Part shown: positions 1-64,000 of the stretch, piece by piece
How positions within the stretch are numbered: the first letter of the stretch is position 1
Layout of the letters: every line of letters starts with the position of its first letter
DNA from: Streptomyces umbrinus
GTDB lineage: Bacteria > Actinomycetota > Actinomycetes > Streptomycetales > Streptomycetaceae
DNA length: 64,000 nucleotides
Assembly (NCBI RefSeq): GCF_030817415.1
Contig: NZ_JAUSZI010000002.1
Coordinates: 7,874,001 to 7,938,000 of the forward strand
Reading direction: 5' to 3'
The notes under the pieces: generated by a model
Told to the model about the DNA's origin: nothing
The model's input: only the letters and a program-made list of their open reading frames with translations
Databases searched by the model: none
Position numbers and translations under genes: made by a program

Positions 1-447
1 GCCATGCTGGAGACCGCCGAGCGGTTCACCGACCACGAGGGCGAGCCGGCCGTGCAGCAGTATCTGCTGCTGGTGGGCGGACTGCGGACGCTCGCGCAGG
101 GCGAGCACGAGCCGCACCTCATCCTCGACGCCTTCCTGCTGCGCTCACTCGCCGTGAACGGCTACGCGCCGAGCTTCGGCGACTGCGCGAAGTGCGGCAT
201 GCCGGGACCGAATCGGTTCTTCTCGGTCGCCGCGGGAGGTTCCGTCTGCGTCGACTGCCGGGTGCCCGGCAGCGTCGTACCCTCGGCGGGGGCCCTCGAA
301 CTGCTCGCCGCGCTGCTGACGGGGGACTGGGCGACCGCGGACGCGTGCGAGCCGCGGTACGTCCGGGAGGGCAGCGGTCTGGTGTCGGCCTATCTGCACT
401 GGCACCTGGAGCGCGGACTGCGCTCGCTGCGGTACGTAGAGAAATAG
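1..447 (+). CDS. recO: DNA repair protein RecO, C-terminal part
   Basis: Only the last 148 codons are inside the window; the frame is open from the first base, so the start lies to the left. RecO helps RecF and RecR load RecA on SSB-coated single-stranded DNA and anneals strands. What is seen is the helical C-terminal domain plus a zinc-binding segment with CAKC and, about 20 residues later, CVDC, which many bacterial RecO proteins carry. The gene ends with TAG. uppS follows on the same strand after 48 bases, the usual recO-uppS order of Streptomyces (SCO2510-SCO2509, from memory), so the two are probably co-transcribed. Confidence 0.93.
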   Translation, partial: AMLETAERFTDHEGEPAVQQYLLLVGGLRTLAQGEHEPHLILDAFLLRSLAVNGYAPSFGDCAKCGMPGPNRFFSVAAGGSVCVDCRVPGSVVPSAGALELLAALLTGDWATADACEPRYVREGSGLVSAYLHWHLERGLRSLRYVEK

Positions 448-495
448 GCAAAGAAGTACCCGTAGTCACGTCACGTAAGAGGAGACGAGAAGCAC

Positions 496-1347
496 ATGGT
501 GGTACGCGGGATCCTGGGGCGCCAGCGCCGCGAGTACAAGACGCCGGAGCCGCACCCGTCCGGCGCCCGCTCGCCCAAGCTCCCCGGCGAGCTGATCCCG
601 AACCACGTGGCGTGCGTGATGGACGGGAACGGCCGCTGGGCCAAGGAGCGCGGGCTGCCGCGCACCGAGGGGCACCGGGTCGGCGAGGGCGTCGTCATGG
701 ACGTCCTCAAGGGCTGTCTGGAGCTGGGCGTCAAGAACCTCTCGCTGTACGCCTTCTCGACGGAGAACTGGAAGCGGTCGCCCGAGGAGGTCCGCTTCCT
801 GATGAACTTCAACAAGGACGTCATCCGGCGCCGCCGCGACGAGATGGACGAGCTCGGCATCCGGATCCGCTGGGTCGGCCGCATGCCCAAGCTGTGGAAG
901 TCCGTCGTCCAGGAGCTCCAGATCGCCCAGGAGCAGACGCAGAAGAACGACGCGATGACGTTGTACTTCTGCGTCAACTACGGCGGCCGCGCCGAACTCG
1001 CCGATGCCGCGAAGGCGCTGGCCGCGGATGTCGCCGCCGGGAAGCTCGACCCGGACAAGGTCACCGAGAAGACCATCCAGAAGTACCTCTACTACCCGGA
1101 CATGCCGGACGTGGACCTGTTCCTGCGCCCGAGCGGCGAGCAGCGCACCTCCAACTACCTGATCTGGCAGTCCAGTTACGCCGAGATGGTCTTCCAGGAC
1201 GTCCTGTGGCCCGACTTCGACCGCCGCGACCTGTGGCGTGCCTGCGTGGAGTACGCCTCCCGCGACCGCCGCTTCGGCGGAGCCGTCCCCAACGAGGACC
1301 TCCTGGCAATGGAAGAGGGCATGCGGGGGCGCCCCGAAGGGGCCTGA
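496..1347 (+). CDS. uppS: Isoprenyl transferase (polyprenyl diphosphate synthase)
   Basis: This is a 283-residue cis-prenyltransferase that condenses isopentenyl diphosphate onto an allylic diphosphate to make the long-chain polyprenyl diphosphate carrier for peptidoglycan and other cell-wall glycans. The N-terminal motif MDGNGRWA supplies the catalytic aspartate and diphosphate loop. The C-terminal RPSGEQRTSN and WQSSYAE segments are the second substrate-binding signatures of the family. Length is normal for an actinobacterial member with a short N-terminal extension. The purine-rich GAGGAG upstream supports the ATG at 496. It follows recO and converges on zur across a large inverted repeat. 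Confidence 0.95.
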   Translation: MVVRGILGRQRREYKTPEPHPSGARSPKLPGELIPNHVACVMDGNGRWAKERGLPRTEGHRVGEGVVMDVLKGCLELGVKNLSLYAFSTENWKRSPEEVRFLMNFNKDVIRRRRDEMDELGIRIRWVGRMPKLWKSVVQELQIAQEQTQKNDAMTLYFCVNYGGRAELADAAKALAADVAAGKLDPDKVTEKTIQKYLYYPDMPDVDLFLRPSGEQRTSNYLIWQSSYAEMVFQDVLWPDFDRRDLWRACVEYASRDRRFGGAVPNEDLLAMEEGMRGRPEGA

Positions 1348-1383
1348 TCGTTTCGTTCGGACGTGCGGGCCGGTGGGGCCTGA

Positions 1384-1461
1384 TCGCGCAGTTCCCCGCG
1401 CCCCTAAAGACAAAAGCCAGGGGCGCAACCCCGCTTTTCAGGGGCGCGGGGAACTGCGCGA
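1384..1461. terminator. Inverted repeat, dispersed family, probable bidirectional terminator
   Basis: Two perfect 22-base arms (1384-1405 and 1440-1461) face each other across 34 bases. The arm core is CGCGCAGTTCCCCGCGCCCC, a word that recurs at six other gene 3' ends in this window. It lies between the convergent ends of uppS and zur, where a hairpin could stop transcription from both sides. There is no T-run, as is common in Streptomyces terminators. The function is inferred from position and symmetry. Confidence 0.7.
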
Positions 1462-1504
1462 GCAACCCTCACGGACCCGCACCCGAAAACGAACCGCCGC
1501 CGCC

Positions 1505-1924
1505 CTACCCCTTGGCGCGCGCAGCGCACTCCGCACAGGTGCCGAAGATCTCCACCGTATGGGCCACGCTCACATAGCCGTGCTCCGCCGCGATGGCCTC
1601 CGCCCACTTCTCCACGGCCGGACCCTCCACCTCGACGGCCTTGCCACAGACACGGCACACGAGGTGGTGATGGTGGTCGCCGCTCTCACAGCGGCGGTAC
1701 ACGGATTCGCCGTCCGACGTGCGCAGGACATCGACCTCGCCCGCGTCGGCAAGGGACTGAAGCGTGCGATACACCGTGGTCAGCCCGACGGAGTCGCCCT
1801 TGTGCTTGAGCATGTCGTGCAGGTCCTGGGCGCTGCGGAACTCGTCCACCTCGTCGAGCGCCGCCGCCACGGCGGCACGCTGCCGGGTGGAACGGCCCCG
1901 AACGGGCGGTCCAGCGGTAGTCAC
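1505..1924 (-). CDS. zur: Fur-family zinc uptake regulator Zur
   Basis: A 139-residue Fur-family metalloregulator. With zinc bound, Zur represses high-affinity zinc uptake and zinc-independent ribosomal protein paralogues. The sequence has an N-terminal winged helix (about residues 1-80, with LTTVYRTLQSL as the recognition-helix region), a histidine cluster DHHHH, and two cysteine pairs (CRVC and CAEC) for the structural zinc. The GTG at 1924 is preceded by TTTGGAGGCAACG, a good ribosome site, which fixes the start. It lies just downstream of znuB on the same strand, separated by 59 bases. Adjacency to znuBCA and a Zur-like box before znuA support Zur rather than Fur. Confidence 0.94.
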   Translation of the reverse strand: MTTAGPPVRGRSTRQRAAVAAALDEVDEFRSAQDLHDMLKHKGDSVGLTTVYRTLQSLADAGEVDVLRTSDGESVYRRCESGDHHHHLVCRVCGKAVEVEGPAVEKWAEAIAAEHGYVSVAHTVEIFGTCAECAARAKG

Positions 1925-1983
1925 CGTTGCCTCCAAACGTCTGCGGCTTGCCGGGCCATTGTGCCAGCCCGGACAGGGCGCAG

Positions 1984-2898
1984 TCAGACGCCGACCTTTC
2001 CGGTGGGTGTGCGCGTGGCCGGAATCGCGCACTCCGCCGGATCGCCGGCCTCCTGGGCCGCGGCCTGCGCGGCGGCCCGCGCCCTGCGCCGGGCCAGTGG
2101 TGTCGCCAACGCCGTGAGCAGGATGAACACGCCGATGGTCAGCAGGACGATCGTCGCACCGGGCGGCACGTCCTGGTAGTACGAGGTCACCGTGCCGCCG
2201 ATGGTCACGCTCACCCCGATCGCCACCGCGATCGCGAACGTGGCGGCGAAACTGCGGCTGAGCTGCTGCGCGGCGGCCACCGGCACCACCATCAGCGCGG
2301 AGACCAGCAGCAGGCCGACGACCCGCATGGCGACCGTGACGGTGACCGCCGCGGTGACGGCCGTGAGCAGGTTCAGGGCGCGCACCGGCAGCCCGGTGAC
2401 CCGCGCGAACTCCTCGTCCTGGCTCACCGCGAACAGCTGCCGCCGCAGCCCGACCGTGACGAGCACGACGAAGGCCGCCAGCAGACAGATCGCCGTCACG
2501 TCCTCCTCGGAGACCGTGGAGAGCGAGCCGAAGAGGTACGAGGTCAGGTTGGCGTTGGAGCCGCCGGGCGCGAGGTTGATGAACATCACGCCGCCCGCCA
2601 TGCCCCCGTAGAACAGCATCGCCAGCGCGATGTCGCCGCGCGTCTTGCCGTACCAGCGGATCAGTTCCATCAGGATCGCGCCGACCACGGAGACGGCCGT
2701 GGCCATCCACACCGGGGACCAGGAGAGCAGGAAGCCGAGGCCGACGCCGGTCATCGCGACATGGCCGATGCCGTCGCCCAGCAGGGCCTGGCGGCGCTGC
2801 ACGAGGTAGATGCCGACGGCGGGTGCGGTGATGCCGACGAGGACCGCGGCGAGCAGGGCCCGCTGCATGAAGGCGTAGTCGAGGATTTCGAGGTTCAT
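1984..2898 (-). CDS. znuB: Zinc ABC transporter permease ZnuB
   Basis: A 304-residue integral membrane permease of the ABC-3 family (ZnuB/TroC/MntB type). It forms the channel through which the ZnuC ATPase drives zinc received from ZnuA. About eight hydrophobic segments are visible, for example the stretches around LLAAVLVGITAPAVGIYLV near the N-terminus and LLLVSALMVVPVAAAQQL in the middle. The C-terminal tail is cytoplasmic, alanine- and arginine-rich. The gene starts 5 bases after the znuC stop, so it is translationally close-coupled. The order is znuA-znuC-znuB-zur, all on the minus strand. Confidence 0.95.
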   Translation of the reverse strand: MNLEILDYAFMQRALLAAVLVGITAPAVGIYLVQRRQALLGDGIGHVAMTGVGLGFLLSWSPVWMATAVSVVGAILMELIRWYGKTRGDIALAMLFYGGMAGGVMFINLAPGGSNANLTSYLFGSLSTVSEEDVTAICLLAAFVVLVTVGLRRQLFAVSQDEEFARVTGLPVRALNLLTAVTAAVTVTVAMRVVGLLLVSALMVVPVAAAQQLSRSFAATFAIAVAIGVSVTIGGTVTSYYQDVPPGATIVLLTIGVFILLTALATPLARRRARAAAQAAAQEAGDPAECAIPATRTPTGKVGV

Positions 2899-2903
2899 GG
2901 CGA

Positions 2904-3701
2904 TCAGCTCAGCAGTCCCGTCCGGATCGGTTCGGCGTCGTGAGCCGCGTGGGGGTGTACGTGGTCGTGGCCGGGCAGCGCGTGCTGGCCGAGTGCCTGC
3001 GGGGGCGGGCCGTCGTGCATGACGCAGCCGTCGCGCAGCACGACCGCGCGGTTGATCAGCGGCTCCAGCGGGCCCAGTTCGTGCAGGACGAGCAGGACGG
3101 AGGCGCCCTGGGAGACCTGCTCTCGCAGGGTCTCCGCGAGCACCTCCTGGCTGGCCAGGTCCACGCCCGCCATCGGCTCGTCCATGATCAGCAGTTCGGG
3201 TCCGGCGGCGAGGGCACGGGCGATGAGTACGCGCTGGTGCTGCCCGCCGGACAGCGCGTTCACCGAGTCCTTGGCCCGGTCCGCGAGGCCGACCAGGGCG
3301 ATGGCCCGCTGAACCGCCTCGCGGTCGGCCCTGCGCAGGACACCGAAGCGGGCCCGGGACAGCCGCCCGGAGGACACCACCTCGGTCACCGTGGCCGGTA
3401 CGCCGCCGGCGGCGGTCGTGCGCTGCGGTACGTAACCCACGCGCGACCAGTCGCGGAAGCGGCGCCGCGGGGTACCGAACAGCTCGATCTCGCCGCTGGT
3501 GACCGGCACTTGGCCGATGACCGTGCGGACGGCCGTCGACTTGCCGGAGCCGTTGGCGCCGAGCAGCGCGACGACCTCACCGCGGTTCACGGTGAGGTCG
3601 ATACCGCGCAGGACGGGGCGTGAGCCGAGCTCGGCCGTCACACCGCGCAGGGATATGACGGGCGATGCGCCGGGCTCGTCCCTCGTGCCGCCGTCCTTCA
3701 T
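2904..3701 (-). CDS. znuC: Zinc ABC transporter ATP-binding protein ZnuC
   Basis: A 265-residue ABC ATPase. Walker A GANGSGKST is at about residues 48-56, the Q-loop is in YVPQR near 90, the signature LSGGQ is near 150, and Walker B LLIMDEP is near 170. These residues are intact, so it should hydrolyse ATP to power zinc import through ZnuB. The gene lies 22 bases downstream of znuA and 5 bases upstream of znuB. The short histidine-rich C-terminus (GHDHVHPHAAHD) is typical of zinc ATPases and may bind metal. Expression is presumably driven from the Zur-controlled promoter before znuA. Confidence 0.95.
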   Translation of the reverse strand: MKDGGTRDEPGASPVISLRGVTAELGSRPVLRGIDLTVNRGEVVALLGANGSGKSTAVRTVIGQVPVTSGEIELFGTPRRRFRDWSRVGYVPQRTTAAGGVPATVTEVVSSGRLSRARFGVLRRADREAVQRAIALVGLADRAKDSVNALSGGQHQRVLIARALAAGPELLIMDEPMAGVDLASQEVLAETLREQVSQGASVLLVLHELGPLEPLINRAVVLRDGCVMHDGPPPQALGQHALPGHDHVHPHAAHDAEPIRTGLLS

Positions 3702-3723
3702 ACCGCCACCCTCCGGGGGTTGG

Positions 3724-4686
3724 TCACTTCGCGCCCAGTGCCGACTGCAGCGCCTTGAGGTTGGACTCCATCACCTGGAAGTAGTCGTCACCGCGGGACT
3801 TCTTCGTGATGCCCTCGATCGGGTCGAGCACATCGGTCTTGAGGTTCGCGTCCGCGGCGATGGTCTTCGCGGTCTTGTCGCTGACGAGGGTCTCGTAGAA
3901 GACCGTGGAGACGCCGTCGGCCTTGGCCATCTTCTCAAGGTCCTTGACGCGGTTGGCGCTGGGCTCGCTCTCCGGGTCCAGGCCGTTGATGGCCTCCTCG
4001 GTGAGGCCATAGCGCTCGGCGAGATAACCGAAGGCGGCGTGCGTGGTGATGAAGACCTTCGTCCTGGTGTTCTTGAGGCCGTCCTCGAACTGCTTGCCGA
4101 GGGCGTCCAGTTGCTTCACCAGGGCCGCGGTGTTCTTCGTGTAGTCCGCCGCGTTGTCCGGGTCGGCCTTCTCGAAGGCCTTGCCCACACCCTCGGCGAC
4201 CTCGGCGTACTTCACGGGGTCGAGCCAGATGTGCGGGTCCTCGCCGGAGCCCTCCTCGCCCTCGTGGTCGTCGTGCTCGGCCGCGTGGCCGCCGACCTCG
4301 TTGCCGTGCTTCTCCAGGCTGGTGAGGGTGGCCGCGTCGATCTTCGTCTTGATCTCGGACTGGGCGACCGCGTCGTCGACGGAGGGCTGGAGGTGCTTCA
4401 GATAGAGGGCCACGTCCGACTCCTGGAGCTGCGCGGTCTGCTTGGCGCTGATCTCCAGGTCGTGCGGCTCCTGGCCGGGCTCGGTCAGCGTGCTCACGCT
4501 GACGTGGTCCCCGCCTATTCGCTCGGCTATGAACTGCAACGGGTAGAACGACGCCACGACGTCGAGCTTCCCGCTGTTGTCGTCGGCCGCGTTGGACTCG
4601 GACGAGCAGGCGGAGAGGAGCCCGAGACCCAGGGCGGTGGCCGCGGCGACCGCGGTGCCGGTTACAAGACGTCGTCGTACGTTCAT
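3724..4686 (-). CDS. znuA: Zinc-binding lipoprotein ZnuA
   Basis: The substrate-binding lipoprotein of the zinc importer (cluster A-I solute-binding protein), about 320 residues. The N-terminus has RRR, a hydrophobic stretch and the lipobox LLSAC, so it should be lipid-anchored outside the membrane. A charged histidine and acid loop (AAEHDDHEGEEGSGEDPH) in the middle is the usual flexible zinc-capturing loop. Start choice is uncertain: ATG at 4686 and ATG at 4695 are both in frame, and neither has a strong ribosome site. A Zur-like palindrome lies 22 bases upstream. It is the first gene of the znuACB-zur cluster. Confidence 0.93.
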   Translation of the reverse strand: MNVRRRLVTGTAVAAATALGLGLLSACSSESNAADDNSGKLDVVASFYPLQFIAERIGGDHVSVSTLTEPGQEPHDLEISAKQTAQLQESDVALYLKHLQPSVDDAVAQSEIKTKIDAATLTSLEKHGNEVGGHAAEHDDHEGEEGSGEDPHIWLDPVKYAEVAEGVGKAFEKADPDNAADYTKNTAALVKQLDALGKQFEDGLKNTRTKVFITTHAAFGYLAERYGLTEEAINGLDPESEPSANRVKDLEKMAKADGVSTVFYETLVSDKTAKTIAADANLKTDVLDPIEGITKKSRGDDYFQVMESNLKALQSALGAK

Positions 4687-4707
4687 GACACCCATTTTCA
4701 ACAATTC

Positions 4708-4722
4708 TGGAAACGGTTGTCA
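4708..4722 (-). promoter_or_regulatory. Zur box upstream of znuA
   Basis: TGGAAACGGTTGTCA is an imperfect 7-1-7 palindrome that resembles the Streptomyces Zur consensus (TGAAAAT-n-ATTTTCA class). It lies 13-36 bases before the two candidate znuA starts, where bound Zur would block the promoter. The assignment is by similarity and by position next to zur and znuA. Confidence 0.7.
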
Positions 4723-4902
4723 ATAACGCACCTTGTGATCTGGGCTTCATCCCGGTATGGGAGGGGTGTGACGGGAGAGGTGGGGACGGTGTGCGGCCAG
4801 GACCCGAACCGATTTGATCCGGGGGCAGGGACCGCCGGTAATCTGAAGCATTCGCTCTGAAGCAACTGCTTCGTCGCCCGTCGTCGTAATGAAGAGAGCA
4901 CC

Positions 4903-6285
4903 GTGGCCGCCGACAAGATCGACACCATCGTCAGCCTGAGCAAGCGCCGTGGCTTCGTCTACCCGTGCAGTGAGATCTACGGCGGCCAGCGAGCCGCCTG
5001 GGACTACGGGCCGCTGGGTGTCGAGCTCAAGGAGAACATCAAGCGCCAGTGGTGGCGCTACATGGTGACGTCGCGCGAGGACGTCGTCGGTATCGACTCG
5101 TCCGTGATCCTGGCGACGGAGGTCTGGGTGGCCTCCGGTCACGTCGCCACCTTCACCGACCCGCTCACCGAGTGCACCTCGTGTCACAAGCGCTTCCGTG
5201 CCGACCACCTTGAAGAGGCGTACGAGGCCAAGCACGGCAAGCAGCCCGAGAACGGCCTCGCGGACGTCAACTGCCCGCACTGCGGCAACAAGGGCCAGTT
5301 CACCGAGCCCAAGCAGTTCTCCGGCCTGCTCTCCACGCACCTCGGCCCCACCCAGGACAGCGGCTCCGTCGCCTACCTGCGCCCCGAGACCGCGCAGGGT
5401 ATCTTCACCAACTTCGCCCAGGTCCAGCAGACCTCGCGCCGCAAGCCGCCGTTCGGCATCGCGCAGATGGGCAAGTCCTTCCGCAACGAGATCACGCCCG
5501 GCAACTTCATCTTCCGTACCCGCGAGTTCGAGCAGATGGAGATGGAGTTCTTCGTCAAGCCGGGCGAGGACGAGAAGTGGCAGGAGTTCTGGATGCAGGA
5601 GCGCTGGAACTGGTACACCGGCCTCGGTCTCCGCGAGGAGAACATGCGCTGGTACGACCACCCGGCCGAGAAGCTCTCGCACTACTCCAAGCGCACCGCC
5701 GACATCGAGTACCGCTTCCAGTTCGGCGGCAACGAGTGGGGTGAGCTGGAGGGCGTCGCCAACCGCACGGACTACGACCTCTCCGCGCACTCCAAGGCCT
5801 CCGGCCAGGACCTCTCCTACTTCGACCAGGAGGCCGGCGAGCGCTGGACTCCGTACGTCATCGAGCCCGCGGCCGGTGTCGGCCGCGCGATGCTGGCGTT
5901 CCTCCTGGACGCCTACGTCGAGGACGAGGCGCCCAACGCCAAGGGCAAGATGGAGAAGCGGACCGTTCTGCGGCTCGACCCCCGGCTTTCGCCGGTGAAG
6001 GTCGCGGTGCTTCCGCTGTCGCGCAACCTCGAGCTGTCGCCGAAGGCGAAGGGGCTTGCCGCGGCGCTCCGTCAGCACTGGAACATCGACTTCGATGACG
6101 CCGGGGCCATCGGTCGTCGGTACCGGCGGCAGGACGAGATCGGTACGCCGTTCTGTGTGACGGTGGACTTCGACACGCTGGACGACAACGCGGTTACTGT
6201 TCGCGAGCGGGACTCGATGAAGCAGGAGCGCGTGTCGCTGGACCAGATCGAGGGGTACCTGGCGAGCCGCCTTGTCGGTTGCTGA
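4903..6285 (+). CDS. glyS: Glycine--tRNA ligase, dimeric type
   Basis: A 460-residue class II aminoacyl-tRNA synthetase that charges tRNA-Gly, of the alpha-2 type found in Actinobacteria. The catalytic core includes [12 protein letters not shown] and [21 protein letters not shown], which are class II motif 2 and neighbouring signatures. The C-terminal anticodon-binding domain contains KVAVLPLS and ends with [11 protein letters not shown]. An inserted zinc knuckle (CTSC ... CPHC) is visible at about residues 90-125. The GTG at 4903 is preceded by GAAGAGAG. It is divergent from znuA, with about 180 bases between them that include a GAAGCA-AC-TGCTTC palindrome at 4859-4872. Confidence 0.95.
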
Positions 6286-6335
6286 TCGCTCCGCGGGGGT
6301 GCGCCGTTTGAAGCTGCGGGTTCGTCGTGGCTGGT

Positions 6336-6416
6336 CGCGCAGTTCCCCGCGCCCCTAAAAGCAAATGCCCCGGTTCTGTCACGTCCGTAACGGATGTAAT
6401 GGAACCGGGGTTTTTG
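6336..6416 (+). terminator. glyS terminator region: dispersed-repeat half-site plus T-tailed hairpin
   Basis: A single half-unit of the dispersed repeat (6336-6355) is followed by a long hairpin: CCCCGGTTC (6368-6376) pairs with GAACCGGGG (6402-6410). The inner sequence ACGTCCGT-A-ACGGATGT also folds. TTTTT follows at 6411-6415. This is the clearest classical intrinsic terminator in the window, pointing rightwards from glyS. Confidence 0.75.
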
Positions 6417-6496
6417 CAATCCGGGGGGACGGGGGTTCCGAAGGAGGGGGCAGACGGTCCGCAGGGGGTGGGCCGGCACCTTCTACGGGGGTTCGG

Positions 6497-7435
6497 ATGC
6501 GCAAGCAAGCAGTCATGGGCGTACTGGCGATGGCGGTGGCGCTCGGGACGGTCGGTGCCGTTGGTGCCGGGGCGTTGGGCGGGTCGGCGGAGGAGAGTGG
6601 CTCCGGGGCCGGGGCCGGGGCCGGGGTCGAGGCCAAGGGTGGTGGGGGCGGGCTGCCGGAGGCGCTCGCGCCCAGCGGGCTGCGGGCCGTCGGGCTCACC
6701 GCGGACCAGAAGCTCGTCCTGTTCCGCGTCGACAGGCCGGGAGCCGCGGTGCCGCTCGGGAAGGTCGACGGGCTCAAGGGCGACCGGACGCTGGTCGGGA
6801 TCGACTACCGCGTTCAGAATCGAAAGCTGTACGCCGTCGGGGACCAGGGTGGCATCTACACGATCCGTGAGGCGGGCGCCCGCGCCACCAAGGTCTCGCA
6901 GCTCAGCGTGGCCCTCCAGGGCAAGGCCTTCGGCGTCGACTTCAACCCGGCCGCCAACCGGCTCCGGGTCATCAGCGACACCGGCCAGAACCTCCGCCAC
7001 AACCTCGACGACCCGGCCGGCGCACCGGCTCCAGGCACCACCGCCGTCGACGGCACCCTCACCAACCCGCCGGTGCCCCCGAACCCGGGTGCCACCGCGC
7101 TGGGCGTGACCGGGGCCGCGTACACGAACAACGACCTCGACGCGACGACGGCCACCACCCTCTTCGACCTCGACACCACGCTGGACCAGGTGTCGGTGCA
7201 GTCGCCCGCCAACGCAGGCAACCTCGCACCGACGGGCAAGCTGGGCGTGGACGCGCCGCTGAACTCCGGGTTCGACATCTACAGTTCGGCCCGGAACGGG
7301 ACGAACACCGGGTACGCGGTGACGGGCGGCAAGTCGTTCCGGGTCAACCTGCTGACGGGGAAGCTGAGTTCGCTCGGCTCGTTCCCGCACGGGCGGCAAG
7401 TCGTGGATGTCGCGCTGCCGCTGAACCAGGGGTGA
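6497..7435 (+). CDS. Secreted DUF4394 domain protein
   Basis: A 312-residue protein with an N-terminal signal sequence (MRKQAV, then a hydrophobic stretch) and a glycine/alanine linker. Most of the mature part resembles DUF4394: LTADQKLVLFRVDRPG, GIDYRVQNRKLYAVGD and GVDFNPAANRLRVISDTGQN are typical, and the family is thought to form a beta-propeller-like fold. Function is unknown; it is probably extracellular. The ATG at 6497 is chosen because the signal peptide begins there. It lies alone between the glyS terminator and the convergent symporter gene. A palindrome-like GGCCGCCACCCCTC / GAGGGGTGGCGGCC at 7471-7515 follows its stop and may terminate both genes. Confidence 0.85.
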   Translation: MRKQAVMGVLAMAVALGTVGAVGAGALGGSAEESGSGAGAGAGVEAKGGGGGLPEALAPSGLRAVGLTADQKLVLFRVDRPGAAVPLGKVDGLKGDRTLVGIDYRVQNRKLYAVGDQGGIYTIREAGARATKVSQLSVALQGKAFGVDFNPAANRLRVISDTGQNLRHNLDDPAGAPAPGTTAVDGTLTNPPVPPNPGATALGVTGAAYTNNDLDATTATTLFDLDTTLDQVSVQSPANAGNLAPTGKLGVDAPLNSGFDIYSSARNGTNTGYAVTGGKSFRVNLLTGKLSSLGSFPHGRQVVDVALPLNQG

Positions 7436-7470
7436 CGAGGACGACAACTGGCCTGTGATGACCGGCAGTT

Positions 7471-7516
7471 GAGGGGTGGCGGCCGACGGGTGAAGTCCGT
7501 CGGCCGCCACCCCTCC
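7471..7516. terminator. Hairpin between convergent DUF4394 and dctA-type genes
   Basis: GAGGGGTGGCGGCCGACGG on the left pairs with CCGTCGGCCGCCACCCCTC on the right across the short loop GTGAAGT. The perfect 19-base stem makes a very strong bidirectional terminator candidate between two genes that end towards each other. Confidence 0.8.
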
Positions 7517-7528
7517 TGTCCTGGCCGG

Positions 7529-8933
7529 TCAACTTCCTTCGGTGGCGGGCTGCTTGGTGAGAGCGGTGGGCTGGGCGGGGAGCGCGTCCGCACCTTCGGG
7601 GACGGGAGGCTTCGAGGGCGCGTCCTTCTCCTCCTGCTCCTCCACGAAGGGGAGTTCGCCGTCGACACCTTCTTGGCGCGGGTCGAGTCCAGGGCGCCCT
7701 CCCAGCGGGAGACGGCGACGCAGTTGCCGAGCAGGTTGGTGGCGACGCGCATCGAGTCCATGATGCGGTCCACGCCGAGGAGCAGGGCGACGGCTCCCAC
7801 GGGGATGACTCCGAGCGCGGAGGCGGTCGCCGACAGGGCGAGGAACGCCGAACCCGGCACGCCCGCCATGCCCTTGCTGGTCAGCATCAGGATCAGTACG
7901 ACGGTGATCTGCTGGCCCAGTGAGAGGTCCACGCCGACGGCCTGGGCGATGAAGAGCGTGCCGACGGAGAGGTAGATCGAGGCTCCGTCGAGGTTGAAGG
8001 AGTACCCGGTCGGCAGGACCAGACCCACCGCGTCGTCGCGGCAGCCGGCGTGGCGGAGCTTCTGCATCATGCGGGGCATGACGGTCTCGCTGGACGCGGT
8101 GCCGAGCGCGAGAAGCATCTCCTCGCGGGTGTAGCGGACGAACTTCCACAGGCTGACGCCCGCGACCGCCTTGAGGGCGACGGCGAGCAGCAGCAGGAAG
8201 ATCAGCGCGGTCGCGTAACAGACGAGGATGAGCTTGCCGTACGTGGACATGACTCCGACCCCGTACTGGCCGACCAGGTGGGCCGTCGCGCCGAAGACCG
8301 CGAGCGGGGCGAGCTTCATGACGAAGCCGACTATCGCGAAGACGATCTCCTGGGCCTGCTGCACGGCGGGCAGGATCGCGGGCACCTTGGTGTGGCCGAG
8401 GTGGAGCACCGCGGCGCCGGTCAGACAGGCCAGCACCAGGACCTGCACAGCAGCGAGTTCTCGGCGAAGGCGCCGACCGCGCTGTCGGGCAGGGAGTGCA
8501 GGATGAACTCGCTGGTCGAGGGCAGCGAGCCGCCACCGGTCTTCTCGTCGACCGCCCAGGCGTCCAGCTTCGACGGGTCGACGTTCATGCCGGCGCCGGG
8601 CTGGACGAGGTTCCCGGCGATCAGCCCGAAGAGCAACGCGAACGTGGTCGCGACCTCGAACCAGATCAGGGCCTTGAGTCCGATCCGTCCGAACGCCTTG
8701 AGATCGCCGGCCTTGGTGATACCGACGACCACCACGCAGAACACCAGGGGCGAGATCATCGCCATGATGAGCCGGATGAACCCGTCGCCGAGGGGCTGGG
8801 CGGCCGTGGCGATGTCCGGCCAAAGTTTTCCGACGAGGATTCCGAGGACGAGTGCGCAGGCGACCTGCGCGAACAGCGAGGTCCGCAGCTTGCGGACGGC
8901 GCGTCGCGGCAGGGACGGTACAGACGGTGGCAC
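7529..8933 (-). pseudogene. dctA: DctA/DAACS-type dicarboxylate:cation symporter, two frameshifts
   Basis: Read across three frames, this is a complete sodium/proton:dicarboxylate symporter of about 468 residues: N-terminal KLRTSLFAQVACALVLG, middle GFVMKLAPLAVFGATAHLVG, hallmark LPTGYSFNLDGASIYLS, and the C-terminal NLLGNCVAVSRWEGALD. The frame changes near 8445-8449 (between FAENSLL and QVLVLACLTG) and again near 7664-7667 (between RAKKV and DGELPFVEE). Each is explained by loss of one base, plausibly one G of a GG pair. The GTG at 8933 has GGAGG six bases upstream. Either the gene is dead, or these are sequencing errors; every conserved block is otherwise intact, which favours error or very recent decay. 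Confidence 0.8.
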
Positions 8934-8958
8934 GGTGTTCCTCCAAGCGACTTCTATC

Positions 8959-8980
8959 ATGCGGAAAAGAACTTCCGCAT
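8959..8980 (-). promoter_or_regulatory. Palindrome upstream of the dctA-type gene
   Basis: ATGCGGAA and TTCCGCAT form perfect 8-base arms around AAGAAC, located 26 bases before the GTG start of the symporter. Size and position fit a repressor or activator operator. No regulator gene is adjacent, so the binding protein is unknown. Confidence 0.5.
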
Positions 8981-9144
8981 GGTGATCGTCGTCACTGTGC
9001 CCCGGTCGTGTGATCCACAGAAGAACCCGGCCGCGGATCAGGCCAAATCTTGGATGTTGCTCCAAAGACGGAGAGCGCGGTGCGGCGGGGGTCTGGTTCG
9101 ACCCCCGCCGCACCGCGCTGTGACCGTGTTCGGTCGGTGCTCCC

Positions 9145-9351
9145 TCAGGCCTCCGACGGATCCACTGTTGCCTGGTGTGCCTCCGCGAGATGCTCCTCGG
9201 CCTTCAGCCAGGGCAGGAACTGGGCGGCCTTCCGCCAGCCGCAGGTGTCGCATCTGATCGTCCGCTGCACGCCCGAGCGTTGGACTCGGACGATGTGCTC
9301 GCGGCCGTGCTGGTCCCAGCGGCTCACCTTGCTGGTGTTGATCTGCAGCAT
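9145..9351 (-). CDS. Small conserved zinc-knuckle protein
   Basis: A 68-residue protein with a cysteine pair CDTCGW and a histidine pair ending in EEHLAEAHQ, arranged as C-x2-C ... H-x4-H, so it probably folds around one zinc ion. The tryptophan and basic residues between (WRKAAQFLPWLKAEEH) resemble small nucleic-acid-binding zinc fingers. Similar short proteins are common in Streptomyces, and the composition is not shadow-like. Function is unknown. It stands alone between the symporter and a MITE. The ATG at 9351 follows AGGAGGCGTC, a strong ribosome site. Confidence 0.8.
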   Translation of the reverse strand: MLQINTSKVSRWDQHGREHIVRVQRSGVQRTIRCDTCGWRKAAQFLPWLKAEEHLAEAHQATVDPSEA

Positions 9352-9387
9352 GACGCCTCCTGGTGGTCGCGCTTTGGTTGCGCGCGC

Positions 9388-9502
9388 TAGGGCCTGTCTG
9401 ACAATTCCCGTCGTCGCCCGGAGGGCGGCCTCGCGGCGTCAGGTGCGGCGAGAGTGCGTGCATGGCGTCGCGAGGCAGACGGGAATTGTCAGACAGGCCC
9501 TA
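9388..9502. mobile_element. MITE-like 115-bp element with 25-bp terminal inverted repeats
   Basis: Perfect 25-base arms lie at 9388-9412 and 9478-9502; the outer part reads TAGGGCCTGTCTGACAATTC. Each end has a flanking TA that could be the target duplication, giving GGGCCTG...CAGGCCC as the element ends. The 65 bases between carry no gene. This is the form of a non-autonomous element moved by an IS transposase of a type that targets TA. No transposase is present in the window. Confidence 0.75.
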
Positions 9503-9583
9503 AGGAGTGTGCAGCAAGAACAACATCAACAGGGACACAACTGTGGTGAGTTGTGTGCGAATTCCGCGCACTGTTCCCTGCGT

Positions 9584-11011
9584 TCAGGCGATGGCGCGGG
9601 GCAGTCGCAGGCTCAGGCCGGTGGTCAGTGCGACCCCGGCGAGCTGGACGAGAAGCGTCGTGACCAGGGCGTCCCGCATGCCGTGGCCCGGGGTGAGGGT
9701 GAGGAAGAGGGTGCCGAGGGTGGCCACGCCCAGGGCGAGAGCCGACTGCTGGGCGGTGATCATGACGCCGCTGCCCACGCCGGCGCGGGCCGGGGGGACC
9801 TCGGAGAGTATGACGCGGAAGAGGATGGGGAGTTGGAGGGCCTGACCGGCACCCGCGATGATCACGCCGGGCCAGAGTTCGAGACCGCCGACGTGGGGCC
9901 AGGAGCTCCACACCGTGAGGGCGAGGACGGCCACGCCGACCGCCTGGACCAGGCCGCCCGCGGTCACCACCCGCGTGCCCCACCGGGCCACCAGCCGCGG
10001 GCCCAGGAGGGAGACCACGAAGAAGGACACCGCCATCGGGGCCAGGGTGAGGCCCGCGCGGACCGGGCTCAGGGCGACTCCCTGCTGCAGCGCCACCGCG
10101 ATGACGAACATGAAGCCGCTGAAGCCGATCGAGAAGGGGAGGATCATCACCAGGCCCCGGCGGAGGGGGAGGTTCGAGAACAGGCTCGGCGGGACCAGCG
10201 GGGTGCGACCCAGACGTTCCGCCCGCCGCTCGACGAGGTAGAAGGCCGTCGCCGCTATCGGGAACACCGCCAGGGACACCCACGTCCACAGGGGCCAGCC
10301 CGCCGCCCGGCCCTCGGTGAGCGGTGCGAGCAGGGACACCAGGGCGATGGCCAGCAGGGCCGTTCCGGGGCCGTCCACCGGCGCCGGGTGCTGCGAGCGG
10401 GTCTCGGGCACGGCCTTGGCGGCCAGGAAGAGGCCCACCAGCACGACCGGCACGTTCACCAGGAAGACCGCGCGCCAGCCGGTGCCCGCGATGTCCGCCG
10501 CGACGAGGACGCCGCCGAGGATCTGCCCGGCCACCATGGAGAGCCCGGCCGTGGCCCCGTACAGGCCCATTGCCTTGGCGCGGCGCGGGCCCGCGGTCGC
10601 CGACTGGATGGTGGCGAGGACCTGCGGGAGCATCGCAGCCGAGGCCGCGCCCTGCGCGACGCGCGCCGCCACGAGCGTCCACGCGCTCGGCGCGAGCCCG
10701 CACGCCAGCGAGGTCAGCCCGAAGGCGATCATCCCGCCGAGGAAGAGCCGACGCCGGCCGAACATGTCGCCGAGACGGCCGCCGAGGACGAGGAGCACGG
10801 CGTACGCGACTCCGTATCCGGCGACGACGAGTTCCAGGACCGCGTCGCCCGCGGCCAGGTCGTGGCCGATCGTGGGCAGGGCGACGTTCACGATGAAGAA
10901 GTCGATGAGGGGCAGGGCCGCGCCGAGCAGCACGGTGAACAGTCCGAGCCCGCCGAGCACGGGTGGGACGACGGTCGAGCGGGCTGTACGGGAAGCGAGG
11001 GTTTCGGTCAC
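9584..11011 (-). CDS. MFS drug-type exporter (DHA2 family)
   Basis: A 475-residue major facilitator with about 14 hydrophobic segments, of the EmrB/QacA (DHA2) type. Visible family signatures are DFFIVNVALPTI in helix 1, the loop 2-3 motif GGRLGDMFGRRRLF, and GLSMVAGQILGGVL in the helix-5 antiporter motif region. It should export a drug or metabolite in exchange for protons; the substrate cannot be read from sequence. It is divergent from the MmyB-type regulator, with a palindrome between the two starts, so that regulator probably controls it. GTG at 11011 is the likely start. Confidence 0.9.
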   Translation of the reverse strand: MTETLASRTARSTVVPPVLGGLGLFTVLLGAALPLIDFFIVNVALPTIGHDLAAGDAVLELVVAGYGVAYAVLLVLGGRLGDMFGRRRLFLGGMIAFGLTSLACGLAPSAWTLVAARVAQGAASAAMLPQVLATIQSATAGPRRAKAMGLYGATAGLSMVAGQILGGVLVAADIAGTGWRAVFLVNVPVVLVGLFLAAKAVPETRSQHPAPVDGPGTALLAIALVSLLAPLTEGRAAGWPLWTWVSLAVFPIAATAFYLVERRAERLGRTPLVPPSLFSNLPLRRGLVMILPFSIGFSGFMFVIAVALQQGVALSPVRAGLTLAPMAVSFFVVSLLGPRLVARWGTRVVTAGGLVQAVGVAVLALTVWSSWPHVGGLELWPGVIIAGAGQALQLPILFRVILSEVPPARAGVGSGVMITAQQSALALGVATLGTLFLTLTPGHGMRDALVTTLLVQLAGVALTTGLSLRLPRAIA

Positions 11012-11035
11012 GCTGTCGAGAGTGCTCCCCCTCTC

Positions 11036-11053
11036 AGACTGGTACCAGAGTCT
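11036..11053. promoter_or_regulatory. Palindromic operator between MFS gene and MmyB-type regulator
   Basis: AGACTGGTACCAGAGTCT contains the perfect 10-base palindrome CTGGTACCAG with partly symmetric flanks. It lies 25 bases before the exporter start and 69-86 bases before the regulator start, so one bound protein could act on both promoters. The neighbouring MmyB-like protein is the obvious candidate. Confidence 0.55.
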
Positions 11054-11121
11054 CTTTATCCTGTTACAAGGAGTACCTGGAAACAGGGTGAGGGCGGCGG
11101 CACGCTGGAGGCATGACGACC

Positions 11122-12102
11122 ATGGCCGAGGAAACCGCGGTACGGGAGAACGGGGCGACCGGGTCCACCGGAGTGCAGGGGCGCGAGGCCCAGGCCCCGG
11201 GGGCCTCGGGTGCGCCCGCGCGTGAGCCGGAGGGTGCGCGTGAGTCGGAGAGCCGGGCCTCGCGCGAGTCCGACATCCGGCGCCACGAGCTCGCCGCCTT
11301 CCTGCGGCACCGTCGCGAGCACCTCACCCCCGAGCAGGTCGGCCTGCCCCGCGGCCGCCGCCGGCGCACGCCGGGTCTGCGCCGGGAGGAGGTCGCGCAC
11401 CTCTCCGCGGTCGGTGTCACCTGGTACACGTGGCTCGAACAGGCCCGGGACATCCAGGTCTCCGTCCAGGTCCTCGACGCCCTCGCCCGCACACTGATGC
11501 TCGACCAGAACGAGCGCGCCCACCTCTTCCAGCTCGCCGGTGCCGTCGACCCCACGCCCGCCTCGCGCTGCCCCACGATCACTCCGGCGCTGTTGCAGAC
11601 GCTGGAGCAGTTGGAGCCGTTGCCGGCCTGCATCCAGAACAGCCGGTACGACATCCTCGCGTACAACCGCACGTACGGGCGTCTGCTCTGCGACCTCGAC
11701 GAGGTGCCGGCCGAGGACCGCAACTGCATGGTCCTCTTCACCACGAACGAGCAGTGGCGTTCGTCGATCGTGCTGCTCGACGAGTCGATCCGGCTGATGG
11801 CCGCCAAGTTCCGCGCCTCGATGGCCGGGCATCTCGCCGACCCCGCCTGGAAGATGCTGCTCAAGCGGCTGCGGGCGGAGTCGGAGCAGTTCCGCGAGGT
11901 CTGGGAGCGGCACGAGGTGGTCGGCTCGCGCAGCAAGACCAAGTTCTTCGACAACCGGTACGTGGGGCGGTTGACCCTGGTCCACACCGACCTGTGGCTC
12001 GGTCCGGCGGAGGGGCCGCGGATGGTCACGTACGCACCCGCCGATGAGGAGTCGCGGGAGCGGCTGGAGAAGCTGCATGCGGTTGCTGTGGAGCGGGGTT
12101 GA
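11122..12102 (+). CDS. XRE-family regulator with MmyB-like ligand domain
   Basis: A 326-residue regulator. After a low-complexity leader of about 50 residues comes an XRE helix-turn-helix (about 55-125: ELAAFLRHRREHLTPEQVGL, then LRREEVAHLSAVGVTWYTWLEQ). The rest is the MmyB-like PAS-type domain (about 145-320; CIQNSRYDILAYNRTYGRLL). Such proteins often sit divergent to an exporter or short-chain dehydrogenase and control it, as here. An ATG at 11113 is also in frame, but GGAGG ends only one base before it. The ATG at 11122 has a spacing of ten bases and is preferred. Confidence 0.87.
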   Translation: MAEETAVRENGATGSTGVQGREAQAPGASGAPAREPEGARESESRASRESDIRRHELAAFLRHRREHLTPEQVGLPRGRRRRTPGLRREEVAHLSAVGVTWYTWLEQARDIQVSVQVLDALARTLMLDQNERAHLFQLAGAVDPTPASRCPTITPALLQTLEQLEPLPACIQNSRYDILAYNRTYGRLLCDLDEVPAEDRNCMVLFTTNEQWRSSIVLLDESIRLMAAKFRASMAGHLADPAWKMLLKRLRAESEQFREVWERHEVVGSRSKTKFFDNRYVGRLTLVHTDLWLGPAEGPRMVTYAPADEESRERLEKLHAVAVERG

Positions 12103-12150
12103 GTGCTCCGCGGGAGGTCGTGCGGTACGTGCGGGCCGCCTGTGGCTGGT

Positions 12151-12295
12151 CGCGCAGTTCCCCGCGCCCCTAAAAGCGGGGCTGCGCCCCTGGCTTTTGT
12201 CTTTTAAGGGGCGCGGGGAACTGCGCGCTCAGCCACGACGCACCCGCGCGACATCCACCGGCCCAAGCCCCGCAGGGGGCGCGGGGAACTGCGCG
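12151..12295. repeat. Dispersed inverted repeat, three half-units
   Basis: The 20-base word or its complement occurs at 12151-12170, 12208-12227 and 12276-12295. The first two face each other with matching CTTTTA/TAAAAG inner flanks and would form a long hairpin; the third repeats the right arm. The array fills the gap between the convergent ends of the MmyB-type regulator and an MFS gene and probably terminates both. Confidence 0.7.
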
Positions 12296-12318
12296 ACCAG
12301 CCCCACCGGGCCGCACCC

Positions 12319-13761
12319 TCACACAACCCCCGCTGACTCCTTGACCTCCGGCGACTCCAGTCGCAAAGCCGTGCGCTCGGCCGTTCGTCGGGCCCAGCGC
12401 CCACTGGTGAGGGCGCCGAGGACCAGCACCGCCAGACCGCACGCGGTGATGATCCACCAGGCGGGGCGGGCCGCGGAGACGAAGGTGTCGCGGTAGGAGG
12501 AGGAACCGACGCCGGAGGCGAGCACCGCGCCGATCACGGCGACGCCCAGCGTCTGGCCGATCTGGCGGCTCGTGGAGGCGACGGCGGCGGCCACCCCGGC
12601 CTGGGCGCGGGGCATGCCGGAGACGGCGGTGTTGGTGATCGGGGCGTTCACGAAACCGAAGCCGAGGCCAAAGAGGAAGTAGCCGATGACGAGGGTCACG
12701 TTCTCCGTCTCGGCCTCGAAACCGGCGAAGAGAACGCCGCTCGCGGTCATCGCCGTCCCCGCGATGAGAAGCGACAGGCGGGGGCCGCGGTTGCCGACCA
12801 GCCGCCCGGACAGGGGCGCGCAGACGAAGGTCATGACCGCCATCGGCAGCATCCACAGGCCCGCGTGGAGGGCGTCCAGGCCGCGTACGTTCTGGAGGTA
12901 GAGCGTCGAGAGGAAGAGGAAGCCGCCGAGCGCCGCGAACGCGCTGATCGCCACGACCGTGGCCCCGCTGAAGGGAGCCGAGCGGAAGAAGCGCAGGTCG
13001 ATGAGGGGTTCGTCGCGGCGGGGCTCGTACCGGAGAAGGGTGACGAGCGCGGCGAGCGCGATACCGCCGAAGGCGAGGGTCTGGCCGGCGCCGGAGGAGG
13101 GCGCCTCGATGATCGCGTACGTGAGGGAGGCGAGCAGCGCGATCACCAGGACCTGGCCGACCGGGTCCGGGCGGCGGGCCTTCGGGGCGCGGGACTCGGG
13201 CACGTACCGGAGCGTGAGCAGGAGCGCGGCCAGGCCCACCGGCAGGTTGATCCAGAAGATCGAACGCCAGCCGACCGAGTCCACGAGGAGGCCGCCGACC
13301 AGCGGGCCCGCGGCCATGGATATGCCGACCACACCGCCCCAGACCCCGATCGCGCGGGCACGCTCGCGCGGGTCCGTGAAGGTGTTGGTGATGATCGACA
13401 TCGCGACCGGGTTGAGCATCGAGCCGCCGACCGCCTGGATCATGCGGAAGACGATGAGCGAATCGAGGCTGGGCGCGAGCGAGCAGAGGACCGAGCCGAT
13501 CGTGAAGACGACCAGGCCGGCCATGAAGACCCTCTTGCGGCCGATGCGGTCCGCCGTCGAACCGGCGAGCATCAGCAGCGAGGCGAGCACCAGGGTGTAC
13601 GCGTCGATCGTCCACTGCATGCCCGCCAGACTCGTGTCCAGGTCCTTCTGCATGGCGGGCAGGGCGACATTGAGGATGGTGACGTCGAGGCTCACGATCA
13701 GCAGGCTCATACAGCAGATCGCGAGCACCAGCATGCGTCGCCGGTGGCTGAGCTCGGGCAT
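12319..13761 (-). CDS. MFS drug-type exporter (DHA2 family), second copy
   Basis: A 480-residue, 14-helix EmrB/QacA-type transporter. Signatures include SLDVTILNVALPAMQ in helix 1, AGSTADRIGRKRVFM in loop 2-3 and GISMAAGPLVGGLLVD in the antiporter region. It probably extrudes a hydrophobic compound with the proton gradient. It is only distantly similar to the exporter at 9584-11011 and has no adjacent regulator of its own: dusB is divergent and the MmyB-type gene converges on its 3' end. The ATG at 13761 begins a short basic N-terminus before helix 1. Confidence 0.9.
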   Translation of the reverse strand: MPELSHRRRMLVLAICCMSLLIVSLDVTILNVALPAMQKDLDTSLAGMQWTIDAYTLVLASLLMLAGSTADRIGRKRVFMAGLVVFTIGSVLCSLAPSLDSLIVFRMIQAVGGSMLNPVAMSIITNTFTDPRERARAIGVWGGVVGISMAAGPLVGGLLVDSVGWRSIFWINLPVGLAALLLTLRYVPESRAPKARRPDPVGQVLVIALLASLTYAIIEAPSSGAGQTLAFGGIALAALVTLLRYEPRRDEPLIDLRFFRSAPFSGATVVAISAFAALGGFLFLSTLYLQNVRGLDALHAGLWMLPMAVMTFVCAPLSGRLVGNRGPRLSLLIAGTAMTASGVLFAGFEAETENVTLVIGYFLFGLGFGFVNAPITNTAVSGMPRAQAGVAAAVASTSRQIGQTLGVAVIGAVLASGVGSSSYRDTFVSAARPAWWIITACGLAVLVLGALTSGRWARRTAERTALRLESPEVKESAGVV

Positions 13762-13887
13762 GCCGACCAGGATACGCCCGCTTCGGTAGTGTGCCTAACT
13801 AATGAATGAGGTCGGCGGGCCGGGGCCTGCTGGGCGCAGTCACGGGCGACTTTCGTGGCACCTGTCGGCGTGCGCGACAATGGGGGA

Positions 13888-15042
13888 ATGCCCACGCCCA
13901 CATCCACGGTGAACTCCGCCCTGCGGATCGGCCCGCACACCGTCCAGCCGCCCGTCGTCCTCGCCCCCATGGCCGGGATCACGAACGCGCCGTTCCGCAC
14001 GCTGTGCCGGGAGTTCAGCGGGGGAAAGGGCCTGTTCGTCAGCGAGATGATCACCACTCGGGCGCTGGTCGAGCGCAACGAGAAGACGATGCAGCTGATC
14101 CACTTCGACGCGTCGGAGACCCCGCGGTCGATCCAGTTGTACGGGGTCGACCCCGCGACCGTCGGCAAGGCCGTCCGCATGATCGCGGAGGAGGGCCTCG
14201 CCGACCACATCGACCTGAACTTCGGCTGCCCCGTGCCGAAGGTCACGCGGAAGGGCGGCGGGTCCGCGCTGCCGTACAAGCGGCACCTGCTGCGGGCGAT
14301 CCTCCGCGAGGCGGTGTCCGGGGCCGGTGACCTGCCCGTCACGATGAAGATGCGCAAGGGCATCGACGACGACCACATCACGTACCTCGACGCCGGGCGT
14401 ATCGCCGTCGAGGAGGGCGTGACGGCGATCGCGCTGCACGGCCGCACCGCCGCCCAGCACTACGGCGGCACCGCCGACTGGGACGCCATCGCCCGGCTCA
14501 AGGAGCATGTGCCGGAGATTCCCGTTCTCGGCAACGGTGACATCTGGTCGGCGGACGACGCGCTGCGGATGGTCCGGGAGACCGGCTGTGACGGCGTGGT
14601 CGTCGGCCGCGGCTGCCTGGGGCGTCCGTGGCTGTTCGGCGACCTGGTGGCGGCGTTCGAGGGCCGCGGCGGTGACTATGCGCGGCCGACCCTCCGGGAG
14701 GTGGCGGGCGTGATGGTCCGCCACGCGACCCTCCTCGGGGAGTGGATCGGGGACGAGGCTCGCGGAGTCATCGACTTCCGCAAGCACGTGGCCTGGTACC
14801 TGAAGGGTTTCGCGGTCGGCTCCGAGATGCGCAAGCGCCTTGCGATCACCTCGTCACTGGCCGAACTCTCCGAGGGGCTGGAGGAGTTGGCGCTGGACCA
14901 GCCCTGGCCTGTCGGTGCGGACGGGCCACGCGGGCGCACGTCCGGCAACAACAGGGTTGTCCTGCCGGACGGCTGGCTGAAGGACCCGTACGACTGCGCC
15001 GGCATCAGCGAGGACGCGGAGCTGGACACGTCCGGGGGCTGA
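13888..15042 (+). CDS. dusB: tRNA-dihydrouridine synthase B
   Basis: A 384-residue flavoenzyme of the Dus/NifR3 family that reduces specific uridines in tRNA to dihydrouridine using FMN and NADPH. The FMN-binding APMAGITNAPFR is near the N-terminus. The catalytic cysteine is in NFGCPVPKV (near residue 114), followed by the KGGGSAL turn. ALHGRTAAQHYGG and VVGRGCLGRPWLF complete the TIM-barrel signatures. An in-frame GTG at 13870 is an alternative start. The two convergent neighbours are separated by a dispersed-repeat hairpin. Confidence 0.93.
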   Translation: MPTPTSTVNSALRIGPHTVQPPVVLAPMAGITNAPFRTLCREFSGGKGLFVSEMITTRALVERNEKTMQLIHFDASETPRSIQLYGVDPATVGKAVRMIAEEGLADHIDLNFGCPVPKVTRKGGGSALPYKRHLLRAILREAVSGAGDLPVTMKMRKGIDDDHITYLDAGRIAVEEGVTAIALHGRTAAQHYGGTADWDAIARLKEHVPEIPVLGNGDIWSADDALRMVRETGCDGVVVGRGCLGRPWLFGDLVAAFEGRGGDYARPTLREVAGVMVRHATLLGEWIGDEARGVIDFRKHVAWYLKGFAVGSEMRKRLAITSSLAELSEGLEELALDQPWPVGADGPRGRTSGNNRVVLPDGWLKDPYDCAGISEDAELDTSGG

Positions 15043-15072
15043 GGGTTTGGTGCGGGCCCGGTGGGGGCTGGC

Positions 15073-15177
15073 CGCGCAGTTCCCCGCGCCCCTGAAGACA
15101 AAAGCCGGGGCTGCGCCCACGCCTTTCGTCTTCGGGGGCGGTAGCCCTTGCTTTTAAGGGGCGCGGGGAACTGCGCG
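15073..15177. terminator. Dispersed inverted repeat between dusB and debranching-type gene
   Basis: Perfect 20-base arms (15073-15092 and 15158-15177) of the dispersed family enclose a spacer that itself folds (CGGGGCTGCGCCC and GGGGGCGGTAGCCC). It lies between the convergent genes dusB and the debranching-type enzyme, so it probably stops transcription from both sides. Confidence 0.7.
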
Positions 15178-15213
15178 ACCAGCCCCCACGCACCCGCACC
15201 CGCTCAACGAACC

Positions 15214-17148
15214 TCACGCTCCCCCGACCGCCGTGAGCAACGCCAACGGAGCCGCCGCGGACCGTGATTCGCGCACGCACGCATGCGGATACGGCACCGG
15301 CTCCGCATGCGTATCGCGGCCGTACCCGGCCAGAACCTCCGGCAGCCGGTGCCCGGCGGCCGTCGCCGCATCCACCAGCGCATGGGCCACCGTACGGGCC
15401 TCGTCATGGAGCCCGTACCGCGCCAACCCCAGCGTGATCAGCGCGTTGTCGTGGGGCCACACCGACCCCCGGTGGTAGGACAGCGGATGGTACGCGGGCT
15501 GGCCCGAGGCAACCGTGCGGACACCCCAGCCGGAGAAGAAGTCCGGCTCCAGCAACCGCCGCCCCACCAGCTCCCCGTACTCCTTGTCCAGCAGCCCGGA
15601 CCAGAGCAGGTGCCCCGCGTCGGACGCGAGCGCGTCGACGTGGTTGCCGTCGCCGTCGAGGGCGAGCGCCGGGAAGGAGTGGTCCGGCATCCAGAAGTCC
15701 CGCTGGAACCGGTCGCGGAGATCCGCCGCGGCCTGCTCCAGCAGCGCCGCGTACACCTCGTCGTCCCATACGGTCCGGGCCAGGTGGGCGGTCCGGCGCA
15801 GCGCGTCGTACGCGTATCCCTGCGCGCCCGCGGCCATCACCGGGCCGGTCGGCCGGGAGCCGTCGCCGGAGCAGATGGCGCCGGGGGAGTCCTTCCAGTT
15901 CTGGTTGGCGAGGCCGCCCTCGTCCGCGCGGTAGACGAGATATCCGCGCGAGGTCAGCCCGCCGTGGTCCAGCATCCAGCCGATCGCCGCCCGGGCGTTG
16001 GGCTCGAGGCGGCGGGCGAGTGCCGTGTCACCCGTCTGTTCGACGTACGCGCCGAGGAGGACGAGGAAGAGCGGGGTCGCGTCGACCGAGCCGTAGTAAC
16101 GCCCGTACGGCACCTGCCCGAAGTGGGCCAGCTCGCCGTGCCGCATCTCGTGCACGATCTTGCCCGGCTGGGCCACCGTGCCCACGCCGACCTCGGTCGC
16201 CTGGGCCGCGGCGAGCGCGGGCAGGGTGGCGGCGGCCAGTTGGGGGCGGTAGGGGAGCGCGAAGAGGGAGGTGAGGAGGGCGTCGCGGCCCAACAGGGTC
16301 AGGAACCACGGGACTCCGGCCGCCGGGACGCGAAGTTCCTCTCCGTCGGGGCCCGTTGCGGGCACCTGGAGCACGGCCAGGTCGGACAGGCCCCGCGCAC
16401 AGGCCGCGGCGAGCTCGGGCCAGCCCGTCGGGAAGGGCACGCCCTCTGCGAACTCCCCTTCCAGCGCGAGGAGTCGGGCGTTGGCGGCGGCCGGGGAGGG
16501 GGGCACCTCCGGGTGCGGCATACCGTGCGGGCGCGCCGCCACCCGGAGGGCCAGCTCGGCCGATTCGTGCGGCTGGAGTTCGAGGGTCCACACGAGGCGG
16601 CGCGCGCCCGTGCCGGTCTCCTCCACGCCGTCCGGCGCGGGCTCGGAGGTCACGGTCGTACTGGACCGCCACTCGCCGCGCTGATAGGTGAACTCCACGC
16701 CGTCGTCGAGGACTTGGCGGGAGCGGACCACGCCGATCTTCGTGTACGTGCGGTGGTCGGAGCGCAGCTCGAACTGGTCCGTGAAGTCGGCGTCCGCGGT
16801 GACCGCGATCCGGACCGTCGTCGGTGCCGGACGGTTGCTGGTGACGCGCAGCGACTCGACGAACGCCCCGTCGGCCACGGCCTGTTCGCGGAAGATCGTG
16901 TACGCGGGCGGCTCCTGCCGGCCGCCGCGCGGTACGAGCACACAGCGGGCCGTGTCGCCGTCCGCGACCGGCGTCAGCGCCTCGGGCACCGCCCCGTCGA
17001 CGGTCAGCTGCCAGCGGCTCAGGTGCCGGGCGTCGCGCACGAACAGCCCGTGGGGCGAACTGGCGCCGTGCACCCCGTTGATGTCCCCGCCGTCGCCCAC
17101 GGCCGCGAACGTCCCACCGTGCACGAGCAGATGATGCCGGTCCGTCAT
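15214..17148 (-). CDS. Glycogen debranching-type glycoside hydrolase
   Basis: A 644-residue cytoplasmic protein. The N-terminal 230 residues form the GDE_N_bis-like beta domain (SSPHGLFVRDARHLSRWQLT). The rest is an (alpha/alpha)6 barrel of the amylo-alpha-1,6-glucosidase type (WFLTLLGRDALLTSLFALPY, ANQNWKDSPGAI, YHRGSVWPHDNALI). It probably cleaves alpha-linked oligosaccharides or branch points; the exact substrate is not clear. ATG at 17148 overlaps the TGA of the upstream gene in ATGA, so the two are translationally coupled. The ROK repressor divergent from the pair is the likely regulator. Confidence 0.88.
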   Translation of the reverse strand: MTDRHHLLVHGGTFAAVGDGGDINGVHGASSPHGLFVRDARHLSRWQLTVDGAVPEALTPVADGDTARCVLVPRGGRQEPPAYTIFREQAVADGAFVESLRVTSNRPAPTTVRIAVTADADFTDQFELRSDHRTYTKIGVVRSRQVLDDGVEFTYQRGEWRSSTTVTSEPAPDGVEETGTGARRLVWTLELQPHESAELALRVAARPHGMPHPEVPPSPAAANARLLALEGEFAEGVPFPTGWPELAAACARGLSDLAVLQVPATGPDGEELRVPAAGVPWFLTLLGRDALLTSLFALPYRPQLAAATLPALAAAQATEVGVGTVAQPGKIVHEMRHGELAHFGQVPYGRYYGSVDATPLFLVLLGAYVEQTGDTALARRLEPNARAAIGWMLDHGGLTSRGYLVYRADEGGLANQNWKDSPGAICSGDGSRPTGPVMAAGAQGYAYDALRRTAHLARTVWDDEVYAALLEQAAADLRDRFQRDFWMPDHSFPALALDGDGNHVDALASDAGHLLWSGLLDKEYGELVGRRLLEPDFFSGWGVRTVASGQPAYHPLSYHRGSVWPHDNALITLGLARYGLHDEARTVAHALVDAATAAGHRLPEVLAGYGRDTHAEPVPYPHACVRESRSAAAPLALLTAVGGA

Positions 17149-18644
17149 CGCCGGTCCCCTCCCTTGGCGCCCTTGCCGAACTCTTCCGTCGTGCTGTGCA
17201 CCGCTTCGGGTGCCTCGTGCAGCAGGTCCAGCGTCAGCGCCGCGGTCCAGCTGAAACCGAGCGCTCCGCAGGCCTCGCCGGTGTACGGATCCACGTACTC
17301 CGCGAACCCGGAGGTGTCCGCCGTCTCCAGCAGCGCGCCCCGCAGCTTCTGCGCGCGAGCGTGCTCCCCGTGCAGCCTGAGCCCGCGCTCCACCAGCCAG
17401 TTGGTGTTGAACCAGGCCGGACCGCGCCAGTACCGGTGCGGGTCGAAGGCGTGCCCGGTCAGGTCGTAGCTCGGGACGAGCCGGGTCGATTCGCCGAGCC
17501 CGAAGTGCGGCCCGTACAGCGTCCGTACGAGCGTGGCGGCCGTGTCGCGGGGGAGCGTCGGCAGGAGCAGCGGGACGAGGCCGGAGACGCCGCGCTCGGG
17601 GATCAGCCCGTCCGTACGCACGTCCCGGCAGAAGAACATGCCCTCGGCCGGGTCCCACAGCCGGTCGACGAGCGCCGCGGTCAGCCGCTCCGCGCGCGCG
17701 TGCCGGGCCGTGCCCGTCGCGCCCAGCTCCCGCGCGATCCGCGCCAGCGCGTGCTCGGAGGCGATCAGGAGCGCGTTGAAGGCCGGGTCCTCCACCGCGA
17801 AGCCGTCGGTGCCGGCGGTGCCGTCCGCGTACTGCCCGTCCCGGTAGTCCGTCGCCAGCCGTACGTACCGTCCGTAGTCCAGGTCCGTCGGCCGGTCCTC
17901 CGCGGCGCCGTGGTCGAGGTCCGCGCGGCGGAAGGAGCGGGCCGGGGCGGGCGTCACACGGGACAGCGGGGCGTCCCAGCTCGGCGCGTTGTCCATGCCC
18001 TGCTCCCAGGGGTGGACCACCGAGGCGAGGCCCCCGCCGCCCAGGTCCCGGCGGTGCAGCAGATAGCGGTGCCAGGCCGCCAGCCGCGGGTAGACCCGGG
18101 ACAGGAAGGACCGCGCCCGGGACAGACCCGGGTCGGAGACGTGCACCAGCCAGGCCGCCAGCGCGTGCACCGGTGGCTGCACGATGCCCGACGTCTGTAC
18201 GGTGCGCGGGGCGCCCGCAGCGCGCCCCGCGGTCGAGGAGCGCCAGAAGTCGGGGCTCGGGAAGTACGCGTCGAGGGGGACGGAGGGGTTGAACACGATG
18301 TGCGGAATCCGGCCGTCGCCCCACTGCGCGTCGAGCAGTGTCTCCAGCTCGACCTGCGCCCGCAGCGGCGACAGATGGCGCAGGCCGATCGCGATGAACG
18401 CGGAGTCCCAGGACCACTGGTGGGGGTACAGACCGCGCGAGGGCACCGTGGACGTGCCGGTCCAGTTGCCGTGCAGTACCTCGGCCGCCCTGAGGTGCAG
18501 CGATCCCGCCGGGCGGACCGGATCGTATACGGCCACCCTGGAAGGGCCGATCTCACCATGGCCGGAAAACGGCGGTGAGGTCGCGGTACGTACGGGATCC
18601 ACGATCCCGGTGCGACGGGCGGTGAGCTGGGTTGTGCGGTCCAC
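17145..18644 (-). CDS. MGH1/GH63-like glycoside hydrolase
   Basis: A 499-residue enzyme with an (alpha/alpha)6 barrel of the GH63/trehalase-like clan. Motifs seen are YPHQWSWDSAFIAIGLRHL, GRIPHIVFNP, SGIVQPPVHALAAW, HPWEQGMDNAPSWD, RYWRGPAWFNTNWLVERGL and FSWTAALTLDLL, which line the active site of mannosylglycerate or glucosylglycerate hydrolase-like proteins. The substrate is probably a small alpha-glycoside. No signal peptide is seen. The GTG at 18644 follows GGGGAG at good spacing. It is coupled by ATGA to the downstream debranching-type enzyme and is divergent from a ROK regulator, so the pair is likely induced by a sugar. Confidence 0.86.
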   Translation of the reverse strand: MDRTTQLTARRTGIVDPVRTATSPPFSGHGEIGPSRVAVYDPVRPAGSLHLRAAEVLHGNWTGTSTVPSRGLYPHQWSWDSAFIAIGLRHLSPLRAQVELETLLDAQWGDGRIPHIVFNPSVPLDAYFPSPDFWRSSTAGRAAGAPRTVQTSGIVQPPVHALAAWLVHVSDPGLSRARSFLSRVYPRLAAWHRYLLHRRDLGGGGLASVVHPWEQGMDNAPSWDAPLSRVTPAPARSFRRADLDHGAAEDRPTDLDYGRYVRLATDYRDGQYADGTAGTDGFAVEDPAFNALLIASEHALARIARELGATGTARHARAERLTAALVDRLWDPAEGMFFCRDVRTDGLIPERGVSGLVPLLLPTLPRDTAATLVRTLYGPHFGLGESTRLVPSYDLTGHAFDPHRYWRGPAWFNTNWLVERGLRLHGEHARAQKLRGALLETADTSGFAEYVDPYTGEACGALGFSWTAALTLDLLHEAPEAVHSTTEEFGKGAKGGDRR

Positions 18645-18719
18645 TCAGGTCTCCCCGAAGACATGCGGCCGACCAGTTCGGCAGTAGCTACCGTAGGGTT
18701 ACGTCTATTTAACACGCAA

Positions 18720-18742
18720 AACTCAATATGTAATGCAGAGTT
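18720..18742. promoter_or_regulatory. Inverted repeat in the divergent glycosidase/ROK promoter
   Basis: AACTC and GAGTT form 5-base arms around 13 bases of A/T-rich sequence, unusual for this GC-rich region. The site lies 20 bases before the ROK start and about 75 bases before the glycosidase start. Size and A/T-rich centre fit a ROK (NagC/Mlc/XylR-like) operator. Confidence 0.5.
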
Positions 18743-18762
18743 GGTGAGCGCAAGGGGTCCGT

Positions 18763-20007
18763 ATGACCGGAACCACAGGGAGTAGCGGAATGGCCACACG
18801 CGCCGGGAAGACCGGGAGCCAGGCGAGCTCCGGCGACCTGCTGGAGCTGGTGCGCACCGGGCGCGCGACCACGCGCGGGGCCTTGCAGCAGGTCACGGGG
18901 CTGTCGCGGGCCACGGTCGGGCAGCGGCTCGACCGGCTGTTCCGGGCCGGCTGGCTGCGCGAGGGCGCCGCGGGCCCGGTGGACTCGCCGCTCGGCGGCC
19001 GTCCCTCGGTCAGCCTGGAGTTCGACGACTCACACGCCGTCGTCCTCACCGCCGACCTCGACACCCGGCACGCCCGCGCCGCCGTGCTGTCCCTGACCGG
19101 TGAGCTGCTGGCCGAGCACACGGGGTCGCTGCTGATCGAGGAGGGCCCGGACGCGGTCCTCGGCGAGCTGGGCCGCTGGTTCGCGGAGCTCCTGGAGAAG
19201 GCCGGGCACCGGGCGCACGAGGTGTGCGGCATCGGGCTCGCAGTGCCGGGGCCCGTGGACAGCGAGACCGGCCGGGTCGTCCAGCCGCCGATCATGCCCG
19301 GCTGGGACGGCTACGACATACGGGGCCGCCTCACCCGCGCCTTCACCGAGCACACGGGCACCGGCGCCGTCCCGGTCCTCGTCGACAACGACGCCAACCT
19401 CATGGCGTACGGGGAACAGCGCACCGGCCACCCCGACTGCTCGGCCTTCGTGCTGGTGAAGGTCTCCACCGGTATCGGCGCCGGTGTGGTCGTCGGCGGC
19501 TCGATCTACCGGGGCATCGACGGCGGCGCCGGAGACATCGGGCATATCCGGGTCCCCGAGGGCGCCGACGCGCTGTGCAGGTGCGGGTCGTTCGGATGCC
19601 TCGCCGCCGTCGCGAGCGGGGGCGCGGTCGCGCGCAGGCTGGCGGAGACGGGCGTTCCGGCGGCGTCGGGCTCAGATGTGCGCGATCTGCTGGCCTCCGG
19701 GCATCCCGGCGCGGCCGCGCTCGCGAGGGAGGCCGGGCGGCACGTCGGTGACGTACTGGCGACCGTGGTGACGCTGCTCAACCCCGGCGTCCTGATGATC
19801 GCCGGAGACCTGGCCGGGACGGCGTTCCTGACCGGCGTCCGCGAACTTCTCTACCAGCGGGCCCTGCCCCGATCCACCGCCCACCTGGACGTCGTCACCT
19901 CACGGCTCGGCGAGCGGGCGGGCCTGGTCGGGGCCGGTGCGATGGTCGTGGAGCATCTGTACGCGCCCGAACGGGTCGAGGAGCGGCTGCTGGCCATGGG
20001 CGTGTGA
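18763..20007 (+). CDS. ROK-family transcriptional repressor
   Basis: A 414-residue ROK protein with an N-terminal winged helix (about residues 20-80; GRATTRGALQQVTGLSRATV) and a C-terminal sugar-kinase-like domain. Signatures include GIGLAVPGPVD, VDNDANLMAYGE, STGIGAGVVVGGSIYRG, and the ROK zinc motif GHI ... CRCGSFGCL (near residue 270). It probably binds a sugar and represses the divergent glycoside hydrolase pair. The ATG at 18763 has AAGGGG six bases upstream. The 3' end lies inside a 20-base direct duplication (19993-20012, again 20028-20047). Confidence 0.9.
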   Translation: MTGTTGSSGMATRAGKTGSQASSGDLLELVRTGRATTRGALQQVTGLSRATVGQRLDRLFRAGWLREGAAGPVDSPLGGRPSVSLEFDDSHAVVLTADLDTRHARAAVLSLTGELLAEHTGSLLIEEGPDAVLGELGRWFAELLEKAGHRAHEVCGIGLAVPGPVDSETGRVVQPPIMPGWDGYDIRGRLTRAFTEHTGTGAVPVLVDNDANLMAYGEQRTGHPDCSAFVLVKVSTGIGAGVVVGGSIYRGIDGGAGDIGHIRVPEGADALCRCGSFGCLAAVASGGAVARRLAETGVPAASGSDVRDLLASGHPGAAALAREAGRHVGDVLATVVTLLNPGVLMIAGDLAGTAFLTGVRELLYQRALPRSTAHLDVVTSRLGERAGLVGAGAMVVEHLYAPERVEERLLAMGV

Positions 20008-20047
20008 CGGTCGCTCGCCAGTCACTCGCCATGGGCGTGTGACGGTC
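19993..20047. repeat. 20-bp direct duplication at the end of the ROK gene
   Basis: GCCATGGGCGTGTGACGGTC occurs at 19993-20012 and 20028-20047, 35 bases apart. The first copy encodes the last codons and the stop of the ROK gene. The second is non-coding, so it looks like a local tandem duplication with a partly diverged spacer. Confidence 0.85.
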
Positions 20048-20446
20048 ACGTTTCCGTCTCCGTACCGGTCCGCATGGTGAAATCCGGGCGCCGAAAACTG
20101 CGTGATTCTCGCCACGCCTGATCGGGGTTTCGCTCAGATGAGCGGATCTTGGGCGGCTGCACTTCTCAAAGGGTGGCACTCAGTGCCACCCTTTGATCAT
20201 TTACGACGTGAACTCAGGCGTGCCGAGTGCCGCTCATGTGAGCGATATTCCGGGCGGGCGGGCGTAGACTCGTTCAAGAAGTGAACGCTGTCCGATCGCC
20301 CGGCTTACCTCTCCTTGACTTTCGATCTGCTGGCGGACGAGTGGTTACGGCCGTATGACGCGCAAGTGGACGTACCCAGGCGCCTTCGATCTGGGTATGT
20401 TCCCCGTCGTCAGGGCAGCCACCGCGTCCTCGAGGAGTCGAGACCC
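20008..20446 (+). promoter_or_regulatory. 439-bp regulatory region upstream of ppdK
   Basis: No gene is convincing here. It holds two 14-base palindromes of the form CGCTCA-nn-TGAGCG at 20131-20144 and 20231-20244, exactly 100 bases apart. Between them, at 20166-20196, is a hairpin with 14-base perfect arms (TCAAAGGGTGGCAC / GTGCCACCCTTTGA) and a TCA loop. The region is the leader of ppdK, so the palindromes are probable operators and the hairpin may end a short leader transcript or the ROK message. Confidence 0.55.
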
Positions 20447-23197
20447 GTGTCGGAAAACAAAGATCCCCACGTAGCTGAGAGCGGCGACAGCGGCGTCGCG
20501 GACGTGAAGTTCGTTTACGACTTCACCGAGGGCAACAAGGACCTCAAGGATCTCCTTGGTGGCAAGGGTGCCAACCTCGCCGAGATGACCAACCTCGGCC
20601 TTCCCGTGCCTCCCGGCTTCACCATCACCACCGAGGCATGCAAGACCTACCTCGACAGTGGCGACGAGCCGGCGGCACTGCGTGACGAGGTGAGTGCACA
20701 CCTCGACGCCCTCGAAGCGAAGATGGGCAAGAAGCTCGGCCAGGCCGACGACCCCCTCCTCGTCTCGGTCCGTTCCGGGGCGAAGTTCTCCATGCCGGGC
20801 ATGATGGACACCGTCCTGAACATCGGCCTCTCCGACAAGTCCGTGCAGGGCCTCGCCAAGCAGGCCGGCGACGACCGCTTCGCGTGGGACTCGTACCGCC
20901 GGCTGATCCAGATGTTCGGCAAGACGGTCCTCGGCGTCGAGGGAGAGCTCTTCGAGGACGCGCTGGAGGCGGCCAAGGACGCCAAGAAGGTCACCGTCGA
21001 CACGGACCTCGAAGCGGCCGACCTCAAGAAGCTCGTCACCAAGTTCAAGAAGATCGTCAAGACCGAGGCCGGCCGGGACTTCCCGCAGGACCCGCGTGAG
21101 CAGATGGACCTCGCCATCCACGCGGTCTTCGACTCCTGGAACACCGACCGGGCCAAGCTCTACCGCCGCCAGGAGCGCATCCCGGGCGACCTCGGCACGG
21201 CCGTCAACGTCTGTTCCATGGTCTTCGGCAACCTCGGCCCGGACTCCGGCACGGGCGTCGCCTTCACCCGCGACCCGGCCAGCGGTCACCAGGGCGTGTA
21301 CGGCGACTACCTGCAGAACGCGCAGGGCGAGGACGTGGTCGCGGGCATCCGCAACACGGTCCCGCTCGCCGAGCTGGAGCAGATCGACAAGAAGTCGTAC
21401 GACCAGCTCATGCAGATCATGGCGACCCTGGAGAACCACTACAAGGACCTCTGCGACATCGAGTTCACCATCGAGCGCGGGCAGTTGTGGATGCTCCAGA
21501 CGCGGGTGGGCAAGAGGACGGCGGGCGCCGCCTTCCGTATCGCCACACAGCTGGTGGACCAGGGGCTGATCGACGAGGCGGAGGCGCTCCAGCGCGTCAA
21601 CGGCGCCCAGTTGGCCCAGCTGATGTTCCCGCGCTTCGACGACGAGGCGAAGGTGTCGCAGGTCGGCCGGGGCATCGCCGCCTCGCCGGGCGCGGCGGTC
21701 GGCAAGGCGGTCTTCGACTCGTACACGGCCGTGAAGTGGTCGCGTTCGGGCGAGAAGGTCATCCTGGTCCGCCGGGAGACCAACCCCGACGACCTGGACG
21801 GCATGATCGCGGCCGAGGGCATTCTCACCTCCCGCGGCGGCAAGACCTCCCACGCGGCCGTGGTCGCGCGCGGCATGGGCAAGACCTGTGTCTGCGGCGC
21901 GGAGGAGCTGGAGGTCGACACCAAGCGGCGCCGGATGACGGTGCCGGGCGGGCACGTCGTCGAAGAGGGCGACGTGATCTCCATCGACGGATCGAGCGGC
22001 AAGGTGTACCTCGGCGAGGTCCCGGTCGTCCCGTCCCCCGTGGTGGAGTACTTCGAGGGCCGGATGCACGCGGGCGCCAACGACGCCGACGAACTGGTCG
22101 AGGCCGTGCACCGGATCATGGCGTTCGCCGACCGCAAGCGCCGCCTGCGGGTGCGCGCCAACGCGGACAACGCCGAGGACGCGCTGCGCGCCCGCCGCTT
22201 CGGCGCCCAGGGCATCGGCCTGTGCCGTACGGAGCACATGTTCCTCGGCGACCGTCGTGAGCTGGTCGAGCGCCTGATCCTCGCGGACACGGAGGCCGAG
22301 CGCGAGGAGTCGCTGAAGGCGCTCCTTCCGCTCCAGAAGCAGGACTTCGTGGAGCTGTTCTCGGCGATGGACGGCCTCCCGGTCACCGTCCGCCTCCTGG
22401 ACCCGCCGCTGCACGAGTTCCTGCCGGACATCACGGAGCTGTCGGTCCGCGTCGCGCTCGCCGAGTCCCGCAAGGACTCCAACGAGAACGACCTGCGGCT
22501 CCTCCAGGCGGTGCACCGCCTGCACGAACAGAACCCGATGCTGGGCCTGCGCGGCGTACGCCTGGGGCTGGTGATCCCCGGTCTCTTCACCATGCAGGTA
22601 CGGGCGATCGCCGAGGCTGTCGCCGAGCGCAAGGCCGCCAAGGCCGACCCTCGCGCGGAGATCATGATCCCGCTGGTGGGCACGGTCCAGGAGCTGGAGA
22701 TCGTGCGCGAGGAGGCCGACCAGGTCATCGCGGAGGTCCAGGCCGCGACCGGTACTGACCTGAAGCTGTCCATCGGCACGATGATCGAGCTGCCGCGCGC
22801 CGCCCTGACCGCCGGTCAGATCGCGGAGGCGGCGGAGTTCTTCTCCTTCGGCACGAACGACCTGACCCAGACGGTGTGGGGCTTCAGCCGGGACGACGTC
22901 GAGGCCTCGTTCTTCACGGCGTACCTCGAGAAGGGCATCTTCGGCGTCAGCCCCTTCGAGACGATCGACCGCGACGGCGTGGGCTCCCTGGTCAAGTCCG
23001 CGGTGAAGGCCGGCCGCGAGACCCGCCCCGACCTGAAGCTCGGCGTCTGCGGCGAACACGGCGGCGACCCGGAGTCCGTCCACTTCTTCCACGAGGTGGG
23101 CCTCGACTACGTCTCCTGCTCCCCGTTCCGAATCCCGGTGGCACGGCTGGAGGCGGGGCGGGCGGCTTCTTCTTCGCAGGGGAGCGACCACCGGTAG
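20447..23197 (+). CDS. ppdK: Pyruvate, phosphate dikinase
   Basis: A 916-residue enzyme that interconverts pyruvate, ATP and phosphate with phosphoenolpyruvate, AMP and pyrophosphate. The N-terminal ATP-grasp domain (GGKGANLAEMTNLGLPVPPGF, SVRSGAKFSMPGMMDT) is followed by the swivelling phosphohistidine domain with GGKTSHAAVVARGMGK (near residue 470; histidine after the serine). The C-terminal TIM barrel with LCRTEHMF and the catalytic cysteine in LGVCGEHGGDP takes pyruvate or PEP. Length is typical. GTG at 20447 has GAGGAG nine bases upstream. It stands alone with a long, structured leader, suggesting strong regulation. In Streptomyces it links glycolytic and gluconeogenic flux. Confidence 0.96.
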   Translation: MSENKDPHVAESGDSGVADVKFVYDFTEGNKDLKDLLGGKGANLAEMTNLGLPVPPGFTITTEACKTYLDSGDEPAALRDEVSAHLDALEAKMGKKLGQADDPLLVSVRSGAKFSMPGMMDTVLNIGLSDKSVQGLAKQAGDDRFAWDSYRRLIQMFGKTVLGVEGELFEDALEAAKDAKKVTVDTDLEAADLKKLVTKFKKIVKTEAGRDFPQDPREQMDLAIHAVFDSWNTDRAKLYRRQERIPGDLGTAVNVCSMVFGNLGPDSGTGVAFTRDPASGHQGVYGDYLQNAQGEDVVAGIRNTVPLAELEQIDKKSYDQLMQIMATLENHYKDLCDIEFTIERGQLWMLQTRVGKRTAGAAFRIATQLVDQGLIDEAEALQRVNGAQLAQLMFPRFDDEAKVSQVGRGIAASPGAAVGKAVFDSYTAVKWSRSGEKVILVRRETNPDDLDGMIAAEGILTSRGGKTSHAAVVARGMGKTCVCGAEELEVDTKRRRMTVPGGHVVEEGDVISIDGSSGKVYLGEVPVVPSPVVEYFEGRMHAGANDADELVEAVHRIMAFADRKRRLRVRANADNAEDALRARRFGAQGIGLCRTEHMFLGDRRELVERLILADTEAEREESLKALLPLQKQDFVELFSAMDGLPVTVRLLDPPLHEFLPDITELSVRVALAESRKDSNENDLRLLQAVHRLHEQNPMLGLRGVRLGLVIPGLFTMQVRAIAEAVAERKAAKADPRAEIMIPLVGTVQELEIVREEADQVIAEVQAATGTDLKLSIGTMIELPRAALTAGQIAEAAEFFSFGTNDLTQTVWGFSRDDVEASFFTAYLEKGIFGVSPFETIDRDGVGSLVKSAVKAGRETRPDLKLGVCGEHGGDPESVHFFHEVGLDYVSCSPFRIPVARLEAGRAASSSQGSDHR

Positions 23198-23211
23198 GGC
23201 GGGGCTGAATG

Positions 23212-23310
23212 GCTCTGGTCCATGTGTGGGCCGGGTCCGTAGAACCCCGGCCCACCTGTAGGGCCGGGCCCGCAAATCCCCGGCCCACGTGTAGACCGGG
23301 CCCGCAGGAC
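23212..23310. repeat. 33-bp tandem repeat downstream of ppdK
   Basis: Two clear copies (23245-23277, 23278-23310) and a more diverged third (about 23212-23244) repeat a 33-base unit built around GGCCCAC-TGTAG and CGGGCCCGCA. Each unit is partly self-complementary (GGGCC/GGCCC), so it may fold into hairpins that end the ppdK message. The gap from 23198 to 23479 otherwise shows nothing coding. Confidence 0.7.
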
Positions 23311-23479
23311 CCCGGGGCCGTCGTCCGCCATCCCACCCTCACCGACGGATCGCGGCTCCGGTGCACGAAAGACGAAGGGGCGGCGCCTTGTGCGGAGGTG
23401 CCGCCTCTTCGTACATCTTCTGCAGGCACTGGCAAGCCAAGTCGGTGAGCAGGTGAGATGGCGTTTGCTGGCGACCGTC

Positions 23480-23698
23480 CTATTTCTTCCACGGACCTCC
23501 CAAGTCGCGCCATGCGCCGTACAGGGCGTCAGCCGTATCGCAGTCGCCCTTGCGGCATGTCTCGCAACCGGCGCCGTGCTCCAGAAGCGCCGCGTACGCC
23601 TGGCGCACCACGCTGAACGTGCCGGAGTCGGCTACGAGCTGCTTGTGGCCCGGTCCGCCACTCTCTTCGTCTAGCCACTCCCACCCGAGGCCGCTCAC
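23480..23698 (-). CDS. Small hypothetical protein with CxxC pair
   Basis: A 72-residue protein with no clear family. It begins SGLGWEWLDEE and has a C-terminal stretch HGAGCETCRKGDCDTADALYG, containing three cysteines in C-x2-C-x4-C that may bind metal. The GTG at 23698 overlaps the upstream stop as GTGA, so it is the third gene of a coupled minus-strand trio. Such trios of tiny genes next to XRE/DUF5753 loci are common accessory blocks in Streptomyces. Function unknown. Confidence 0.65.
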   Translation of the reverse strand: MSGLGWEWLDEESGGPGHKQLVADSGTFSVVRQAYAALLEHGAGCETCRKGDCDTADALYGAWRDLGGPWKK

Positions 23699-23916
23699 GG
23701 GGACTCTCCCCGGCTCCGGGCGTTGGCCAGGGAAACGTCCGCCGACAGCTGTTCCGAAGCCGTAGCGGGGCGTAAGGGACCGTTGGTGTCCCACTCGCGG
23801 CCGCCGCCCAGCGGCCTGAGTTGCCAGCGCGCGCTGACCCGGTCCATCACCCGTCCGATTCTGCGTGTCACCTCGTCCCACACCACCTCGCCGATCTGAG
23901 GCGAGTACCCGTTCAT
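23695..23916 (-). CDS. Small hypothetical protein
   Basis: A 73-residue protein (NGYSPQIGEVVWDEVTRRIG at its start). The text GEVVWDEVTRRIGRVMDRVS and WQLRPLGGGREWD suggests a small beta-rich fold often seen in short Streptomyces proteins annotated only as hypothetical. The ATG at 23916 overlaps the preceding gene's TGA as ATGA and has AAGGGG upstream, which fixes the start; a GTG two codons earlier is possible. Coupled to both neighbours. Function unknown. Confidence 0.65.
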   Translation of the reverse strand: MNGYSPQIGEVVWDEVTRRIGRVMDRVSARWQLRPLGGGREWDTNGPLRPATASEQLSADVSLANARSRGESP

Positions 23917-24119
23917 GCGCACCCCTTCCGGAGCACGTCGGCGAGCCGAAGCGCCACTTCAGGGCGAACCCGGCCCAGGGCGATCAGGTTGAGCGAGGGA
24001 GACGCAACATCCACTCCCAGGGACGGCAGGACGATCCCCGCCGCCGTCAGTGCATCCCGTAGAACTTCGACCGCTGCCCCGGCGTCCGTGGGGGCCTGCT
24101 TCTTCTTGGTGGTGACCAT
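23913..24119 (-). CDS. Small hypothetical protein, first gene of the trio
   Basis: A 68-residue basic-then-acidic helical protein (VTTKKKQAPTDAG then AAVEVLRDALTAAGIVLPSL). It is the first gene of three coupled minus-strand genes (24119 down to 23480) divergent from the DUF6879/XRE genes. No catalytic motif is visible. The intergenic operator repeats at 24151-24208 sit directly before its start, so the XRE protein at 25065 may regulate it. Confidence 0.65.
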   Translation of the reverse strand: MVTTKKKQAPTDAGAAVEVLRDALTAAGIVLPSLGVDVASPSLNLIALGRVRPEVALRLADVLRKGCA

Positions 24120-24150
24120 GAACTGAGCGTTCCGGAGGGGCTGTTGAGGA

Positions 24151-24208
24151 AGCTACGGGCTATGCCCGGTTATTCTCGGGTAGCTACGGCTCATGCCCGA
24201 GAATTCTC
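24151..24208. promoter_or_regulatory. Repeated operator between small-gene trio and XRE locus
   Basis: Two related 27-base blocks start with AGCTACGG and end with TTCTC (24151-24177 and 24182-24208), offset by 31 bases, about three helical turns. Overlaid on them is an inverted repeat ATTCTCGGG (24172-24180) / CCCGAGAAT (24197-24205). The layout suits cooperative binding of a dimeric regulator, most likely the XRE protein encoded nearby, to a shared divergent promoter. Confidence 0.65.
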
Positions 24209-24287
24209 CTGAAGCGGCAGGGAGGCCGTAGCCGGGTCGTCCGTCCTGGCGCGAAGCTGATCAAAACCCTGGCGAAAGGAACTGATC

Positions 24288-24533
24288 ATGGCGCGACGGT
24301 TGCGATTCAACGGCACCGGGAGTGGCGTGAACGGGTGCCCCGCCGTGCACGAAGATCTCGACACCGGCGAGGTGATCATTCACGGACCGGTGCTCACCGA
24401 CCCTGACGACGTCGCCCGCCTGAGGCATCTCGGAGAGGGTGAGGTTCCTTCCCATCGTCGTTCCGCGCGAACTGCTCGTCGACTTCGGTCCCAAGGAGGT
24501 CACCCGCGTGCCGAACAGCATCGGCCTGGATGA
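24288..24533 (+). CDS. Small conserved protein of XRE/DUF6879 loci, probably frameshifted at its end
   Basis: An 81-residue frame starting ARRLRFNGTGSGVNGCPAVH and running through EDLDTGEVIIHGP and LTDPDDVARLRHLGEGEVP. This conserved part is common next to DUF6879 and XRE genes in Streptomyces. After EGEVP the frame turns into an arginine-rich tail. The expected continuation IVVPRELLVDFGPKE is present in the next frame, after a TTCCTTCC stretch at 24444-24451. A four-base TTCC duplication would explain the switch. The ATG at 24288 follows AAAGGAA. Function unknown. Confidence 0.65.
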   Translation: MARRLRFNGTGSGVNGCPAVHEDLDTGEVIIHGPVLTDPDDVARLRHLGEGEVPSHRRSARTARRLRSQGGHPRAEQHRPG

Positions 24534-25047
24534 GTTCGACAGGCTGTTCACCCAGTTCCAGCACACCGCGTGGCGGCTGGAGACTCGCCGCCGGTACGCG
24601 TCCGACGAAGTCACCGACACCTACGCGCAGTTTCTCCCCGGTGAGTCCGTCGACTGGGAGGGCAGGGACGCACAATGGTGCGCCGAGCGTCGCGAACAGA
24701 CTGCCCTCGGCAAGCGGTTCGAGCGTGTCCGCATCGTCGACAACCCGCCTACTCCCGGCCAGCTCTACCTGCTCGACAACGCCCGCCGGAACAGCGCCGT
24801 GGGCGAGGACATCCGGCAGCTCTGGAGGGCCGACGCCGAGCGGCTCCAACTCCCCGGAGAAGACTTCTGGATCTTCGACTCCCGGCTGGTGGCCCGGCTC
24901 GACTTCGGCGAGGCCGACAACCTCGTGGACGTGGAACTGATCACGGAGCCGGTTGAGGTCAACCGCTACGCCCAGGTGCGCGACGCCGCCGGGCACTACG
25001 CCGTGCCGTACGAGACCTTTGCGGCCGGCCTGGCCGCGACCGAGTAG
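24508..25047 (+). CDS. DUF6879-like protein
   Basis: A 179-residue acidic protein of the type placed in DUF6879 (FDRLFTQFQHTAWRLETRRR, then YASDEVTDTYAQFL, and WRADAERLQLPGEDFWIFDS, LVARLDFGEADNLV). These accompany DUF5753/XRE regulators throughout Streptomyces; they may be toxin-like or signalling partners, but no reaction is established. The GTG at 24508 has AAGGAGG eight bases before it. The frame stays open upstream to 24439, encoding the conserved tail of the preceding gene. It ends 17 bases before the XRE gene. Confidence 0.8.
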   Translation: MPNSIGLDEFDRLFTQFQHTAWRLETRRRYASDEVTDTYAQFLPGESVDWEGRDAQWCAERREQTALGKRFERVRIVDNPPTPGQLYLLDNARRNSAVGEDIRQLWRADAERLQLPGEDFWIFDSRLVARLDFGEADNLVDVELITEPVEVNRYAQVRDAAGHYAVPYETFAAGLAATE

Positions 25048-25064
25048 GCAGGTGAACGGGACCG

Positions 25065-25916
25065 GTGACGACCGACTACCAGCAGGCGCGTGAAGCGCTC
25101 GGGGTGCGGCTGCGCGAGCTGAGGCTCACGGCCCCGGACGGTCGGCTCACCGGTTCCGCACTTGCCCAGCGGCTGGGCTGGCCTCAGCCGAAGGTCAGCA
25201 AGCTGGAGAACGGTCGTCAGACCGCCACGCCCGATGACCTCCGCGCCTGGACCGAGGGGACCGGCCAGCCGGCCGCGTACGACGAACTCCTCGCCCGGCT
25301 CAGGGGGTTCGAGTCACACATCCGGTCATGGCGGCGGCAGCTCGCCTCGGGGCACAAGCCCGTCCAGGACACCCACCTGGCCGCACACGCCGACGCGTCC
25401 GTGTTCCGTGGCTGGGAGTCGTCCATGATCTTCGGGATCCTCCAGACCCCCGACTACGCCCGGCACATCTTCAACCGCTACGCCGAACTCCAGCAGTCTC
25501 CGCGTGACACCGAGGACGCCGTGCGCTCCCGCATGCGGCGCCAGGAGGCGCTGTACGACTCAACCAAGCGCTTCCATCTGCTGCTATGGGAATCCGCGTT
25601 GCGGGCGCTCATCTGTCCGCCGTCCGTCCTGGCCGCGCAACTCGACCGGCTGTCCGGATCTGTCGGTCTGGACACGGTCGACCTGGGGATCATCCCGTTC
25701 AGTGCGTCCCTCAAGGTCCCGCCTGCTACGGCCTTCTGGGTCTACGACGACAGTCGGGTGATCGTCGAGACCTGGCACTCCGAGCTGTGGATCGAGGACG
25801 ATTCCAGCGTGAGGACCTACCTCCGCACCTGGAACACGCTGCGGGAGTCCGCTGTGTACGGAGCCGACGCCCAGAACCTGATCACACAGGCACGCCTGGC
25901 CCTGAACATCCTGTAG
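25065..25916 (+). CDS. XRE-family regulator with DUF5753 domain
   Basis: A 283-residue regulator with an N-terminal helix-turn-helix (about residues 8-65; LGVRLRELRLTAPDG, ALAQRLGWPQPKVSKLENGR) and a C-terminal DUF5753 domain (about 100-275; FRGWESSMIFGILQTPDYAR, and WETALR-like LLWESALRALICPP). Such proteins form pairs with small acidic partner genes, as with BldB/WhiJ-like loci of Streptomyces that influence development. The likely target is the repeated operator at 24151-24208. GTG at 25065 is the start. A T-less hairpin terminator follows. Confidence 0.9.
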   Translation: MTTDYQQAREALGVRLRELRLTAPDGRLTGSALAQRLGWPQPKVSKLENGRQTATPDDLRAWTEGTGQPAAYDELLARLRGFESHIRSWRRQLASGHKPVQDTHLAAHADASVFRGWESSMIFGILQTPDYARHIFNRYAELQQSPRDTEDAVRSRMRRQEALYDSTKRFHLLLWESALRALICPPSVLAAQLDRLSGSVGLDTVDLGIIPFSASLKVPPATAFWVYDDSRVIVETWHSELWIEDDSSVRTYLRTWNTLRESAVYGADAQNLITQARLALNIL

Positions 25917-25940
25917 ACGCCTACTGATCGACGCACAAAA

Positions 25941-25972
25941 GCGCCCCGCCCTACCGAAGGAGAGCGGGGCGC
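25941..25972. terminator. Hairpin terminator between XRE gene and Excalibur gene
   Basis: GCGCCCCGC (25941-25949) pairs with GCGGGGCGC (25964-25972) over a 14-base loop. It lies between convergent genes and probably ends both transcripts; AAAA precedes it on the plus strand and serves as a T-tail for the minus-strand message. Confidence 0.75.
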
Positions 25973-25983
25973 ACGCTGAGGTG

Positions 25984-26394
25984 TCAGCGGGCGTCGCGGC
26001 GCTTGCGCACCGTGAACAGCACCCCGCCTCCCGCGAGGAGGACGACCGCGCCGCCGCCCGCGATGTACGCCGTGGCGCCGCTGCCGCCGGTCTCCGCCAG
26101 GTCGGTGTTCTTCTCACCGTTGTCGGAGGCGGTGCTCTCGTCGCCCGTGCCCTGGTCCTCCGCCGGGACGAAGTCCGAGGGTGGCTGGTCGCAGCCAATA
26201 CCGTCCTGGTCGCGGTCCAGGTCGTCGTCGTAGTGCTCGTCGCCCTCGGCGATGTTGGAGTACCCGTTCTCGTACGCCTCGGTGCAGTTCTTGAACGGGT
26301 GGTTGCCGTCGTGGGCCTGGGCGGTGGTGGCCGACAGGGCGGTGAGCGCCAGCGCGGCGACGGCAACGGCGGCGGGCTTGCGGAGCAACTTCAC
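25984..26394 (-). CDS. Sortase-anchored Excalibur domain protein
   Basis: A 136-residue exported protein. A signal peptide (KLLRKPAAVAVAALALTALS, cleaved after AQA) is followed by an Excalibur calcium-binding domain: NCTEAYENG and DDDLDRDQDGIGCD, with the typical DxDxDGxxC loop. The C-terminus has LAETGG, a hydrophobic helix and RKRRDAR, the sorting signal for sortase-mediated anchoring to peptidoglycan; LAETG is the variant used by class E sortases. It is probably a calcium-dependent surface protein. Monocistronic, with a long upstream gap that contains a 15-base inverted repeat. Confidence 0.9.
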   Translation of the reverse strand: MKLLRKPAAVAVAALALTALSATTAQAHDGNHPFKNCTEAYENGYSNIAEGDEHYDDDLDRDQDGIGCDQPPSDFVPAEDQGTGDESTASDNGEKNTDLAETGGSGATAYIAGGGAVVLLAGGGVLFTVRKRRDAR

Positions 26395-26501
26395 GAGAGC
26401 ACCTCAGATTTGGGTCGATATCCGTATGCATGATCACGGAGGGGCGATCAGTCGGATTTGAGGTGACGAAAGTATTAGGGGGCTGGTGGTGCGGTGGCGG
26501 A

Positions 26502-26566
26502 ATGACGGACCCGTGATGCGAACGTGACGTGACCGGACGGTAGCTCTCCGCTCACGGGTCCGTCAT
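26502..26566. repeat. 15-bp inverted repeat between phoX-like and Excalibur genes
   Basis: ATGACGGACCCGTGA (26502-26516) and TCACGGGTCCGTCAT (26552-26566) are perfect complements with 35 bases between. The repeat lies downstream of the PhoX-like gene and upstream of the Excalibur gene, so it could be the terminator of the first or a looped operator of the second. The 250-base gap has no other visible signal. Confidence 0.6.
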
Positions 26567-26644
26567 CTGTAAACCCGGCCCGCGTGCGTGCCCGCATGGG
26601 TGTACGGACCCGGTCCGCGTGCTTGCCGGTGTCGCGGAGGGCGG

Positions 26645-27805
26645 CTACGCGCGGAACGGGCCCCTCACCTCGTACGTGATGCCGCCCGACGAACTGCCGC
26701 TCGTGCCCCGCTGGCTGGAGAAGTAGAGGCGGGTTCCGTCGGGGGAGAAGGCGGGGCCGGTGATCTCCGAGCCGGACTGGCCGTCGATGCGCAGGAACGG
26801 GGCGATCACGTCGTTCGGTGTGATGACGCAGATCTCCATGTTGCCGCCGTCCTCCGCGACGAACAGGTCGCCCGAGGCGCTGCCGGTGATGTTGTCGACG
26901 CCGGTCAGCGGGGCCGTACCGGAGGTCACGAGCGAGTCGTCGTACGCCAACTCGTATGTGTTGGAGGCCAGGTTGAGCTGCCAGACGCGGTTGTCGCCCT
27001 TGGTGGTGAACCAGACCGTGTCGTCGGCGTAGTGGCAGCCCTCGCCGCCGTTGAACTTCTTCGAGCCGGAGACCTGCGTACGGGTCGTGGTGGGGGAGCC
27101 GTCCGGGTCGGGCACGTTCGCCCAGGTGAAGGAGCCGGAGGTGGCGGTCCCGGCGACCATGACCTGGAGGGTGCCGGTGGACAGGTTGCCCCAGGCGGTG
27201 GGGGCGAAGCGGTAGAGGCAGCCGTTGGTCTCGTCCTCCGTCAGGTAGACCACCTTGCGCACCGGGTCGGCCGCCGCCGCCTCGTGTTTGAAGCGGCCCA
27301 TGGCGTCACGGCGTACGGCCGCGTTCACGCCCCACGGGTCCGTCTCGTAGACGTAACCGAGGGACACCTCCTCGCAGGAGAGCCAGGTGTTCCACGGGGT
27401 CCTGCCGCCCGCGCAGTTCTGCCGGGTGCCGGACAGCACGCGGTACGCGCCCGTGACCGCGCCCGCCGACGAGAACTTCACCGCGCTCGCGCCACCGGAC
27501 GGGTTGATCTCCGAGTTGGAGACATAGATCCAGCCGGCGCCATCGGTGTAACAGGCCCCGCCGTCAGGGGCGTTGTGCCAGGTGTAGGACGTGCCGGTGA
27601 CCGTCTGGCCGGACCTGGCTATCACCCGGCTGGTGAATCCGCTGGGCAGCCTGACGCCGTTCGCGTCCGCCGCGCCGAGTGCCCCGTACGGGCCGGCGCC
27701 GGGCTGGGCGGGTGCGGCGTACGCGGCGCCGCGCCACAGGGTTCCGCCGAAGACGGCGGACGAACCGCCGAGGGCGGCCGCGCGCAGGAGGGTACGACGT
27801 TCCAC
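26645..27805 (-). CDS. PhoX-like (DUF839) secreted phosphatase family protein
   Basis: A 386-residue protein exported by the Tat system: the N-terminus ERRTLLRAAALGGSSAVFGG has the twin arginine followed by a hydrophobic stretch and an AYA cleavage site. The mature part resembles DUF839/PhoX (NGVRLPSGFTSRVIARSG, PWNTWLSCEEV, RFKHEAAAADP, YLTEDETNGCLYRF, GGEGCHYADDTVWFTTKGDN, FVAEDGGNMEICVI, SPDGTRLYFSSQRG). These are the acidic and calcium-binding signatures of calcium/iron-dependent alkaline phosphatases and related six-bladed propellers. It probably releases phosphate from organic esters outside the cell. GTG at 27805 follows GGAG. Confidence 0.85.
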   Translation of the reverse strand: MERRTLLRAAALGGSSAVFGGTLWRGAAYAAPAQPGAGPYGALGAADANGVRLPSGFTSRVIARSGQTVTGTSYTWHNAPDGGACYTDGAGWIYVSNSEINPSGGASAVKFSSAGAVTGAYRVLSGTRQNCAGGRTPWNTWLSCEEVSLGYVYETDPWGVNAAVRRDAMGRFKHEAAAADPVRKVVYLTEDETNGCLYRFAPTAWGNLSTGTLQVMVAGTATSGSFTWANVPDPDGSPTTTRTQVSGSKKFNGGEGCHYADDTVWFTTKGDNRVWQLNLASNTYELAYDDSLVTSGTAPLTGVDNITGSASGDLFVAEDGGNMEICVITPNDVIAPFLRIDGQSGSEITGPAFSPDGTRLYFSSQRGTSGSSSGGITYEVRGPFRA

Positions 27806-27995
27806 AGTCGCTCCAAGGGGGTGCTGTGACCGCCCCGTCCGCCGGTCGGGGACGGGGTCGCGCACCGCCGGAGCCTAGGAGTGCGGGGTGGACGCGCCAT
27901 GGACAGGCGGTGACGTGTACGCGTCACTGCCTGTGTGCCCCGTACGCCCGTGCGTCATGCCTTTCGCTGGCCGCAGACCGCACGCATCGCCCGCG

Positions 27996-28928
27996 TCACA
28001 CCTTCAGCGCGTCGTACGTGACACCCGTCAGCCGCTCCGACTCCTCCCAAAGCCGTTGCCCTGCCCGGTCGTTGAGGGTCCACCTGGCGCGTCGCGACTT
28101 CGCCGGGGAGCCGCGGAGGCCGAGGATCGAGGGGCCGGTGAAGGAGTCCGGGCGTACGCCGGGGGCTGTCGCCGCGTACAGCGTGGGGAGGGCACCGGAC
28201 TCCGCGGACTGAGCGACGAAGCGGCTGCCGATCTCCATGAACCGTTCGGAGGTCTTGCGGCCCTCCATCCTCGGGGCCACGGTCATGAGGTTGGTGGCGG
28301 CGTAGCCGGGGTGCGCGGCCGCCGCCACGACATCGGAGCCGGTGGCGGCGAGCCTGCGCGCCAACTCGTGCACGAACAGCAGGTTGGCCGTCTTCGAGCG
28401 CCCGTACGCGGTCCAACGCCCGTACTTCCGCTCGCTGTTGAGATCGTCGATGTCGATGTTGGCCAGCGCGTGCACGAAGCTGGACACGGTCACCACGCGG
28501 GCGCCCGGTGTGGCGAGCAGGGTCGGCATGAGCAGTCCGGTGAGCGCGAAGTGTCCGAGGTGGTTGACCCCGAACTGCGTCTCGAATCCGTCCGCCGTGC
28601 GACCCTGCGGCAACGCCATCAAGCCCGCGTTGTTGACGAGCAGGTCCAGACGGCCGTACTTCCGCCCGTACGCCGCCGCGAACTCCCGTACGGAGTCCAG
28701 GTTCCCGAGGTCGAGAGGCGCGAACTCCGCCTCCGCGTCCGGCACTTCGATCGCCAGGCGGTCGGCGGCCTCGGTGCCGCGGCTCTCGCTGCGGCACGCG
28801 AGGACGACCCGGGCGCCCCGCCGGGCCAGTTCACGGGCGGTGACATACCCGATCCCACTGTTCGCCCCGGTGACGACGACGGTACGGCCGCTCTGGTCGG
28901 GAATGTCGTGCGCAGTCCAGCCGCTCAT
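27996..28928 (-). CDS. Short-chain dehydrogenase/reductase, retinol-dehydrogenase type
   Basis: A 310-residue SDR of the subgroup annotated as retinol or protochlorophyllide dehydrogenase-like. TGANSGIG (near residue 20) binds the nucleotide; ACRS after the second strand suggests NADP. NNAGLMALP, SS at the catalytic serine (VVTVSSFVHAL) and YGRSK (TAYGRSKTANLLF) complete the catalytic set. The substrate is unknown. The gene is alone; immediately upstream is a dispersed 67-base repeat, and the SulP transporter gene lies beyond it on the same strand. Confidence 0.9.
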   Translation of the reverse strand: MSGWTAHDIPDQSGRTVVVTGANSGIGYVTARELARRGARVVLACRSESRGTEAADRLAIEVPDAEAEFAPLDLGNLDSVREFAAAYGRKYGRLDLLVNNAGLMALPQGRTADGFETQFGVNHLGHFALTGLLMPTLLATPGARVVTVSSFVHALANIDIDDLNSERKYGRWTAYGRSKTANLLFVHELARRLAATGSDVVAAAAHPGYAATNLMTVAPRMEGRKTSERFMEIGSRFVAQSAESGALPTLYAATAPGVRPDSFTGPSILGLRGSPAKSRRARWTLNDRAGQRLWEESERLTGVTYDALKV

Positions 28929-28986
28929 GGCTTGGCTCCCTCCGCGTACGCGTGGTTTCCCAGCCTAGGGGTGGCGCGCCCCGTAA

Positions 28987-29053
28987 GGGGCGCGGGGCTG
29001 TATCGATATGCGGCTCCGCCGCGTGGGCGCGACCAGCCACAACGAACCCGCAC
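28987..29053. repeat. 67-bp dispersed repeat, copy 1
   Basis: This block, which begins GGGGCGCGGGGCTGT and ends ACAACGAACCCGCAC, occurs again at 58836-58902 with one mismatch in 67 bases. It contains CGGCTCCGCCGCGTGG and other partly self-complementary words. Both copies lie just 3' of a minus-strand gene (SulP here, nasA there) and just upstream of another minus-strand gene, so a terminator role is possible. Confidence 0.85.
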
Positions 29054-29075
29054 GTACGAACAACCCGGGCGGAGC

Positions 29076-30926
29076 TCAACGAGAGGCGTACTCCTCAGGC
29101 ATGGGCCGCGTATCGAGATAGAACCACTCGGCCGTGGGCCCGGGCCCCTGCGCCGGCCCCGCACCCGTGGACGCGTACGGCCGCCTGGGCAGCCCGGTCC
29201 CGGCCGACCGATCCTGCTCACCGGCCAAGTCCGCCACAGGCGCAGGCGTGCCAACCGGCTTGGCCGGCCCCGGCATCAGCAGTTCCACCCGCAGACCGAA
29301 CCCCCGCTGCTGGGCGACGAACTCCTCCACCTGGTTGCGGCAGGCGTGGTCGAGGTGGGTCACACCGGTCAGGTCGAGCCGAATGCGCGGCTTGCCCGCC
29401 TCCGCGGCGGCCTCCAGCGCCTCGATCAGCTGTGGCAGCCGCAGGAACGTGGCGTTGCCCGCCATGACGACCTTGGCGGTGTCCTCCTCCAGGTGCTGCT
29501 TGATGACGGTCTGCGACATACGCAGCGCGGCCAGCACGATTCCGGCGGCGAGGCCGAAGAGGACGCCTTCGAGGAGCGCGGTCGCCACGATGACCAGCGT
29601 GGTGAGGGTCATGACCGCGAACTCGCCCCGGTCCTGGCGCCACATCTTCGGGAACTCCTCGGGGGCGAAGAGCTTCCAGCCGCTGTGTACGAGGACGCCC
29701 GCGAGGACGGCGATCGGGATCAGGGCGAGGACCTGGGGCAGCAGCAGCGCGAAGGCCAGCAGCCACAGGCCGTGCAGCGTGCGGGACAGCCGGGTCTTGG
29801 CGCCCGCCTGGACGTTCGCCGAACTGCGGGCCACGACCGCCGTGATGGGGAGCGCGCCGAGGATGCCCGCCACGGTGTTTCCGGCGCCCTGGGCGATGAG
29901 TTCGGGGTTGTAGCGGGTGCGCGGGCCGTTGTGCATACGGTCCACGGCCGCGGCGGTGAAGAGGCTCTCCGCCGAGGCGATCACCGTGAAGGTGAGGATC
30001 GCGGTGATGATCCCGACGTCGGCGAGTCCCGCGAACTCGGCCGGGCCGGGGACGTTCACGGACGCGAGCAGATTGCCCACCTGGAGCGTCTTCACGTCCA
30101 CGCCCGGCAGGGAGGCGACCCCGATACCGATCCCGACGGCCACGAGCGCGGCCGGGATCTTCTTGACCGGGCCCGGCATCTTCTTCCACAGGAAACTGAG
30201 CACGATGGTGACGACGCCGAGTCCTGCGGCGATCAGCGCCTGGGGGTTGGCGAAGGTGTCGGCGATCAGACCGGGGAGGCCGGCCATGTTCTCGATCGGG
30301 GTGCCCGGGGCCTTGGAGTCGGACATCGGGTACAACTGGCTGAACATCAGCGGCAGTCCGATGCCCGCGAGCATGCCCTGGACGACGGCCAGGGAGATCG
30401 CCTGGAAGATCCGGCCGAGACGGACCAGGCCCAGGACGATCTGCAGGATGCCCGAGCCGAGGACGATCACACCGAGCATGGCGACGCCGTACTCGAGGAC
30501 CGTCTCCGCCACGAGGGCCGCCAACCCGGCCGCCGGGCCGCTGACTTGGAGGGTGCTGCCGCGCGCCGCGCCGACCACCAGGCCGCCGATGACACCGGAG
30601 ATGATGCCCAGCTCGGCGGGGACACCGGAGGCGACGGCCACGCCGATGCACAGGGGGAGCGCGACGAGGAAGACGACGAGGGAGGCGGTGATCTCGGTGG
30701 CGAGGTCGACCTTCGGCCCCTTGCCGTTCTTGTCCGACCCGGCAGCCCTGTCCGCCTTGGCCGTCCTGTCCGTCCTGTTCATCGGGGAAGCGGCCGTCGG
30801 CGTGATGTCCGGGGCGTACGTGGGGGCGTGGGCGGGGGCGTTCGGGGCGGGGAAGTCCGGGACGGGCGGGGCGTCCGGGATCCTGGCGTGCGCCGGTACG
30901 CGTCCGCGTGCGTGCATCCCGCTCAT
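29076..30926 (-). CDS. SulP-family anion transporter with STAS domain
   Basis: A 616-residue membrane protein. About 65 hydrophilic, proline-rich residues precede the SulP core (VDLATEITASLVVFLVALPL, STLQVSGPAAGLAALV, TVIASAESLFTAAAVDRMH). The core has about 12-14 helices and is followed by a cytoplasmic STAS domain (about 480-570; IRLDLTGVTHLDHACRNQVE). SulP proteins move sulfate, bicarbonate or other anions. The ATGA overlap with a carbonic anhydrase gene points to bicarbonate (BicA-like) transport. Start at 30926 is fixed by the overlap; a later ATG (MNRTDR) is possible. Confidence 0.9.
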   Translation of the reverse strand: MSGMHARGRVPAHARIPDAPPVPDFPAPNAPAHAPTYAPDITPTAASPMNRTDRTAKADRAAGSDKNGKGPKVDLATEITASLVVFLVALPLCIGVAVASGVPAELGIISGVIGGLVVGAARGSTLQVSGPAAGLAALVAETVLEYGVAMLGVIVLGSGILQIVLGLVRLGRIFQAISLAVVQGMLAGIGLPLMFSQLYPMSDSKAPGTPIENMAGLPGLIADTFANPQALIAAGLGVVTIVLSFLWKKMPGPVKKIPAALVAVGIGIGVASLPGVDVKTLQVGNLLASVNVPGPAEFAGLADVGIITAILTFTVIASAESLFTAAAVDRMHNGPRTRYNPELIAQGAGNTVAGILGALPITAVVARSSANVQAGAKTRLSRTLHGLWLLAFALLLPQVLALIPIAVLAGVLVHSGWKLFAPEEFPKMWRQDRGEFAVMTLTTLVIVATALLEGVLFGLAAGIVLAALRMSQTVIKQHLEEDTAKVVMAGNATFLRLPQLIEALEAAAEAGKPRIRLDLTGVTHLDHACRNQVEEFVAQQRGFGLRVELLMPGPAKPVGTPAPVADLAGEQDRSAGTGLPRRPYASTGAGPAQGPGPTAEWFYLDTRPMPEEYASR

Positions 30927-31528
30927 GCGGCGTGCACCCGGAAGCTGCCGTCCTCGTCCAACTCGTGGACCTGGCCGGTGTCGACCTCGTAGTACCAGCC
31001 GTGCAGCCGCAGCCGACCCGAGTCGAGCCGTGGCTTGGTCACCGGGTAACTCCGCAGCGCCTCAAGCTGGTTGACGACGTTGAGCTGGGCCACCGCCGGC
31101 ATCGACGGGTCCTCGCACGCCCCGTCGAGCAACGGCGCGAGTTCCGGGCGGGCCAGGTCGAGCCAGGCGTCCACCCCGGGCAGCGCGGACAGGTCGTCGC
31201 CGGACTTCAGGGCGCCCATCGCGCCGCAGTGGGAGTGGCCACACACGACGATGTCCTGAACGCCGAGCACCTCCAGTGCGTACTCGATGGTGGCGGCCTC
31301 GCCGGACGCGCCCTGCCGTCCGTGCGGTGGCACGATATTGCCTGCGTTCCGCAGCTCGAATATCTCTCCGGGTCGTGCGCCCGTGATCAGGGCGGGTATT
31401 ACCCGCGAGTCCGAGCAGGTAATGAACAATGCCTCCGGATATTGGCCTTCGGCCAGCTTCCGGTATTCGCCGCTCTCGAAATCGACGCGCCTCTTGAACG
31501 AGCGGGCGCGGTCCAGCAGTGCCTTCAC
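30923..31528 (-). CDS. Beta-class carbonic anhydrase
   Basis: A 201-residue beta-carbonic anhydrase that interconverts CO2 and bicarbonate. Zinc ligands are Cys38 in CSDSR (with Asp40), and His98 and Cys101 in GHSHCGAM. Residue spacing is normal and no ligand is missing. The GTG at 31528 has GGGAGGAACC directly upstream. Its stop overlaps the start of the SulP gene as ATGA, so the enzyme and transporter are made together and probably cooperate in bicarbonate supply or pH control. A divergent two-component system lies 285 bases away. Confidence 0.95.
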   Translation of the reverse strand: MKALLDRARSFKRRVDFESGEYRKLAEGQYPEALFITCSDSRVIPALITGARPGEIFELRNAGNIVPPHGRQGASGEAATIEYALEVLGVQDIVVCGHSHCGAMGALKSGDDLSALPGVDAWLDLARPELAPLLDGACEDPSMPAVAQLNVVNQLEALRSYPVTKPRLDSGRLRLHGWYYEVDTGQVHELDEDGSFRVHAA

Positions 31529-31813
31529 GGTTCCTCCCGGCAGGGGGTTCGACCAGGGCTTTCCCGTCGTGCTCCCACCGTAGAGGGGCGACTGCCAGGC
31601 GAAGGTTAAGGGAACACTAGAGCGCGACCAGGAATGGCCCATATTTCGTCCCGGCCGGGCCGAAACATCGTCAACGAGCCATCCATGGACGGTTTTTGAG
31701 CAGCCGGTCACATTACCTCCGGTATAGGCGACGTGCCCATGACGGCTCTTGTAGCGTGTCCCCTCCACGGCACGGAATTCGTGCTGTCCGGATTCATGGG
31801 GAGAACAGGACCT

Positions 31814-33745
31814 ATGGGCGTACGAGTGCTGCTCATCGAGGACGACGAGACGATCGCCGAGCCGCTCGCCGAGGGTCTGGGCCACTTCGGGCTGACGGTC
31901 GACCACGTCTCGACCGGCGCCGCCGGTCTGAGAGGGCCGTACGGCGATGTCGTCCTGCTCGACCTGGGGCTGCCCGACATGGACGGTATCGACGTGTGCC
32001 GGGGGATCCGGCAGTACTCCGACGTGCCCGTCATCATCCTCAGCGCGCGCGGCGAGGAGGCCGACCGCGTTCTGGGTCTGGAACTCGGCGCGGACGACTA
32101 TCTGGCGAAACCTTTCAGCCTGCGCGAGCTGGTGGCTCGGATACGGGCGGTGACGCGACGCACCCAGCAGGGCCGTGGCCTCCAACCCGGCCTGGCCGAG
32201 GGCGAGTTCATGGCGACACCGCCGGGCGGGACACCTGTGGTGGGCCCGTTCGGCACGGGTCCGCTCGGCGCGAGCCCCCTCGGTACGGGTCCGCTCGGGT
32301 CGGGGACCCTGGGCGCGGGCGTGCGGGTGAGCGGCCTGCTCGGCGACGGGGCGCCCGCCGCCGGAGGGACGCTTGGTTCGGAGGCTCCGGGTGCCGGGTC
32401 TTCGGATGCCCGGTACTCGGGCGCTGGCTCGTCCGACTGGCGGTCCCGCTCCGAGGGGGCGTACGAGTCGGGGTCCTCTACGAGTGCCGGGTCCTCCGGC
32501 GCCTGGTCCCGGGACGCGGAACCTCGGGACGAACCCCTGGCCGCGGGCCCCCGGGACGAACCCCTGGCTGTGGAAACCCGGGCCTCGGAACGCCGGGAGG
32601 ACAAGCCGTTCAGGGGCGAGTCGTTCGGCGGCGAACCGTTCGCGGGTGAGTCGTTCTCGGCGGGGGCGGACCTGCCTGGGCAGGACACCCACGGGCGGGA
32701 TACCGCTCGACGCGACCCCGCAGGGTGGGGCCCCTCCGGGCGAGGCGGCTCTGAGACGGGCAACACCGGGCGAGGCGGGGCCGGTTCGGGCGAACCGGAG
32801 CGGGCCGCCGCGGGGGCGGATGCCGCGTCGGGCGCGCGGTCCTCGTACGACCGGACCGATGGCACCGGGGCGCGGTCTTCGTACGACAGGAGCGACGGTA
32901 CTCGCGCGAGGTCCTCTTACGGCCCGTCCGGAGCAACTCGCGCGCCGGACTCGTACGACTCCGCCAGGGGCACCCGTGCCCCGGACCCGTACGACCTGTC
33001 GTCCGGCGGCTCCCGTTCCCCCGACGCGTACGACCCCCGCGCCCCGCATGATCCCCACGATCCCTACGACCAGTCGTCGCGTTCCTTCGAGGCCGGGTCG
33101 GCCTTCGAGTTCGCGCCGCCGGTTCCGGCCGGGCGGCCTCGGCGGGCGGCGTCTGCCGGACCCGTCGAAGGGGTACTCGATGCCGAGCCGGATCCGGTCG
33201 CCGGGACGCCGCCCGCCCCCGGCCCCCTCGTCGTGGACCGCCGCACCCGGCAGGTCTGGGTCGGGGACTCGCCGGTCTCGCTGACGCCGAAGGAGTTCGA
33301 ACTGCTCGCGCTGCTCACCGAGGACCCCGGAGCGGTCTACTCGCGGCAGCAGATCCTGGACCGGGTGTGGGACCCGCACTACCAGGGCCCGACCAAGACG
33401 CTGGACGTCCATGTGGCCACGCTGCGAAGGAAGTTGGGGAACCCGGCCTGGATCCAGACCCTGCGCGGGGTCGGTTTCAGACTGGCCGTGCAGAACCGGC
33501 CGCCCTCGGCGGGCGGAGCCTCGGGCGGAACCCTGGGCGGGGCGACGGGCGGCTCGTACGGGGAACAGCCCGGCAGACCGACCGGCTCGTACGACGCATC
33601 CGGTTCGACCGGCTCGTACAGTACCTCCGGCTCGTACAGCGGCTCCGGCTCGTACGGATCGTTCGAGTCGTTCGAGTCGAGCGGCGCGTACGACGACCTC
33701 CCGGACGGCGGATCCCACGAAGCCCGGCCGGCGGCCTTCCGGTGA
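31814..33745 (+). CDS. OmpR-type response regulator with giant disordered linker
   Basis: A 643-residue regulator, about 2.7 times the normal OmpR/PhoB length. Residues 1-116 are an intact receiver domain (IEDDE near 8-12, phosphoacceptor Asp50 in LLDLGLPDMDG, Ser77, Lys99 in AKPFS). Residues about 468-562 are an intact winged helix (LTPKEFELLALL, KTLDVHVATLRRKLG, LRGVGFRL). Between them lies a low-complexity segment of about 350 residues. It is rich in G, S, P, R, D and Y and contains repeats such as PLGTGPLGSG, EPRDEPLA, FGGEPFAGESF and RSSYDRxDGT. A tail of about 80 residues contains GSYDASGSTGSYSTSGSYSG. The linker keeps the frame throughout, so it is coding. GTGA overlap with the kinase shows they are a cognate pair. 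The ATG at 31814 starts directly at the receiver fold. Confidence 0.93.
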   Translation: MGVRVLLIEDDETIAEPLAEGLGHFGLTVDHVSTGAAGLRGPYGDVVLLDLGLPDMDGIDVCRGIRQYSDVPVIILSARGEEADRVLGLELGADDYLAKPFSLRELVARIRAVTRRTQQGRGLQPGLAEGEFMATPPGGTPVVGPFGTGPLGASPLGTGPLGSGTLGAGVRVSGLLGDGAPAAGGTLGSEAPGAGSSDARYSGAGSSDWRSRSEGAYESGSSTSAGSSGAWSRDAEPRDEPLAAGPRDEPLAVETRASERREDKPFRGESFGGEPFAGESFSAGADLPGQDTHGRDTARRDPAGWGPSGRGGSETGNTGRGGAGSGEPERAAAGADAASGARSSYDRTDGTGARSSYDRSDGTRARSSYGPSGATRAPDSYDSARGTRAPDPYDLSSGGSRSPDAYDPRAPHDPHDPYDQSSRSFEAGSAFEFAPPVPAGRPRRAASAGPVEGVLDAEPDPVAGTPPAPGPLVVDRRTRQVWVGDSPVSLTPKEFELLALLTEDPGAVYSRQQILDRVWDPHYQGPTKTLDVHVATLRRKLGNPAWIQTLRGVGFRLAVQNRPPSAGGASGGTLGGATGGSYGEQPGRPTGSYDASGSTGSYSTSGSYSGSGSYGSFESFESSGAYDDLPDGGSHEARPAAFR

Positions 33746-35211
33746 CGCGTCGCCTCCTGCTCAGCTATCTGAGTCTCGCCGTGCTGCTCCTGCTCTGCCT
33801 GGAGATCCCGCTGGGGTTCGTGTACTCCCGGGGTGAGCGGGAGCGGGTCACCAACATGGCGAAGGACGAGGCGGAGTCGGTCTCCGCGTACGCCTCACTG
33901 GCCCTTTCCATGGGCGGCCGCGCGGGGGAGGACCTGCCCGGCAGGGTGAGCCGCTGCGCCGAGCGCATCGGCGGGAAGGTGGTGATCGTCGACCGGTCGG
34001 GCGCGCTCGTCACCAGCTCGCACACGCTGTCGGCGACGGAGACCCAGGGCCTCGCCGCCCGTCCCGGGATCGCGGCGGCGCTGCGGGGAACCGCGACGCA
34101 GGACGTCCGCACCTCCACCATCGGAGGCGTCCAGTACCTGTCCGTCGCGGCGCCGATCGCGCACGGCTCGTACAAACAGGGCGCTGTGTGGATCACGCTG
34201 CCCACGCAGATGGTGCATGCGCGGGTGCACCACGTCTGGCTGCTGCTGGCCCTCGGCGGGCTCGCGGCCCTCACCGCCGTCGCGGTCATCGGCTTCGCCA
34301 TCGCCCGCTGGACCGGCCGACCCATCCGCGAACTGGAGCTCGCCACCCACGAGTTGGCCGACGGCGGCCCGTCCACACCGGTGGCGATCACCAAGGGGCC
34401 GCCGGAGGTACGGAGTCTCGCGGCGACCTTCAACCGTACGGCCGCCCGCCTCGAACACCTCCTCGCCTCCCAGCGCGCCTTCGCGGGCGAGGCCTCGCAC
34501 CAGCTCAAGACGCCCCTCGCCGCGCTGCGGCTGCGCCTGGAGAACCTGGAGCCCGACATCGCCCTGAACGCCCGGGGCAGTCTGACCGCCGCGATGACCG
34601 AGACCGACCGGCTCGCCAGGATGGTCGAGGGGCTGCTGGCGATGGCCCGGCTCGACGAGAGCGCGGCGGTGCGCGAACAGGTGGACCTGGACCGGGTCTG
34701 CGCGGAGCGGCACCGGGCCTGGGCGCCGATGTTCGAGCAGCACGGCGTACAGCTCGTGCTGCTCGGCGACTACGGCGGACCGGTCCTCGCCCTGCCCGGC
34801 GCGGTCGAGCAGATCCTGGACAACCTGCTGTCCAACTCCCTGCGGGTGTCGCCCCGTTACTCCACGGTGTCCATCGACCTGCGCAGGCCCGAGACCCACG
34901 AACGCCGCTTCGGCCACCGACCGGCGGGTCCGGCCCGCGTCGAACTCCACGTCACCGACGAGGGCCCCGGCATGACCGAGGAGCAGCGCCGGCGCGCCTT
35001 CGACCGCTTCTGGCGCGCTCCCGACGCGCCCAAGGGCGGTACGGGTCTGGGGCTGGCCCTTGTCCAGCGCCTTGCCCATGCGAGCGGGGGTGACGTCCTG
35101 CTGCGTGCCGGTGCCTCCGGCGGGCTTGACGCGGTGGTTCGGCTGCCGCCGGGCGGCACTCCGGGGGTGCCGCCGAGACCGCTGGAGAGCGCCGCTCAAC
35201 GGGTGTTCTGA
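33742..35211 (+). CDS. Sensor histidine kinase, cognate to the long response regulator
   Basis: A 489-residue membrane kinase. Helix 1 (about 5-25, LLLSYLSLAVLLLLCLEIPL) and helix 2 (about 165-190) enclose an extracellular sensor of about 135 residues. A HAMP-like segment follows (ARWTGRPIRELELATHELA), then the H-box FAGEASHQLKTPLAALRLR with the phospho-histidine, and N, G1 and G2 boxes (LDNLLSNSLRVS, VTDEGPGM, GGTGLGLAL). It should autophosphorylate on histidine and pass phosphate to Asp50 of the regulator, whose stop overlaps the GTG start (GTGA). The signal sensed is not evident. The divergent carbonic anhydrase/SulP operon suggests CO2, bicarbonate or pH. Confidence 0.93.
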   Translation: MTRRLLLSYLSLAVLLLLCLEIPLGFVYSRGERERVTNMAKDEAESVSAYASLALSMGGRAGEDLPGRVSRCAERIGGKVVIVDRSGALVTSSHTLSATETQGLAARPGIAAALRGTATQDVRTSTIGGVQYLSVAAPIAHGSYKQGAVWITLPTQMVHARVHHVWLLLALGGLAALTAVAVIGFAIARWTGRPIRELELATHELADGGPSTPVAITKGPPEVRSLAATFNRTAARLEHLLASQRAFAGEASHQLKTPLAALRLRLENLEPDIALNARGSLTAAMTETDRLARMVEGLLAMARLDESAAVREQVDLDRVCAERHRAWAPMFEQHGVQLVLLGDYGGPVLALPGAVEQILDNLLSNSLRVSPRYSTVSIDLRRPETHERRFGHRPAGPARVELHVTDEGPGMTEEQRRRAFDRFWRAPDAPKGGTGLGLALVQRLAHASGGDVLLRAGASGGLDAVVRLPPGGTPGVPPRPLESAAQRVF

Positions 35212-35235
35212 ATGTGCGGGCCGGTGGGGGCCGGT

Positions 35236-35356
35236 CGCGCAGTTCCCCGCGCCCCTGGAGACGAAAGCCGGGGCTGCGCCCCCGTCTTTCGTCTTTGGGG
35301 CTTTGGGGCTTTGGGGCGATAGCCCCTTGCCTCTAAGGGGCGCGGGGAACTGCGCG
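35236..35356. terminator. Dispersed inverted repeat with CTTTGGGG triplet
   Basis: Arms at 35236-35255 and 35337-35356 are the same 20-base word in opposite orientation. The spacer contains three tandem copies of CTTTGGGG (35293-35316) and a GGGGCGATAGCCCC hairpin. It separates the convergent kinase and SDR genes and probably terminates both. Confidence 0.7.
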
Positions 35357-35402
35357 ACCGGCCCCCACCGGGCCCGCACCCGACGTCATCGCGTCTCGCC
35401 CC

Positions 35403-36170
35403 CTACAACGACGCACCCCCGTCGATCACCAGGTCCGTGCCGACCACGGACGCCGCCGCGTCGGAGGCCAGGTAGAGAACGGCCTCGGCCACCTCCTCCG
35501 TCGAGGAGACGCGGCCGAGCGGTGACTCCTCCTTCATCCGGGCGGCACGGTCGGCCTCGGTCTCGCCGGGTCGCAGGGACATGGTGGTCGCGGACGCACC
35601 GGGGCTCACGGCGTTGATACGGATGCCGTCGGCGACGTGGTCGAGCGCGGCACCGGCGGTGAGCGCGGACACGGCGGCCTTGGATGCCGCGTACGCGGTG
35701 GTGTTGGGCCACTGCTTGTGCGCGCCCAGGTTGGAGGAGACGTTGACGATCGCGCCGCCGCCCGGTTGGGTCCGCATCTGCCGGACCTCGGCCTGCAGGG
35801 CGAGGAGTACACCGGTGAGGTTGATGTCGAGCAGGGTCCGCCAGTCCTCCTCGGGGAGGTCGGCGACGGGCTGTCCGCCGCGGAAGACGCCCGCGTTGTT
35901 CACGGCTATGTCGAGAGAGCCGAACCGGTCGACGGCCGTGCGGACGAGTGCCTCCACGTCCGCCGGGCGTGCCACGTCGGCGACCTGCGCGACCGCCGTG
36001 CCACCGGCCCGTTCGGCGAGGGCGACGGTCTCGTCGAGCGCCGCCCGGGTACGACCCGCCACGACGACGGAGGCCCCTTCGGCGGCGAACGCGAGCGCGA
36101 CGGCCCGCCCGATGCCGGTTCCGCCTCCGGTGACGAGGACGGTGCGGTGCGAGAAGCGGGTGCGGTTCAT
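35403..36170 (-). CDS. SDR-family oxidoreductase
   Basis: A 255-residue classical short-chain dehydrogenase. Cofactor motif TGGGTGIGRAVALAF, AGRTRAAL after the second strand (NADP likely), NNAGVF, catalytic serine in VNVSSNLG, YAASK in TTAYAASKAAV, and the C-terminal SVVGTDLVIDGGASL are all intact. The substrate is unknown. The ATG at 36170 has GGGAG seven bases upstream. It lies 49 bases downstream of the MFS gene on the same strand, so both may be in one transcript controlled by the TetR protein at 37745. Confidence 0.9.
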   Translation of the reverse strand: MNRTRFSHRTVLVTGGGTGIGRAVALAFAAEGASVVVAGRTRAALDETVALAERAGGTAVAQVADVARPADVEALVRTAVDRFGSLDIAVNNAGVFRGGQPVADLPEEDWRTLLDINLTGVLLALQAEVRQMRTQPGGGAIVNVSSNLGAHKQWPNTTAYAASKAAVSALTAGAALDHVADGIRINAVSPGASATTMSLRPGETEADRAARMKEESPLGRVSSTEEVAEAVLYLASDAAASVVGTDLVIDGGASL

Positions 36171-36219
36171 GAGTGACTCCCTTTGGGGCATGGTGAGTTG
36201 AGGAACGAAGAAGCGAGGA

Positions 36220-37587
36220 TCAGGCGAGTCGCAGGGCCAGGGCCGCGGTGCCGAAGAGGGCCGCGGTCACCGCGAGACTCGCCGTGTCGCCGCCGACGCC
36301 GAGCAACAGGGCGAAGACGACGGTCGGCCCGGTCTCCATCGCCGTGTTGTGCACCCCGCCCGCGAGCCCGGTCCGTTCCGCCGGCACCCGGTCGGTGGCC
36401 AGCACGGCTGCCCCGGCGAAGGAGGCGGCGACCCCGGTGGCCAGCAGGACGAAGCCGGGGAGAAGCCCGTACGCGTACGGGACTGTGTCGTTCACTCCGA
36501 GGAGCGAGAGGAGTACGAGACCCACGGCGCCGACGGCCAGCCCGGCACCGGTGACGACGGGCGCCCCGTACCGGCCGATGAGCCGCCCCGCCACCCGGCC
36601 CGACGCGAGGAGCGCCAGGGCGAACGGCACGAACGCGGTCGACGTCCGCAGTGCCGACCAGCCGCGTTCGTCCTGAAGGTGGAGCGAGAACAGCACGAAG
36701 ACGGTGGCGGCCCCGGCCGCGGTCAGTGCGGTGGCGGCGAGCCCGAGCGCGCGCCGCCTGTCGAGCAGGAAGCGGGGCGGCAGCAGTGGATCGGGCACCC
36801 GCCGCTCGACCCCGACGAACATGGCCAGGAGTACGACTCCGGCGACCAGCGGCGCCAGCACCCGGCCCGAAGTCCAGGGCCACGCGTCGGTGAGCACGAG
36901 CCCGTAGCTGGCGGAGGCCAGCCCGGCGGTGGCCAAGAGCGCGCCGCGCAGGTCGAGACGGGGGCGGCGGGCCGGGTGCTCGGGCCCGCCCGTCCCGGAG
37001 TGGGGCCCGGTCGTCGTGGGCAGCACCCGGGGGGCCAGTGCGAGCGCCGCCACCGTCACGGCGAGTGGTACGGCGAAGGCCCAACGCCAGGACAGGAGTG
37101 CGGAGATGACGCCGGAGAGCAGATTGCCCGCTGTGGCGCCGAGGACGGACAGACCTCCCCAGGTGGCCATCGCACCGCTGTACGCGGCGGGGGAGGGGAA
37201 CACCGTCCGCAGTACCGCCATCGCGGCCGGGGCGATCAGGGCAGCGCCCGCACCCTGGGCGAGCCGGGCCGCGAGCAGAGTGCCGTACCCGGGAGCGAGC
37301 GGGGCGGCGACCGACGCGAGCCCGAAGACCAACAGCCCCGCAGTGAGCGCCCGTTGCCCGCCGTACCGGTCGGCGAGCCGTCCCCCGAACAACAACAGCC
37401 CGGCGAACGTCAGCCCGTACGCCGCACTGAGCAGGATCAACTCCTCGCGCCGCACCCCGAATTCCACCCCGATCCCCGGCAACGGCACAGCCACCGCGGC
37501 CAAGGTGAAGATCAGAGTGACCTGCACCCCACCGAGCAACACGAACGCGCCCCGGCTGGAGCGAGGAGGCGCCATTGTCACGGCCAC
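36220..37587 (-). CDS. MFS drug-type exporter
   Basis: A 455-residue transporter with 14 predicted helices, of the DHA2 type (FGGRLADRYGGQRALT in loop 2-3, VLGATAGNLLSGVISALL in the antiporter region). It probably pumps a toxic compound out of the cell. GTG at 37587 has AGGGGGAACCT upstream. The 14-base operator at 37604-37617 sits just before it, and the same sequence lies before the TetR gene upstream, so the exporter is probably repressed by that TetR protein. The SDR downstream may modify the same compound. Confidence 0.9.
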   Translation of the reverse strand: MAVTMAPPRSSRGAFVLLGGVQVTLIFTLAAVAVPLPGIGVEFGVRREELILLSAAYGLTFAGLLLFGGRLADRYGGQRALTAGLLVFGLASVAAPLAPGYGTLLAARLAQGAGAALIAPAAMAVLRTVFPSPAAYSGAMATWGGLSVLGATAGNLLSGVISALLSWRWAFAVPLAVTVAALALAPRVLPTTTGPHSGTGGPEHPARRPRLDLRGALLATAGLASASYGLVLTDAWPWTSGRVLAPLVAGVVLLAMFVGVERRVPDPLLPPRFLLDRRRALGLAATALTAAGAATVFVLFSLHLQDERGWSALRTSTAFVPFALALLASGRVAGRLIGRYGAPVVTGAGLAVGAVGLVLLSLLGVNDTVPYAYGLLPGFVLLATGVAASFAGAAVLATDRVPAERTGLAGGVHNTAMETGPTVVFALLLGVGGDTASLAVTAALFGTAALALRLA

Positions 37588-37603
37588 AGGTTCCCCCTAA
37601 TTA

Positions 37604-37617
37604 GACCGATCGTTTCA
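37604..37617. promoter_or_regulatory. TetR operator before the MFS gene
   Basis: GACCGATCGTTTCA overlaps the region 17 bases before the MFS start. The same 14 bases occur in reverse orientation before the TetR gene at 38351-38364. The CGATCG core is palindromic, as expected for a TetR dimer. Confidence 0.7.
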
Positions 37618-37647
37618 ATATAAGAGCAACCGAAACGCGCCCCTCAA

Positions 37648-37700
37648 GGGGCGCGGGGAACTGCGCAATCTTTTAGGGGCGCGAGGAACGGCGCGACAAA
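37648..37700. repeat. Dispersed repeat, one full and one degenerate half-unit
   Basis: A copy of the family word is at 37648-37666 and a degenerate one (GGGGCGCGAGGAACGGCGCG) at 37675-37694. They lie downstream of the TetR gene, before the MFS promoter region, so they may end the TetR message. Confidence 0.6.
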
Positions 37701-37744
37701 GGCCCCACGGCCCCGCAGGCGACAACGGGCCAGGACGCGCCGAA

Positions 37745-38329
37745 TCAATCCAGCAGGGTCAGAGCCTGCTCGGCCGCATCCCGAACCCGCCCGGGCTCCG
37801 CCGACACCTTGCCGACCACGCGAAGCCCCTGCATCAGCACCAGCAGCATGCGGGCCAACGCCCGAGGATCCCGATCCTCCGCGAGCTCCCCCTGTGCCTG
37901 CGCCCGCACGAGCGCCGAGTGCATCAGCGTCTCGACGTGGTCCCAGCTGAGCTCCACGAGGCGGGCCGCCGCCGTGTCGTGAGGTGCGAGCTCGGCCGCA
38001 GTGTTGGTGACGAAGCAGCCCGCCCTCCGGCGGGCATCGTCCGTCGCCTCGGCGGCGAACCGCCGCACCGTTGCCCGCACGGCGGGCAACGCGGCCCCTG
38101 CCTGTGACAACTCGTGCAGCATCAGCGCATCGCGCGACTCCCCGTACCGGTCGAGCGCCTTCAGATACAGCTCGTGCTTGTTGCCGAAGGTCGCGTAGAT
38201 GCTGGCGCGCCCGATGCCGAGATGCTCGACGAGGTCCGCCATCGACGTCGCCTCGTAGCCGCGCCGCCAGAACAGCTCGAGGGCCGACTGCAGCGCGGCG
38301 TCCGGATCGAACTCCTTGGTCCTGGCCAC
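37745..38329 (-). CDS. TetR-family transcriptional repressor
   Basis: A 194-residue TetR protein. The N-terminal helix-turn-helix (about 10-55: ALQSALELFWRRGYEATSMA, then HLGIGRASIYATFGNK) is well conserved. The C-terminal part is the ligand and dimer domain, resembling the TetR_C of AcrR-type regulators with a conserved cysteine in RRAGCFVTNTAAELAP. It likely represses itself and the downstream MFS and SDR genes through the twin operators at 38351-38364 and 37604-37617; the compound exported is the probable inducer. GTG at 38329 is the start. Confidence 0.9.
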   Translation of the reverse strand: MARTKEFDPDAALQSALELFWRRGYEATSMADLVEHLGIGRASIYATFGNKHELYLKALDRYGESRDALMLHELSQAGAALPAVRATVRRFAAEATDDARRRAGCFVTNTAAELAPHDTAAARLVELSWDHVETLMHSALVRAQAQGELAEDRDPRALARMLLVLMQGLRVVGKVSAEPGRVRDAAEQALTLLD

Positions 38330-38350
38330 GTACCGCAGCCTAGGCCTTTC

Positions 38351-38364
38351 TGAAACGATCGGTC
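38351..38364. promoter_or_regulatory. TetR operator before the TetR gene
   Basis: TGAAACGATCGGTC is the exact reverse complement of the site before the MFS gene. It lies 22 bases upstream of the TetR start, where binding would give autoregulation. Confidence 0.7.
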
Positions 38365-38410
38365 AATATGAACTCGGTGTGGGCCGGATGGAACCCGGTG
38401 CCAGGGCGGC

Positions 38411-38770
38411 CTATCGAGCCCGCACCTCGTACGTCGCCACCCTCACCGTCTCGTCGTCCAGGCACTCGCCCGACTCCAGGTCGAAGCGCTGCTTGAGGAG
38501 GGGGGAGGCGACGAACGGGCGGCCCTGGTGCGTGCCCGTGAGTCCGCGGGAGAGGACGGCCGCGCCGGAGAACGGGTCGCGGTTGTCGATCGCGTACATG
38601 CGGCCCGTTCGGTCCAGGAAGAGCGCGACCTGGTGGCCGTCCGGGAGCAGTGCCGCCACCCCGCGGCCGGGCATCAGTACGGCCAGGTCGCAGACCGTGA
38701 ACCAGCCGTCCGACAGCCGGAGTTGGACCGTGGTGGCCGTCGTCGTGGTCGTCTCGGGGGCCAGGGTCAT
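38411..38770 (-). CDS. nirD: Nitrite reductase (NADH) small subunit
   Basis: A 119-residue NirD protein with a Rieske-like fold (LSDGWFTVCDLAVLMPGRGV, LFLDRTGRMYAIDNRDPFSGA, LLKQRFDLESGECLDD). Like other NirD subunits it lacks the iron-sulfur ligands and serves as a structural partner of NirB in assimilatory nitrite reduction. The ATG at 38770 overlaps the TGA of nirB as ATGA. It is the last gene of a three-gene operon starting at 42633. A threonine-rich leader (ETTTTTATT) is unusual but short. Confidence 0.93.
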   Translation of the reverse strand: MTLAPETTTTTATTVQLRLSDGWFTVCDLAVLMPGRGVAALLPDGHQVALFLDRTGRMYAIDNRDPFSGAAVLSRGLTGTHQGRPFVASPLLKQRFDLESGECLDDETVRVATYEVRAR

Positions 38771-41364
38771 CGCTGGGCGCTTCCTTCCAGGGGGCGCGTG
38801 CCGATGGTCAGCAGCGGCAGGTCGGGCTTGATCTGGTCGCGCTCGGGGACGAAGCCGACGACCGGGTCGGGCGTGTCCGGCGCGTTCACGAAGGAGACGA
38901 AGCGGGAGAGCTTCTCCGGGTCGTTGATGGTCTCGGCCCACTCGTCGCGGTAGTTCGCGACGTGCGCCGTCATCAGGGACTCCAGCTCCTCGCACATGCC
39001 GAGCGAGTCCTCCACGACCACCTCGCGGATGTGGTCGAGGCCGCCGGGGATCCGCTCCAGCCAGGTCGAGGTGCGCTCAAGACGGTCGGCCGTGCGGATG
39101 TAGAACATCAGGAAACGGTCGATCAGGCGGATCAGTTCGGCGTCGGAGAGGTCCTGGGCGAGCAGGTCGGCGTGGCGCGGGGTCGCGCCGCCGTTGCCGC
39201 CGACGTACAGGTTCCAGCCGTTGGCGGTGGCGATGATGCCGAAGTCCTTCGACTGGGCCTCGGCGCACTCGCGGGCGCAGCCGGAGACCGCCGACTTGAG
39301 CTTGTGCGGGGAGCGCAGACCCCGGTAGCGCAGCTCCAGGTCGATCGCCATCCGCACCGAGTCCTGGACGCCGTAGCGGCACCAGGTCTGCCCGACGCAG
39401 GACTTGACCGTCCGCAGCGACTTTCCGTACGCGTGCCCGGACTCGAAACCGGCGTCCACCAACCGGGCCCAGATCAGCGGGAGTTGCTCGACGCGTGCGC
39501 CGAACATGTCGATCCGCTGACCACCGGTGATCTTCGTGTAGAGGCCGAAGTCCCGGGCCACCTCGCCGATCACGATGAGCTTCTCGGGGGTGATCTCGCC
39601 GCCGGGGATGCGCGGCACGATCGAATAGGAGCCGTTCTTCTGGAGGTTGGCGAGGAAGTGGTCGTTGGTGTCCTGGAGCGAGGCCTGCTCGCCGTCCAGG
39701 ACGTAGCCGTTGGCGCCGATCGTGGGCGCCAGCGAGGCGATGATCGAGCCGACCGCGGGCTTGCAGACCTCGCAGCCGTCGCCGTCCCGGGCGCCCTCAC
39801 GCCCGTACCGCTCCAGGAGCTGCCGGTACGAGGTGATGCGCAGGGCGAGGACGATCTCGTACAGCTCCTCGCGGGTCTGGGAGAAGCAGCCGCACAGGCC
39901 CTTGTCGACCTCGACGCCGTTCGCCTCCAGTTCGGAGGTGACCAGCTGGCCGAGGACCTTGACGCAACTGCCGCAGCCCGTACCGGCCTTGGTGCACTTC
40001 TTGACCTCGGGCACGGTCGTGCACTGGTGGTCGGTGACCGCGCCGCGGATCGCGCCCTTGGTGACGTTGTGGCAGGAGCAGATGATCGCCTCGTCCGGCA
40101 GCGAGGACGGGCCGAGCTGGACGGGCGCGCCGGCGCCGGCCGGGAGGACGAGCTGCTCCGGGGCGATCGGCGGGACCGAGCCGGTGAACGCGCGCAGCGT
40201 GCCGTACGCCTCCGCGTCGCCGACCAGGATGCCGCCGAGCAGTTCGCCGTTCCGTCCGATGACCAGCTTCTTGTACGTGCCGGAGCGGGAGTCGGAGTAG
40301 ACGACGTCGAGGCAGTCCTCGGTGGTGCCGTGCGCGTCGCCGAAGGACGCCACGTCGACGCCGAGCAGCTTGAGCTTGGTGGAGAGGTCGGCGCCGGTGA
40401 AGGACGCCTCGTCGGTGGCGATGGTCGCGGCGGCCGTCTCCGCCTGCTCGTAGCCGGGCGCGACCAGGCCGTACACCCGGCCGTCGGCCGCGAGCGCGCA
40501 CTCGCCGATCGCGAACACATGCGGGTCGTTGACGGTCCGGCACTGTTCGTCGACCGTGATGCCGCCGCGCTCGCCGACCGTCAGACCGCAGTCGCGGGCG
40601 AGCTGGTCGCGGGGGCGGACACCGGCCGAGAAGACCACCAGGTCGGTGGCGAGTTCGGAGCCGTCGGACAGCTTCATGCCGGTCACGGCACCCGAGGCGT
40701 CCGTGACGATCTCCTGCGTGCCCACACCGGTGTGGACGCTCAGGCCCATGTCCTCGATGGTGCGCAGCAGGGCCGCGCCACCGCCGTCGTCGACCTGCAC
40801 CGGCATCAGGCGCGGGGCGAACTCCACGATGTGGGAGGTGAGTCCGAGCCCCTTGAGCGCGCCGGCCGCCTCCAGGCCGAGCAGACCGCCGCCGACCACG
40901 GCACCCGTCGTCGCCCTGGACTTCGCGTACTCCTCGATCGCGAGGAGGTCCTCGATCGTGCGGTAGACGAAGCAGCCCTCGGCGTCCTTGTTCGGCACCG
41001 GCGGCACGAAGGGGTACGAGCCGGTGGCGAGGACGAGCGTGTCGTAGTCAACTGTCAGGCCGGAGCGGGCCGTTACCCGCTTCGCGGCCCGGTCGACCGT
41101 CTCGGCCGGGTCGCCGATGTGCAGCTCGATCCCGTGGTCCTTGATGAACTCCATGTCCGTCATGGACAGTTCCTCGGGCGTGGTCCCCGAGAAGTACGAG
41201 GTCAGCTGCACGCGGTCGTACGCGGGGCGTGGCTCCTCGCACAGCACGACCACGCGGTGCGTGGCGGTCAGGCCGCGCTCGGCGAGCGCTTCGAGGAAGC
41301 GCTGGCCGACCATGCCGTGGCCGACGAGCACGATCGTGGGGGTGCCCCCCAGGGTGGCGGTCAT
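38767..41364 (-). CDS. nirB: Nitrite reductase (NADH) large subunit
   Basis: An 865-residue enzyme that reduces nitrite to ammonium in the cytoplasm with six electrons from NAD(P)H. The N-terminal FAD/NAD domain (VGHGMVGQRFLEAL, LVLATGSYPFVPP, VVGGGLLGLEAAGAL) is followed by BFD-like [2Fe-2S] segments (CSCHNVTKG ... CGSCVK). The C-terminal sulfite/nitrite reductase part has CVGQTWC and CAREC, the four ligands of the [4Fe-4S]-siroheme centre. All key residues are present. It starts immediately after the TGA of the oxidoreductase upstream. GlnR control is expected from the shared promoter box at 42657. Confidence 0.95.
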   Translation of the reverse strand: MTATLGGTPTIVLVGHGMVGQRFLEALAERGLTATHRVVVLCEEPRPAYDRVQLTSYFSGTTPEELSMTDMEFIKDHGIELHIGDPAETVDRAAKRVTARSGLTVDYDTLVLATGSYPFVPPVPNKDAEGCFVYRTIEDLLAIEEYAKSRATTGAVVGGGLLGLEAAGALKGLGLTSHIVEFAPRLMPVQVDDGGGAALLRTIEDMGLSVHTGVGTQEIVTDASGAVTGMKLSDGSELATDLVVFSAGVRPRDQLARDCGLTVGERGGITVDEQCRTVNDPHVFAIGECALAADGRVYGLVAPGYEQAETAAATIATDEASFTGADLSTKLKLLGVDVASFGDAHGTTEDCLDVVYSDSRSGTYKKLVIGRNGELLGGILVGDAEAYGTLRAFTGSVPPIAPEQLVLPAGAGAPVQLGPSSLPDEAIICSCHNVTKGAIRGAVTDHQCTTVPEVKKCTKAGTGCGSCVKVLGQLVTSELEANGVEVDKGLCGCFSQTREELYEIVLALRITSYRQLLERYGREGARDGDGCEVCKPAVGSIIASLAPTIGANGYVLDGEQASLQDTNDHFLANLQKNGSYSIVPRIPGGEITPEKLIVIGEVARDFGLYTKITGGQRIDMFGARVEQLPLIWARLVDAGFESGHAYGKSLRTVKSCVGQTWCRYGVQDSVRMAIDLELRYRGLRSPHKLKSAVSGCARECAEAQSKDFGIIATANGWNLYVGGNGGATPRHADLLAQDLSDAELIRLIDRFLMFYIRTADRLERTSTWLERIPGGLDHIREVVVEDSLGMCEELESLMTAHVANYRDEWAETINDPEKLSRFVSFVNAPDTPDPVVGFVPERDQIKPDLPLLTIGTRPLEGSAQR

Positions 41365-42633
41365 TCAGGAGCCTCCATCGTTGGTGAGCAGGTGGAGCAG
41401 GGGGCCGCCGTCGGAGGGCAGCGGCTCTGCTCCCTCCCAGGCGCGGGCGAGCGCGCCGACGGTGCCGAGCTCGCCGACGAGCACCCCGCCGACCAGGCGG
41501 TCGTCGCGGACGACGACCTTGCGGTACGTGCCGCGGGTGGCGTCGGCGAGCTGGATGACGTCGTCGCCGGGGAGCGGGGTGTGCTCCCCGAAGGCGGCGA
41601 GGTCGAGAGGGGTGCCGGAGGCGAGAGCGGGGCGGGCGAGGGTGAGACGGGTGAGGGCGCGGGTGCCGGTGTAGCCCGCGGGGGCCGTACCCGAATCCGC
41701 AGCCGGGTCCGCACTCGCGTCCGCCGCGGCCAGCAACTCGGCCAGGACATCGGCCTGTTCGAGGGCGGGCGCGGCGAGACCGTAGACGTTTCCGTCGTGC
41801 TGGGCGCAGTCGCCGATCGCCCGGATGTGCGGGTCGGAGGTGCGCAGCTCGTCGTCGACGATGACGCCCTTGTGCACGGCGAGCCCCGCGGCCTGGGCGA
41901 GGCCCACCCGCGGGTGCACCCCGCAGGCCAGTACCACCAGGTCGGCGTCGAGCGCGTACCCGTCGGCCATCTCGACCGAGCGGACCGCGCCGCCGACGCA
42001 GCGCACATCGCGCACCCGGCACTCGGTGTGCACCTCGACGCCGAGGTCCTTGAGGTGCCGGAGCACCAACTTGGACGCGGACGGGTCGAGCTGACGCTCC
42101 ATCAGCCGCTCGGACTGCTGGGCCAGCACCACCTGCGCGCCGCGCTCGGCGAGCGCGCGGGCCGCCGAGACACCGAGCAGTCCGCCGCCGATGACGACGG
42201 CCCGGGTGTCCGGCCGTACGGCCTTGGACAGGCCCAGGCAGTCGTCCATCGTGCGGAACGCGTGGACGCCTTCGGGCAGTTCGTGCCGGTCCGGGCCGAA
42301 CAGGCCGCGCAGGGGCGGAAGGACCGGGTTCGAACCGGTGGCCAGGACCAGCGTGTCGTATGCGATCACCGAGCTGTCGGCGAAGTGCACCTGCCGCTCC
42401 GCGCGGTCGATGTGCACCGCCCGGCCGCGGGTCAGCCGCTCGGGCGTCGGCAGCGCGATGACCTCGGGCGTGTACCGCCCGGCCAGGACCTCCGCGAGCA
42501 GGACCCGGTTGTACGGGGTGTGCTCCTCGTCGCCGACGAGCACGGCGGACATGCCGAGCTCTCCGAGCCTGCGGGCGAGCCGTACGCCCGCGAGGCCGGC
42601 GCCGATCACCACCACACGCGTATTCGAGGTCAT
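41365..42633 (-). CDS. NirB-like FAD-dependent oxidoreductase (nitrite reductase operon)
   Basis: A 422-residue pyridine-nucleotide-disulphide oxidoreductase resembling the N-terminal half of NirB (VVIGAGLAGVRLARRLGE, LATGSNPVLPPLRG, VVIGGGLLGVSAARALAE, GDCAQHDGNVYGLAAP). It lacks siroheme and iron-sulfur domains, so it is probably an electron-transfer partner or rubredoxin/nitrite-reductase reductase. In S. coelicolor the equivalent position is SCO2486 (from memory, annotated as nitrite reductase). It is the first gene of the operon and its TGA is directly followed by the nirB ATG. A proline/alanine segment around residue 315 (ADASADPAADSGTAPAG) forms a flexible insertion. Confidence 0.87.
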   Translation of the reverse strand: MTSNTRVVVIGAGLAGVRLARRLGELGMSAVLVGDEEHTPYNRVLLAEVLAGRYTPEVIALPTPERLTRGRAVHIDRAERQVHFADSSVIAYDTLVLATGSNPVLPPLRGLFGPDRHELPEGVHAFRTMDDCLGLSKAVRPDTRAVVIGGGLLGVSAARALAERGAQVVLAQQSERLMERQLDPSASKLVLRHLKDLGVEVHTECRVRDVRCVGGAVRSVEMADGYALDADLVVLACGVHPRVGLAQAAGLAVHKGVIVDDELRTSDPHIRAIGDCAQHDGNVYGLAAPALEQADVLAELLAAADASADPAADSGTAPAGYTGTRALTRLTLARPALASGTPLDLAAFGEHTPLPGDDVIQLADATRGTYRKVVVRDDRLVGGVLVGELGTVGALARAWEGAEPLPSDGGPLLHLLTNDGGS

Positions 42634-42656
42634 GTATCGCAGCGTGCGGTGCCGGT

Positions 42657-42683
42657 GTTACCCGGTCGCATCACCTCTGTTTC
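42657..42683 (-). promoter_or_regulatory. GlnR-type box of the nirBD operon
   Basis: On the plus strand GTTAC (42657-42661) and GTTTC (42679-42683) are spaced 22 bases apart, as are GlnR a-sites. GTTAC lies 24 bases before the first start codon. The flank CAGCGTGCG-nn-G-C-GTGTTAC-CGG is shared with nasA. The GC-rich gap 42634-43011 holds no gene apart from this and a 32-bp tandem repeat. Confidence 0.7.
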
Positions 42684-42927
42684 CCGCGGGGAACGCTGCC
42701 CTCAGCGGGGTCGGGTCGCGGATGTGAGGGTTTTCGGCGGACGGGGCGGGGGCGCGGTGAGGTCGCCCGGAACGGGGCGGGGGTGCGGTTATCCCCACCT
42801 CCGGGTTCCGTGCGAGCACCATCGATCGCGGGCCGGGAACGAGGAAGTCTTGAGGTGCGAGGCCACCGGGCGCGGACCGCGCCCGGCGCCCTCGCACGGA
42901 CAGGCACGCGCGGACACGTACGGGCGC

Positions 42928-42989
42928 GGACACGGACACGCGCGGTCACCTACGCACACGGACACGGACACGCGCGGTCACCTACGCAC
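42928..42989. repeat. 30-bp tandem direct repeat upstream of HK locus
   Basis: The same 30-base sequence (beginning GGACACGGACACGCGCGGTC) occurs at 42928-42957 and 42960-42989, a period of 32 bases. Degenerate CGCGGACAC words flank it on both sides from 42908 to 42997. The array directly precedes the remnant gene at 43012 and its ribosome site GGGGAGCG. Confidence 0.85.
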
Positions 42990-43011
42990 GCGGACACAAG
43001 GGGAGCGAACC

Positions 43012-43251
43012 ATGGACACCGCCCAGCAGCCGTCCGTCCGGGACGACGCGGCCGTACGGACCTGGCAGCTCGTGCGCGAACCGTTCACCGCGCGGGCCTG
43101 GCGGCGGGTCGCGCACGCGCTGCCGGTCGGGCTGGTCGGGCTGGTCGGCGCGCCGGTGGGGCCGGACGGCGGTCATGGCTCGGCCGTGCCCTCGCCGCGT
43201 TCCAGCCGCTCCTCGCGACGACGCTCCTCGCACGACCGTAGGTTCACGTGA
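43012..43251 (+). pseudogene. Truncated sensor-domain protein (kinase N-terminal remnant)
   Basis: A 79-residue frame. Residues 1-50 (VRTWQLVREPFTARAWRRVA and ALPVGLVGLVGAP) look like the N-terminal, membrane-entry part of the Streptomyces sensor-domain histidine kinases, such as the intact one starting at 43297. After that the sequence becomes serine/arginine-rich and stops. A good ATG with GGGGAGCG upstream is kept. It is probably a decayed or truncated copy of the neighbouring kinase's first domain; it may still be translated. Confidence 0.55.
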
Positions 43252-43297
43252 TGCCCGACCCTGGGTTCACGTGGACCCCGACCGTAGGTTGACGACA
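43234..43297. promoter_or_regulatory. Three 18-bp direct repeats with exact 23-bp period before the kinase
   Basis: CGACCGTAGGTTCACGTG at 43234-43251, CGACCCTGGGTTCACGTG at 43257-43274 and CGACCGTAGGTTGACGAC at 43280-43297 recur at exactly 23-base steps. The last ends at the kinase start codon. Regular helical phasing close to a promoter suggests an operator array, most simply for the NarL-type regulator encoded next. Confidence 0.7.
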
Positions 43298-44595
43298 TGC
43301 GCAGACCGACCGCCGCGCTCGCGCTCGACGTCCTGAGGCGGCCGCTCGCCGCCTTCACGCCGAAGGCCCTCGCCGTACTCCTCTACGCGCTGATCGCGCT
43401 CCCGCTCGCCCTCGTCGGCTTCGTGCTCACGCTCGTGGGGCTGGTCGTCGGCGGGGCACTGTCCGTCACCACGCTGGGCCTGTGGGTGCTGGCGCTGACC
43501 GTGCGGGGCGCGCTCGCGCTCGGTGCGGCACAACGGGCCCTGGCGCGGCGGCTGCTGGGCCTGGAGATCGAGGAGCCGCCGACACCTCCCGCGCGGGGCG
43601 TACTCGGCAGACGGCGGGCCCTGCTCCTCGGCCGGGCCGGCTGGCGGGCCGTCGGCTGCGCGCTGGGCACGCCCGTCACGGCCCTCCTCGGTTACGTGGC
43701 GGTCCTGGGCGCGTACGCCTACGGGGCCCAGAGCGCCCTGCACCCGCTGCTCAAGCGCTGGAACCACCACACGGTGCGCGACGGCGACTCCGTACGGCAC
43801 GTGTCGCTCGAAGTCCTCGGCGTCCAACTCGACTCCTGGCCACGGTGGTTGATCCCGATGACGGCCGGGCTCGTCCTCCTGGCCGCCGCCCCCTGGCTGC
43901 TGCGGCACGCCCTCGCCCCGCACCGCGCGCTGCTCGCCGCCACGCTCGGCCCGAGTGACGCGGAGCGCCGCATCCGCACGCTGGAGGAGACGCGCGCCCA
44001 GGCCGTGGACGACGCGGCGGCGACCCTCCGCCGCATCGAGCGCGACCTGCACGACGGCACACAGGCCCGGCTCGTCGGGCTCGCGATGCATCTGACGATG
44101 ATCAGGGAACTGGTCGGAGCGGACGCCGACCGCGAACGCCTCCTCGCCGTCGTCGACACCGCGCAGGGCAATGCCAAGCAGGCCATCGCCGACCTGCGCC
44201 ACCTCGTCAAGGGCATCCACCCTCCCGTACTGGACCAGGGCCTGGACACGGCCCTGGCCACCCTCGCGGCCGACAGCGCCCTGCCCGTCGAGGTCGTCAC
44301 GGACATCGAGGCCCGCCCCTCGCCCGCCGTCGAGTCCATCGCCTACTTCTGCGCCGCCGAACTCCTCGCCAACGCGGCGAAACACAGCGGGGCGGCCGGC
44401 GCCACGGTGACGGTGACCGCCCGCGCCGGGCTGCTGCGGCTCACCGTCCACGACGGCGGACGCGGCGGCGCGGCGATCGGAGCGGGCTCCGGGCTCACCG
44501 GCCTGCTGACCCGCGTACGGACCGTCGACGGCACGCTCACCTGCGACAGCCCGCCGGGAGGCCCTACGGTGGTCACGGTCGAGCTGCCGTACTGA
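43297..44595 (+). CDS. NarL-type sensor histidine kinase with membrane sensor domain
   Basis: A 432-residue kinase. Hydrophobic segments at about 25-50 (LAVLLYALIALPLALVGFVL), 55-75, 120-150 and 185-205 form a four-helix membrane sensor of the type in Streptomyces sensor-domain kinases. The HisKA_3 box is ERDLHDGTQARLVGLAMHL (histidine near residue 250). The C-terminal ATPase has ELLANAAKHSG and the shortened DGGRGGA / GSGLTGL glycine boxes. It should phosphorylate the response regulator 39 bases downstream. The signal is unknown. ATG at 43297 lies within the last of the 23-bp-period repeats. Confidence 0.92.
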   Translation: MRRPTAALALDVLRRPLAAFTPKALAVLLYALIALPLALVGFVLTLVGLVVGGALSVTTLGLWVLALTVRGALALGAAQRALARRLLGLEIEEPPTPPARGVLGRRRALLLGRAGWRAVGCALGTPVTALLGYVAVLGAYAYGAQSALHPLLKRWNHHTVRDGDSVRHVSLEVLGVQLDSWPRWLIPMTAGLVLLAAAPWLLRHALAPHRALLAATLGPSDAERRIRTLEETRAQAVDDAAATLRRIERDLHDGTQARLVGLAMHLTMIRELVGADADRERLLAVVDTAQGNAKQAIADLRHLVKGIHPPVLDQGLDTALATLAADSALPVEVVTDIEARPSPAVESIAYFCAAELLANAAKHSGAAGATVTVTARAGLLRLTVHDGGRGGAAIGAGSGLTGLLTRVRTVDGTLTCDSPPGGPTVVTVELPY

Positions 44596-44634
44596 GCGGC
44601 GTTGTCAAACTGCCCAACTGATCACGGGGGTCAG

Positions 44635-45285
44635 ATGCGCGTCGTCATCGCCGAGGACTCCGCCCTGCTGCGCGACGGGCTGGCCCAGCTCCTCCAGCTG
44701 CGGGGCGTCGACGTCGCCGCGGCCGTCGGGGACGCGGACGCGCTGCTCGCCGCCGTGGCCGAGCACCGCCCGGACGCCGCCGTCGTCGACATCCGGCTGC
44801 CGCCGACCCAGACCGACGAGGGCCTGCGGGCCGCCGTACGCCTGCGCGCGGACCACCCCGGCACCGGGGTGCTGATCTTCTCCCAGTACGTCGAGACGAA
44901 GTACGCCGCACAGCTCCTGGGCACCAACCCGGGCGGCGTCGGCTACCTGCTCAAGGAGCGCGTCGTCGACATCGGGGAGTTCGTGGACGCGCTGGAACGG
45001 GTCGCCGCCGGCGGCACCGCCCTCGACCCGGAGGTCGTCGCCCAGCTCTTCGGCGCGAGCCGCCGCGCCAACGCCCTGGACGCCCTCACGCCCCGCGAAC
45101 GCGAGGTGCTCGCGCTGATGGCCGAGGGCCGTACGAACCACGCCGTCGCCACGTCCTTCGGCGTCTCGGAACGGGCCGTCGAGAAGCACATCGCCAACAT
45201 CTTCACCAAGCTCGGCCTGCTGCCCTCCGACACGGGGAACCGGCGGGTGCTGGCGGTCCTGCGCTACTTGGAAACGGCGGGCTGA
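44635..45285 (+). CDS. NarL/FixJ-family response regulator
   Basis: A 216-residue regulator. The receiver domain has AEDSALLRDG, phosphoacceptor aspartate in VVDIRLPP and lysine in YLLKERV. The C-terminal LuxR-type helix-turn-helix is LTPREREVLALMAEGRTNHA followed by VSERAVEKHIANIFTKLGL. ATG at 44635 follows GGGGGTCAG. Together with the kinase upstream it makes a typical two-component pair; the triple repeat at 43234-43297 is a candidate binding site. Confidence 0.93.
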   Translation: MRVVIAEDSALLRDGLAQLLQLRGVDVAAAVGDADALLAAVAEHRPDAAVVDIRLPPTQTDEGLRAAVRLRADHPGTGVLIFSQYVETKYAAQLLGTNPGGVGYLLKERVVDIGEFVDALERVAAGGTALDPEVVAQLFGASRRANALDALTPREREVLALMAEGRTNHAVATSFGVSERAVEKHIANIFTKLGLLPSDTGNRRVLAVLRYLETAG

Positions 45286-45380
45286 CCCCTTCCGTCCACC
45301 GTTGCCCCGAACCTCTGAAGATCCTCAAGGTTCACAGGATTCGTGGACGGCGCATCTACCTCGTCCATAGTGTCGCGATC

Positions 45381-46166
45381 ATGCCCGACATATCGCTGAC
45401 CATGGTCGTTGTCCTGTGCCTGACCGCTCTCGCGGCAGGCTGGATCGACGCGGTGGTGGGCGGCGGCGGGCTCCTGCTGCTCCCCGTACTGCTGCTCGGG
45501 CTGCCGAACTCGGGCTCGGCCGCCCAGTACGCGCTCGGCACCAACAAGGCCGTGGCGATCGTCGGCACCACGGGCGCGGCGGTGACGTACGCGCGCAAGG
45601 CGCCCGTGGACGTCGGCACGGCCGTACGGATCGGCCTCGCGGCGCTCGCCGGATCCTCGGCCGGCGCGCTCGTCGCCGCCGGGATGAGCACCGACGTGCT
45701 GAAGCCGGTGGTCATGGTCGTCCTGCTCGGCGTCGGCGCCTTCGTGATCCTGCGGCCCGGCTTCGGCACCGCGCCCTCGACCGCGCCCGTCTCCCCGCGC
45801 CGCGTCCTCGCCGCGATCGGCCTCGCGGGCCTCGGCATCGGCTTCTACGACGGACTGGTCGGCCCCGGCACGGGAACGTTCCTCGTGCTCGCCCTGACCG
45901 CGCTGCTGCACCTCGACCTGGTGACCGCCTCCGCCACCGCGAAGATCGTCAACTGCTGCACGAACGCGGGGGCGCTCGCGATGTTCGCCTGGCAGGGCAC
46001 GGTGTACTGGCAGCTGGGCGCCCTGATGGCCGTCTTCAACCTGGTCGGCGGAATGGTCGGGGCGCACACCGCGCTCAAGAAGGGCAGCGGGTTCGTCCGG
46101 GTCGTACTGCTGACGGTGGTCTTCGCGCTGGTGGCGAACCTGGCGTACCAGCAGTGGCTGGCGTGA
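45381..46166 (+). CDS. TauE/SafE-family sulfite or sulfonate exporter
   Basis: A 261-residue membrane protein with eight hydrophobic segments and the two repeated signatures of the family: AGWIDAVVGGGGLLLLPVLL near the N-terminus and GIGFYDGLVGPGTGTFLVLA in the middle. Members export sulfite, sulfoacetate or related anions or take up their precursors. The substrate here is not evident. It lies 95 bases after the response regulator and may be its target. It converges on the sortase gene. Confidence 0.9.
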   Translation: MPDISLTMVVVLCLTALAAGWIDAVVGGGGLLLLPVLLLGLPNSGSAAQYALGTNKAVAIVGTTGAAVTYARKAPVDVGTAVRIGLAALAGSSAGALVAAGMSTDVLKPVVMVVLLGVGAFVILRPGFGTAPSTAPVSPRRVLAAIGLAGLGIGFYDGLVGPGTGTFLVLALTALLHLDLVTASATAKIVNCCTNAGALAMFAWQGTVYWQLGALMAVFNLVGGMVGAHTALKKGSGFVRVVLLTVVFALVANLAYQQWLA

Positions 46167-46198
46167 TTCACGGGTGATGTTTCCACCGGTGGCGTGAT

Positions 46199-46819
46199 TC
46201 AGCGGCTGCCCGTCAGGTGGGCGAAGACGACCACGTTCCCCTGGTAGCCCGTGGCCTCCGAGTAGCCGCCGCCGCAGGTGATGACCCGCAGCTCCGGGCG
46301 CCGTGCGGCCCCGTACACCTTCTCGTCCGGGAAGTCCCGGGCGTCGTACACCTCGACCGCGTCGACCGAGAAGAGGGCGACCCTGCCGTCGCGGCGCTCG
46401 ACCTCGATGGTGCTGTCCTTCTCCAGGGCGCCGAGACGGTAGAAGACGGCGGGCCCCTCGGCGTTGTCGACATGGCCGGCGACGATCGCGGTGCCGGTCT
46501 CGCCCGGCGCGGTACCGGCCTCGTACCAGCCGGCGACGTTGGCCCGGTCGGACGGCGGCACGTCGAGGCTGCCCTGCGGGGTGAGGCCGAGGCCCAGGAG
46601 CGGGGCGTCCACGCGGATCGAGGGGATACGGACACGGTCGGGCGCGGCGGGCGGCAGCGCGGCGGCCGCGGGCCGGTCCACATGAGCGCCCGCGCGCCCC
46701 TGCGCGGCCGAGGGCTGCGGCGGGGCATGCGTCTCGGCCCCACTGCGCAGCAGCCAGGCACCGGAGAGGAGGGCGACGAGGGTGACGGCGACCATCGACA
46801 TGGTGGCGAACCGGTGCAC
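46199..46819 (-). CDS. Class F sortase
   Basis: A 206-residue sortase with a signal anchor (about 5-25, MSMVAVTLVALLSGAWLL). The C-terminal beta-barrel keeps the catalytic histidine in GTAIVAGHVDNAEGP and the cysteine in RVITCGGGY, and RVRIPSIRVDAPLL marks the barrel start. Class F sortases are typical of Actinobacteria and are thought to attach proteins to the cell wall, but their targets are poorly known. GTG at 46819 is preceded by AGGAG at six bases. The secreted protein gene at 47021 lies upstream on the same strand. Confidence 0.92.
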   Translation of the reverse strand: MHRFATMSMVAVTLVALLSGAWLLRSGAETHAPPQPSAAQGRAGAHVDRPAAAALPPAAPDRVRIPSIRVDAPLLGLGLTPQGSLDVPPSDRANVAGWYEAGTAPGETGTAIVAGHVDNAEGPAVFYRLGALEKDSTIEVERRDGRVALFSVDAVEVYDARDFPDEKVYGAARRPELRVITCGGGYSEATGYQGNVVVFAHLTGSR

Positions 46820-46835
46820 GTACGTCTCCTCTCCT

Positions 46836-46890
46836 GGGGAGCTGGGGAGCTGGGGACTGGGGGCTCGGGGTGGGGGCTTGGGGGGCCGGG
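46836..46890 (+). other. G-run cluster (G-quadruplex candidate) upstream of sortase
   Basis: Eight G-runs, seven of four or more, occur within 55 bases on the plus strand, with AGCTGGGG repeated at the left. This is the template strand for the sortase gene, 17-71 bases before its start. Such spacing satisfies the usual G-quadruplex pattern. The rest of the gap from 46820 to 47020 shows no gene. Confidence 0.55.
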
Positions 46891-47020
46891 TTCCCGGCGC
46901 CTCCGTACCCCTGGTCGTCCGGGGCGCCCGGTCCCGCGTCCCCCTCCGGGCCGCGAGGGGCGTCGGGCCAGGAGGGGGAGGGGACGGCGGTACCGGCGGA
47001 CGGACAGCGGAGGGTGTCCG

Positions 47021-47545
47021 TCAGATCCCGTCGCCTCTCGCCCGGCGATGCAGGAGCCAGGTACCGCCCGCGGCGGCGACGGCCAGGGCCGCCACTCCCG
47101 CCGCGGTCTGCACGGGGTCGGGGCCCAGTGCGCCGCCGACCCCCGTCTTCACGCTTCCTCTCGGGTGGACCTGCTGCCCGCTCTCCTCGGTGGAGGTGAG
47201 CGTGACCACCAGGTCGCCCGTCATCCGCTTGCCGCTCGAACAGCGCGCGACGATCTCGTACGTGCCGGGCTGGGCGGACGGCGGCACCCGGAACAGCCCG
47301 ACCGCGTCGCCCTCGTGCGCGCTGGGCAGCAGCGTGAAGGCACCCGCGCCGACGGCACCGGCGTCACCCGACACCGCGTCCGCCGCACCGCACGCCGCCG
47401 TGTTCACCGTGACCTCGGCGCCGGGCGCGACCGTGGCCGGGTACAGCTCGATGGACCCCGTTCCGCCGCCGTACGCGGGGGCGGCGGCGAGGGCCACCGC
47501 GGCGACGGCGAGCGCGGTACCGGTCAGCGGACGGGCTGTGCGCAT
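47021..47545 (-). CDS. Secreted, C-terminally membrane-anchored protein beside class F sortase
   Basis: A 174-residue protein with a signal peptide (RTARPLTGTALAVAAVALAA, AYG cleavage) and a beta-rich middle (LYPATVAPGAEVTVNTAACG, FRVPPSAQPGTYEIVARCS) with two cysteines that may pair. A C-terminal hydrophobic helix follows (VQTAAGVAALAVAAAGGTWL), ending in HRRARGDGI. That tail resembles a sorting signal but has no LPxTG-like motif. Such proteins regularly accompany class F sortases. ATG at 47545 has GAGGAG nine bases upstream. Confidence 0.8.
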   Translation of the reverse strand: MRTARPLTGTALAVAAVALAAAPAYGGGTGSIELYPATVAPGAEVTVNTAACGAADAVSGDAGAVGAGAFTLLPSAHEGDAVGLFRVPPSAQPGTYEIVARCSSGKRMTGDLVVTLTSTEESGQQVHPRGSVKTGVGGALGPDPVQTAAGVAALAVAAAGGTWLLHRRARGDGI

Positions 47546-47835
47546 CGTTGCTTGCTCCTCCGAGAGGGCACGACCCGCGGCACCCCCATGTGCCGCTGCG
47601 TCGGTCACGCCCCTGCCCTACCGAGGAAAGTGGCAGTCGGGGACGCACGCCTCCTGATGGGGCGTCAGAAACGATGTGAACGGGTGTCAGGTGGGGACTC
47701 CGGGCGGGCCGTCCGGGGATGTTTCGGCAGGTCATCGGCGTGTCGCCACCACATCCGCAAAAAGAACCCGAACGGAACGGGCGGCGCGTGTGAACGGGTG
47801 ACCGGCGCTCCCGGACGACCACCCGACCGGCCGAC

Positions 47836-47866
47836 TTGACCTGAAGTTTGGTTGAGGTATGAGGCT
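47836..47866 (+). promoter_or_regulatory. SoxR-controlled promoter of the FMN reductase gene
   Basis: -35 TTGACC (47836-47841) and -10 GAGGCT (47861-47866) are 19 bases apart, the long spacer typical of MerR-family targets. The SoxR-like box ACCTGAAGTTTGGTTGAGGT covers the spacer (47839-47858). Transcription should begin about at the A of ATG 47874, giving a leaderless message. Confidence 0.75.
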
Positions 47867-47873
47867 GGGGCCC

Positions 47874-48515
47874 ATGAACTCCACCACAGAGGTTCCAGTC
47901 TCCCTCGCTGCCTCCCTCCCGGCGCCCGTCCCCCTCCCCGAGCCCCTGAGGATCGCGGTGATCGTCGGGAGCAACCGGGAGGGCCGGTTCGGGCCGGTCG
48001 TCGCGGAGTGGCTGCTGGGCCGGATCCGGGACCGGGCCGATCTCGCGGTGGACGTCGTCGACACCGCCGACGTACACCTGCCGACGGCCCTCTCCCACTC
48101 CCCGTCCGCCGAGGTGACCGCCGAGCTGGGCAAGGTCACCCCCCACCTGGCAGCCGCCGACGCCTTCGTCGTCCTCACTCCCGAGTACAACCACTCCTTC
48201 CCCGCGTCCCTCAAGACCCTCATCGACTGGCACTTCCACGAGTGGCGCGCAAAGCCCGTCGCCTTCGTCTCCTACGGCGGCCTCTCGGGCGGCCTGCGCG
48301 CCGTCGAACAGCTCCGCCAGGTCTTCGCCGAACTCCACGCCGTCACCGTCCGCGACACGGTGTCCTTCCACAACGCGGGCGCTTCCTTCGACGACCAGGG
48401 CCGGCACAAGGACCCCTCGGCACCGGACGCGGCGGCAAAGGTGATGCTGGACCAGCTTGCGTGGTGGGGGCTGGCGCTGCGGGAGGCGAAGTCGGTCCGG
48501 CCGTACGGGGGTTGA
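47874..48515 (+). CDS. NADPH-dependent FMN reductase
   Basis: A 213-residue flavodoxin-like reductase. RIAVIVGSNREGRFGPVVAEW binds the FMN phosphate, and LTPEYNHSFPASLKTLIDW plus FVSYGGLSGGLRAVEQL complete the flavin site. It uses NAD(P)H to reduce FMN or quinones. In S. coelicolor a reductase of this position (SCO2478, from memory) belongs to the small SoxR regulon that responds to redox-active antibiotics. The SoxR-box promoter upstream fits. ATG at 47874 rather than 47859 is chosen because the promoter predicts a leaderless start there. Confidence 0.9.
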   Translation: MNSTTEVPVSLAASLPAPVPLPEPLRIAVIVGSNREGRFGPVVAEWLLGRIRDRADLAVDVVDTADVHLPTALSHSPSAEVTAELGKVTPHLAAADAFVVLTPEYNHSFPASLKTLIDWHFHEWRAKPVAFVSYGGLSGGLRAVEQLRQVFAELHAVTVRDTVSFHNAGASFDDQGRHKDPSAPDAAAKVMLDQLAWWGLALREAKSVRPYGG

Positions 48516-48528
48516 CCGGAACCGTGTC

Positions 48529-49456
48529 TCAGCTCCCGGCCTCGGACCCGTACTCGGCCAGCGCCTCCGCCACCGCCCCGTGTGCCACGGCGGCGAGTAC
48601 GGGATTGGTGACCCGGTAGTGGTGCTCCGCCACCAGGCCGAAGCACAGGGCCCAGCCGCGTCCCCGGGCCCAGGTCGCGTCGTCGACGTCGGCCGCCTCG
48701 CGGAACAGGCCGCGGGTCTCGGCGGTGAAGACGGCCCAGGCGGCGAGTACGTCGGCCGCCGGGTCGCCGACGCCGAGGCCGCCGAAGTCGATGACCGCGC
48801 CGAGGCGGCCTCCGTGGGCGAGCAGGTTGCCCGGCAGGAGGTCGCCGTGGAGCCATACCGGGTCGCCGTCCCACTGGGGGAGCCGCAGGGACTCTTCCCA
48901 GGCGGCGGTCGCGAGGCCCGCGTCCAGCGTGCCGGCCGCGCCCAGGTCGCGGATCGCGGCACGGACGTCGTCCTCAACCGTCGTCGGTGAGGGGCCCGCC
49001 ACGCCAGGACGGCGGCCCACCGGTGGCGTCGACCTTCCGCAGCGCCGCGACGAACCGACCCAACTCGACGGCGGCGTCGGCGAGTTCGGTTCGATCGGTG
49101 AGCGGCGCGTCGTAGATGTTGTCGCCGTCCAGCCAGCGGAACACGCCCCACGGCAGCGCGTACCCCTCGCCGGGCGCGCCCTTGGTGATCGGTACCGGCA
49201 CGGCCAGCGGGAGGTGCGGCGCCAGCCGCGGCAGCCACCGCTGTTCCTTGTCCACCTGCCGGGCCCCACCGGGCAGCCGCGGCAGCCGTACGACCATGTC
49301 GTCGCCCAGCCGGTACATCGCGTTGTCGGTACCGGCCGAGCGGACCTCCCGGACGGGCAGCTCCGCCCACTCGGGGAACTGCTCCGCCACCAGTCGGCCG
49401 ACGAGCGCAGCGTCGATGTCGAGTTCGTCGGCGTGCATCTTCGGACCGGAAGGCAT
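48529..49456 (-). pseudogene. Aminoglycoside phosphotransferase-family protein, frameshifted
   Basis: About 308 residues in two frames. The N-terminal part (DAALVGRLVAEQFPEW, ADNAMYRLG-like TDNAMYRLGDDMVVRLPRLP) runs to GPLTDDG and a TGA at 48974. The C-terminal part continues in the next frame from VEDDVRAAIRDLG, with the catalytic VWLHGDLLPGNLL and metal-binding AVIDFGGLGVGDPAAD. Removing one base near 48974-48978 (GGTTGAGG) joins them. It would phosphorylate an aminoglycoside or similar hydroxylated small molecule. ATG at 49456 has GGAG upstream. Either a recent pseudogene or a sequencing error. Confidence 0.8.
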
Positions 49457-49512
49457 GGGTCTCCGTAAGTCAGTCGTGGGCAGTCGTGGGCAGTCGTCGG
49501 GAGATGGTGCGG

Positions 49513-50646
49513 TCAGGAGGCGAAGAGATCGCGTCCGGCGCCGATCCGGTGGATCTCCTCCACCGGATACGGGGTCCGCCTGCTCTCGTCCTGGAGTGTT
49601 CGGCTGAAGTCCGCGAACACCGTGGCCAGTGGCGCGTATCGCGTCACGATCGCCGCGGCGGCATCGGGGAGTTCGGCGGGGTGTGCACCGTGGGCGCAGG
49701 CGCGGATCATCTCTTCGCGCTCGTCCCTCCCGTACGCGTAGACGGCGGTGATCAGCCATTTCACCAGGTAGGTGATCGTGTAGCAGCGGTCGTACGTCCG
49801 GTGCCGCTCGAAGAAGCGGGTGTGCTCCGGGGAGAGGCCGAACCCGGAGGACAGGGCCAGGCCGAAGTCGGCGAAGTACAGGCGTCGGCCGTCGGTCAGG
49901 ATGTTCTCGAAGTGGGCGTCGAAGTGGATGAGCCCGCGCGAGTTCATGAAGGACGTGCCCGCGTGCAGGGCCTCGTCCACCCAGGAGCACGCCCGGTCCG
50001 CCGACTCGCCGCCCTCCTCGATCCGTTCGCCGAGCCAGTGGTGGAGGGTCTGCGGGACGTACTCCAGGAAGAGGGTGAGGCTCGCCGAGGCCTCCCGGAG
50101 CCCTTCGAGCCGACGGCGTACCTCCGGGCTGCCGTCCCAGAACGCGACGACCTGGTCGACGTCGGCCAGCTCCTCGGGGAGGGCCTGCGCGTCACCCGAT
50201 TCGCCTGAGTTGCCCGAGCCGCTCGCGTAGTCCGGCAGAACGCGCCAGTGGTACGTCAGCGGAAAGCCCTGGAAGTCGTTCGCGAGCACCCAGTTCGTGG
50301 TCATCTCGTGCACGGCCAGTTCCTGCCAGGCTCCGAAGCCGGGCCCGCCGATGCCGTAGTGGCAGATGGCGGGCAGCCCGTAGACGTTCGCGGTCGACCG
50401 GACGTTCTCCGGCAGCGTGTCCGCCGCGGTCAGGGGCACGCGCTTGACGAAGACCTGGGTGCCGTCGACATCCAGGAGCGCCGACCGCCCGCCGATGCCG
50501 GAACCGAGCGGCGCCGCCCCGCGCACGAGGGCGTTCAGTTCGTCGTCGCCGTACTTCGCCAGGGCGGCGGAGACGGCGCTGTACGTGGCCAGGCGCGCAC
50601 CGTGCGACCTGCTGGATGTGTCACCGTGGTACCGGGAATCGGGCAT
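49513..50646 (-). CDS. Protein-kinase-like phosphotransferase
   Basis: A 377-residue protein with a divergent kinase fold. A glycine-rich loop (APLGSGIGGRSALL) is followed by lysine in VFVKRVPL, the catalytic loop GLIHFDAHFENIL and DFG in LYFADFGLAL. The HxDxHxxN arrangement resembles choline or aminoglycoside kinases more than Ser/Thr kinases. Its substrate is unknown. It is divergent from an AAA ATPase/VWA pair, with 153 bases between the two starts, and related trios occur in Streptomyces, so the kinase may act with them. Confidence 0.8.
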   Translation of the reverse strand: MPDSRYHGDTSSRSHGARLATYSAVSAALAKYGDDELNALVRGAAPLGSGIGGRSALLDVDGTQVFVKRVPLTAADTLPENVRSTANVYGLPAICHYGIGGPGFGAWQELAVHEMTTNWVLANDFQGFPLTYHWRVLPDYASGSGNSGESGDAQALPEELADVDQVVAFWDGSPEVRRRLEGLREASASLTLFLEYVPQTLHHWLGERIEEGGESADRACSWVDEALHAGTSFMNSRGLIHFDAHFENILTDGRRLYFADFGLALSSGFGLSPEHTRFFERHRTYDRCYTITYLVKWLITAVYAYGRDEREEMIRACAHGAHPAELPDAAAAIVTRYAPLATVFADFSRTLQDESRRTPYPVEEIHRIGAGRDLFAS

Positions 50647-50799
50647 TGGGTCAGGGTTCCACAGGGGCACGGCCGGTGGCACCGGAAATCGCCACGGGAT
50701 GATCTCGGAGCCCGGACGGCTCTATCTTGCTTGGGCAATGGGCGGAGGGGCCGCGGGCTCGGCAGCCTCAACAGGGCCGCACAGGCAAGGAGTTGGATA

Positions 50800-52068
50800 T
50801 TGGTTATCGGTGCGCAGGACGGGCCGGACGCAGCGGATGCACCGGACCCGCAGGACGGGCCGGACGCATCGGACGCACCGGACGCGCAGGACACGGCCAA
50901 GAGGCTGCGGGCGATCGGTGACGAGCTGTCGGACCGTTTCTACGAACGGGCCGACGTGGTACGGACGTTGCTGGTGACGCTGCTCGCCGGACAGCACTCG
51001 CTGGTGCTCGGCCCGCCCGGGACGGCGAAGTCCGAGCTGGCCCGGGAGCTCACGGGCAGGTTCGAGGGGGCGGCGTACTGGGAGATCCTGCTGTCGAAGT
51101 TCACCGCGCCGACGCGGATGTTCGGCCCCATCGACGTCGCCGCGCTGGCCAGGGGCGAGTACCGCCAGGTCTACGACGGCCGCGCCACGACCGCGCACAT
51201 CGCGTTCATCGACGAGATCTTCAAGTGCTCCACGGCGGCGCTGAACGAGACGCTGGGCTACCTCAACGAGCGGATCTACCACCCCGAGAGCGGCGGCGAG
51301 CCGATCCGCTGCCCCCTGATCGGGGCCATCACGGCGAGCAACGAACTGCCCAGCGGGGAGGACACGGCCGCGATCTACGACCGGCTGCTGGTGCGCATCG
51401 AGGTCGGCTACCTGGCGGACCCCTCGAACTTCGCCGCGCTGGTCCGCTCCGCCGTCAGCCGCCCGGCGGCACCGACCCGGACCACCGTCGAACTGGCCGC
51501 CTTGCAGCACGCCGTGACCGAAGCCGTCCCGGCCGTGGAGGTCCCCGACGTGATCGTGGACGCGGTGTGCACGCTGCGGGCCGCCCTGCGCCGCAAGGAA
51601 CTCGTCGCCTCCGACCGCCGCTGGCGGCAGGCGGTGGGCCTGCTCCAGGCGTCCGCGTACCTCGACGGCCGCCCGACGGTCGCCGAGACCGACCTTTCGG
51701 TGCTGACCCACGTGCTGTGGGACTCCCCGGCCGAGCGCCCGACCGTCGAACGCGAGGTGCTGCAACTGGTCAACCCCGACGCCAAGGAGGCCCTCGACCT
51801 GGCCGACGACATCGAGGAACTGGAGGCCCAACTCGACGCCATGGCAGGGCAGTCCCGCGAGGCGCTGAGCGAGTGGGTCATCAAGAAGGCCCACAACAAG
51901 CTCGCCATGGCGGGCAAGCGGCTGGAGACGCTGCGCGAGGAGGCCGCGGGCGCCGGCCGCTCGACCGCCGCCATCGACCGGGTCACCGGCCGCCAGCGCG
52001 CCGTCCGCGCCCGCGTCCTCACCGAGGCCCTCGGCATGGACGCGAGCATGGTGCAGGCGCAGCTCTGA
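50800..52068 (+). CDS. MoxR/RavA-type AAA+ ATPase
   Basis: A 422-residue ATPase. The start is a TTG at 50800 with AAGGAG seven bases upstream. Residues about 4-30 form a repeat of QDGPDAADAPDP. The AAA core has Walker A LGPPGTAKSELA, Walker B IAFIDEIFK, sensor 1 ITASNELP, and YDRLLVRIEVGYL. A C-terminal helical region (SEWVIKKAHNKLAMAGKRLE) follows. RavA/MoxR ATPases act as chaperones with a VWA-domain partner, which is the next gene. Client proteins are unknown; in E. coli RavA-ViaA affects respiratory complexes and aminoglycoside sensitivity. Confidence 0.9.
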   Translation: MVIGAQDGPDAADAPDPQDGPDASDAPDAQDTAKRLRAIGDELSDRFYERADVVRTLLVTLLAGQHSLVLGPPGTAKSELARELTGRFEGAAYWEILLSKFTAPTRMFGPIDVAALARGEYRQVYDGRATTAHIAFIDEIFKCSTAALNETLGYLNERIYHPESGGEPIRCPLIGAITASNELPSGEDTAAIYDRLLVRIEVGYLADPSNFAALVRSAVSRPAAPTRTTVELAALQHAVTEAVPAVEVPDVIVDAVCTLRAALRRKELVASDRRWRQAVGLLQASAYLDGRPTVAETDLSVLTHVLWDSPAERPTVEREVLQLVNPDAKEALDLADDIEELEAQLDAMAGQSREALSEWVIKKAHNKLAMAGKRLETLREEAAGAGRSTAAIDRVTGRQRAVRARVLTEALGMDASMVQAQL

Positions 52069-52096
52069 ACACCGGGGAGGGATGAGGACGACGGCC

Positions 52097-53821
52097 ATGG
52101 GTGAGACGCCGAGTGAGACGACGGGCGGGACACCGGGCACGCTCGACGAGCTGGCCCGCCGGGCCGGGAAGTGGCTGAGCCTGTCCGCCTCCGCTCCCGA
52201 GCGGCACACCGCGGCCGTGGTCGCGGACCGGTTCGACCGGATCACCTGGCGCGACACCTACGAGCAGTCGGCCGCACTGCGCGAGCTGGCCGAGGAGCTG
52301 AACGAGCGCCACGACCGCATCCACGACCACACTTACGGCCGCGCCCACGACCACACCCGAGACCACTCCCACGACCACACCACGGACCTCCTGACCGACG
52401 TGTTCCTGGCCGCCTACAAGGTCAACCCGCGCTTGCGTGAGCGCGCGGAGATGGACCCCTCCCGGCTGGCCAACCACCAGGTCATCACGTCATTGGCGGA
52501 GTCACCGGAGTTCGCCGAGCTGCGCCGGGAGACGGCCGGCGACCCCTACGCCGCCGCCATGGCCGTACTCGCCCAGGGCACCGCGCTGCGCCGGATGCTG
52601 GACCACTCCAGGGACGCCCAGGACAAGGCCGAGCAGGCGAGAAAGGCCCAGCAGGACGCCGAACACGCGGCAACCGCCGTCGCCGAGGCCCTCCAACAGG
52701 CAGCCGACGAGACCAGCGGGGCCGAGGGGGCCGACAAGGACGGCGCCCCGCCAACCCCGGCCGCCGCCGAAGCCGTACAACAAACGATCGAGGCAGCCGA
52801 AGCCTCCGAAGCCGCCGCGCAGCAGGCAGCCCAGGGCGCCGCTCAGGCCCTCGCGGCGGCAGCGCCCGGCATCCGGATCTCAGCTCGGAGCGCCGCGGCG
52901 AAGGCCGCCGAGGGCGCCCGCGCCGAGGCCGCGCTGATGCGGGCATGGGGTGTCGGCCCCGGCGAGCTGGAGCGGATGCCGTTCGACCAACGGGCCCGAC
53001 TCGCCGAGCGGTTGCGCACCAGCCGTCTCGCCGAGTGGGCCGAACTCATCGGCCGTTTCCGGCAGATGGCCGACGGTGAGCGTGCTCGCAAGGTCGAGAA
53101 CGCCACCGGCGAGCTGGTCGGCGTCACGCTCGGCAACGACCTCTCCCGCGTCATCCCCTCCGAGCTGGCGAATCTCGGACTGCCCGCGCTGCGTGCGGTG
53201 TTCGCCGCTCGCTACGCCGCCGGGGAGCTGATGCTCTACGACAGCCAGGGCGAGCAGACCACCGGCCGGGGCGCGATCATCGCGTGCGTGGACACCTCGC
53301 ACTCCATGTACGAGGCGGGGCCCGGCGGAATCACCCGGGAGGCGTGGGCCAAGGCGTGCACCCTGGCGTTGCTCGACCAGGCCCGGCACGCGGGGCGTGA
53401 CTTCGTCGGCATCCTGTTCTCCGCCGCCGACAAGCTCAAGGTGTTCCGCTTCCCGGCCGACCGGCCCGCCGACGTCGCCCAGGTCCTCGACTTCGCGGAG
53501 ACCTTCCTCGGCGGCGGCACCAGCTACCAGAGGCCGTTGTCGGCGGCGGGTGCTTTGCTGGAGGAGGAGTTCAACGACGCCGCCCGTATGCGCGGCGACA
53601 TCGTGATGCTCACCGACGACGACTGCGGTGTCACCGAGAAATGGATGCGCGGCTGGAACGACGCCAAGCACCGGTTGGGCTTCCGGGTCTTCGGCGTGGC
53701 CATCGGCGCCCCGCGCGTCGCGGAGGCCGACTCGGTCCTGGACGCCCTGTGCGACAACCTCCGTGCCATCGAGGACCTCACCGACGTCCACGCCGCCGCC
53801 GACCTCTTCCGCGTGATCTGA
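52097..53821 (+). CDS. VWA-domain protein, ViaA-like partner of AAA ATPase
   Basis: A 574-residue protein. Residues about 70-98 are histidine/aspartate-rich (HDHT and HDHTRDHSHD repeats), followed by an alanine/glutamate coiled-coil-like region (about 160-280). The C-terminal VWA domain starts near 395 with the metal-site motif CVDTSHSMYE and has FVGILFSAADKL and VMLTDDDCGV. It should bind Mg through the DxSxS site and work with the AAA ATPase encoded 28 bases upstream. The His-rich loop may bind metals. ATG at 52097 has GAGGA eight bases upstream; ATG 52082 has its SD too close. Confidence 0.88.
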   Translation: MGETPSETTGGTPGTLDELARRAGKWLSLSASAPERHTAAVVADRFDRITWRDTYEQSAALRELAEELNERHDRIHDHTYGRAHDHTRDHSHDHTTDLLTDVFLAAYKVNPRLRERAEMDPSRLANHQVITSLAESPEFAELRRETAGDPYAAAMAVLAQGTALRRMLDHSRDAQDKAEQARKAQQDAEHAATAVAEALQQAADETSGAEGADKDGAPPTPAAAEAVQQTIEAAEASEAAAQQAAQGAAQALAAAAPGIRISARSAAAKAAEGARAEAALMRAWGVGPGELERMPFDQRARLAERLRTSRLAEWAELIGRFRQMADGERARKVENATGELVGVTLGNDLSRVIPSELANLGLPALRAVFAARYAAGELMLYDSQGEQTTGRGAIIACVDTSHSMYEAGPGGITREAWAKACTLALLDQARHAGRDFVGILFSAADKLKVFRFPADRPADVAQVLDFAETFLGGGTSYQRPLSAAGALLEEEFNDAARMRGDIVMLTDDDCGVTEKWMRGWNDAKHRLGFRVFGVAIGAPRVAEADSVLDALCDNLRAIEDLTDVHAAADLFRVI

Positions 53822-53839
53822 CCGTCCTGGCCGGAGCCG

Positions 53840-54268
53840 TCAGGGACGGGCGTAGGGCCGGGTCAGGATCTCCATGTTGTGGCCGTCCGGGTCGGCGAAG
53901 TAGGCGCCGCGGCCGCCGAACAGGTCGTTGGTCCGGCCGGGTTCGGTGTGGCTGGGATCCGCGTAGTACGTGACCCCGAGCACCTCCAGACGGGCGATCA
54001 TGGCGTCGAACCGGGCGTCGGGCACGAGGAACGCGTAGTGCTGGGGCTGGATCGGCCCGTCCCCGAACTCGTAGTAGTCGAGGGTCACGCCGTTGCCGAG
54101 GTCGACGGGCAGGAAGGGCCCGAACGGGGGACTGACCTTCAGCTCCAGGACCGCGGCGAGGAACTCGGCCGACAGGTGCCGGTCCGTCGCGTAGACGACG
54201 GTGTGGTTCAACTGAGCTGTGGTCGTGGGCAGTTCGGAGGTGTACGGGTTCTGCTGGTCATGTGACAT
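53840..54268 (-). CDS. VOC-family (glyoxalase/bleomycin-resistance-like) protein
   Basis: A 142-residue vicinal-oxygen-chelate protein. The two beta-alpha-beta modules are seen as LNHTVVYATDRHLSAEFLAA with LDYYEFGDGPIQPQHYAFLV, and later RGAYFADPDGHNMEIL. The metal ligands would be the histidines in LNHTV and QHYAF and the glutamate in NMEIL. Members include metalloenzymes and drug-binding resistance proteins; the substrate is not known. ATG at 54268 is the first methionine. It converges on the VWA gene with 18 bases between the stops. Confidence 0.87.
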   Translation of the reverse strand: MSHDQQNPYTSELPTTTAQLNHTVVYATDRHLSAEFLAAVLELKVSPPFGPFLPVDLGNGVTLDYYEFGDGPIQPQHYAFLVPDARFDAMIARLEVLGVTYYADPSHTEPGRTNDLFGGRGAYFADPDGHNMEILTRPYARP

Positions 54269-54604
54269 CAGTGAGGTGTCTCCGGGTCTTTGGGTGCGGG
54301 TCTTTGGGTGCGCGCGTCGATGGGCGCGTGCGGACGCGCGTGGACGCTCTGGGAGATGGCGCGGTGCCCGCTCGGACGGCGCGCCTGCTGCAAAGACACG
54401 GAGAAAGGGCGGGGCTCTGGCCCGCCTCGCGCTCACGCCGAGGCCGGGAACCCCACTCGTGCATGGCCCAAGGCCGACCCGGCAGTCACCCGACCGACCT
54501 TAGTGTCGGGCCGGGGGCGGGGCAACGCGGTTTCTCGGCCGAGCCCCCCAGTGGGCTCCCACCTCTTACCGCGCTGCCCCGCCCCCCGTTCCACGAGCCC
54601 GGTG
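54269..54604. other. 336-bp intergenic region between VOC and M4 protease genes
   Basis: No gene is convincing. It contains GGGTCTTTGGGTGCG twice in a row with a 14-base period (54284-54312), just upstream of the VOC start, and a small GAGCCC/GGGCTC hairpin (54541-54558) that may help end the M4 protease transcript. GC-rich words such as GGGCGCG recur but form no clear array. Confidence 0.5.
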
Positions 54605-56248
54605 TCAGTTCACGGACACCGCCGACCAGGCCGCCCCCACCGCCCGGTACTCCGCGCTACCCGCCCCGTACAGATCCTTCGCCGCGCTCAGCGTGGCGAC
54701 CCGCGCGCCCGCGTACTTCGTCGACGACGTCATGTAGACCGTCAGCGCCCGGTACCAGATCGCGCCGAGCTTGGCCTTGCCGATGCCGGTCACCTTCGCG
54801 CCGTTGCAGGTCGTGCCGTTGTGGGCGACGCCGCCGATGGTCTTCGGGCCGCTGCCCTCCGCGAGCAGGTACGCGAAGTGGTTGGCGACGCCGGAGGAGT
54901 AGTGGACGTCCAGGTCACCGACCGTCGAGGTCCAGCAGTCCGCGGAGTTGCCGTCCTTGGAGGGCTGGTCCATGTAGCGCAGGGCGGAGCGGCCGAAGCC
55001 GGACTTCACGATCTTCTCGCCGATCCGCCAGTCCCCGGGGTCGGCGGGGTTCTTGGCGTAGAACTCCACCAGCGTGCCGAAGATGTCCGACGTCGCCTCG
55101 TTCAGACCGCCGGGCTCGCCCGAGTACGTCAGCGCGGCCGTCTTGGACGTCACGCCGTGGGACATCTCGTGCCCGGCCACGTCCAGGGACACCAGCGGTC
55201 CGAAGGTCTTCCCGTCACCGTCCCCGTACGTCATGCAGAAGCAACTGTCGTCCCAGAACGCGTTGTTGTACGCGCTGCCGTAGTGCACCCGGTTGAACGA
55301 GCCCTTGCCGTCGCCCGCGATGCCGGTGCGCTTGTGGACGTTCTTGTAGTAGTCCCAGGTGGTGTCGGTGCCGTACTGCGCGTCCACCGCCGCCGAGGCG
55401 CGGCTCGAAGTCGCCCCGGTTCCCCAGTGGTTGTCGGCGTCGGTGAGGACGGGTGCGGGGGCACGCTGGTAGCAGATGATGAGGATGCAGGAGTCCGTCT
55501 TGTTCTTGGTGTCGCCCGTGTATGTGTTTCCCCGTGTGGGGTCGGAGAGTCGGTACGTGGAACCGGACCGCGTCGTCTGCAGCGGGACCTTGCCGCTGTA
55601 GAGGGAACGGCCGTCGCCGGTGGCCGTCTCGATGCTGTCCCAGGCGTCGATCTGCTTGCCGGTCACCGCGTCGGTGAGGACCACGCGGGCGACGGGGTTG
55701 CCGAGCGAGTCCTTGCCCCCGGCCTCGGTGCGCCAGGCCAGCTTCGGAGTGCCGTGCAGGGCGTCAACGACCAACTGGGGCTTGGCGGTTATCTTGCGGA
55801 GCGTCTCGCCGACGTTCGCGAGACGCAGCGCAGCGGCGGCCAGGTCGGCGGCCTTCGGGGCGGACACCGACGGCGTGATGCTCGCGAGGGAGAGCGGACG
55901 AGTGGTGGCACGGTCGGTGGACCGGTAGGCACCGGCCGCCGTCATGTGGACCACGAAGTCGCCGCCCAGCACGGGGAGTTGGTGGTACGTCCGGTCGTAG
56001 CGCACATGCTGGGTGCCGTCCGCGTCGACGACCACGTCACGGGCCCTGGTGCCCTGCGCTGAGGTGAGGCCCAGCCGGGCGGCCTGGTCGGCGAGCACCG
56101 CCGCCGCGTTGCCGAGGACGGTGTCCCGGGTAGGTCCGTCGGCCGTCACCGCGCTCGGGGCCAGCGCCCCCGCCAGCAGAGTGGTGGCCGCCGCCGACAT
56201 ACCGACGGTGGCGAGGCGCGAGCCTCGGATGTGCCGTGTCCGACTCAT
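54605..56248 (-). CDS. Secreted M4-family zinc metalloprotease
   Basis: A 547-residue thermolysin-type protease. Signal peptide (RTRHIRGSRLATVGMSAAAT, then LLAGALAPSA), an FTP/PepSY-like propeptide (to about residue 215), and the peptidase domain. The zinc site is HEMSH at 360-364 with third ligand Glu384 in GGLNEATSD; GVTSKTAALTYSGEPG and the C-terminal GIGKAKLGAIWYRALTVYM are typical. The catalytic histidine is in DLDVHYSSGVANH. It probably degrades extracellular protein after autoprocessing. It is divergent from the gamma-glutamylcyclotransferase gene. Confidence 0.94.
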   Translation of the reverse strand: MSRTRHIRGSRLATVGMSAAATTLLAGALAPSAVTADGPTRDTVLGNAAAVLADQAARLGLTSAQGTRARDVVVDADGTQHVRYDRTYHQLPVLGGDFVVHMTAAGAYRSTDRATTRPLSLASITPSVSAPKAADLAAAALRLANVGETLRKITAKPQLVVDALHGTPKLAWRTEAGGKDSLGNPVARVVLTDAVTGKQIDAWDSIETATGDGRSLYSGKVPLQTTRSGSTYRLSDPTRGNTYTGDTKNKTDSCILIICYQRAPAPVLTDADNHWGTGATSSRASAAVDAQYGTDTTWDYYKNVHKRTGIAGDGKGSFNRVHYGSAYNNAFWDDSCFCMTYGDGDGKTFGPLVSLDVAGHEMSHGVTSKTAALTYSGEPGGLNEATSDIFGTLVEFYAKNPADPGDWRIGEKIVKSGFGRSALRYMDQPSKDGNSADCWTSTVGDLDVHYSSGVANHFAYLLAEGSGPKTIGGVAHNGTTCNGAKVTGIGKAKLGAIWYRALTVYMTSSTKYAGARVATLSAAKDLYGAGSAEYRAVGAAWSAVSVN

Positions 56249-56475
56249 CGAACTCCTCGGGAAGGCACGCGAAACGCGTGGTGGTGGGGGGAGTGGGGAG
56301 TGGCTGGTGGGGGTGTCCGCACAGTTCTAGGTGGCCCGGACCTGGCATGTCCATAGCGGACTGCCGGGGGATGTGTGAGGGGTGAGAATCGTTTCTGCAA
56401 AGGTCAAAGGTCCGGGCACGCCAGGAGAGGCCGGCGGGAGCAAGCCCGGAGACGCTGGGGAGAGGAGACCACCGG

Positions 56476-56889
56476 GTGAGCGGCCGACTGCCCTTCTTCG
56501 TCTACGGGACCCTGCGCCCCGGCGAGCACAACCACGACCTCTTCCTGCGCGGCCGTACGCGCTCGGAGGTGCCGGGACGACTCACCGGCGCGGTGCTCTA
56601 CGAGGGGCCGGGCTACCCGTACGCCGTCGAGGAACCCGGCGGCGTGGTGTGCGGGGAACTGGTCACGGCCGACCCCGACCAGTACGGCCAACTCCTCGGC
56701 GCCCTCGACCGGTTGGAGGAGTACGCCCCGGGCGACCCCGCCAACCTCTACGAGCGCGTGGCCAGAGAGGTGACCCGCGAGGACGGCACGGACGTACGGG
56801 CCTGGGTGTACGTGGCGGCCCCGTCGGTCGCGGCGGCGCTGCGGGCGCGGGGCAGGCGCATCGACGGGGGCGACTGGCGGACGCGCTGA
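56476..56889 (+). CDS. Gamma-glutamylcyclotransferase-like protein
   Basis: A 137-residue GGCT/AIG2-fold protein. The substrate loop FVYGTLRPGEHNHDL is at the N-terminus, the likely catalytic glutamate is in ALDRLEEYAPGDP, and LYERVAREV with AWVYVAA completes the fold. It may cyclise gamma-glutamyl amines to pyroglutamate or act in gamma-glutamyl metabolite turnover. GTG at 56476 has a GGGGAGAGGAG region upstream. It converges on the SpoIIE phosphatase gene; repeats of CGAGCTCCCAGCTC (56938-56965) lie between them. Confidence 0.85.
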   Translation: MSGRLPFFVYGTLRPGEHNHDLFLRGRTRSEVPGRLTGAVLYEGPGYPYAVEEPGGVVCGELVTADPDQYGQLLGALDRLEEYAPGDPANLYERVAREVTREDGTDVRAWVYVAAPSVAAALRARGRRIDGGDWRTR

Positions 56890-56937
56890 GGCGGGGGATA
56901 TATGACGCGGAGAGGCCCGGGTCCAGGCTCTCGGCCC

Positions 56938-56965
56938 CGAGCTCCCAGCTCCGAGCTCCCAGCTC
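56938..56965. repeat. 14-bp tandem repeat at the 3' end of the phosphatase gene
   Basis: CGAGCTCCCAGCTC occurs twice in direct succession (56938-56951 and 56952-56965). Degenerate CAGCCC and CGAGCCC words continue to 57010, into the last codons of the phosphatase gene, where they encode its LGLGAGAFGLGARAGG tail. The array sits in the gap between convergent genes. Confidence 0.7.
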
Positions 56966-56972
56966 CGAGCCC

Positions 56973-58751
56973 TCAGCCCCCAGCCCGAGCCCCGAGCCCG
57001 AAGGCCCCAGCTCCGAGGCCCAGCGGCCATCCCGACGTCGGACTCCAGGGACGCAGCCGCGCCGCCATCACCGCCACGTCGTCCTCCGCCGTGCCGCCCG
57101 GGACGAGGCCGGCCAGGAGGACGGCCAACTGGTCCTCCAGGGAGCCGTCGCTGGGGAGGCGCTGCCGGGTCAGGCGGCCCAGCCACTCGTCGACGTCCTG
57201 TTCGCGGCGCTCGACCAGGCCGTCGGTGTAGAGGAGCAGGGTCCGGTCGGGAGCGCAGCAGCCGGTGACCACCTCGTAGCCGCCGAACCCGGTGCCCAGG
57301 GGCGGGCCCACCGGCACGGGGAACAGGCCGACCCTGCCGTCGGCGTCCAGGATCGCGGGCGGCAGATGACCGGCGCTGGTGTAGAGGCACTCGCCGTTCT
57401 CCGGATCGGCCAGGACCAGCAGACAGGTGGCGGGACGGTCGGTGCCGGAGCGGGTGATCAGCTCGTCCAGGCGTTCCAGCACGGCGTGCGGTGGCAGGTC
57501 GTCGGCGGCCACGACCCGGAGCATCGCCCGGTAGTGGCTCATGGCCACCGCGGCCTCGACGCCGTGGCCCATCACATCGCCCATGGCGAGCAGCGTGCGA
57601 CGACGGGACACCGGTATGACGTCGTACCAGTCGCCGCCCACCAACGCGCTGTCCCCGGCGGGCAGATAGCGCGTGGCCACCTCGATCCCGGGGTGGGGGC
57701 AGGGCCCCTCGGCGAGCAGCGCGCGCTGGAGTTCCACCGCGATGCCGTGTTCGTGGGCATAGCGCTGGGCGTTGTCGAGGCCGATCGCGGCGCGCCCCAC
57801 CAGGTCCTGGGCCATCACCACGTCCTGGTGCTCGAAGGGCGGCGAGTCCCCGACCCTGACGAGCACGACCACTCCCATCAGATTGCCCCGGGCGGTCAGC
57901 GGCACGACCAGGTCGGAGTGGACACCGACCGCGCGATGGGCCGGGAAATGCTCCATGTCGGGTATGGAACGGCTCAGTTCCTCGGCGCTGAGCTGGTTCT
58001 CCACCACGGGACGGCCGCTGTCCAGGCAGCGCTGAACGCTCGACCCGTGCCGGTAGTGCAGCTGCTCGCCGACGGTCGCGCTGATCTCCACCAGATAGTC
58101 CTGGAGATGGGGCACGGCCGCGACCCCGGCCATCCGCAGCCGGACCGGACCGTGCCGCTCGGGCGGCGGACGGTGTGCGGGCGGCGGACGGTGTTCGGGG
58201 AGGTGCTCCGAGCCGTGCGGGGCCGGGTACCTCATCACCGCGGCCATGTCGGTGAGCTCCGAGGAGAGGAAGTCGGCCAGCTCGGCGCAGGTGTCGTCGA
58301 CGCGGAGCGTGGTACCGATGCGGGTGGCGGCGCGGTCCAGCAGAGCCAGCCGTTTCCGCACCCGCTCCAGCTCCCTGTGCTGATGCCGTACGCCGTTGAT
58401 CACCATGATGACCACGGCCACGCCCACGACGTCCCCGTCGGCCTCAAGGCGGTGGTACGCGCCGCGCCAGCTGTGGTGCTCCAGGCCCGCCCCGGAGAGC
58501 GTCACGCCGTCGTTGATGCCCTCGCGGGAACGCCCGTCGGCCAGCACCTCACGCAGTACGCCCTTGCCGCGACCGGTGAACGGCAGCACTTCCTCGACGG
58601 CCCGGCCCAGGTGTTCGTCGGCGGGCTTCCCGCTGAGGCGGGCCAGCGCCGGGTTGACGTACAGATAGCGGAGTTCGGGATCGAGGATGCCGACACAGGC
58701 GGGGGTCGCGTCCAGCACCCCCAGCAACAGTCCGTCACCCAGACGGTCCAT
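56973..58751 (-). CDS. PAS-GAF-SpoIIE serine phosphatase
   Basis: A 592-residue signalling protein. An N-terminal PAS domain (about 5-120; GVLDATPACVGILDPELRYL) is followed by a GAF domain (about 145-345; IGTTLRVDDTCAELADFLSS) and a C-terminal PP2C/SpoIIE phosphatase (about 360-570). The phosphatase has VGGDWYDVIPV, MGDVMGHGVEAAVAM, LYTSAGHLPPAIL and LLYTDGLVERRE, which hold the metal-binding aspartates. It probably dephosphorylates an anti-sigma-factor antagonist in response to a small ligand or redox cue. The C-terminus is a glycine-rich degenerate repeat. ATG at 58751 is inferred from the PAS start. Confidence 0.9.
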   Translation of the reverse strand: MDRLGDGLLLGVLDATPACVGILDPELRYLYVNPALARLSGKPADEHLGRAVEEVLPFTGRGKGVLREVLADGRSREGINDGVTLSGAGLEHHSWRGAYHRLEADGDVVGVAVVIMVINGVRHQHRELERVRKRLALLDRAATRIGTTLRVDDTCAELADFLSSELTDMAAVMRYPAPHGSEHLPEHRPPPAHRPPPERHGPVRLRMAGVAAVPHLQDYLVEISATVGEQLHYRHGSSVQRCLDSGRPVVENQLSAEELSRSIPDMEHFPAHRAVGVHSDLVVPLTARGNLMGVVVLVRVGDSPPFEHQDVVMAQDLVGRAAIGLDNAQRYAHEHGIAVELQRALLAEGPCPHPGIEVATRYLPAGDSALVGGDWYDVIPVSRRRTLLAMGDVMGHGVEAAVAMSHYRAMLRVVAADDLPPHAVLERLDELITRSGTDRPATCLLVLADPENGECLYTSAGHLPPAILDADGRVGLFPVPVGPPLGTGFGGYEVVTGCCAPDRTLLLYTDGLVERREQDVDEWLGRLTRQRLPSDGSLEDQLAVLLAGLVPGGTAEDDVAVMAARLRPWSPTSGWPLGLGAGAFGLGARAGG

Positions 58752-58835
58752 GAACCCATCCTGAACCGGGGCACGCACCCGCGCATGTCGGAGATACCCC
58801 GGGGCGGCATGCCCTTCAGGGGCCGCGCCCCTCCA

Positions 58836-58902
58836 GGGGCGCGGGGCTGTGTCGATATGCGGCTCCGCCGCGTGGGCGCGACCAGCCACAACGAACCCGC
58901 AC
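58836..58902. repeat. 67-bp dispersed repeat, copy 2
   Basis: 66 of 67 bases match 28987-29053. It lies just 3' of nasA and upstream of the SpoIIE phosphatase gene, both on the minus strand, the same placement as copy 1. The flank GGGGCCGCGCCCCTCCAGGGGCGCGGGG adds a local hairpin. Confidence 0.85.
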
Positions 58903-58915
58903 CGACCTACGAAGC

Positions 58916-61045
58916 TCAGCCCATCCGCTCAACCCTCTCCACCCGCACCGCACAGGCCTTGAACTCCGGCATCCGCGAGGTCGGGTCGAGCGCCGGATTG
59001 GTCAACGTGTTGGCCCGCCCCTCGCCCGGCCAGTGGAACGGCATGAACACGGTGTCGGGCCGGATGGAGGTGGTGATCCGCGCGGGCGCCACCGCGCGCC
59101 CGCGCCGCGACACCACGGCCAGCGGCTCCCCCTCCACGGCCCCGACCCGCTCGGCCAGCCGGGGATGCAACTCCACGAACGAACCGGGCGCGGCGGCGTT
59201 CAGCTCGTCGACCCGCCGGGTCTGCGCACCGGACTGGTACTGCGACACCACCCGCCCGGTCGTCAGCAACACCGGATACTCCTCGTCCGGCTCTTCGGCC
59301 AGCGGCCGATGGTTCACGGCGACGAACCGCGCACGCCCGTCAGGGGTGGCGAACCGGTCGAGAAAAAGACGCGGGGTGCCGGGATGGGCACGGGGGTCCT
59401 CAGCCCTGCCCTCCTCCTCACCGGCGGAGCCACTCGCCGGGCACGGCCAGAACACCCCGTTCTCCTCCGCCAGACGGCGATACGTGATGCCCGAGTAGTC
59501 GGCGGGCCCGCCCGCGCTGGCCCGGCGCAGTTCCTCGAAGACCTCCTCCGGGTCCGTGGGGAAGCCCTTCTCCACGCCCAGCCGGTCGGCCAGTTCGTGC
59601 ATCACGTGCAGATCGCTGTGGACGCCCTCCGGAGGAGTGATCGCCTGCTTGCGCAGCAGGACCCGCCCCTCCAGATTCGTCGTCGTGCCGCCCTCCTCTG
59701 CCCACTGGGTGACGGGCAGGACGACGTCCGCGAGCTCGGCCGTCTCGGACAGCACGACGTCGGCGACCGCGAGGAAGTCGAGGGACTTGAGCCGCTCCTC
59801 GATGTGGGCGGCCCGGGGCGCGGACACCACCGGGTTCGAGGCCATCAGCAGCAGCGCGCGGATGTCCGTACCCATGGCGTCGAGCAGTTCGTAGGCGCTG
59901 CGGCCGGGCCCCGGCAGCGAGTCGGGGTCGACGCCCCAGACCTCGGCCACATGGCGGCGGGCCGCCGGATCGTCGAGCTTGCGGTAGCCGGGCAACTGGT
60001 CGGCCTTCTGGCCGTGTTCACGCCCGCCCTGGCCGTTGCCCTGCCCGGTGAGACAGCCGTATCCGGAGAAGGGCCGCCCCGGACGCCCGGTCGCCAGACA
60101 GAGGTTGATCCACGCGCCGACGGTGTCCGTGCCCTTGGAGTGCTGCTCGGGCCCGCGCGCGGTGAGCACCATCGCGGACTCCGGCTCGCAGAACATCCGT
60201 ACCGTCTCCCGGAGTTCGGGGACGGACACGCCCGTGATCCGCTCCACGTACTCCGGCCAGTGCGCCATCGCGGCGGCCCGCGCCTCCTCCCAGCCGCTGG
60301 TCCGCTCCTGGATGTACGCCTCGTCCGTACGCCCCTCCGCCACCACCAGGTGCAACAGCCCCAGGGCCAGGGCGAGATCCGTGCCGGGGCGGGGCGCGAG
60401 GTGCAGGTCGGCCTGCTCGGCGGTCCGGGTGCGGCGCGGGTCGATGACGACCAACGTGCCGCCGTTCTCCTTGAGTTCGGTGAGATAGCGGAGCGCCGGC
60501 GGCATGGTCTCGGCGAGGTTGGAACCGACCAGGATGACGCATCCCGTCTTCGGGATGTCCTCCAGGGGGAAGGGCAGTCCCCGGTCCAGGCCGAAGGCCT
60601 TGATACCGCCGGCCGCCGCCGACGACATGCAGAAGCGGCCGTTGTAGTCGATCTGCGAGGTGCCGAGCACGACCCGGGCGAACTTCCCGAGCGTGTACGC
60701 CTTCTCGTTGGTCAGCCCGCCCCCGCCGAACACCCCGCACGCGTCCGGGCCATGCTCCGTACGCGTGCGGGACAGCTCCCCGGCGATCCGGTCGAGCGCC
60801 TCGTCCCAGCCGGCCGGCTCCAGCACTCCCGCCCTCCGGATCAGGGGCGAGGTCAGCCGCACCCCGGGGGAGAGCAGCGCGGGCGCCGTACGGCCCTTGC
60901 CGCACAGGGCGCCCCGGTTCACCGGGAAGTCCGGGCGCTCCGTCACCTCGACCGGACTGCCGCCGCTGTCCGGCGTGGGCGTCAGATTCATCCCGCACTG
61001 CAAGGCGCAGTACGGGCAGTGGGTGGGCGTGGCGGTGGTCTGCAT
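58916..61045 (-). CDS. nasA: Assimilatory nitrate reductase catalytic subunit
   Basis: A 709-residue molybdopterin oxidoreductase that reduces nitrate to nitrite in the cytoplasm. An N-terminal [4Fe-4S] site is formed by C10, C13, C17 and C48 (CPYCALQC, GALCGKG). Molybdopterin-guanine-dinucleotide motifs include NYNGRFCMSSAA-like IDYNGRFCMSSAAAGG (a cysteine is the likely molybdenum ligand), VGSNLAETMPP and LLTTGRVVSQYQSGAQTR. The end has FMPFHWP and LTNPALDP. It works with the nirBD reductase. In S. coelicolor nasA is SCO2473 (from memory). The start at 61045 is 24 bases after a GlnR-type box. Confidence 0.93.
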   Translation of the reverse strand: MQTTATPTHCPYCALQCGMNLTPTPDSGGSPVEVTERPDFPVNRGALCGKGRTAPALLSPGVRLTSPLIRRAGVLEPAGWDEALDRIAGELSRTRTEHGPDACGVFGGGGLTNEKAYTLGKFARVVLGTSQIDYNGRFCMSSAAAGGIKAFGLDRGLPFPLEDIPKTGCVILVGSNLAETMPPALRYLTELKENGGTLVVIDPRRTRTAEQADLHLAPRPGTDLALALGLLHLVVAEGRTDEAYIQERTSGWEEARAAAMAHWPEYVERITGVSVPELRETVRMFCEPESAMVLTARGPEQHSKGTDTVGAWINLCLATGRPGRPFSGYGCLTGQGNGQGGREHGQKADQLPGYRKLDDPAARRHVAEVWGVDPDSLPGPGRSAYELLDAMGTDIRALLLMASNPVVSAPRAAHIEERLKSLDFLAVADVVLSETAELADVVLPVTQWAEEGGTTTNLEGRVLLRKQAITPPEGVHSDLHVMHELADRLGVEKGFPTDPEEVFEELRRASAGGPADYSGITYRRLAEENGVFWPCPASGSAGEEEGRAEDPRAHPGTPRLFLDRFATPDGRARFVAVNHRPLAEEPDEEYPVLLTTGRVVSQYQSGAQTRRVDELNAAAPGSFVELHPRLAERVGAVEGEPLAVVSRRGRAVAPARITTSIRPDTVFMPFHWPGEGRANTLTNPALDPTSRMPEFKACAVRVERVERMG

Positions 61046-61068
61046 ACCGGTCAGCGTGCGTCGGCCGT

Positions 61069-61095
61069 GTTACGCGGCGGGACGCTCCCCGTTAC
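61069..61095 (-). promoter_or_regulatory. GlnR-type box of nasA
   Basis: GTTAC at 61069-61073 and GTTAC at 61091-61095 are exactly 22 bases apart, the period of GlnR a-b repeat units. The near copy is 24 bases before the nasA ATG. The flank CAGCGTGCG-nn-GGCCGTGTTAC matches the nirBD operon promoter at 42640-42661. Confidence 0.75.
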
Positions 61096-61185
61096 GCGGC
61101 AGGCACGGGGACCTCCCCGCCGGAACCGGCGGGACGTGAGGAAGTCCCGCCGGCCCCGCTCAGAGGCAGCGCTCACTCGGCCGCT

Positions 61186-61233
61186 GGTTCAGCCGCCGGT
61201 TCGGCCGATGGTTCAGTGGCCGGCTCAGCACAC
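61186..61233. repeat. 12-bp degenerate tandem repeat after the small secreted gene
   Basis: Four units (GGTTCAGCCGCC, GGTTCGGCCGAT, GGTTCAGTGGCC, GGCTCAGCACAC) lie end to end. On the minus strand, one frame would read AEPATEPSAEPAAEPAAE, a common proline/alanine spacer, but it is out of frame with the gene at 61225-61512, which stops before it. Confidence 0.7.
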
Positions 61234-61512
61234 GTACGCGTAGTACGGGACGTCGCCCGGGTCCAGGCCGATGCGCCCGACCCCGCCGGGGCCGATCTGG
61301 ATACAGCTCGGGTCGAAGCCGTCGACTTCGACACTGGCGGAGACCGTGTAGTTGCACACGTTGTGGATGTCGGCCCAACCGTCGCCGTAGGCACCGAGCT
61401 TGGCGCACCCCGGCTCCTTCTTCGCCTCGTCGTCGTCCGCCACGGCGGCCGGAGCCGAGAACAACGCGGCCGCCATGGCGGCGACGAAGGCGGTACGCAG
61501 ACCAGTCATCAT
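61225..61512 (-). CDS. Small secreted cysteine-containing protein
   Basis: A 95-residue protein with a signal peptide (TGLRTAFVAAMAAALFSAPA, cleaved after AVA). The mature part is short and beta-rich: EPGCAKLGAYGDGWADIHNV, then CNYTVSASVEVDG, CIQIGPGG and the C-terminal PYYAYVC. Its four cysteines could form two disulphides. The family is not recognised; it resembles beta-gamma-crystallin-like or small Streptomyces exported proteins. The ATG at 61512 follows AGGAG...AGGACAC. Function unknown. Confidence 0.75.
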   Translation of the reverse strand: MMTGLRTAFVAAMAAALFSAPAAVADDDEAKKEPGCAKLGAYGDGWADIHNVCNYTVSASVEVDGFDPSCIQIGPGGVGRIGLDPGDVPYYAYVC

Positions 61513-61665
61513 GTGTCCTTTCTCCTGGGCCCGTTCGGATCCGAGCCCCTGAAAAAGACACTATCCGTAATCAGTTGATTACAGAGAGCTGCGTAATCGC
61601 TTTCACGCGGCAGGGTGACAGGCGCGCGTCAAACCTGGCGGTGTGCGTGATCTGCGTCTCGTCGA

Positions 61666-62379
61666 CTATCGGCCGCCGGCCGCCAACGCCCTTTCCACGC
61701 CCGGTTCTTGGGGCCCGAGGAAGTGGGGGTCAGGCTCGAAGACCGCGTCCAGGAGTGCCTTCCCCGCAGCGAAGACCTCCCGGGCGCCCCCGTAGTACCA
61801 GGTCACGTCGTGCACGGCGTCCACCCCGACCCCGTACGACGTGACGCCCGCCTCCTGGCAGAGCGCGACCGCCCGCCGGATGTGGAAGCCCTGGCTGATC
61901 AGTACGGCCCTGTCGACGCCGAAGATCTTCTTGGCCCGTACGCAGGAGTCCCAGGTGTCGAAGCCCGCGTAGTCGCTGACGATCCGCGCGTCGGGCACAC
62001 CACGCTCCGTGAGATACGTCCGCATGGCGTCCGGCTCGTCGTAGTCCTCGCGGCTGTTGTCGCCGGTGACCAGAACCACCTCCACGCGTCCGTCCCGGTA
62101 CAGCTCGGCCGCCGCGTCCAGCCGGTGCGCGAGGTACGGCGACGGCTCGCCGCGCCACAGCCCCGCCCCGAAGACGACCGCCACCTCGGTGCGCGGCACG
62201 TCGGCCGTGGTCCGCAGCCGGTCGCCCGTGACCACGTACATCCACGTCGAGGGAAGCAGCGCGAGGACGCACCCGGCCATCACGGCCTGTACGGCCCGGC
62301 GCTGCCCCGTCCGGGTCCGCGGCAGGCGCGGTCTCGGCAGGCGTGGCCGCGGCAGCTTCGGCAGCTTCGGACGACGCAT
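61666..62379 (-). CDS. DUF218/SanA-YdcF-type membrane protein
   Basis: A 237-residue protein. A basic, proline-rich N-terminus (LPKLPRPRLPRPRLPRTR, three tandem near-repeats) is followed by one membrane helix (about 33-52, AVQAVMAGCVLALLPSTWMY). Then comes a DUF218 domain with VAVVFGAGLWRGEPSPYLAH, LVTGDNS and VVLISQGFHIRRAVALCQEAG. E. coli SanA is linked to cell-envelope permeability to vancomycin; the biochemical role is not settled. ATG at 62379 has GGGAGGG about nine bases upstream. Monocistronic. Confidence 0.87.
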   Translation of the reverse strand: MRRPKLPKLPRPRLPRPRLPRTRTGQRRAVQAVMAGCVLALLPSTWMYVVTGDRLRTTADVPRTEVAVVFGAGLWRGEPSPYLAHRLDAAAELYRDGRVEVVLVTGDNSREDYDEPDAMRTYLTERGVPDARIVSDYAGFDTWDSCVRAKKIFGVDRAVLISQGFHIRRAVALCQEAGVTSYGVGVDAVHDVTWYYGGAREVFAAGKALLDAVFEPDPHFLGPQEPGVERALAAGGR

Positions 62380-62589
62380 CGGACGGTCCCTCCCCAGGTG
62401 GCCTCGACCCTGAGGACGCCCATTACGTTGATCCGGTTCGCCCGGCACACAGTGACCAGCTTCACCCGGGAAGCAGTAACCGCAGGTCACCGCGCCTCAC
62501 AGACCCCGTACACCCCACCGTGAACCGTCGGAAAACACCCGTCATTCCGGCGCAACGGGGTGGCAACCTGCGACCCTCACCATCAGTGC

Positions 62590-63489
62590 ATGACGGCGTC
62601 GAACACTTCGCGCGACGAGTCCAAGCCCCGCCCCGGCGGCCAGCCGCTGCGTGGCGCCCACCTCGACAGTACGGCGCAACTCATGAACCGGATCACCAGC
62701 CAGCTCGGCAGCCAGCTCAGCCTCGTGTCCCTCGACGGCACCCGGCGTCCCGCCCCGCCCGCCCTCGTCCTCGTGGGCCACGGCAGCCGCGACCCGCGCG
62801 CCCTGAGCACCGTCCGGACCCTCCTGGCCCGGATCCGCGACCTGCGCCCCGGTCTGCCCGTGCACCTGGGGCACATCGAGCTGAACGAGCCCCTGCTGCC
62901 CGACACGCTCGCGGGCCTCGGCACCGGCGACGCCGTCCTCGTACCGCTGCTGCTCAGCCGCGGCTACCACGTCAAGCAGGACATCCCCGAGGCCGCGGCC
63001 GCCGCACGGGCCGACACCCGCGTCGCGGGGCCGCTCGGCCCGCACCCGCTCCTCGTGGAGACGCTGTACGAGCGCCTGACCGAGGCCGGCTGGCGGGCGC
63101 CCCGGGACGAGGCCGAGCGCAGGGCGAGCGGGGTCGTGCTCGCCGCCGCCGGATCGCGCGACCCCGACGCGGCCGTCGACACCCGCCGCACCGCGGGCCT
63201 CCTGGCCGAGCGGCTCGGCGTCCCCGTCGTTCCGGCGTACGCCTCCGCCGCCACGCCCACCGTGCCGACCGCGGTACTGGCCCTCGCCGCCCGAGGCCGC
63301 CATCGCGTCGCCGTCGCCTCCTACTTCACGGCCCCCGGCCGCTTCTCCACCGAGTGCGCGGCCGCCGCCCCCTGGATCGCCTCGGCCCCCCTGGGCGCCC
63401 ACCCGTCCATGGCCCGCCTGATCCTCCACCGCTACGACCAGGCGGTCGCGACCCCGATCACGGCGACACCCGCCCTGGCTTCGGCGTAG
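62590..63489 (+). CDS. Sirohydrochlorin chelatase (CbiX-like)
   Basis: A 299-residue protein with two repeated chelatase-like halves. The first has ALVLVGHGSRDPRALSTVRT, with the catalytic histidine of HGSRDP, and PLLLSRGYHVKQDIPE with the second histidine. The second half (VVLAAAGSRDPDAAVDTRRT) has lost the histidine, as in many long forms. It inserts iron or cobalt into sirohydrochlorin; siroheme for NirB is the likely product, given the nasA/nirBD context. ATG at 62590 lacks a ribosome site; a leaderless start is possible. Confidence 0.88.
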   Translation: MTASNTSRDESKPRPGGQPLRGAHLDSTAQLMNRITSQLGSQLSLVSLDGTRRPAPPALVLVGHGSRDPRALSTVRTLLARIRDLRPGLPVHLGHIELNEPLLPDTLAGLGTGDAVLVPLLLSRGYHVKQDIPEAAAAARADTRVAGPLGPHPLLVETLYERLTEAGWRAPRDEAERRASGVVLAAAGSRDPDAAVDTRRTAGLLAERLGVPVVPAYASAATPTVPTAVLALAARGRHRVAVASYFTAPGRFSTECAAAAPWIASAPLGAHPSMARLILHRYDQAVATPITATPALASA

Positions 63490-63537
63490 GCGCTCCGCTC
63501 GGCCCGGTGTGTCGGCTGCGGGTCCGTCGTGGCTGAT

Positions 63538-63607
63538 CGCGCAGTTCCCCGCGCCCCTGAAAGCACCGACCCCGGCCGTGGCCCTCAGGGGTGCGGGGAA
63601 CTGCGCG
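63538..63607. terminator. Dispersed inverted repeat after the chelatase gene
   Basis: Arms at 63538-63557 and 63588-63607 are the family word and its complement with one mismatch (GGGGTGCGGGG). The loop is 30 bases. It lies between the chelatase and dgt, which run the same way, so it probably stops the chelatase message before dgt. Confidence 0.7.
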
Positions 63608-63713
63608 ACCAGCCCAACTCAACCCGCACCCGCAAACGAACAGCCCCCGGCAGACGCGCAGGCGCACAACACCCCCGCCCCAATTGTCAGCCGCTCCGCT
63701 TACTGTTCAAGAC

Positions 63714-64000
63714 ATGGAAGGCACCAGCACCGACACCACCCAAAACCCGTACGAGCACCACATCGCACCCCCCGGCTACGACCCCACGTCAGTGGAGCGT
63801 TGGGCCACAGAACCGGACAAACGCCCCGGCCGCACCGCCTTCCAGCGCGACCGCGCCCGCGTCCTGCACTCCTCGGCCCTGCGTCGCCTCGCAGGCAAGA
63901 CCCAGGTCGTCACCCCCGGCACCAGGAGCCAGGTCTGGGACGCGAGCCCCCGCACCCGCCTGACCCACTCCCTGGAGTGCGCCCAGGTCGGCCGCGAGCT
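63714..64000 (+). CDS. dgt: dNTP triphosphohydrolase (Dgt-like), N-terminal part
   Basis: The first 95 codons of a gene that continues past the right edge. The start ATG at 63714 lies in ACTGTTCAAGACATGGAAG. The protein reads [40 protein letters not shown] and [18 protein letters not shown]. The last block contains the start of the HD-domain signature (RLTHSLE) of dGTP triphosphohydrolases, which cleave dNTPs to nucleoside and triphosphate. In S. coelicolor dgt lies beside dnaG (from memory). Confidence 0.9.

What the first reader, a model, noticed from the sequence alone, without database searches (positions are those of the whole stretch)
31814..33745. Response regulator with a ~350-residue disordered, repetitive linker and a FUS-like GSY tail
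Receiver and winged-helix domains are intact, but are separated by about 350 low-complexity residues instead of the usual 5-20. The linker has at least four repeat types, including RSSYDR-DGT blocks spaced by arginines. The C-terminal tail after the DNA-binding domain carries five [G/S]-S-Y motifs in about 40 residues, which is the sticker pattern of phase-separating proteins such as FUS; alternating arginine and tyrosine in the linker is the partner pattern. A phosphorylation-controlled condensate at the promoter would be a new mode for a two-component regulator. The frame stays open through about 1 kb and connects both domains, so this is one gene.
Basis: partly seen in the sequence, partly recalled or inferred. 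Interest (0 to 1): 0.87.

Follow-up and report, generated by a model that had tools for sequence, protein, structure and literature searches.

The report
Response regulator with giant disordered linker
This Streptomyces gene switch looks like an ordinary two-component regulator whose two halves are joined by an unusually long floppy tether that shrinks and grows greatly from species to species, more likely a flexible leash built by repeat duplication than a droplet-forming device.

Summary
One 643-aa ORF (31814-33745) has an intact receiver, a 358-aa linker predicted disordered, an OmpR-type DNA-binding domain and an 83-aa tail, and overlaps a histidine-kinase gene. It is not an assembly artefact: S. 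phaeochromogenes has a 402-aa linker in the same place. In 107 in-frame relatives (window included) the linker runs from 19 to 402 aa (median 69); 36 paired OmpR paralogues of the same genome have 15-50. Long linkers need at least three changes on the tree (one clade is rejected). They consist of in-frame tandem repeats under relaxed constraint between near-invariant domains. The FUS-like reading is weak: linker Tyr and Arg are ordinary for aliphatic-poor segments of this genome, aromatics are not significantly more conserved pair by pair, and 3 or more [G/S]SY motifs occur in 3 of 107 tails. Best reading: a conventional phosphorylation-switched dimer with a repeat-expanded flexible tether. 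Unexpected: linkers of 130 aa or more go with a spacing of 136 bp or more between two conserved upstream boxes (20 of 21, against 3 of 70), but only three independent contrasts exist.

The parts
31814..33745 (+). OmpR-family response regulator, 643 aa (ATG to TGA)
   Evidence: 107 in-frame relatives, window included
31814..32173 (+). receiver domain, residues 1-120 (D10, D11, D50 at the phospho-site position, K99)
   Evidence: Pfam PF00072 5-111; block pLDDT 84-97; those four residues at least 90% conserved in the 40-row alignment A1
32174..33247 (+). 358-aa linker, residues 121-478; predicted disordered except its ends
32600..32659 (+). linker block DKPFRGESFGGEPFAGESFS, kept in similar form among near relatives (15-bp tandem array)
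   Evidence: window, L009, L010, L011, P0001-P0004, read by eye; array
32837..33037 (+). SYD-type repeats (RSSYDRTDGT, RSSYDRSDGT and diverged copies)
33248..33493 (+). winged-helix DNA-binding domain, residues 479-560
   Evidence: Pfam PF00486 486-557
33494..33742 (+). 83-aa tail, predicted disordered, with five [G/S]SY motifs, ending RPAAFR
33742..35211 (+). partner histidine kinase, 489 aa, start overlaps the regulator's stop
   Evidence: Pfam HAMP, HisKA, HATPase_c; downstream in 78 of 80 loci found with the regulator alone, the other two ending inside the regulator
30923..31528 (-). divergent carbonic anhydrase gene (start codon placed by eye)
   Evidence: Pfam PF00484 on 30923-31540; sequence
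31602..31619 (.). conserved box A (AAGGTTAAGGGAACACTA): candidate operator, or -35 element of the divergent gene
31747..31758 (+). conserved box B (TCTTGTAGCGTG), -10-like by eye, candidate promoter of the regulator

Best explanation
A conventional OmpR/PhoB-family response regulator with its own kinase. Phosphorylation of the receiver makes receivers dimerise, which raises the local concentration of two DNA-binding domains for a direct-repeat site. The domains are joined by a disordered tether that has been lengthened and shortened by in-frame duplication and loss of short GC-rich DNA units. A flexible tether weakens coupling only gradually (rough ideal-chain estimate with an assumed stiffness: about 10 nm and 0.5 mM local concentration for 358 residues, about 4 nm and 7 mM for 62), so switching survives a 20-fold range of lengths and the exact sequence is only weakly constrained. 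Shown: domain architecture, disorder prediction, repeat make-up, length range, synteny, relaxed constraint. Inferred: dimer mechanism (from the family), tether role, slippage as the cause. Unknown: signal and targets; the divergent carbonic-anhydrase gene is my guess for a neighbour target.
For: Linker 19-402 aa, median 69, in 107 in-frame relatives. Kinase downstream in 78 of 80 loci found with the regulator alone. In 9 pairs (some sharing a member) linker dN/dS is 0.36-1.03, receiver 0-0.22, DBD 0-0.09. Of 319 tandem-array rows 265 fall in linkers, 42 in tails, 12 in receivers, 0 in DBDs; periods are multiples of 3 in 258 of 265 and 41 of 42. Lineages use different repeat units (SYD, GESFGGEPF, YGSGTS, HGTPAYG, YEPPVYEP, by eye). 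Disorder. Linker and tail lengths correlate (Spearman 0.45, n 75).
Against: If length were only a by-product, other regulators of the same genome should drift too, but 36 paralogues stay at 15-50 aa, while 101 of 107 relatives exceed 30: something about this family favours or tolerates a linker. Linker dN/dS is under 1 in 8 of 9 pairs, although alignment on amino acids biases it down. Length is associated with promoter-region spacing. The compact M. tuberculosis PhoP dimer with a strict spacer (PMC4832192, passages) shows that not every family member works through a loose tether.
Confidence: 0.7

Rival explanations
1. One reading: linker Arg/Tyr and tail GSY motifs are stickers, and phosphorylation-controlled multivalency forms a condensate at the promoter.
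For: Tail Tyr 7.2%, 97th percentile of 142 segments; five [G/S]SY. In five overlapping pairs of the window's clade Y and F are kept at 0.89 and 0.92 against 0.75 overall. Aromatics average 6.9% in 48 linkers of 130 aa or more (the 48 include some proteins counted both as locus and as database protein).
Against: Linker Y, R and total aromatics are average for the genome's aliphatic-poor segments (61st, 63rd, 51st percentile; segment aromatics median 5.8%, mean 6.4%). In the other two clades aromatics are not kept better throughout: scab clade Y 0.80, F 0.62 against 0.70; acidicola clade Y 0.84, F 0.88 against 0.86. No pair is significant (9 of 9). 3 or more tail [G/S]SY in 3 of 107. 87 of 107 linkers are under 130 aa.
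Confidence: 0.1
2. Tether length is matched to promoter geometry: the regulator bound at box A must reach its own promoter, which lies about seven helical turns further away in long-linker species.
For: A-B distance is 136 bp or more in 20 of 21 loci with a linker of 130 aa or more and in 3 of 70 with shorter linkers; contrasts on the tree r 0.36, n 87, p 0.0006; distances cluster near whole helical turns (p 0.0004 on 23 distinct values, 0.025 on 12 hand-made clusters).
Against: Only 3 independent pairs, all concordant, sign test p 0.25; sign agreement of contrasts 33 to 26 and rank test p 0.11. Exceptions L054, L057, L072, L100, and 19 of 110 loci lack the box pair. The helical peak is not sharp on clusters (R 0.47 at 10.5 bp, 0.40 at 9.5, 0.39 at 8.5), and 87, 110 and 128 bp are out of phase. 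The long spacing may be ancestral rather than gained with the linker. Box A is fixed at 25 bp from a -10-like element of the divergent gene in 91 of 94 and may belong to that promoter. Binding by this regulator is unproven.
Confidence: 0.12
3. The linker is functionally empty: neutral growth by replication slippage, tolerated because any length works. (Overlaps with the best explanation, which adds only that the tether does useful coupling.)
For: Relaxed dN/dS, different repeat units per lineage, repeats at DNA level.
Against: 36 paralogues do not grow; dN/dS under 1 in 8 of 9 pairs; a linker over 30 aa persists in 101 of 107.
Confidence: 0.25

Closest known systems
OmpR/PhoB-family response regulators (VanR of S. 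coelicolor, PhoP of M. tuberculosis, PhoB, KdpE, MtrA)
   Same: Receiver plus winged-helix DBD, conserved active site, kinase partner next door.
   Different: Family linkers are given as 5 to 21 residues (PMC8329863, passages seen); here 358, plus an 83-aa tail. No NCBIfam equivalog cut-off is reached in the 25 of 87 families shown (best CreB, 191.8 bits against 273). PhoP of M. tuberculosis binds as a compact tandem dimer (PMC4832192, abstract and passages).
FtsZ C-terminal linker (works like; not a relative)
   Same: Disordered tether next to a conserved domain, very variable in length and sequence across species (recalled; only a search listing seen).
   Different: Unrelated protein; polymer tethering rather than transcription.
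FUS-type low-complexity domain (recalled)
   Same: Short G/S-Y motifs in the tail.
   Different: Tyr density of the linker is 2.5%, average for this genome's aliphatic-poor segments; motif not kept in most relatives.

Membership tests
OmpR/PhoB response regulators | N-terminal receiver domain with acidic residues, phospho-accepting Asp and conserved Lys | tested here: met
   Pfam PF00072 78 bits; D10, D11, D50, K99 at least 90% conserved in alignment A1
OmpR/PhoB response regulators | C-terminal winged-helix Trans_reg_C domain | tested here: met
   PF00486 85.9 bits
OmpR/PhoB response regulators | adjacent partner histidine kinase (usual) | tested here: met
   78 of 80 loci found with the regulator alone, the other two cut by contig ends
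OmpR/PhoB response regulators | short interdomain linker (5-21 aa); usual, not defining | tested here: not met
   358 aa; relatives go down to 19 aa by the same measure
OmpR/PhoB response regulators | phosphorylation-dependent dimer binding a direct repeat | not testable with these tools
   needs bench work
FUS-like phase-separating low-complexity proteins | Tyr-rich low-complexity composition beyond background | tested here: inconclusive
   linker not enriched (61st percentile), tail enriched (97th)
FUS-like phase-separating low-complexity proteins | conserved sticker pattern | tested here: not met
   Fisher p 0.13-0.86 in 9 pairs; 3 or more tail [G/S]SY in 3 of 107; but Y and F kept at 0.89 and 0.92 against 0.75 in the window's own clade
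FUS-like phase-separating low-complexity proteins | concentration-dependent demixing | not testable with these tools
   needs bench work

The most novel reading that the evidence does not exclude
Receiver-to-DBD tether length is an evolving, selected parameter of this regulator that co-varies with operator-to-promoter spacing in whole helical turns, so tether and promoter geometry are tuned together; long-linker members of two separate clades share the 144-157 bp spacing.
Probability: 0.12. Interest if true: 0.78.

Novelty: new variant of a known kind. Interest (0 to 1): 0.52.

Why it matters
Structural models of OmpR-family activation rest on short linkers. A family in which nature varied the linker from 19 to 402 residues while the domains and kinase stayed nearly constant is a ready-made length series to test whether a plain flexible leash suffices, whether length sets output, and whether promoter geometry must follow.

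Tried and rejected
Misassembly or fusion of two genes: rejected (same architecture in S. phaeochromogenes, S. albicerus, S. cavernae and others). Antisense 931-aa ORF (30923-33718): rejected as a high-GC by-product; the carbonic-anhydrase gene at its end is real. Codon-position G+C of the linker (0.74/0.72/0.83) agrees with the + frame but is only weak evidence. A longer start at 31733: rejected. Long linker as one inherited insertion: rejected (AU p 0.00017 on a quick tree, 15 long of 67 rows; 8 long-branch rows were dropped first, among them the long-linker L072; the group was named after an earlier tree had been seen). Programmed frameshift or phase variation in the linker: three of 110 loci are out of frame (L013 in the DBD; L038 and L048 in the linker); drafts, nothing beyond sequencing error or decay. 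A wider regulon of box A: one site in the genome at up to 2 mismatches. Literature: the listings (no hit) showed me no title on a response regulator with such a linker or on this operon; subscription papers are mostly not covered.

Limits: the 142 background segments come from a crude gene caller on 800 kb and include some folded protein. Tandem-array rows overlap. dN/dS was computed on amino-acid-guided alignments, and linker dS is higher than domain dS in most pairs. One search kept 80 of 195 matching loci. The 40 stretches and most of the 20 were picked by a kinase match, so the kinase next door in all 110 loci is partly by construction. The 107 relatives include second copies within one genome (such as L171, L175, L176) and receivers as low as 78% identical (L189). 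The paralogue control uses only the 36 regulators with both domains listed, which scored 150 of 233 candidates.

Full report
WHAT IS THERE. The ORF at 31814-33745 (+) encodes 643 aa: receiver (Pfam 5-111), 358-aa linker, Trans_reg_C domain (486-557), 83-aa tail. The next gene (33742-35211) is a HAMP/HisKA/HATPase_c kinase that overlaps the stop. Upstream and divergent lies a carbonic anhydrase gene (about 30923-31528; Pfam on 30923-31540); downstream, on the other strand, are an SDR, an MFS transporter, a TetR regulator and a nitrite-reductase-like gene. The window is in a 12.4-Mb, 3-contig genome; the nearest named relative for this operon is S. phaeochromogenes (98% over 680 columns). No NCBIfam equivalog cut-off is reached among the 25 of 87 families shown.

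DISORDER. AlphaFold with a 40-row alignment gives block means of 84-97 for the receiver, 87-95 for the DBD except one block of 65, and mostly under 50 for residues 124-458 and 562-643. No secondary structure is predicted in the linker apart from the end of the receiver helix and a strand at 472-475.

RELATIVES. One genome-contig scan found 195 relatives, of which 80 were kept: 75 had both domains in one frame, two ended before the DBD, three were out of frame; a kinase match lay downstream in 78 of 80. Linkers of the 107: 19 to 402 aa, median 69; 20 are 130 or longer, 5 are 300 or longer, 6 are 30 or shorter. By the same measure 36 other OmpR-type regulators of the window's genome have 15-50 aa. 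The published family range is 5 to 21 (PMC8329863, passages). The family is in part of the genus: 33 of 150 genomes (window's included) with a receiver match at E <= 1e-44 (those at 65-79% identity may be paralogues), 55 of 392 with a kinase N-terminus match at E <= 1e-40.

HOW IT VARIES. The junction PLVVDRRT is exact in 95 of 107. Between it and the receiver each lineage has its own repeats: SYD and GESFGGEPF types in the window's clade, YGSGTS in S. cavernae, HGTPAYG and YEPPVYEP in the scab-species clade (by eye). Tandem-array rows number 265 in linkers, 42 in tails, 12 in receivers and none in DBDs, nearly all with periods divisible by 3. In 9 pairs linker dN/dS is 0.36-1.03 against 0-0.22 (receiver) and 0-0.09 (DBD). 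Holding the long-linker rows as one clade is rejected (p 0.00017; at least three changes of state; 67 rows after 8 were dropped). Kinase length is steadier (median 495, 404-676, n 75), with a weak correlation with linker length (rho 0.29, p 0.013).

STICKERS. Against 142 aliphatic-poor segments (a filter that ignores Tyr and Phe) from 800 kb of the same genome, the linker stands at the 61st percentile for Tyr, 51st for total aromatics, 63rd for Arg; the tail stands at the 97th for Tyr. In the window's clade Tyr and Phe are kept at 0.89 and 0.92 against 0.75 overall, in the scab clade at 0.80 and 0.62 against 0.70, in the acidicola clade at 0.84 and 0.88 against 0.86; pair by pair the difference is never significant (9 pairs). 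At least one [G/S]SY occurs in 7 of 107 tails, three or more in 3. So the motif is real in this species and its nearest kin, partly from an 18-bp tandem array, and not a family feature.

MECHANISM. Held for the family, not shown here: phosphorylation promotes receiver dimerisation and brings two DBDs to a direct repeat (stated as the standing hypothesis in PMC4832192, passages). A flexible tether keeps the local concentration near the millimolar range even at 358 residues by an ideal-chain estimate with an assumed stiffness. That accounts for tolerance of length; it does not explain why this family keeps a linker when 36 paralogues do not. In a review of bacterial signalling condensates (PMC11326607, passages for five terms) response regulators appear as possible recruits of condensates, posed as an open question.

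PROMOTER REGION. Two boxes are conserved in the 285-bp intergenic stretch: A (AAGGTTAAG, 31602) and B (TCTTGTAGCGTG, 31747). A lies 25 bp from an ACCGTAG element of the divergent gene in 91 of 94 loci, so it may be an operator or a -35 element of that gene. The A-B distance (91 of 110 loci) is 71-72 in 47 loci and 144-146 in 18, with others near 52, 63, 91, 105, 115, 136 and 155, but also 87, 110 and 128, which are out of phase. The helical-period test gives p 0.0004 on 23 distinct values and 0.025 on 12 hand-made clusters, where other periods come close (R 0.47 at 10.5 bp, 0.40 at 9.5, 0.39 at 8.5). A linker of 130 aa or more goes with a distance of 136 bp or more in 20 of 21, against 3 of 70 (this set includes the out-of-frame loci with both boxes). 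Phylogeny weakens this: contrasts r 0.36, p 0.0006, but rank test p 0.11, signs 33 to 26, and 3 independent pairs, all concordant, p 0.25. The long spacing may be ancestral.

VERDICT. A real and striking member of a known family, with a variant architecture: a hypervariable tether predicted to be disordered. The condensate idea is open but has little support beyond the tail.

Noticed in passing
window 31602-31758: Conserved boxes A and B between the carbonic-anhydrase gene and the regulator; their spacing varies in steps close to whole helical turns and is long where the linker is long.
   Followed up: partly
window 31697-31714: TGAG-(4 to 9)-TCACA element between A and B; the pattern occurs upstream in 20 of 21 long-linker loci and 18 of 70 others. 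It resembles a CRP-type site (recalled, not tested).
   Followed up: no
window 33725-33742: Tail ends A[YF]R (RPAAFR here) in 16 of 107 relatives, long- and short-linker ones among them; a possible C-terminal motif.
   Followed up: no
L013, L038, L048: Regulator out of frame in three draft genomes (in the DBD in L013, in the linker in L038 and L048); sequencing error or decay.
   Followed up: partly
L085: A record titled Actinoplanes sandaracinus carries the regulator-kinase pair with an 87-aa linker, on a long branch among Streptomyces rows: transfer, contamination or a distant relative.
   Followed up: no
P0061, P0043: More distant regulators (receiver 51% and 59% identical) with linkers of 160 and 106 aa, so long linkers are not wholly confined to this family.
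   Followed up: no
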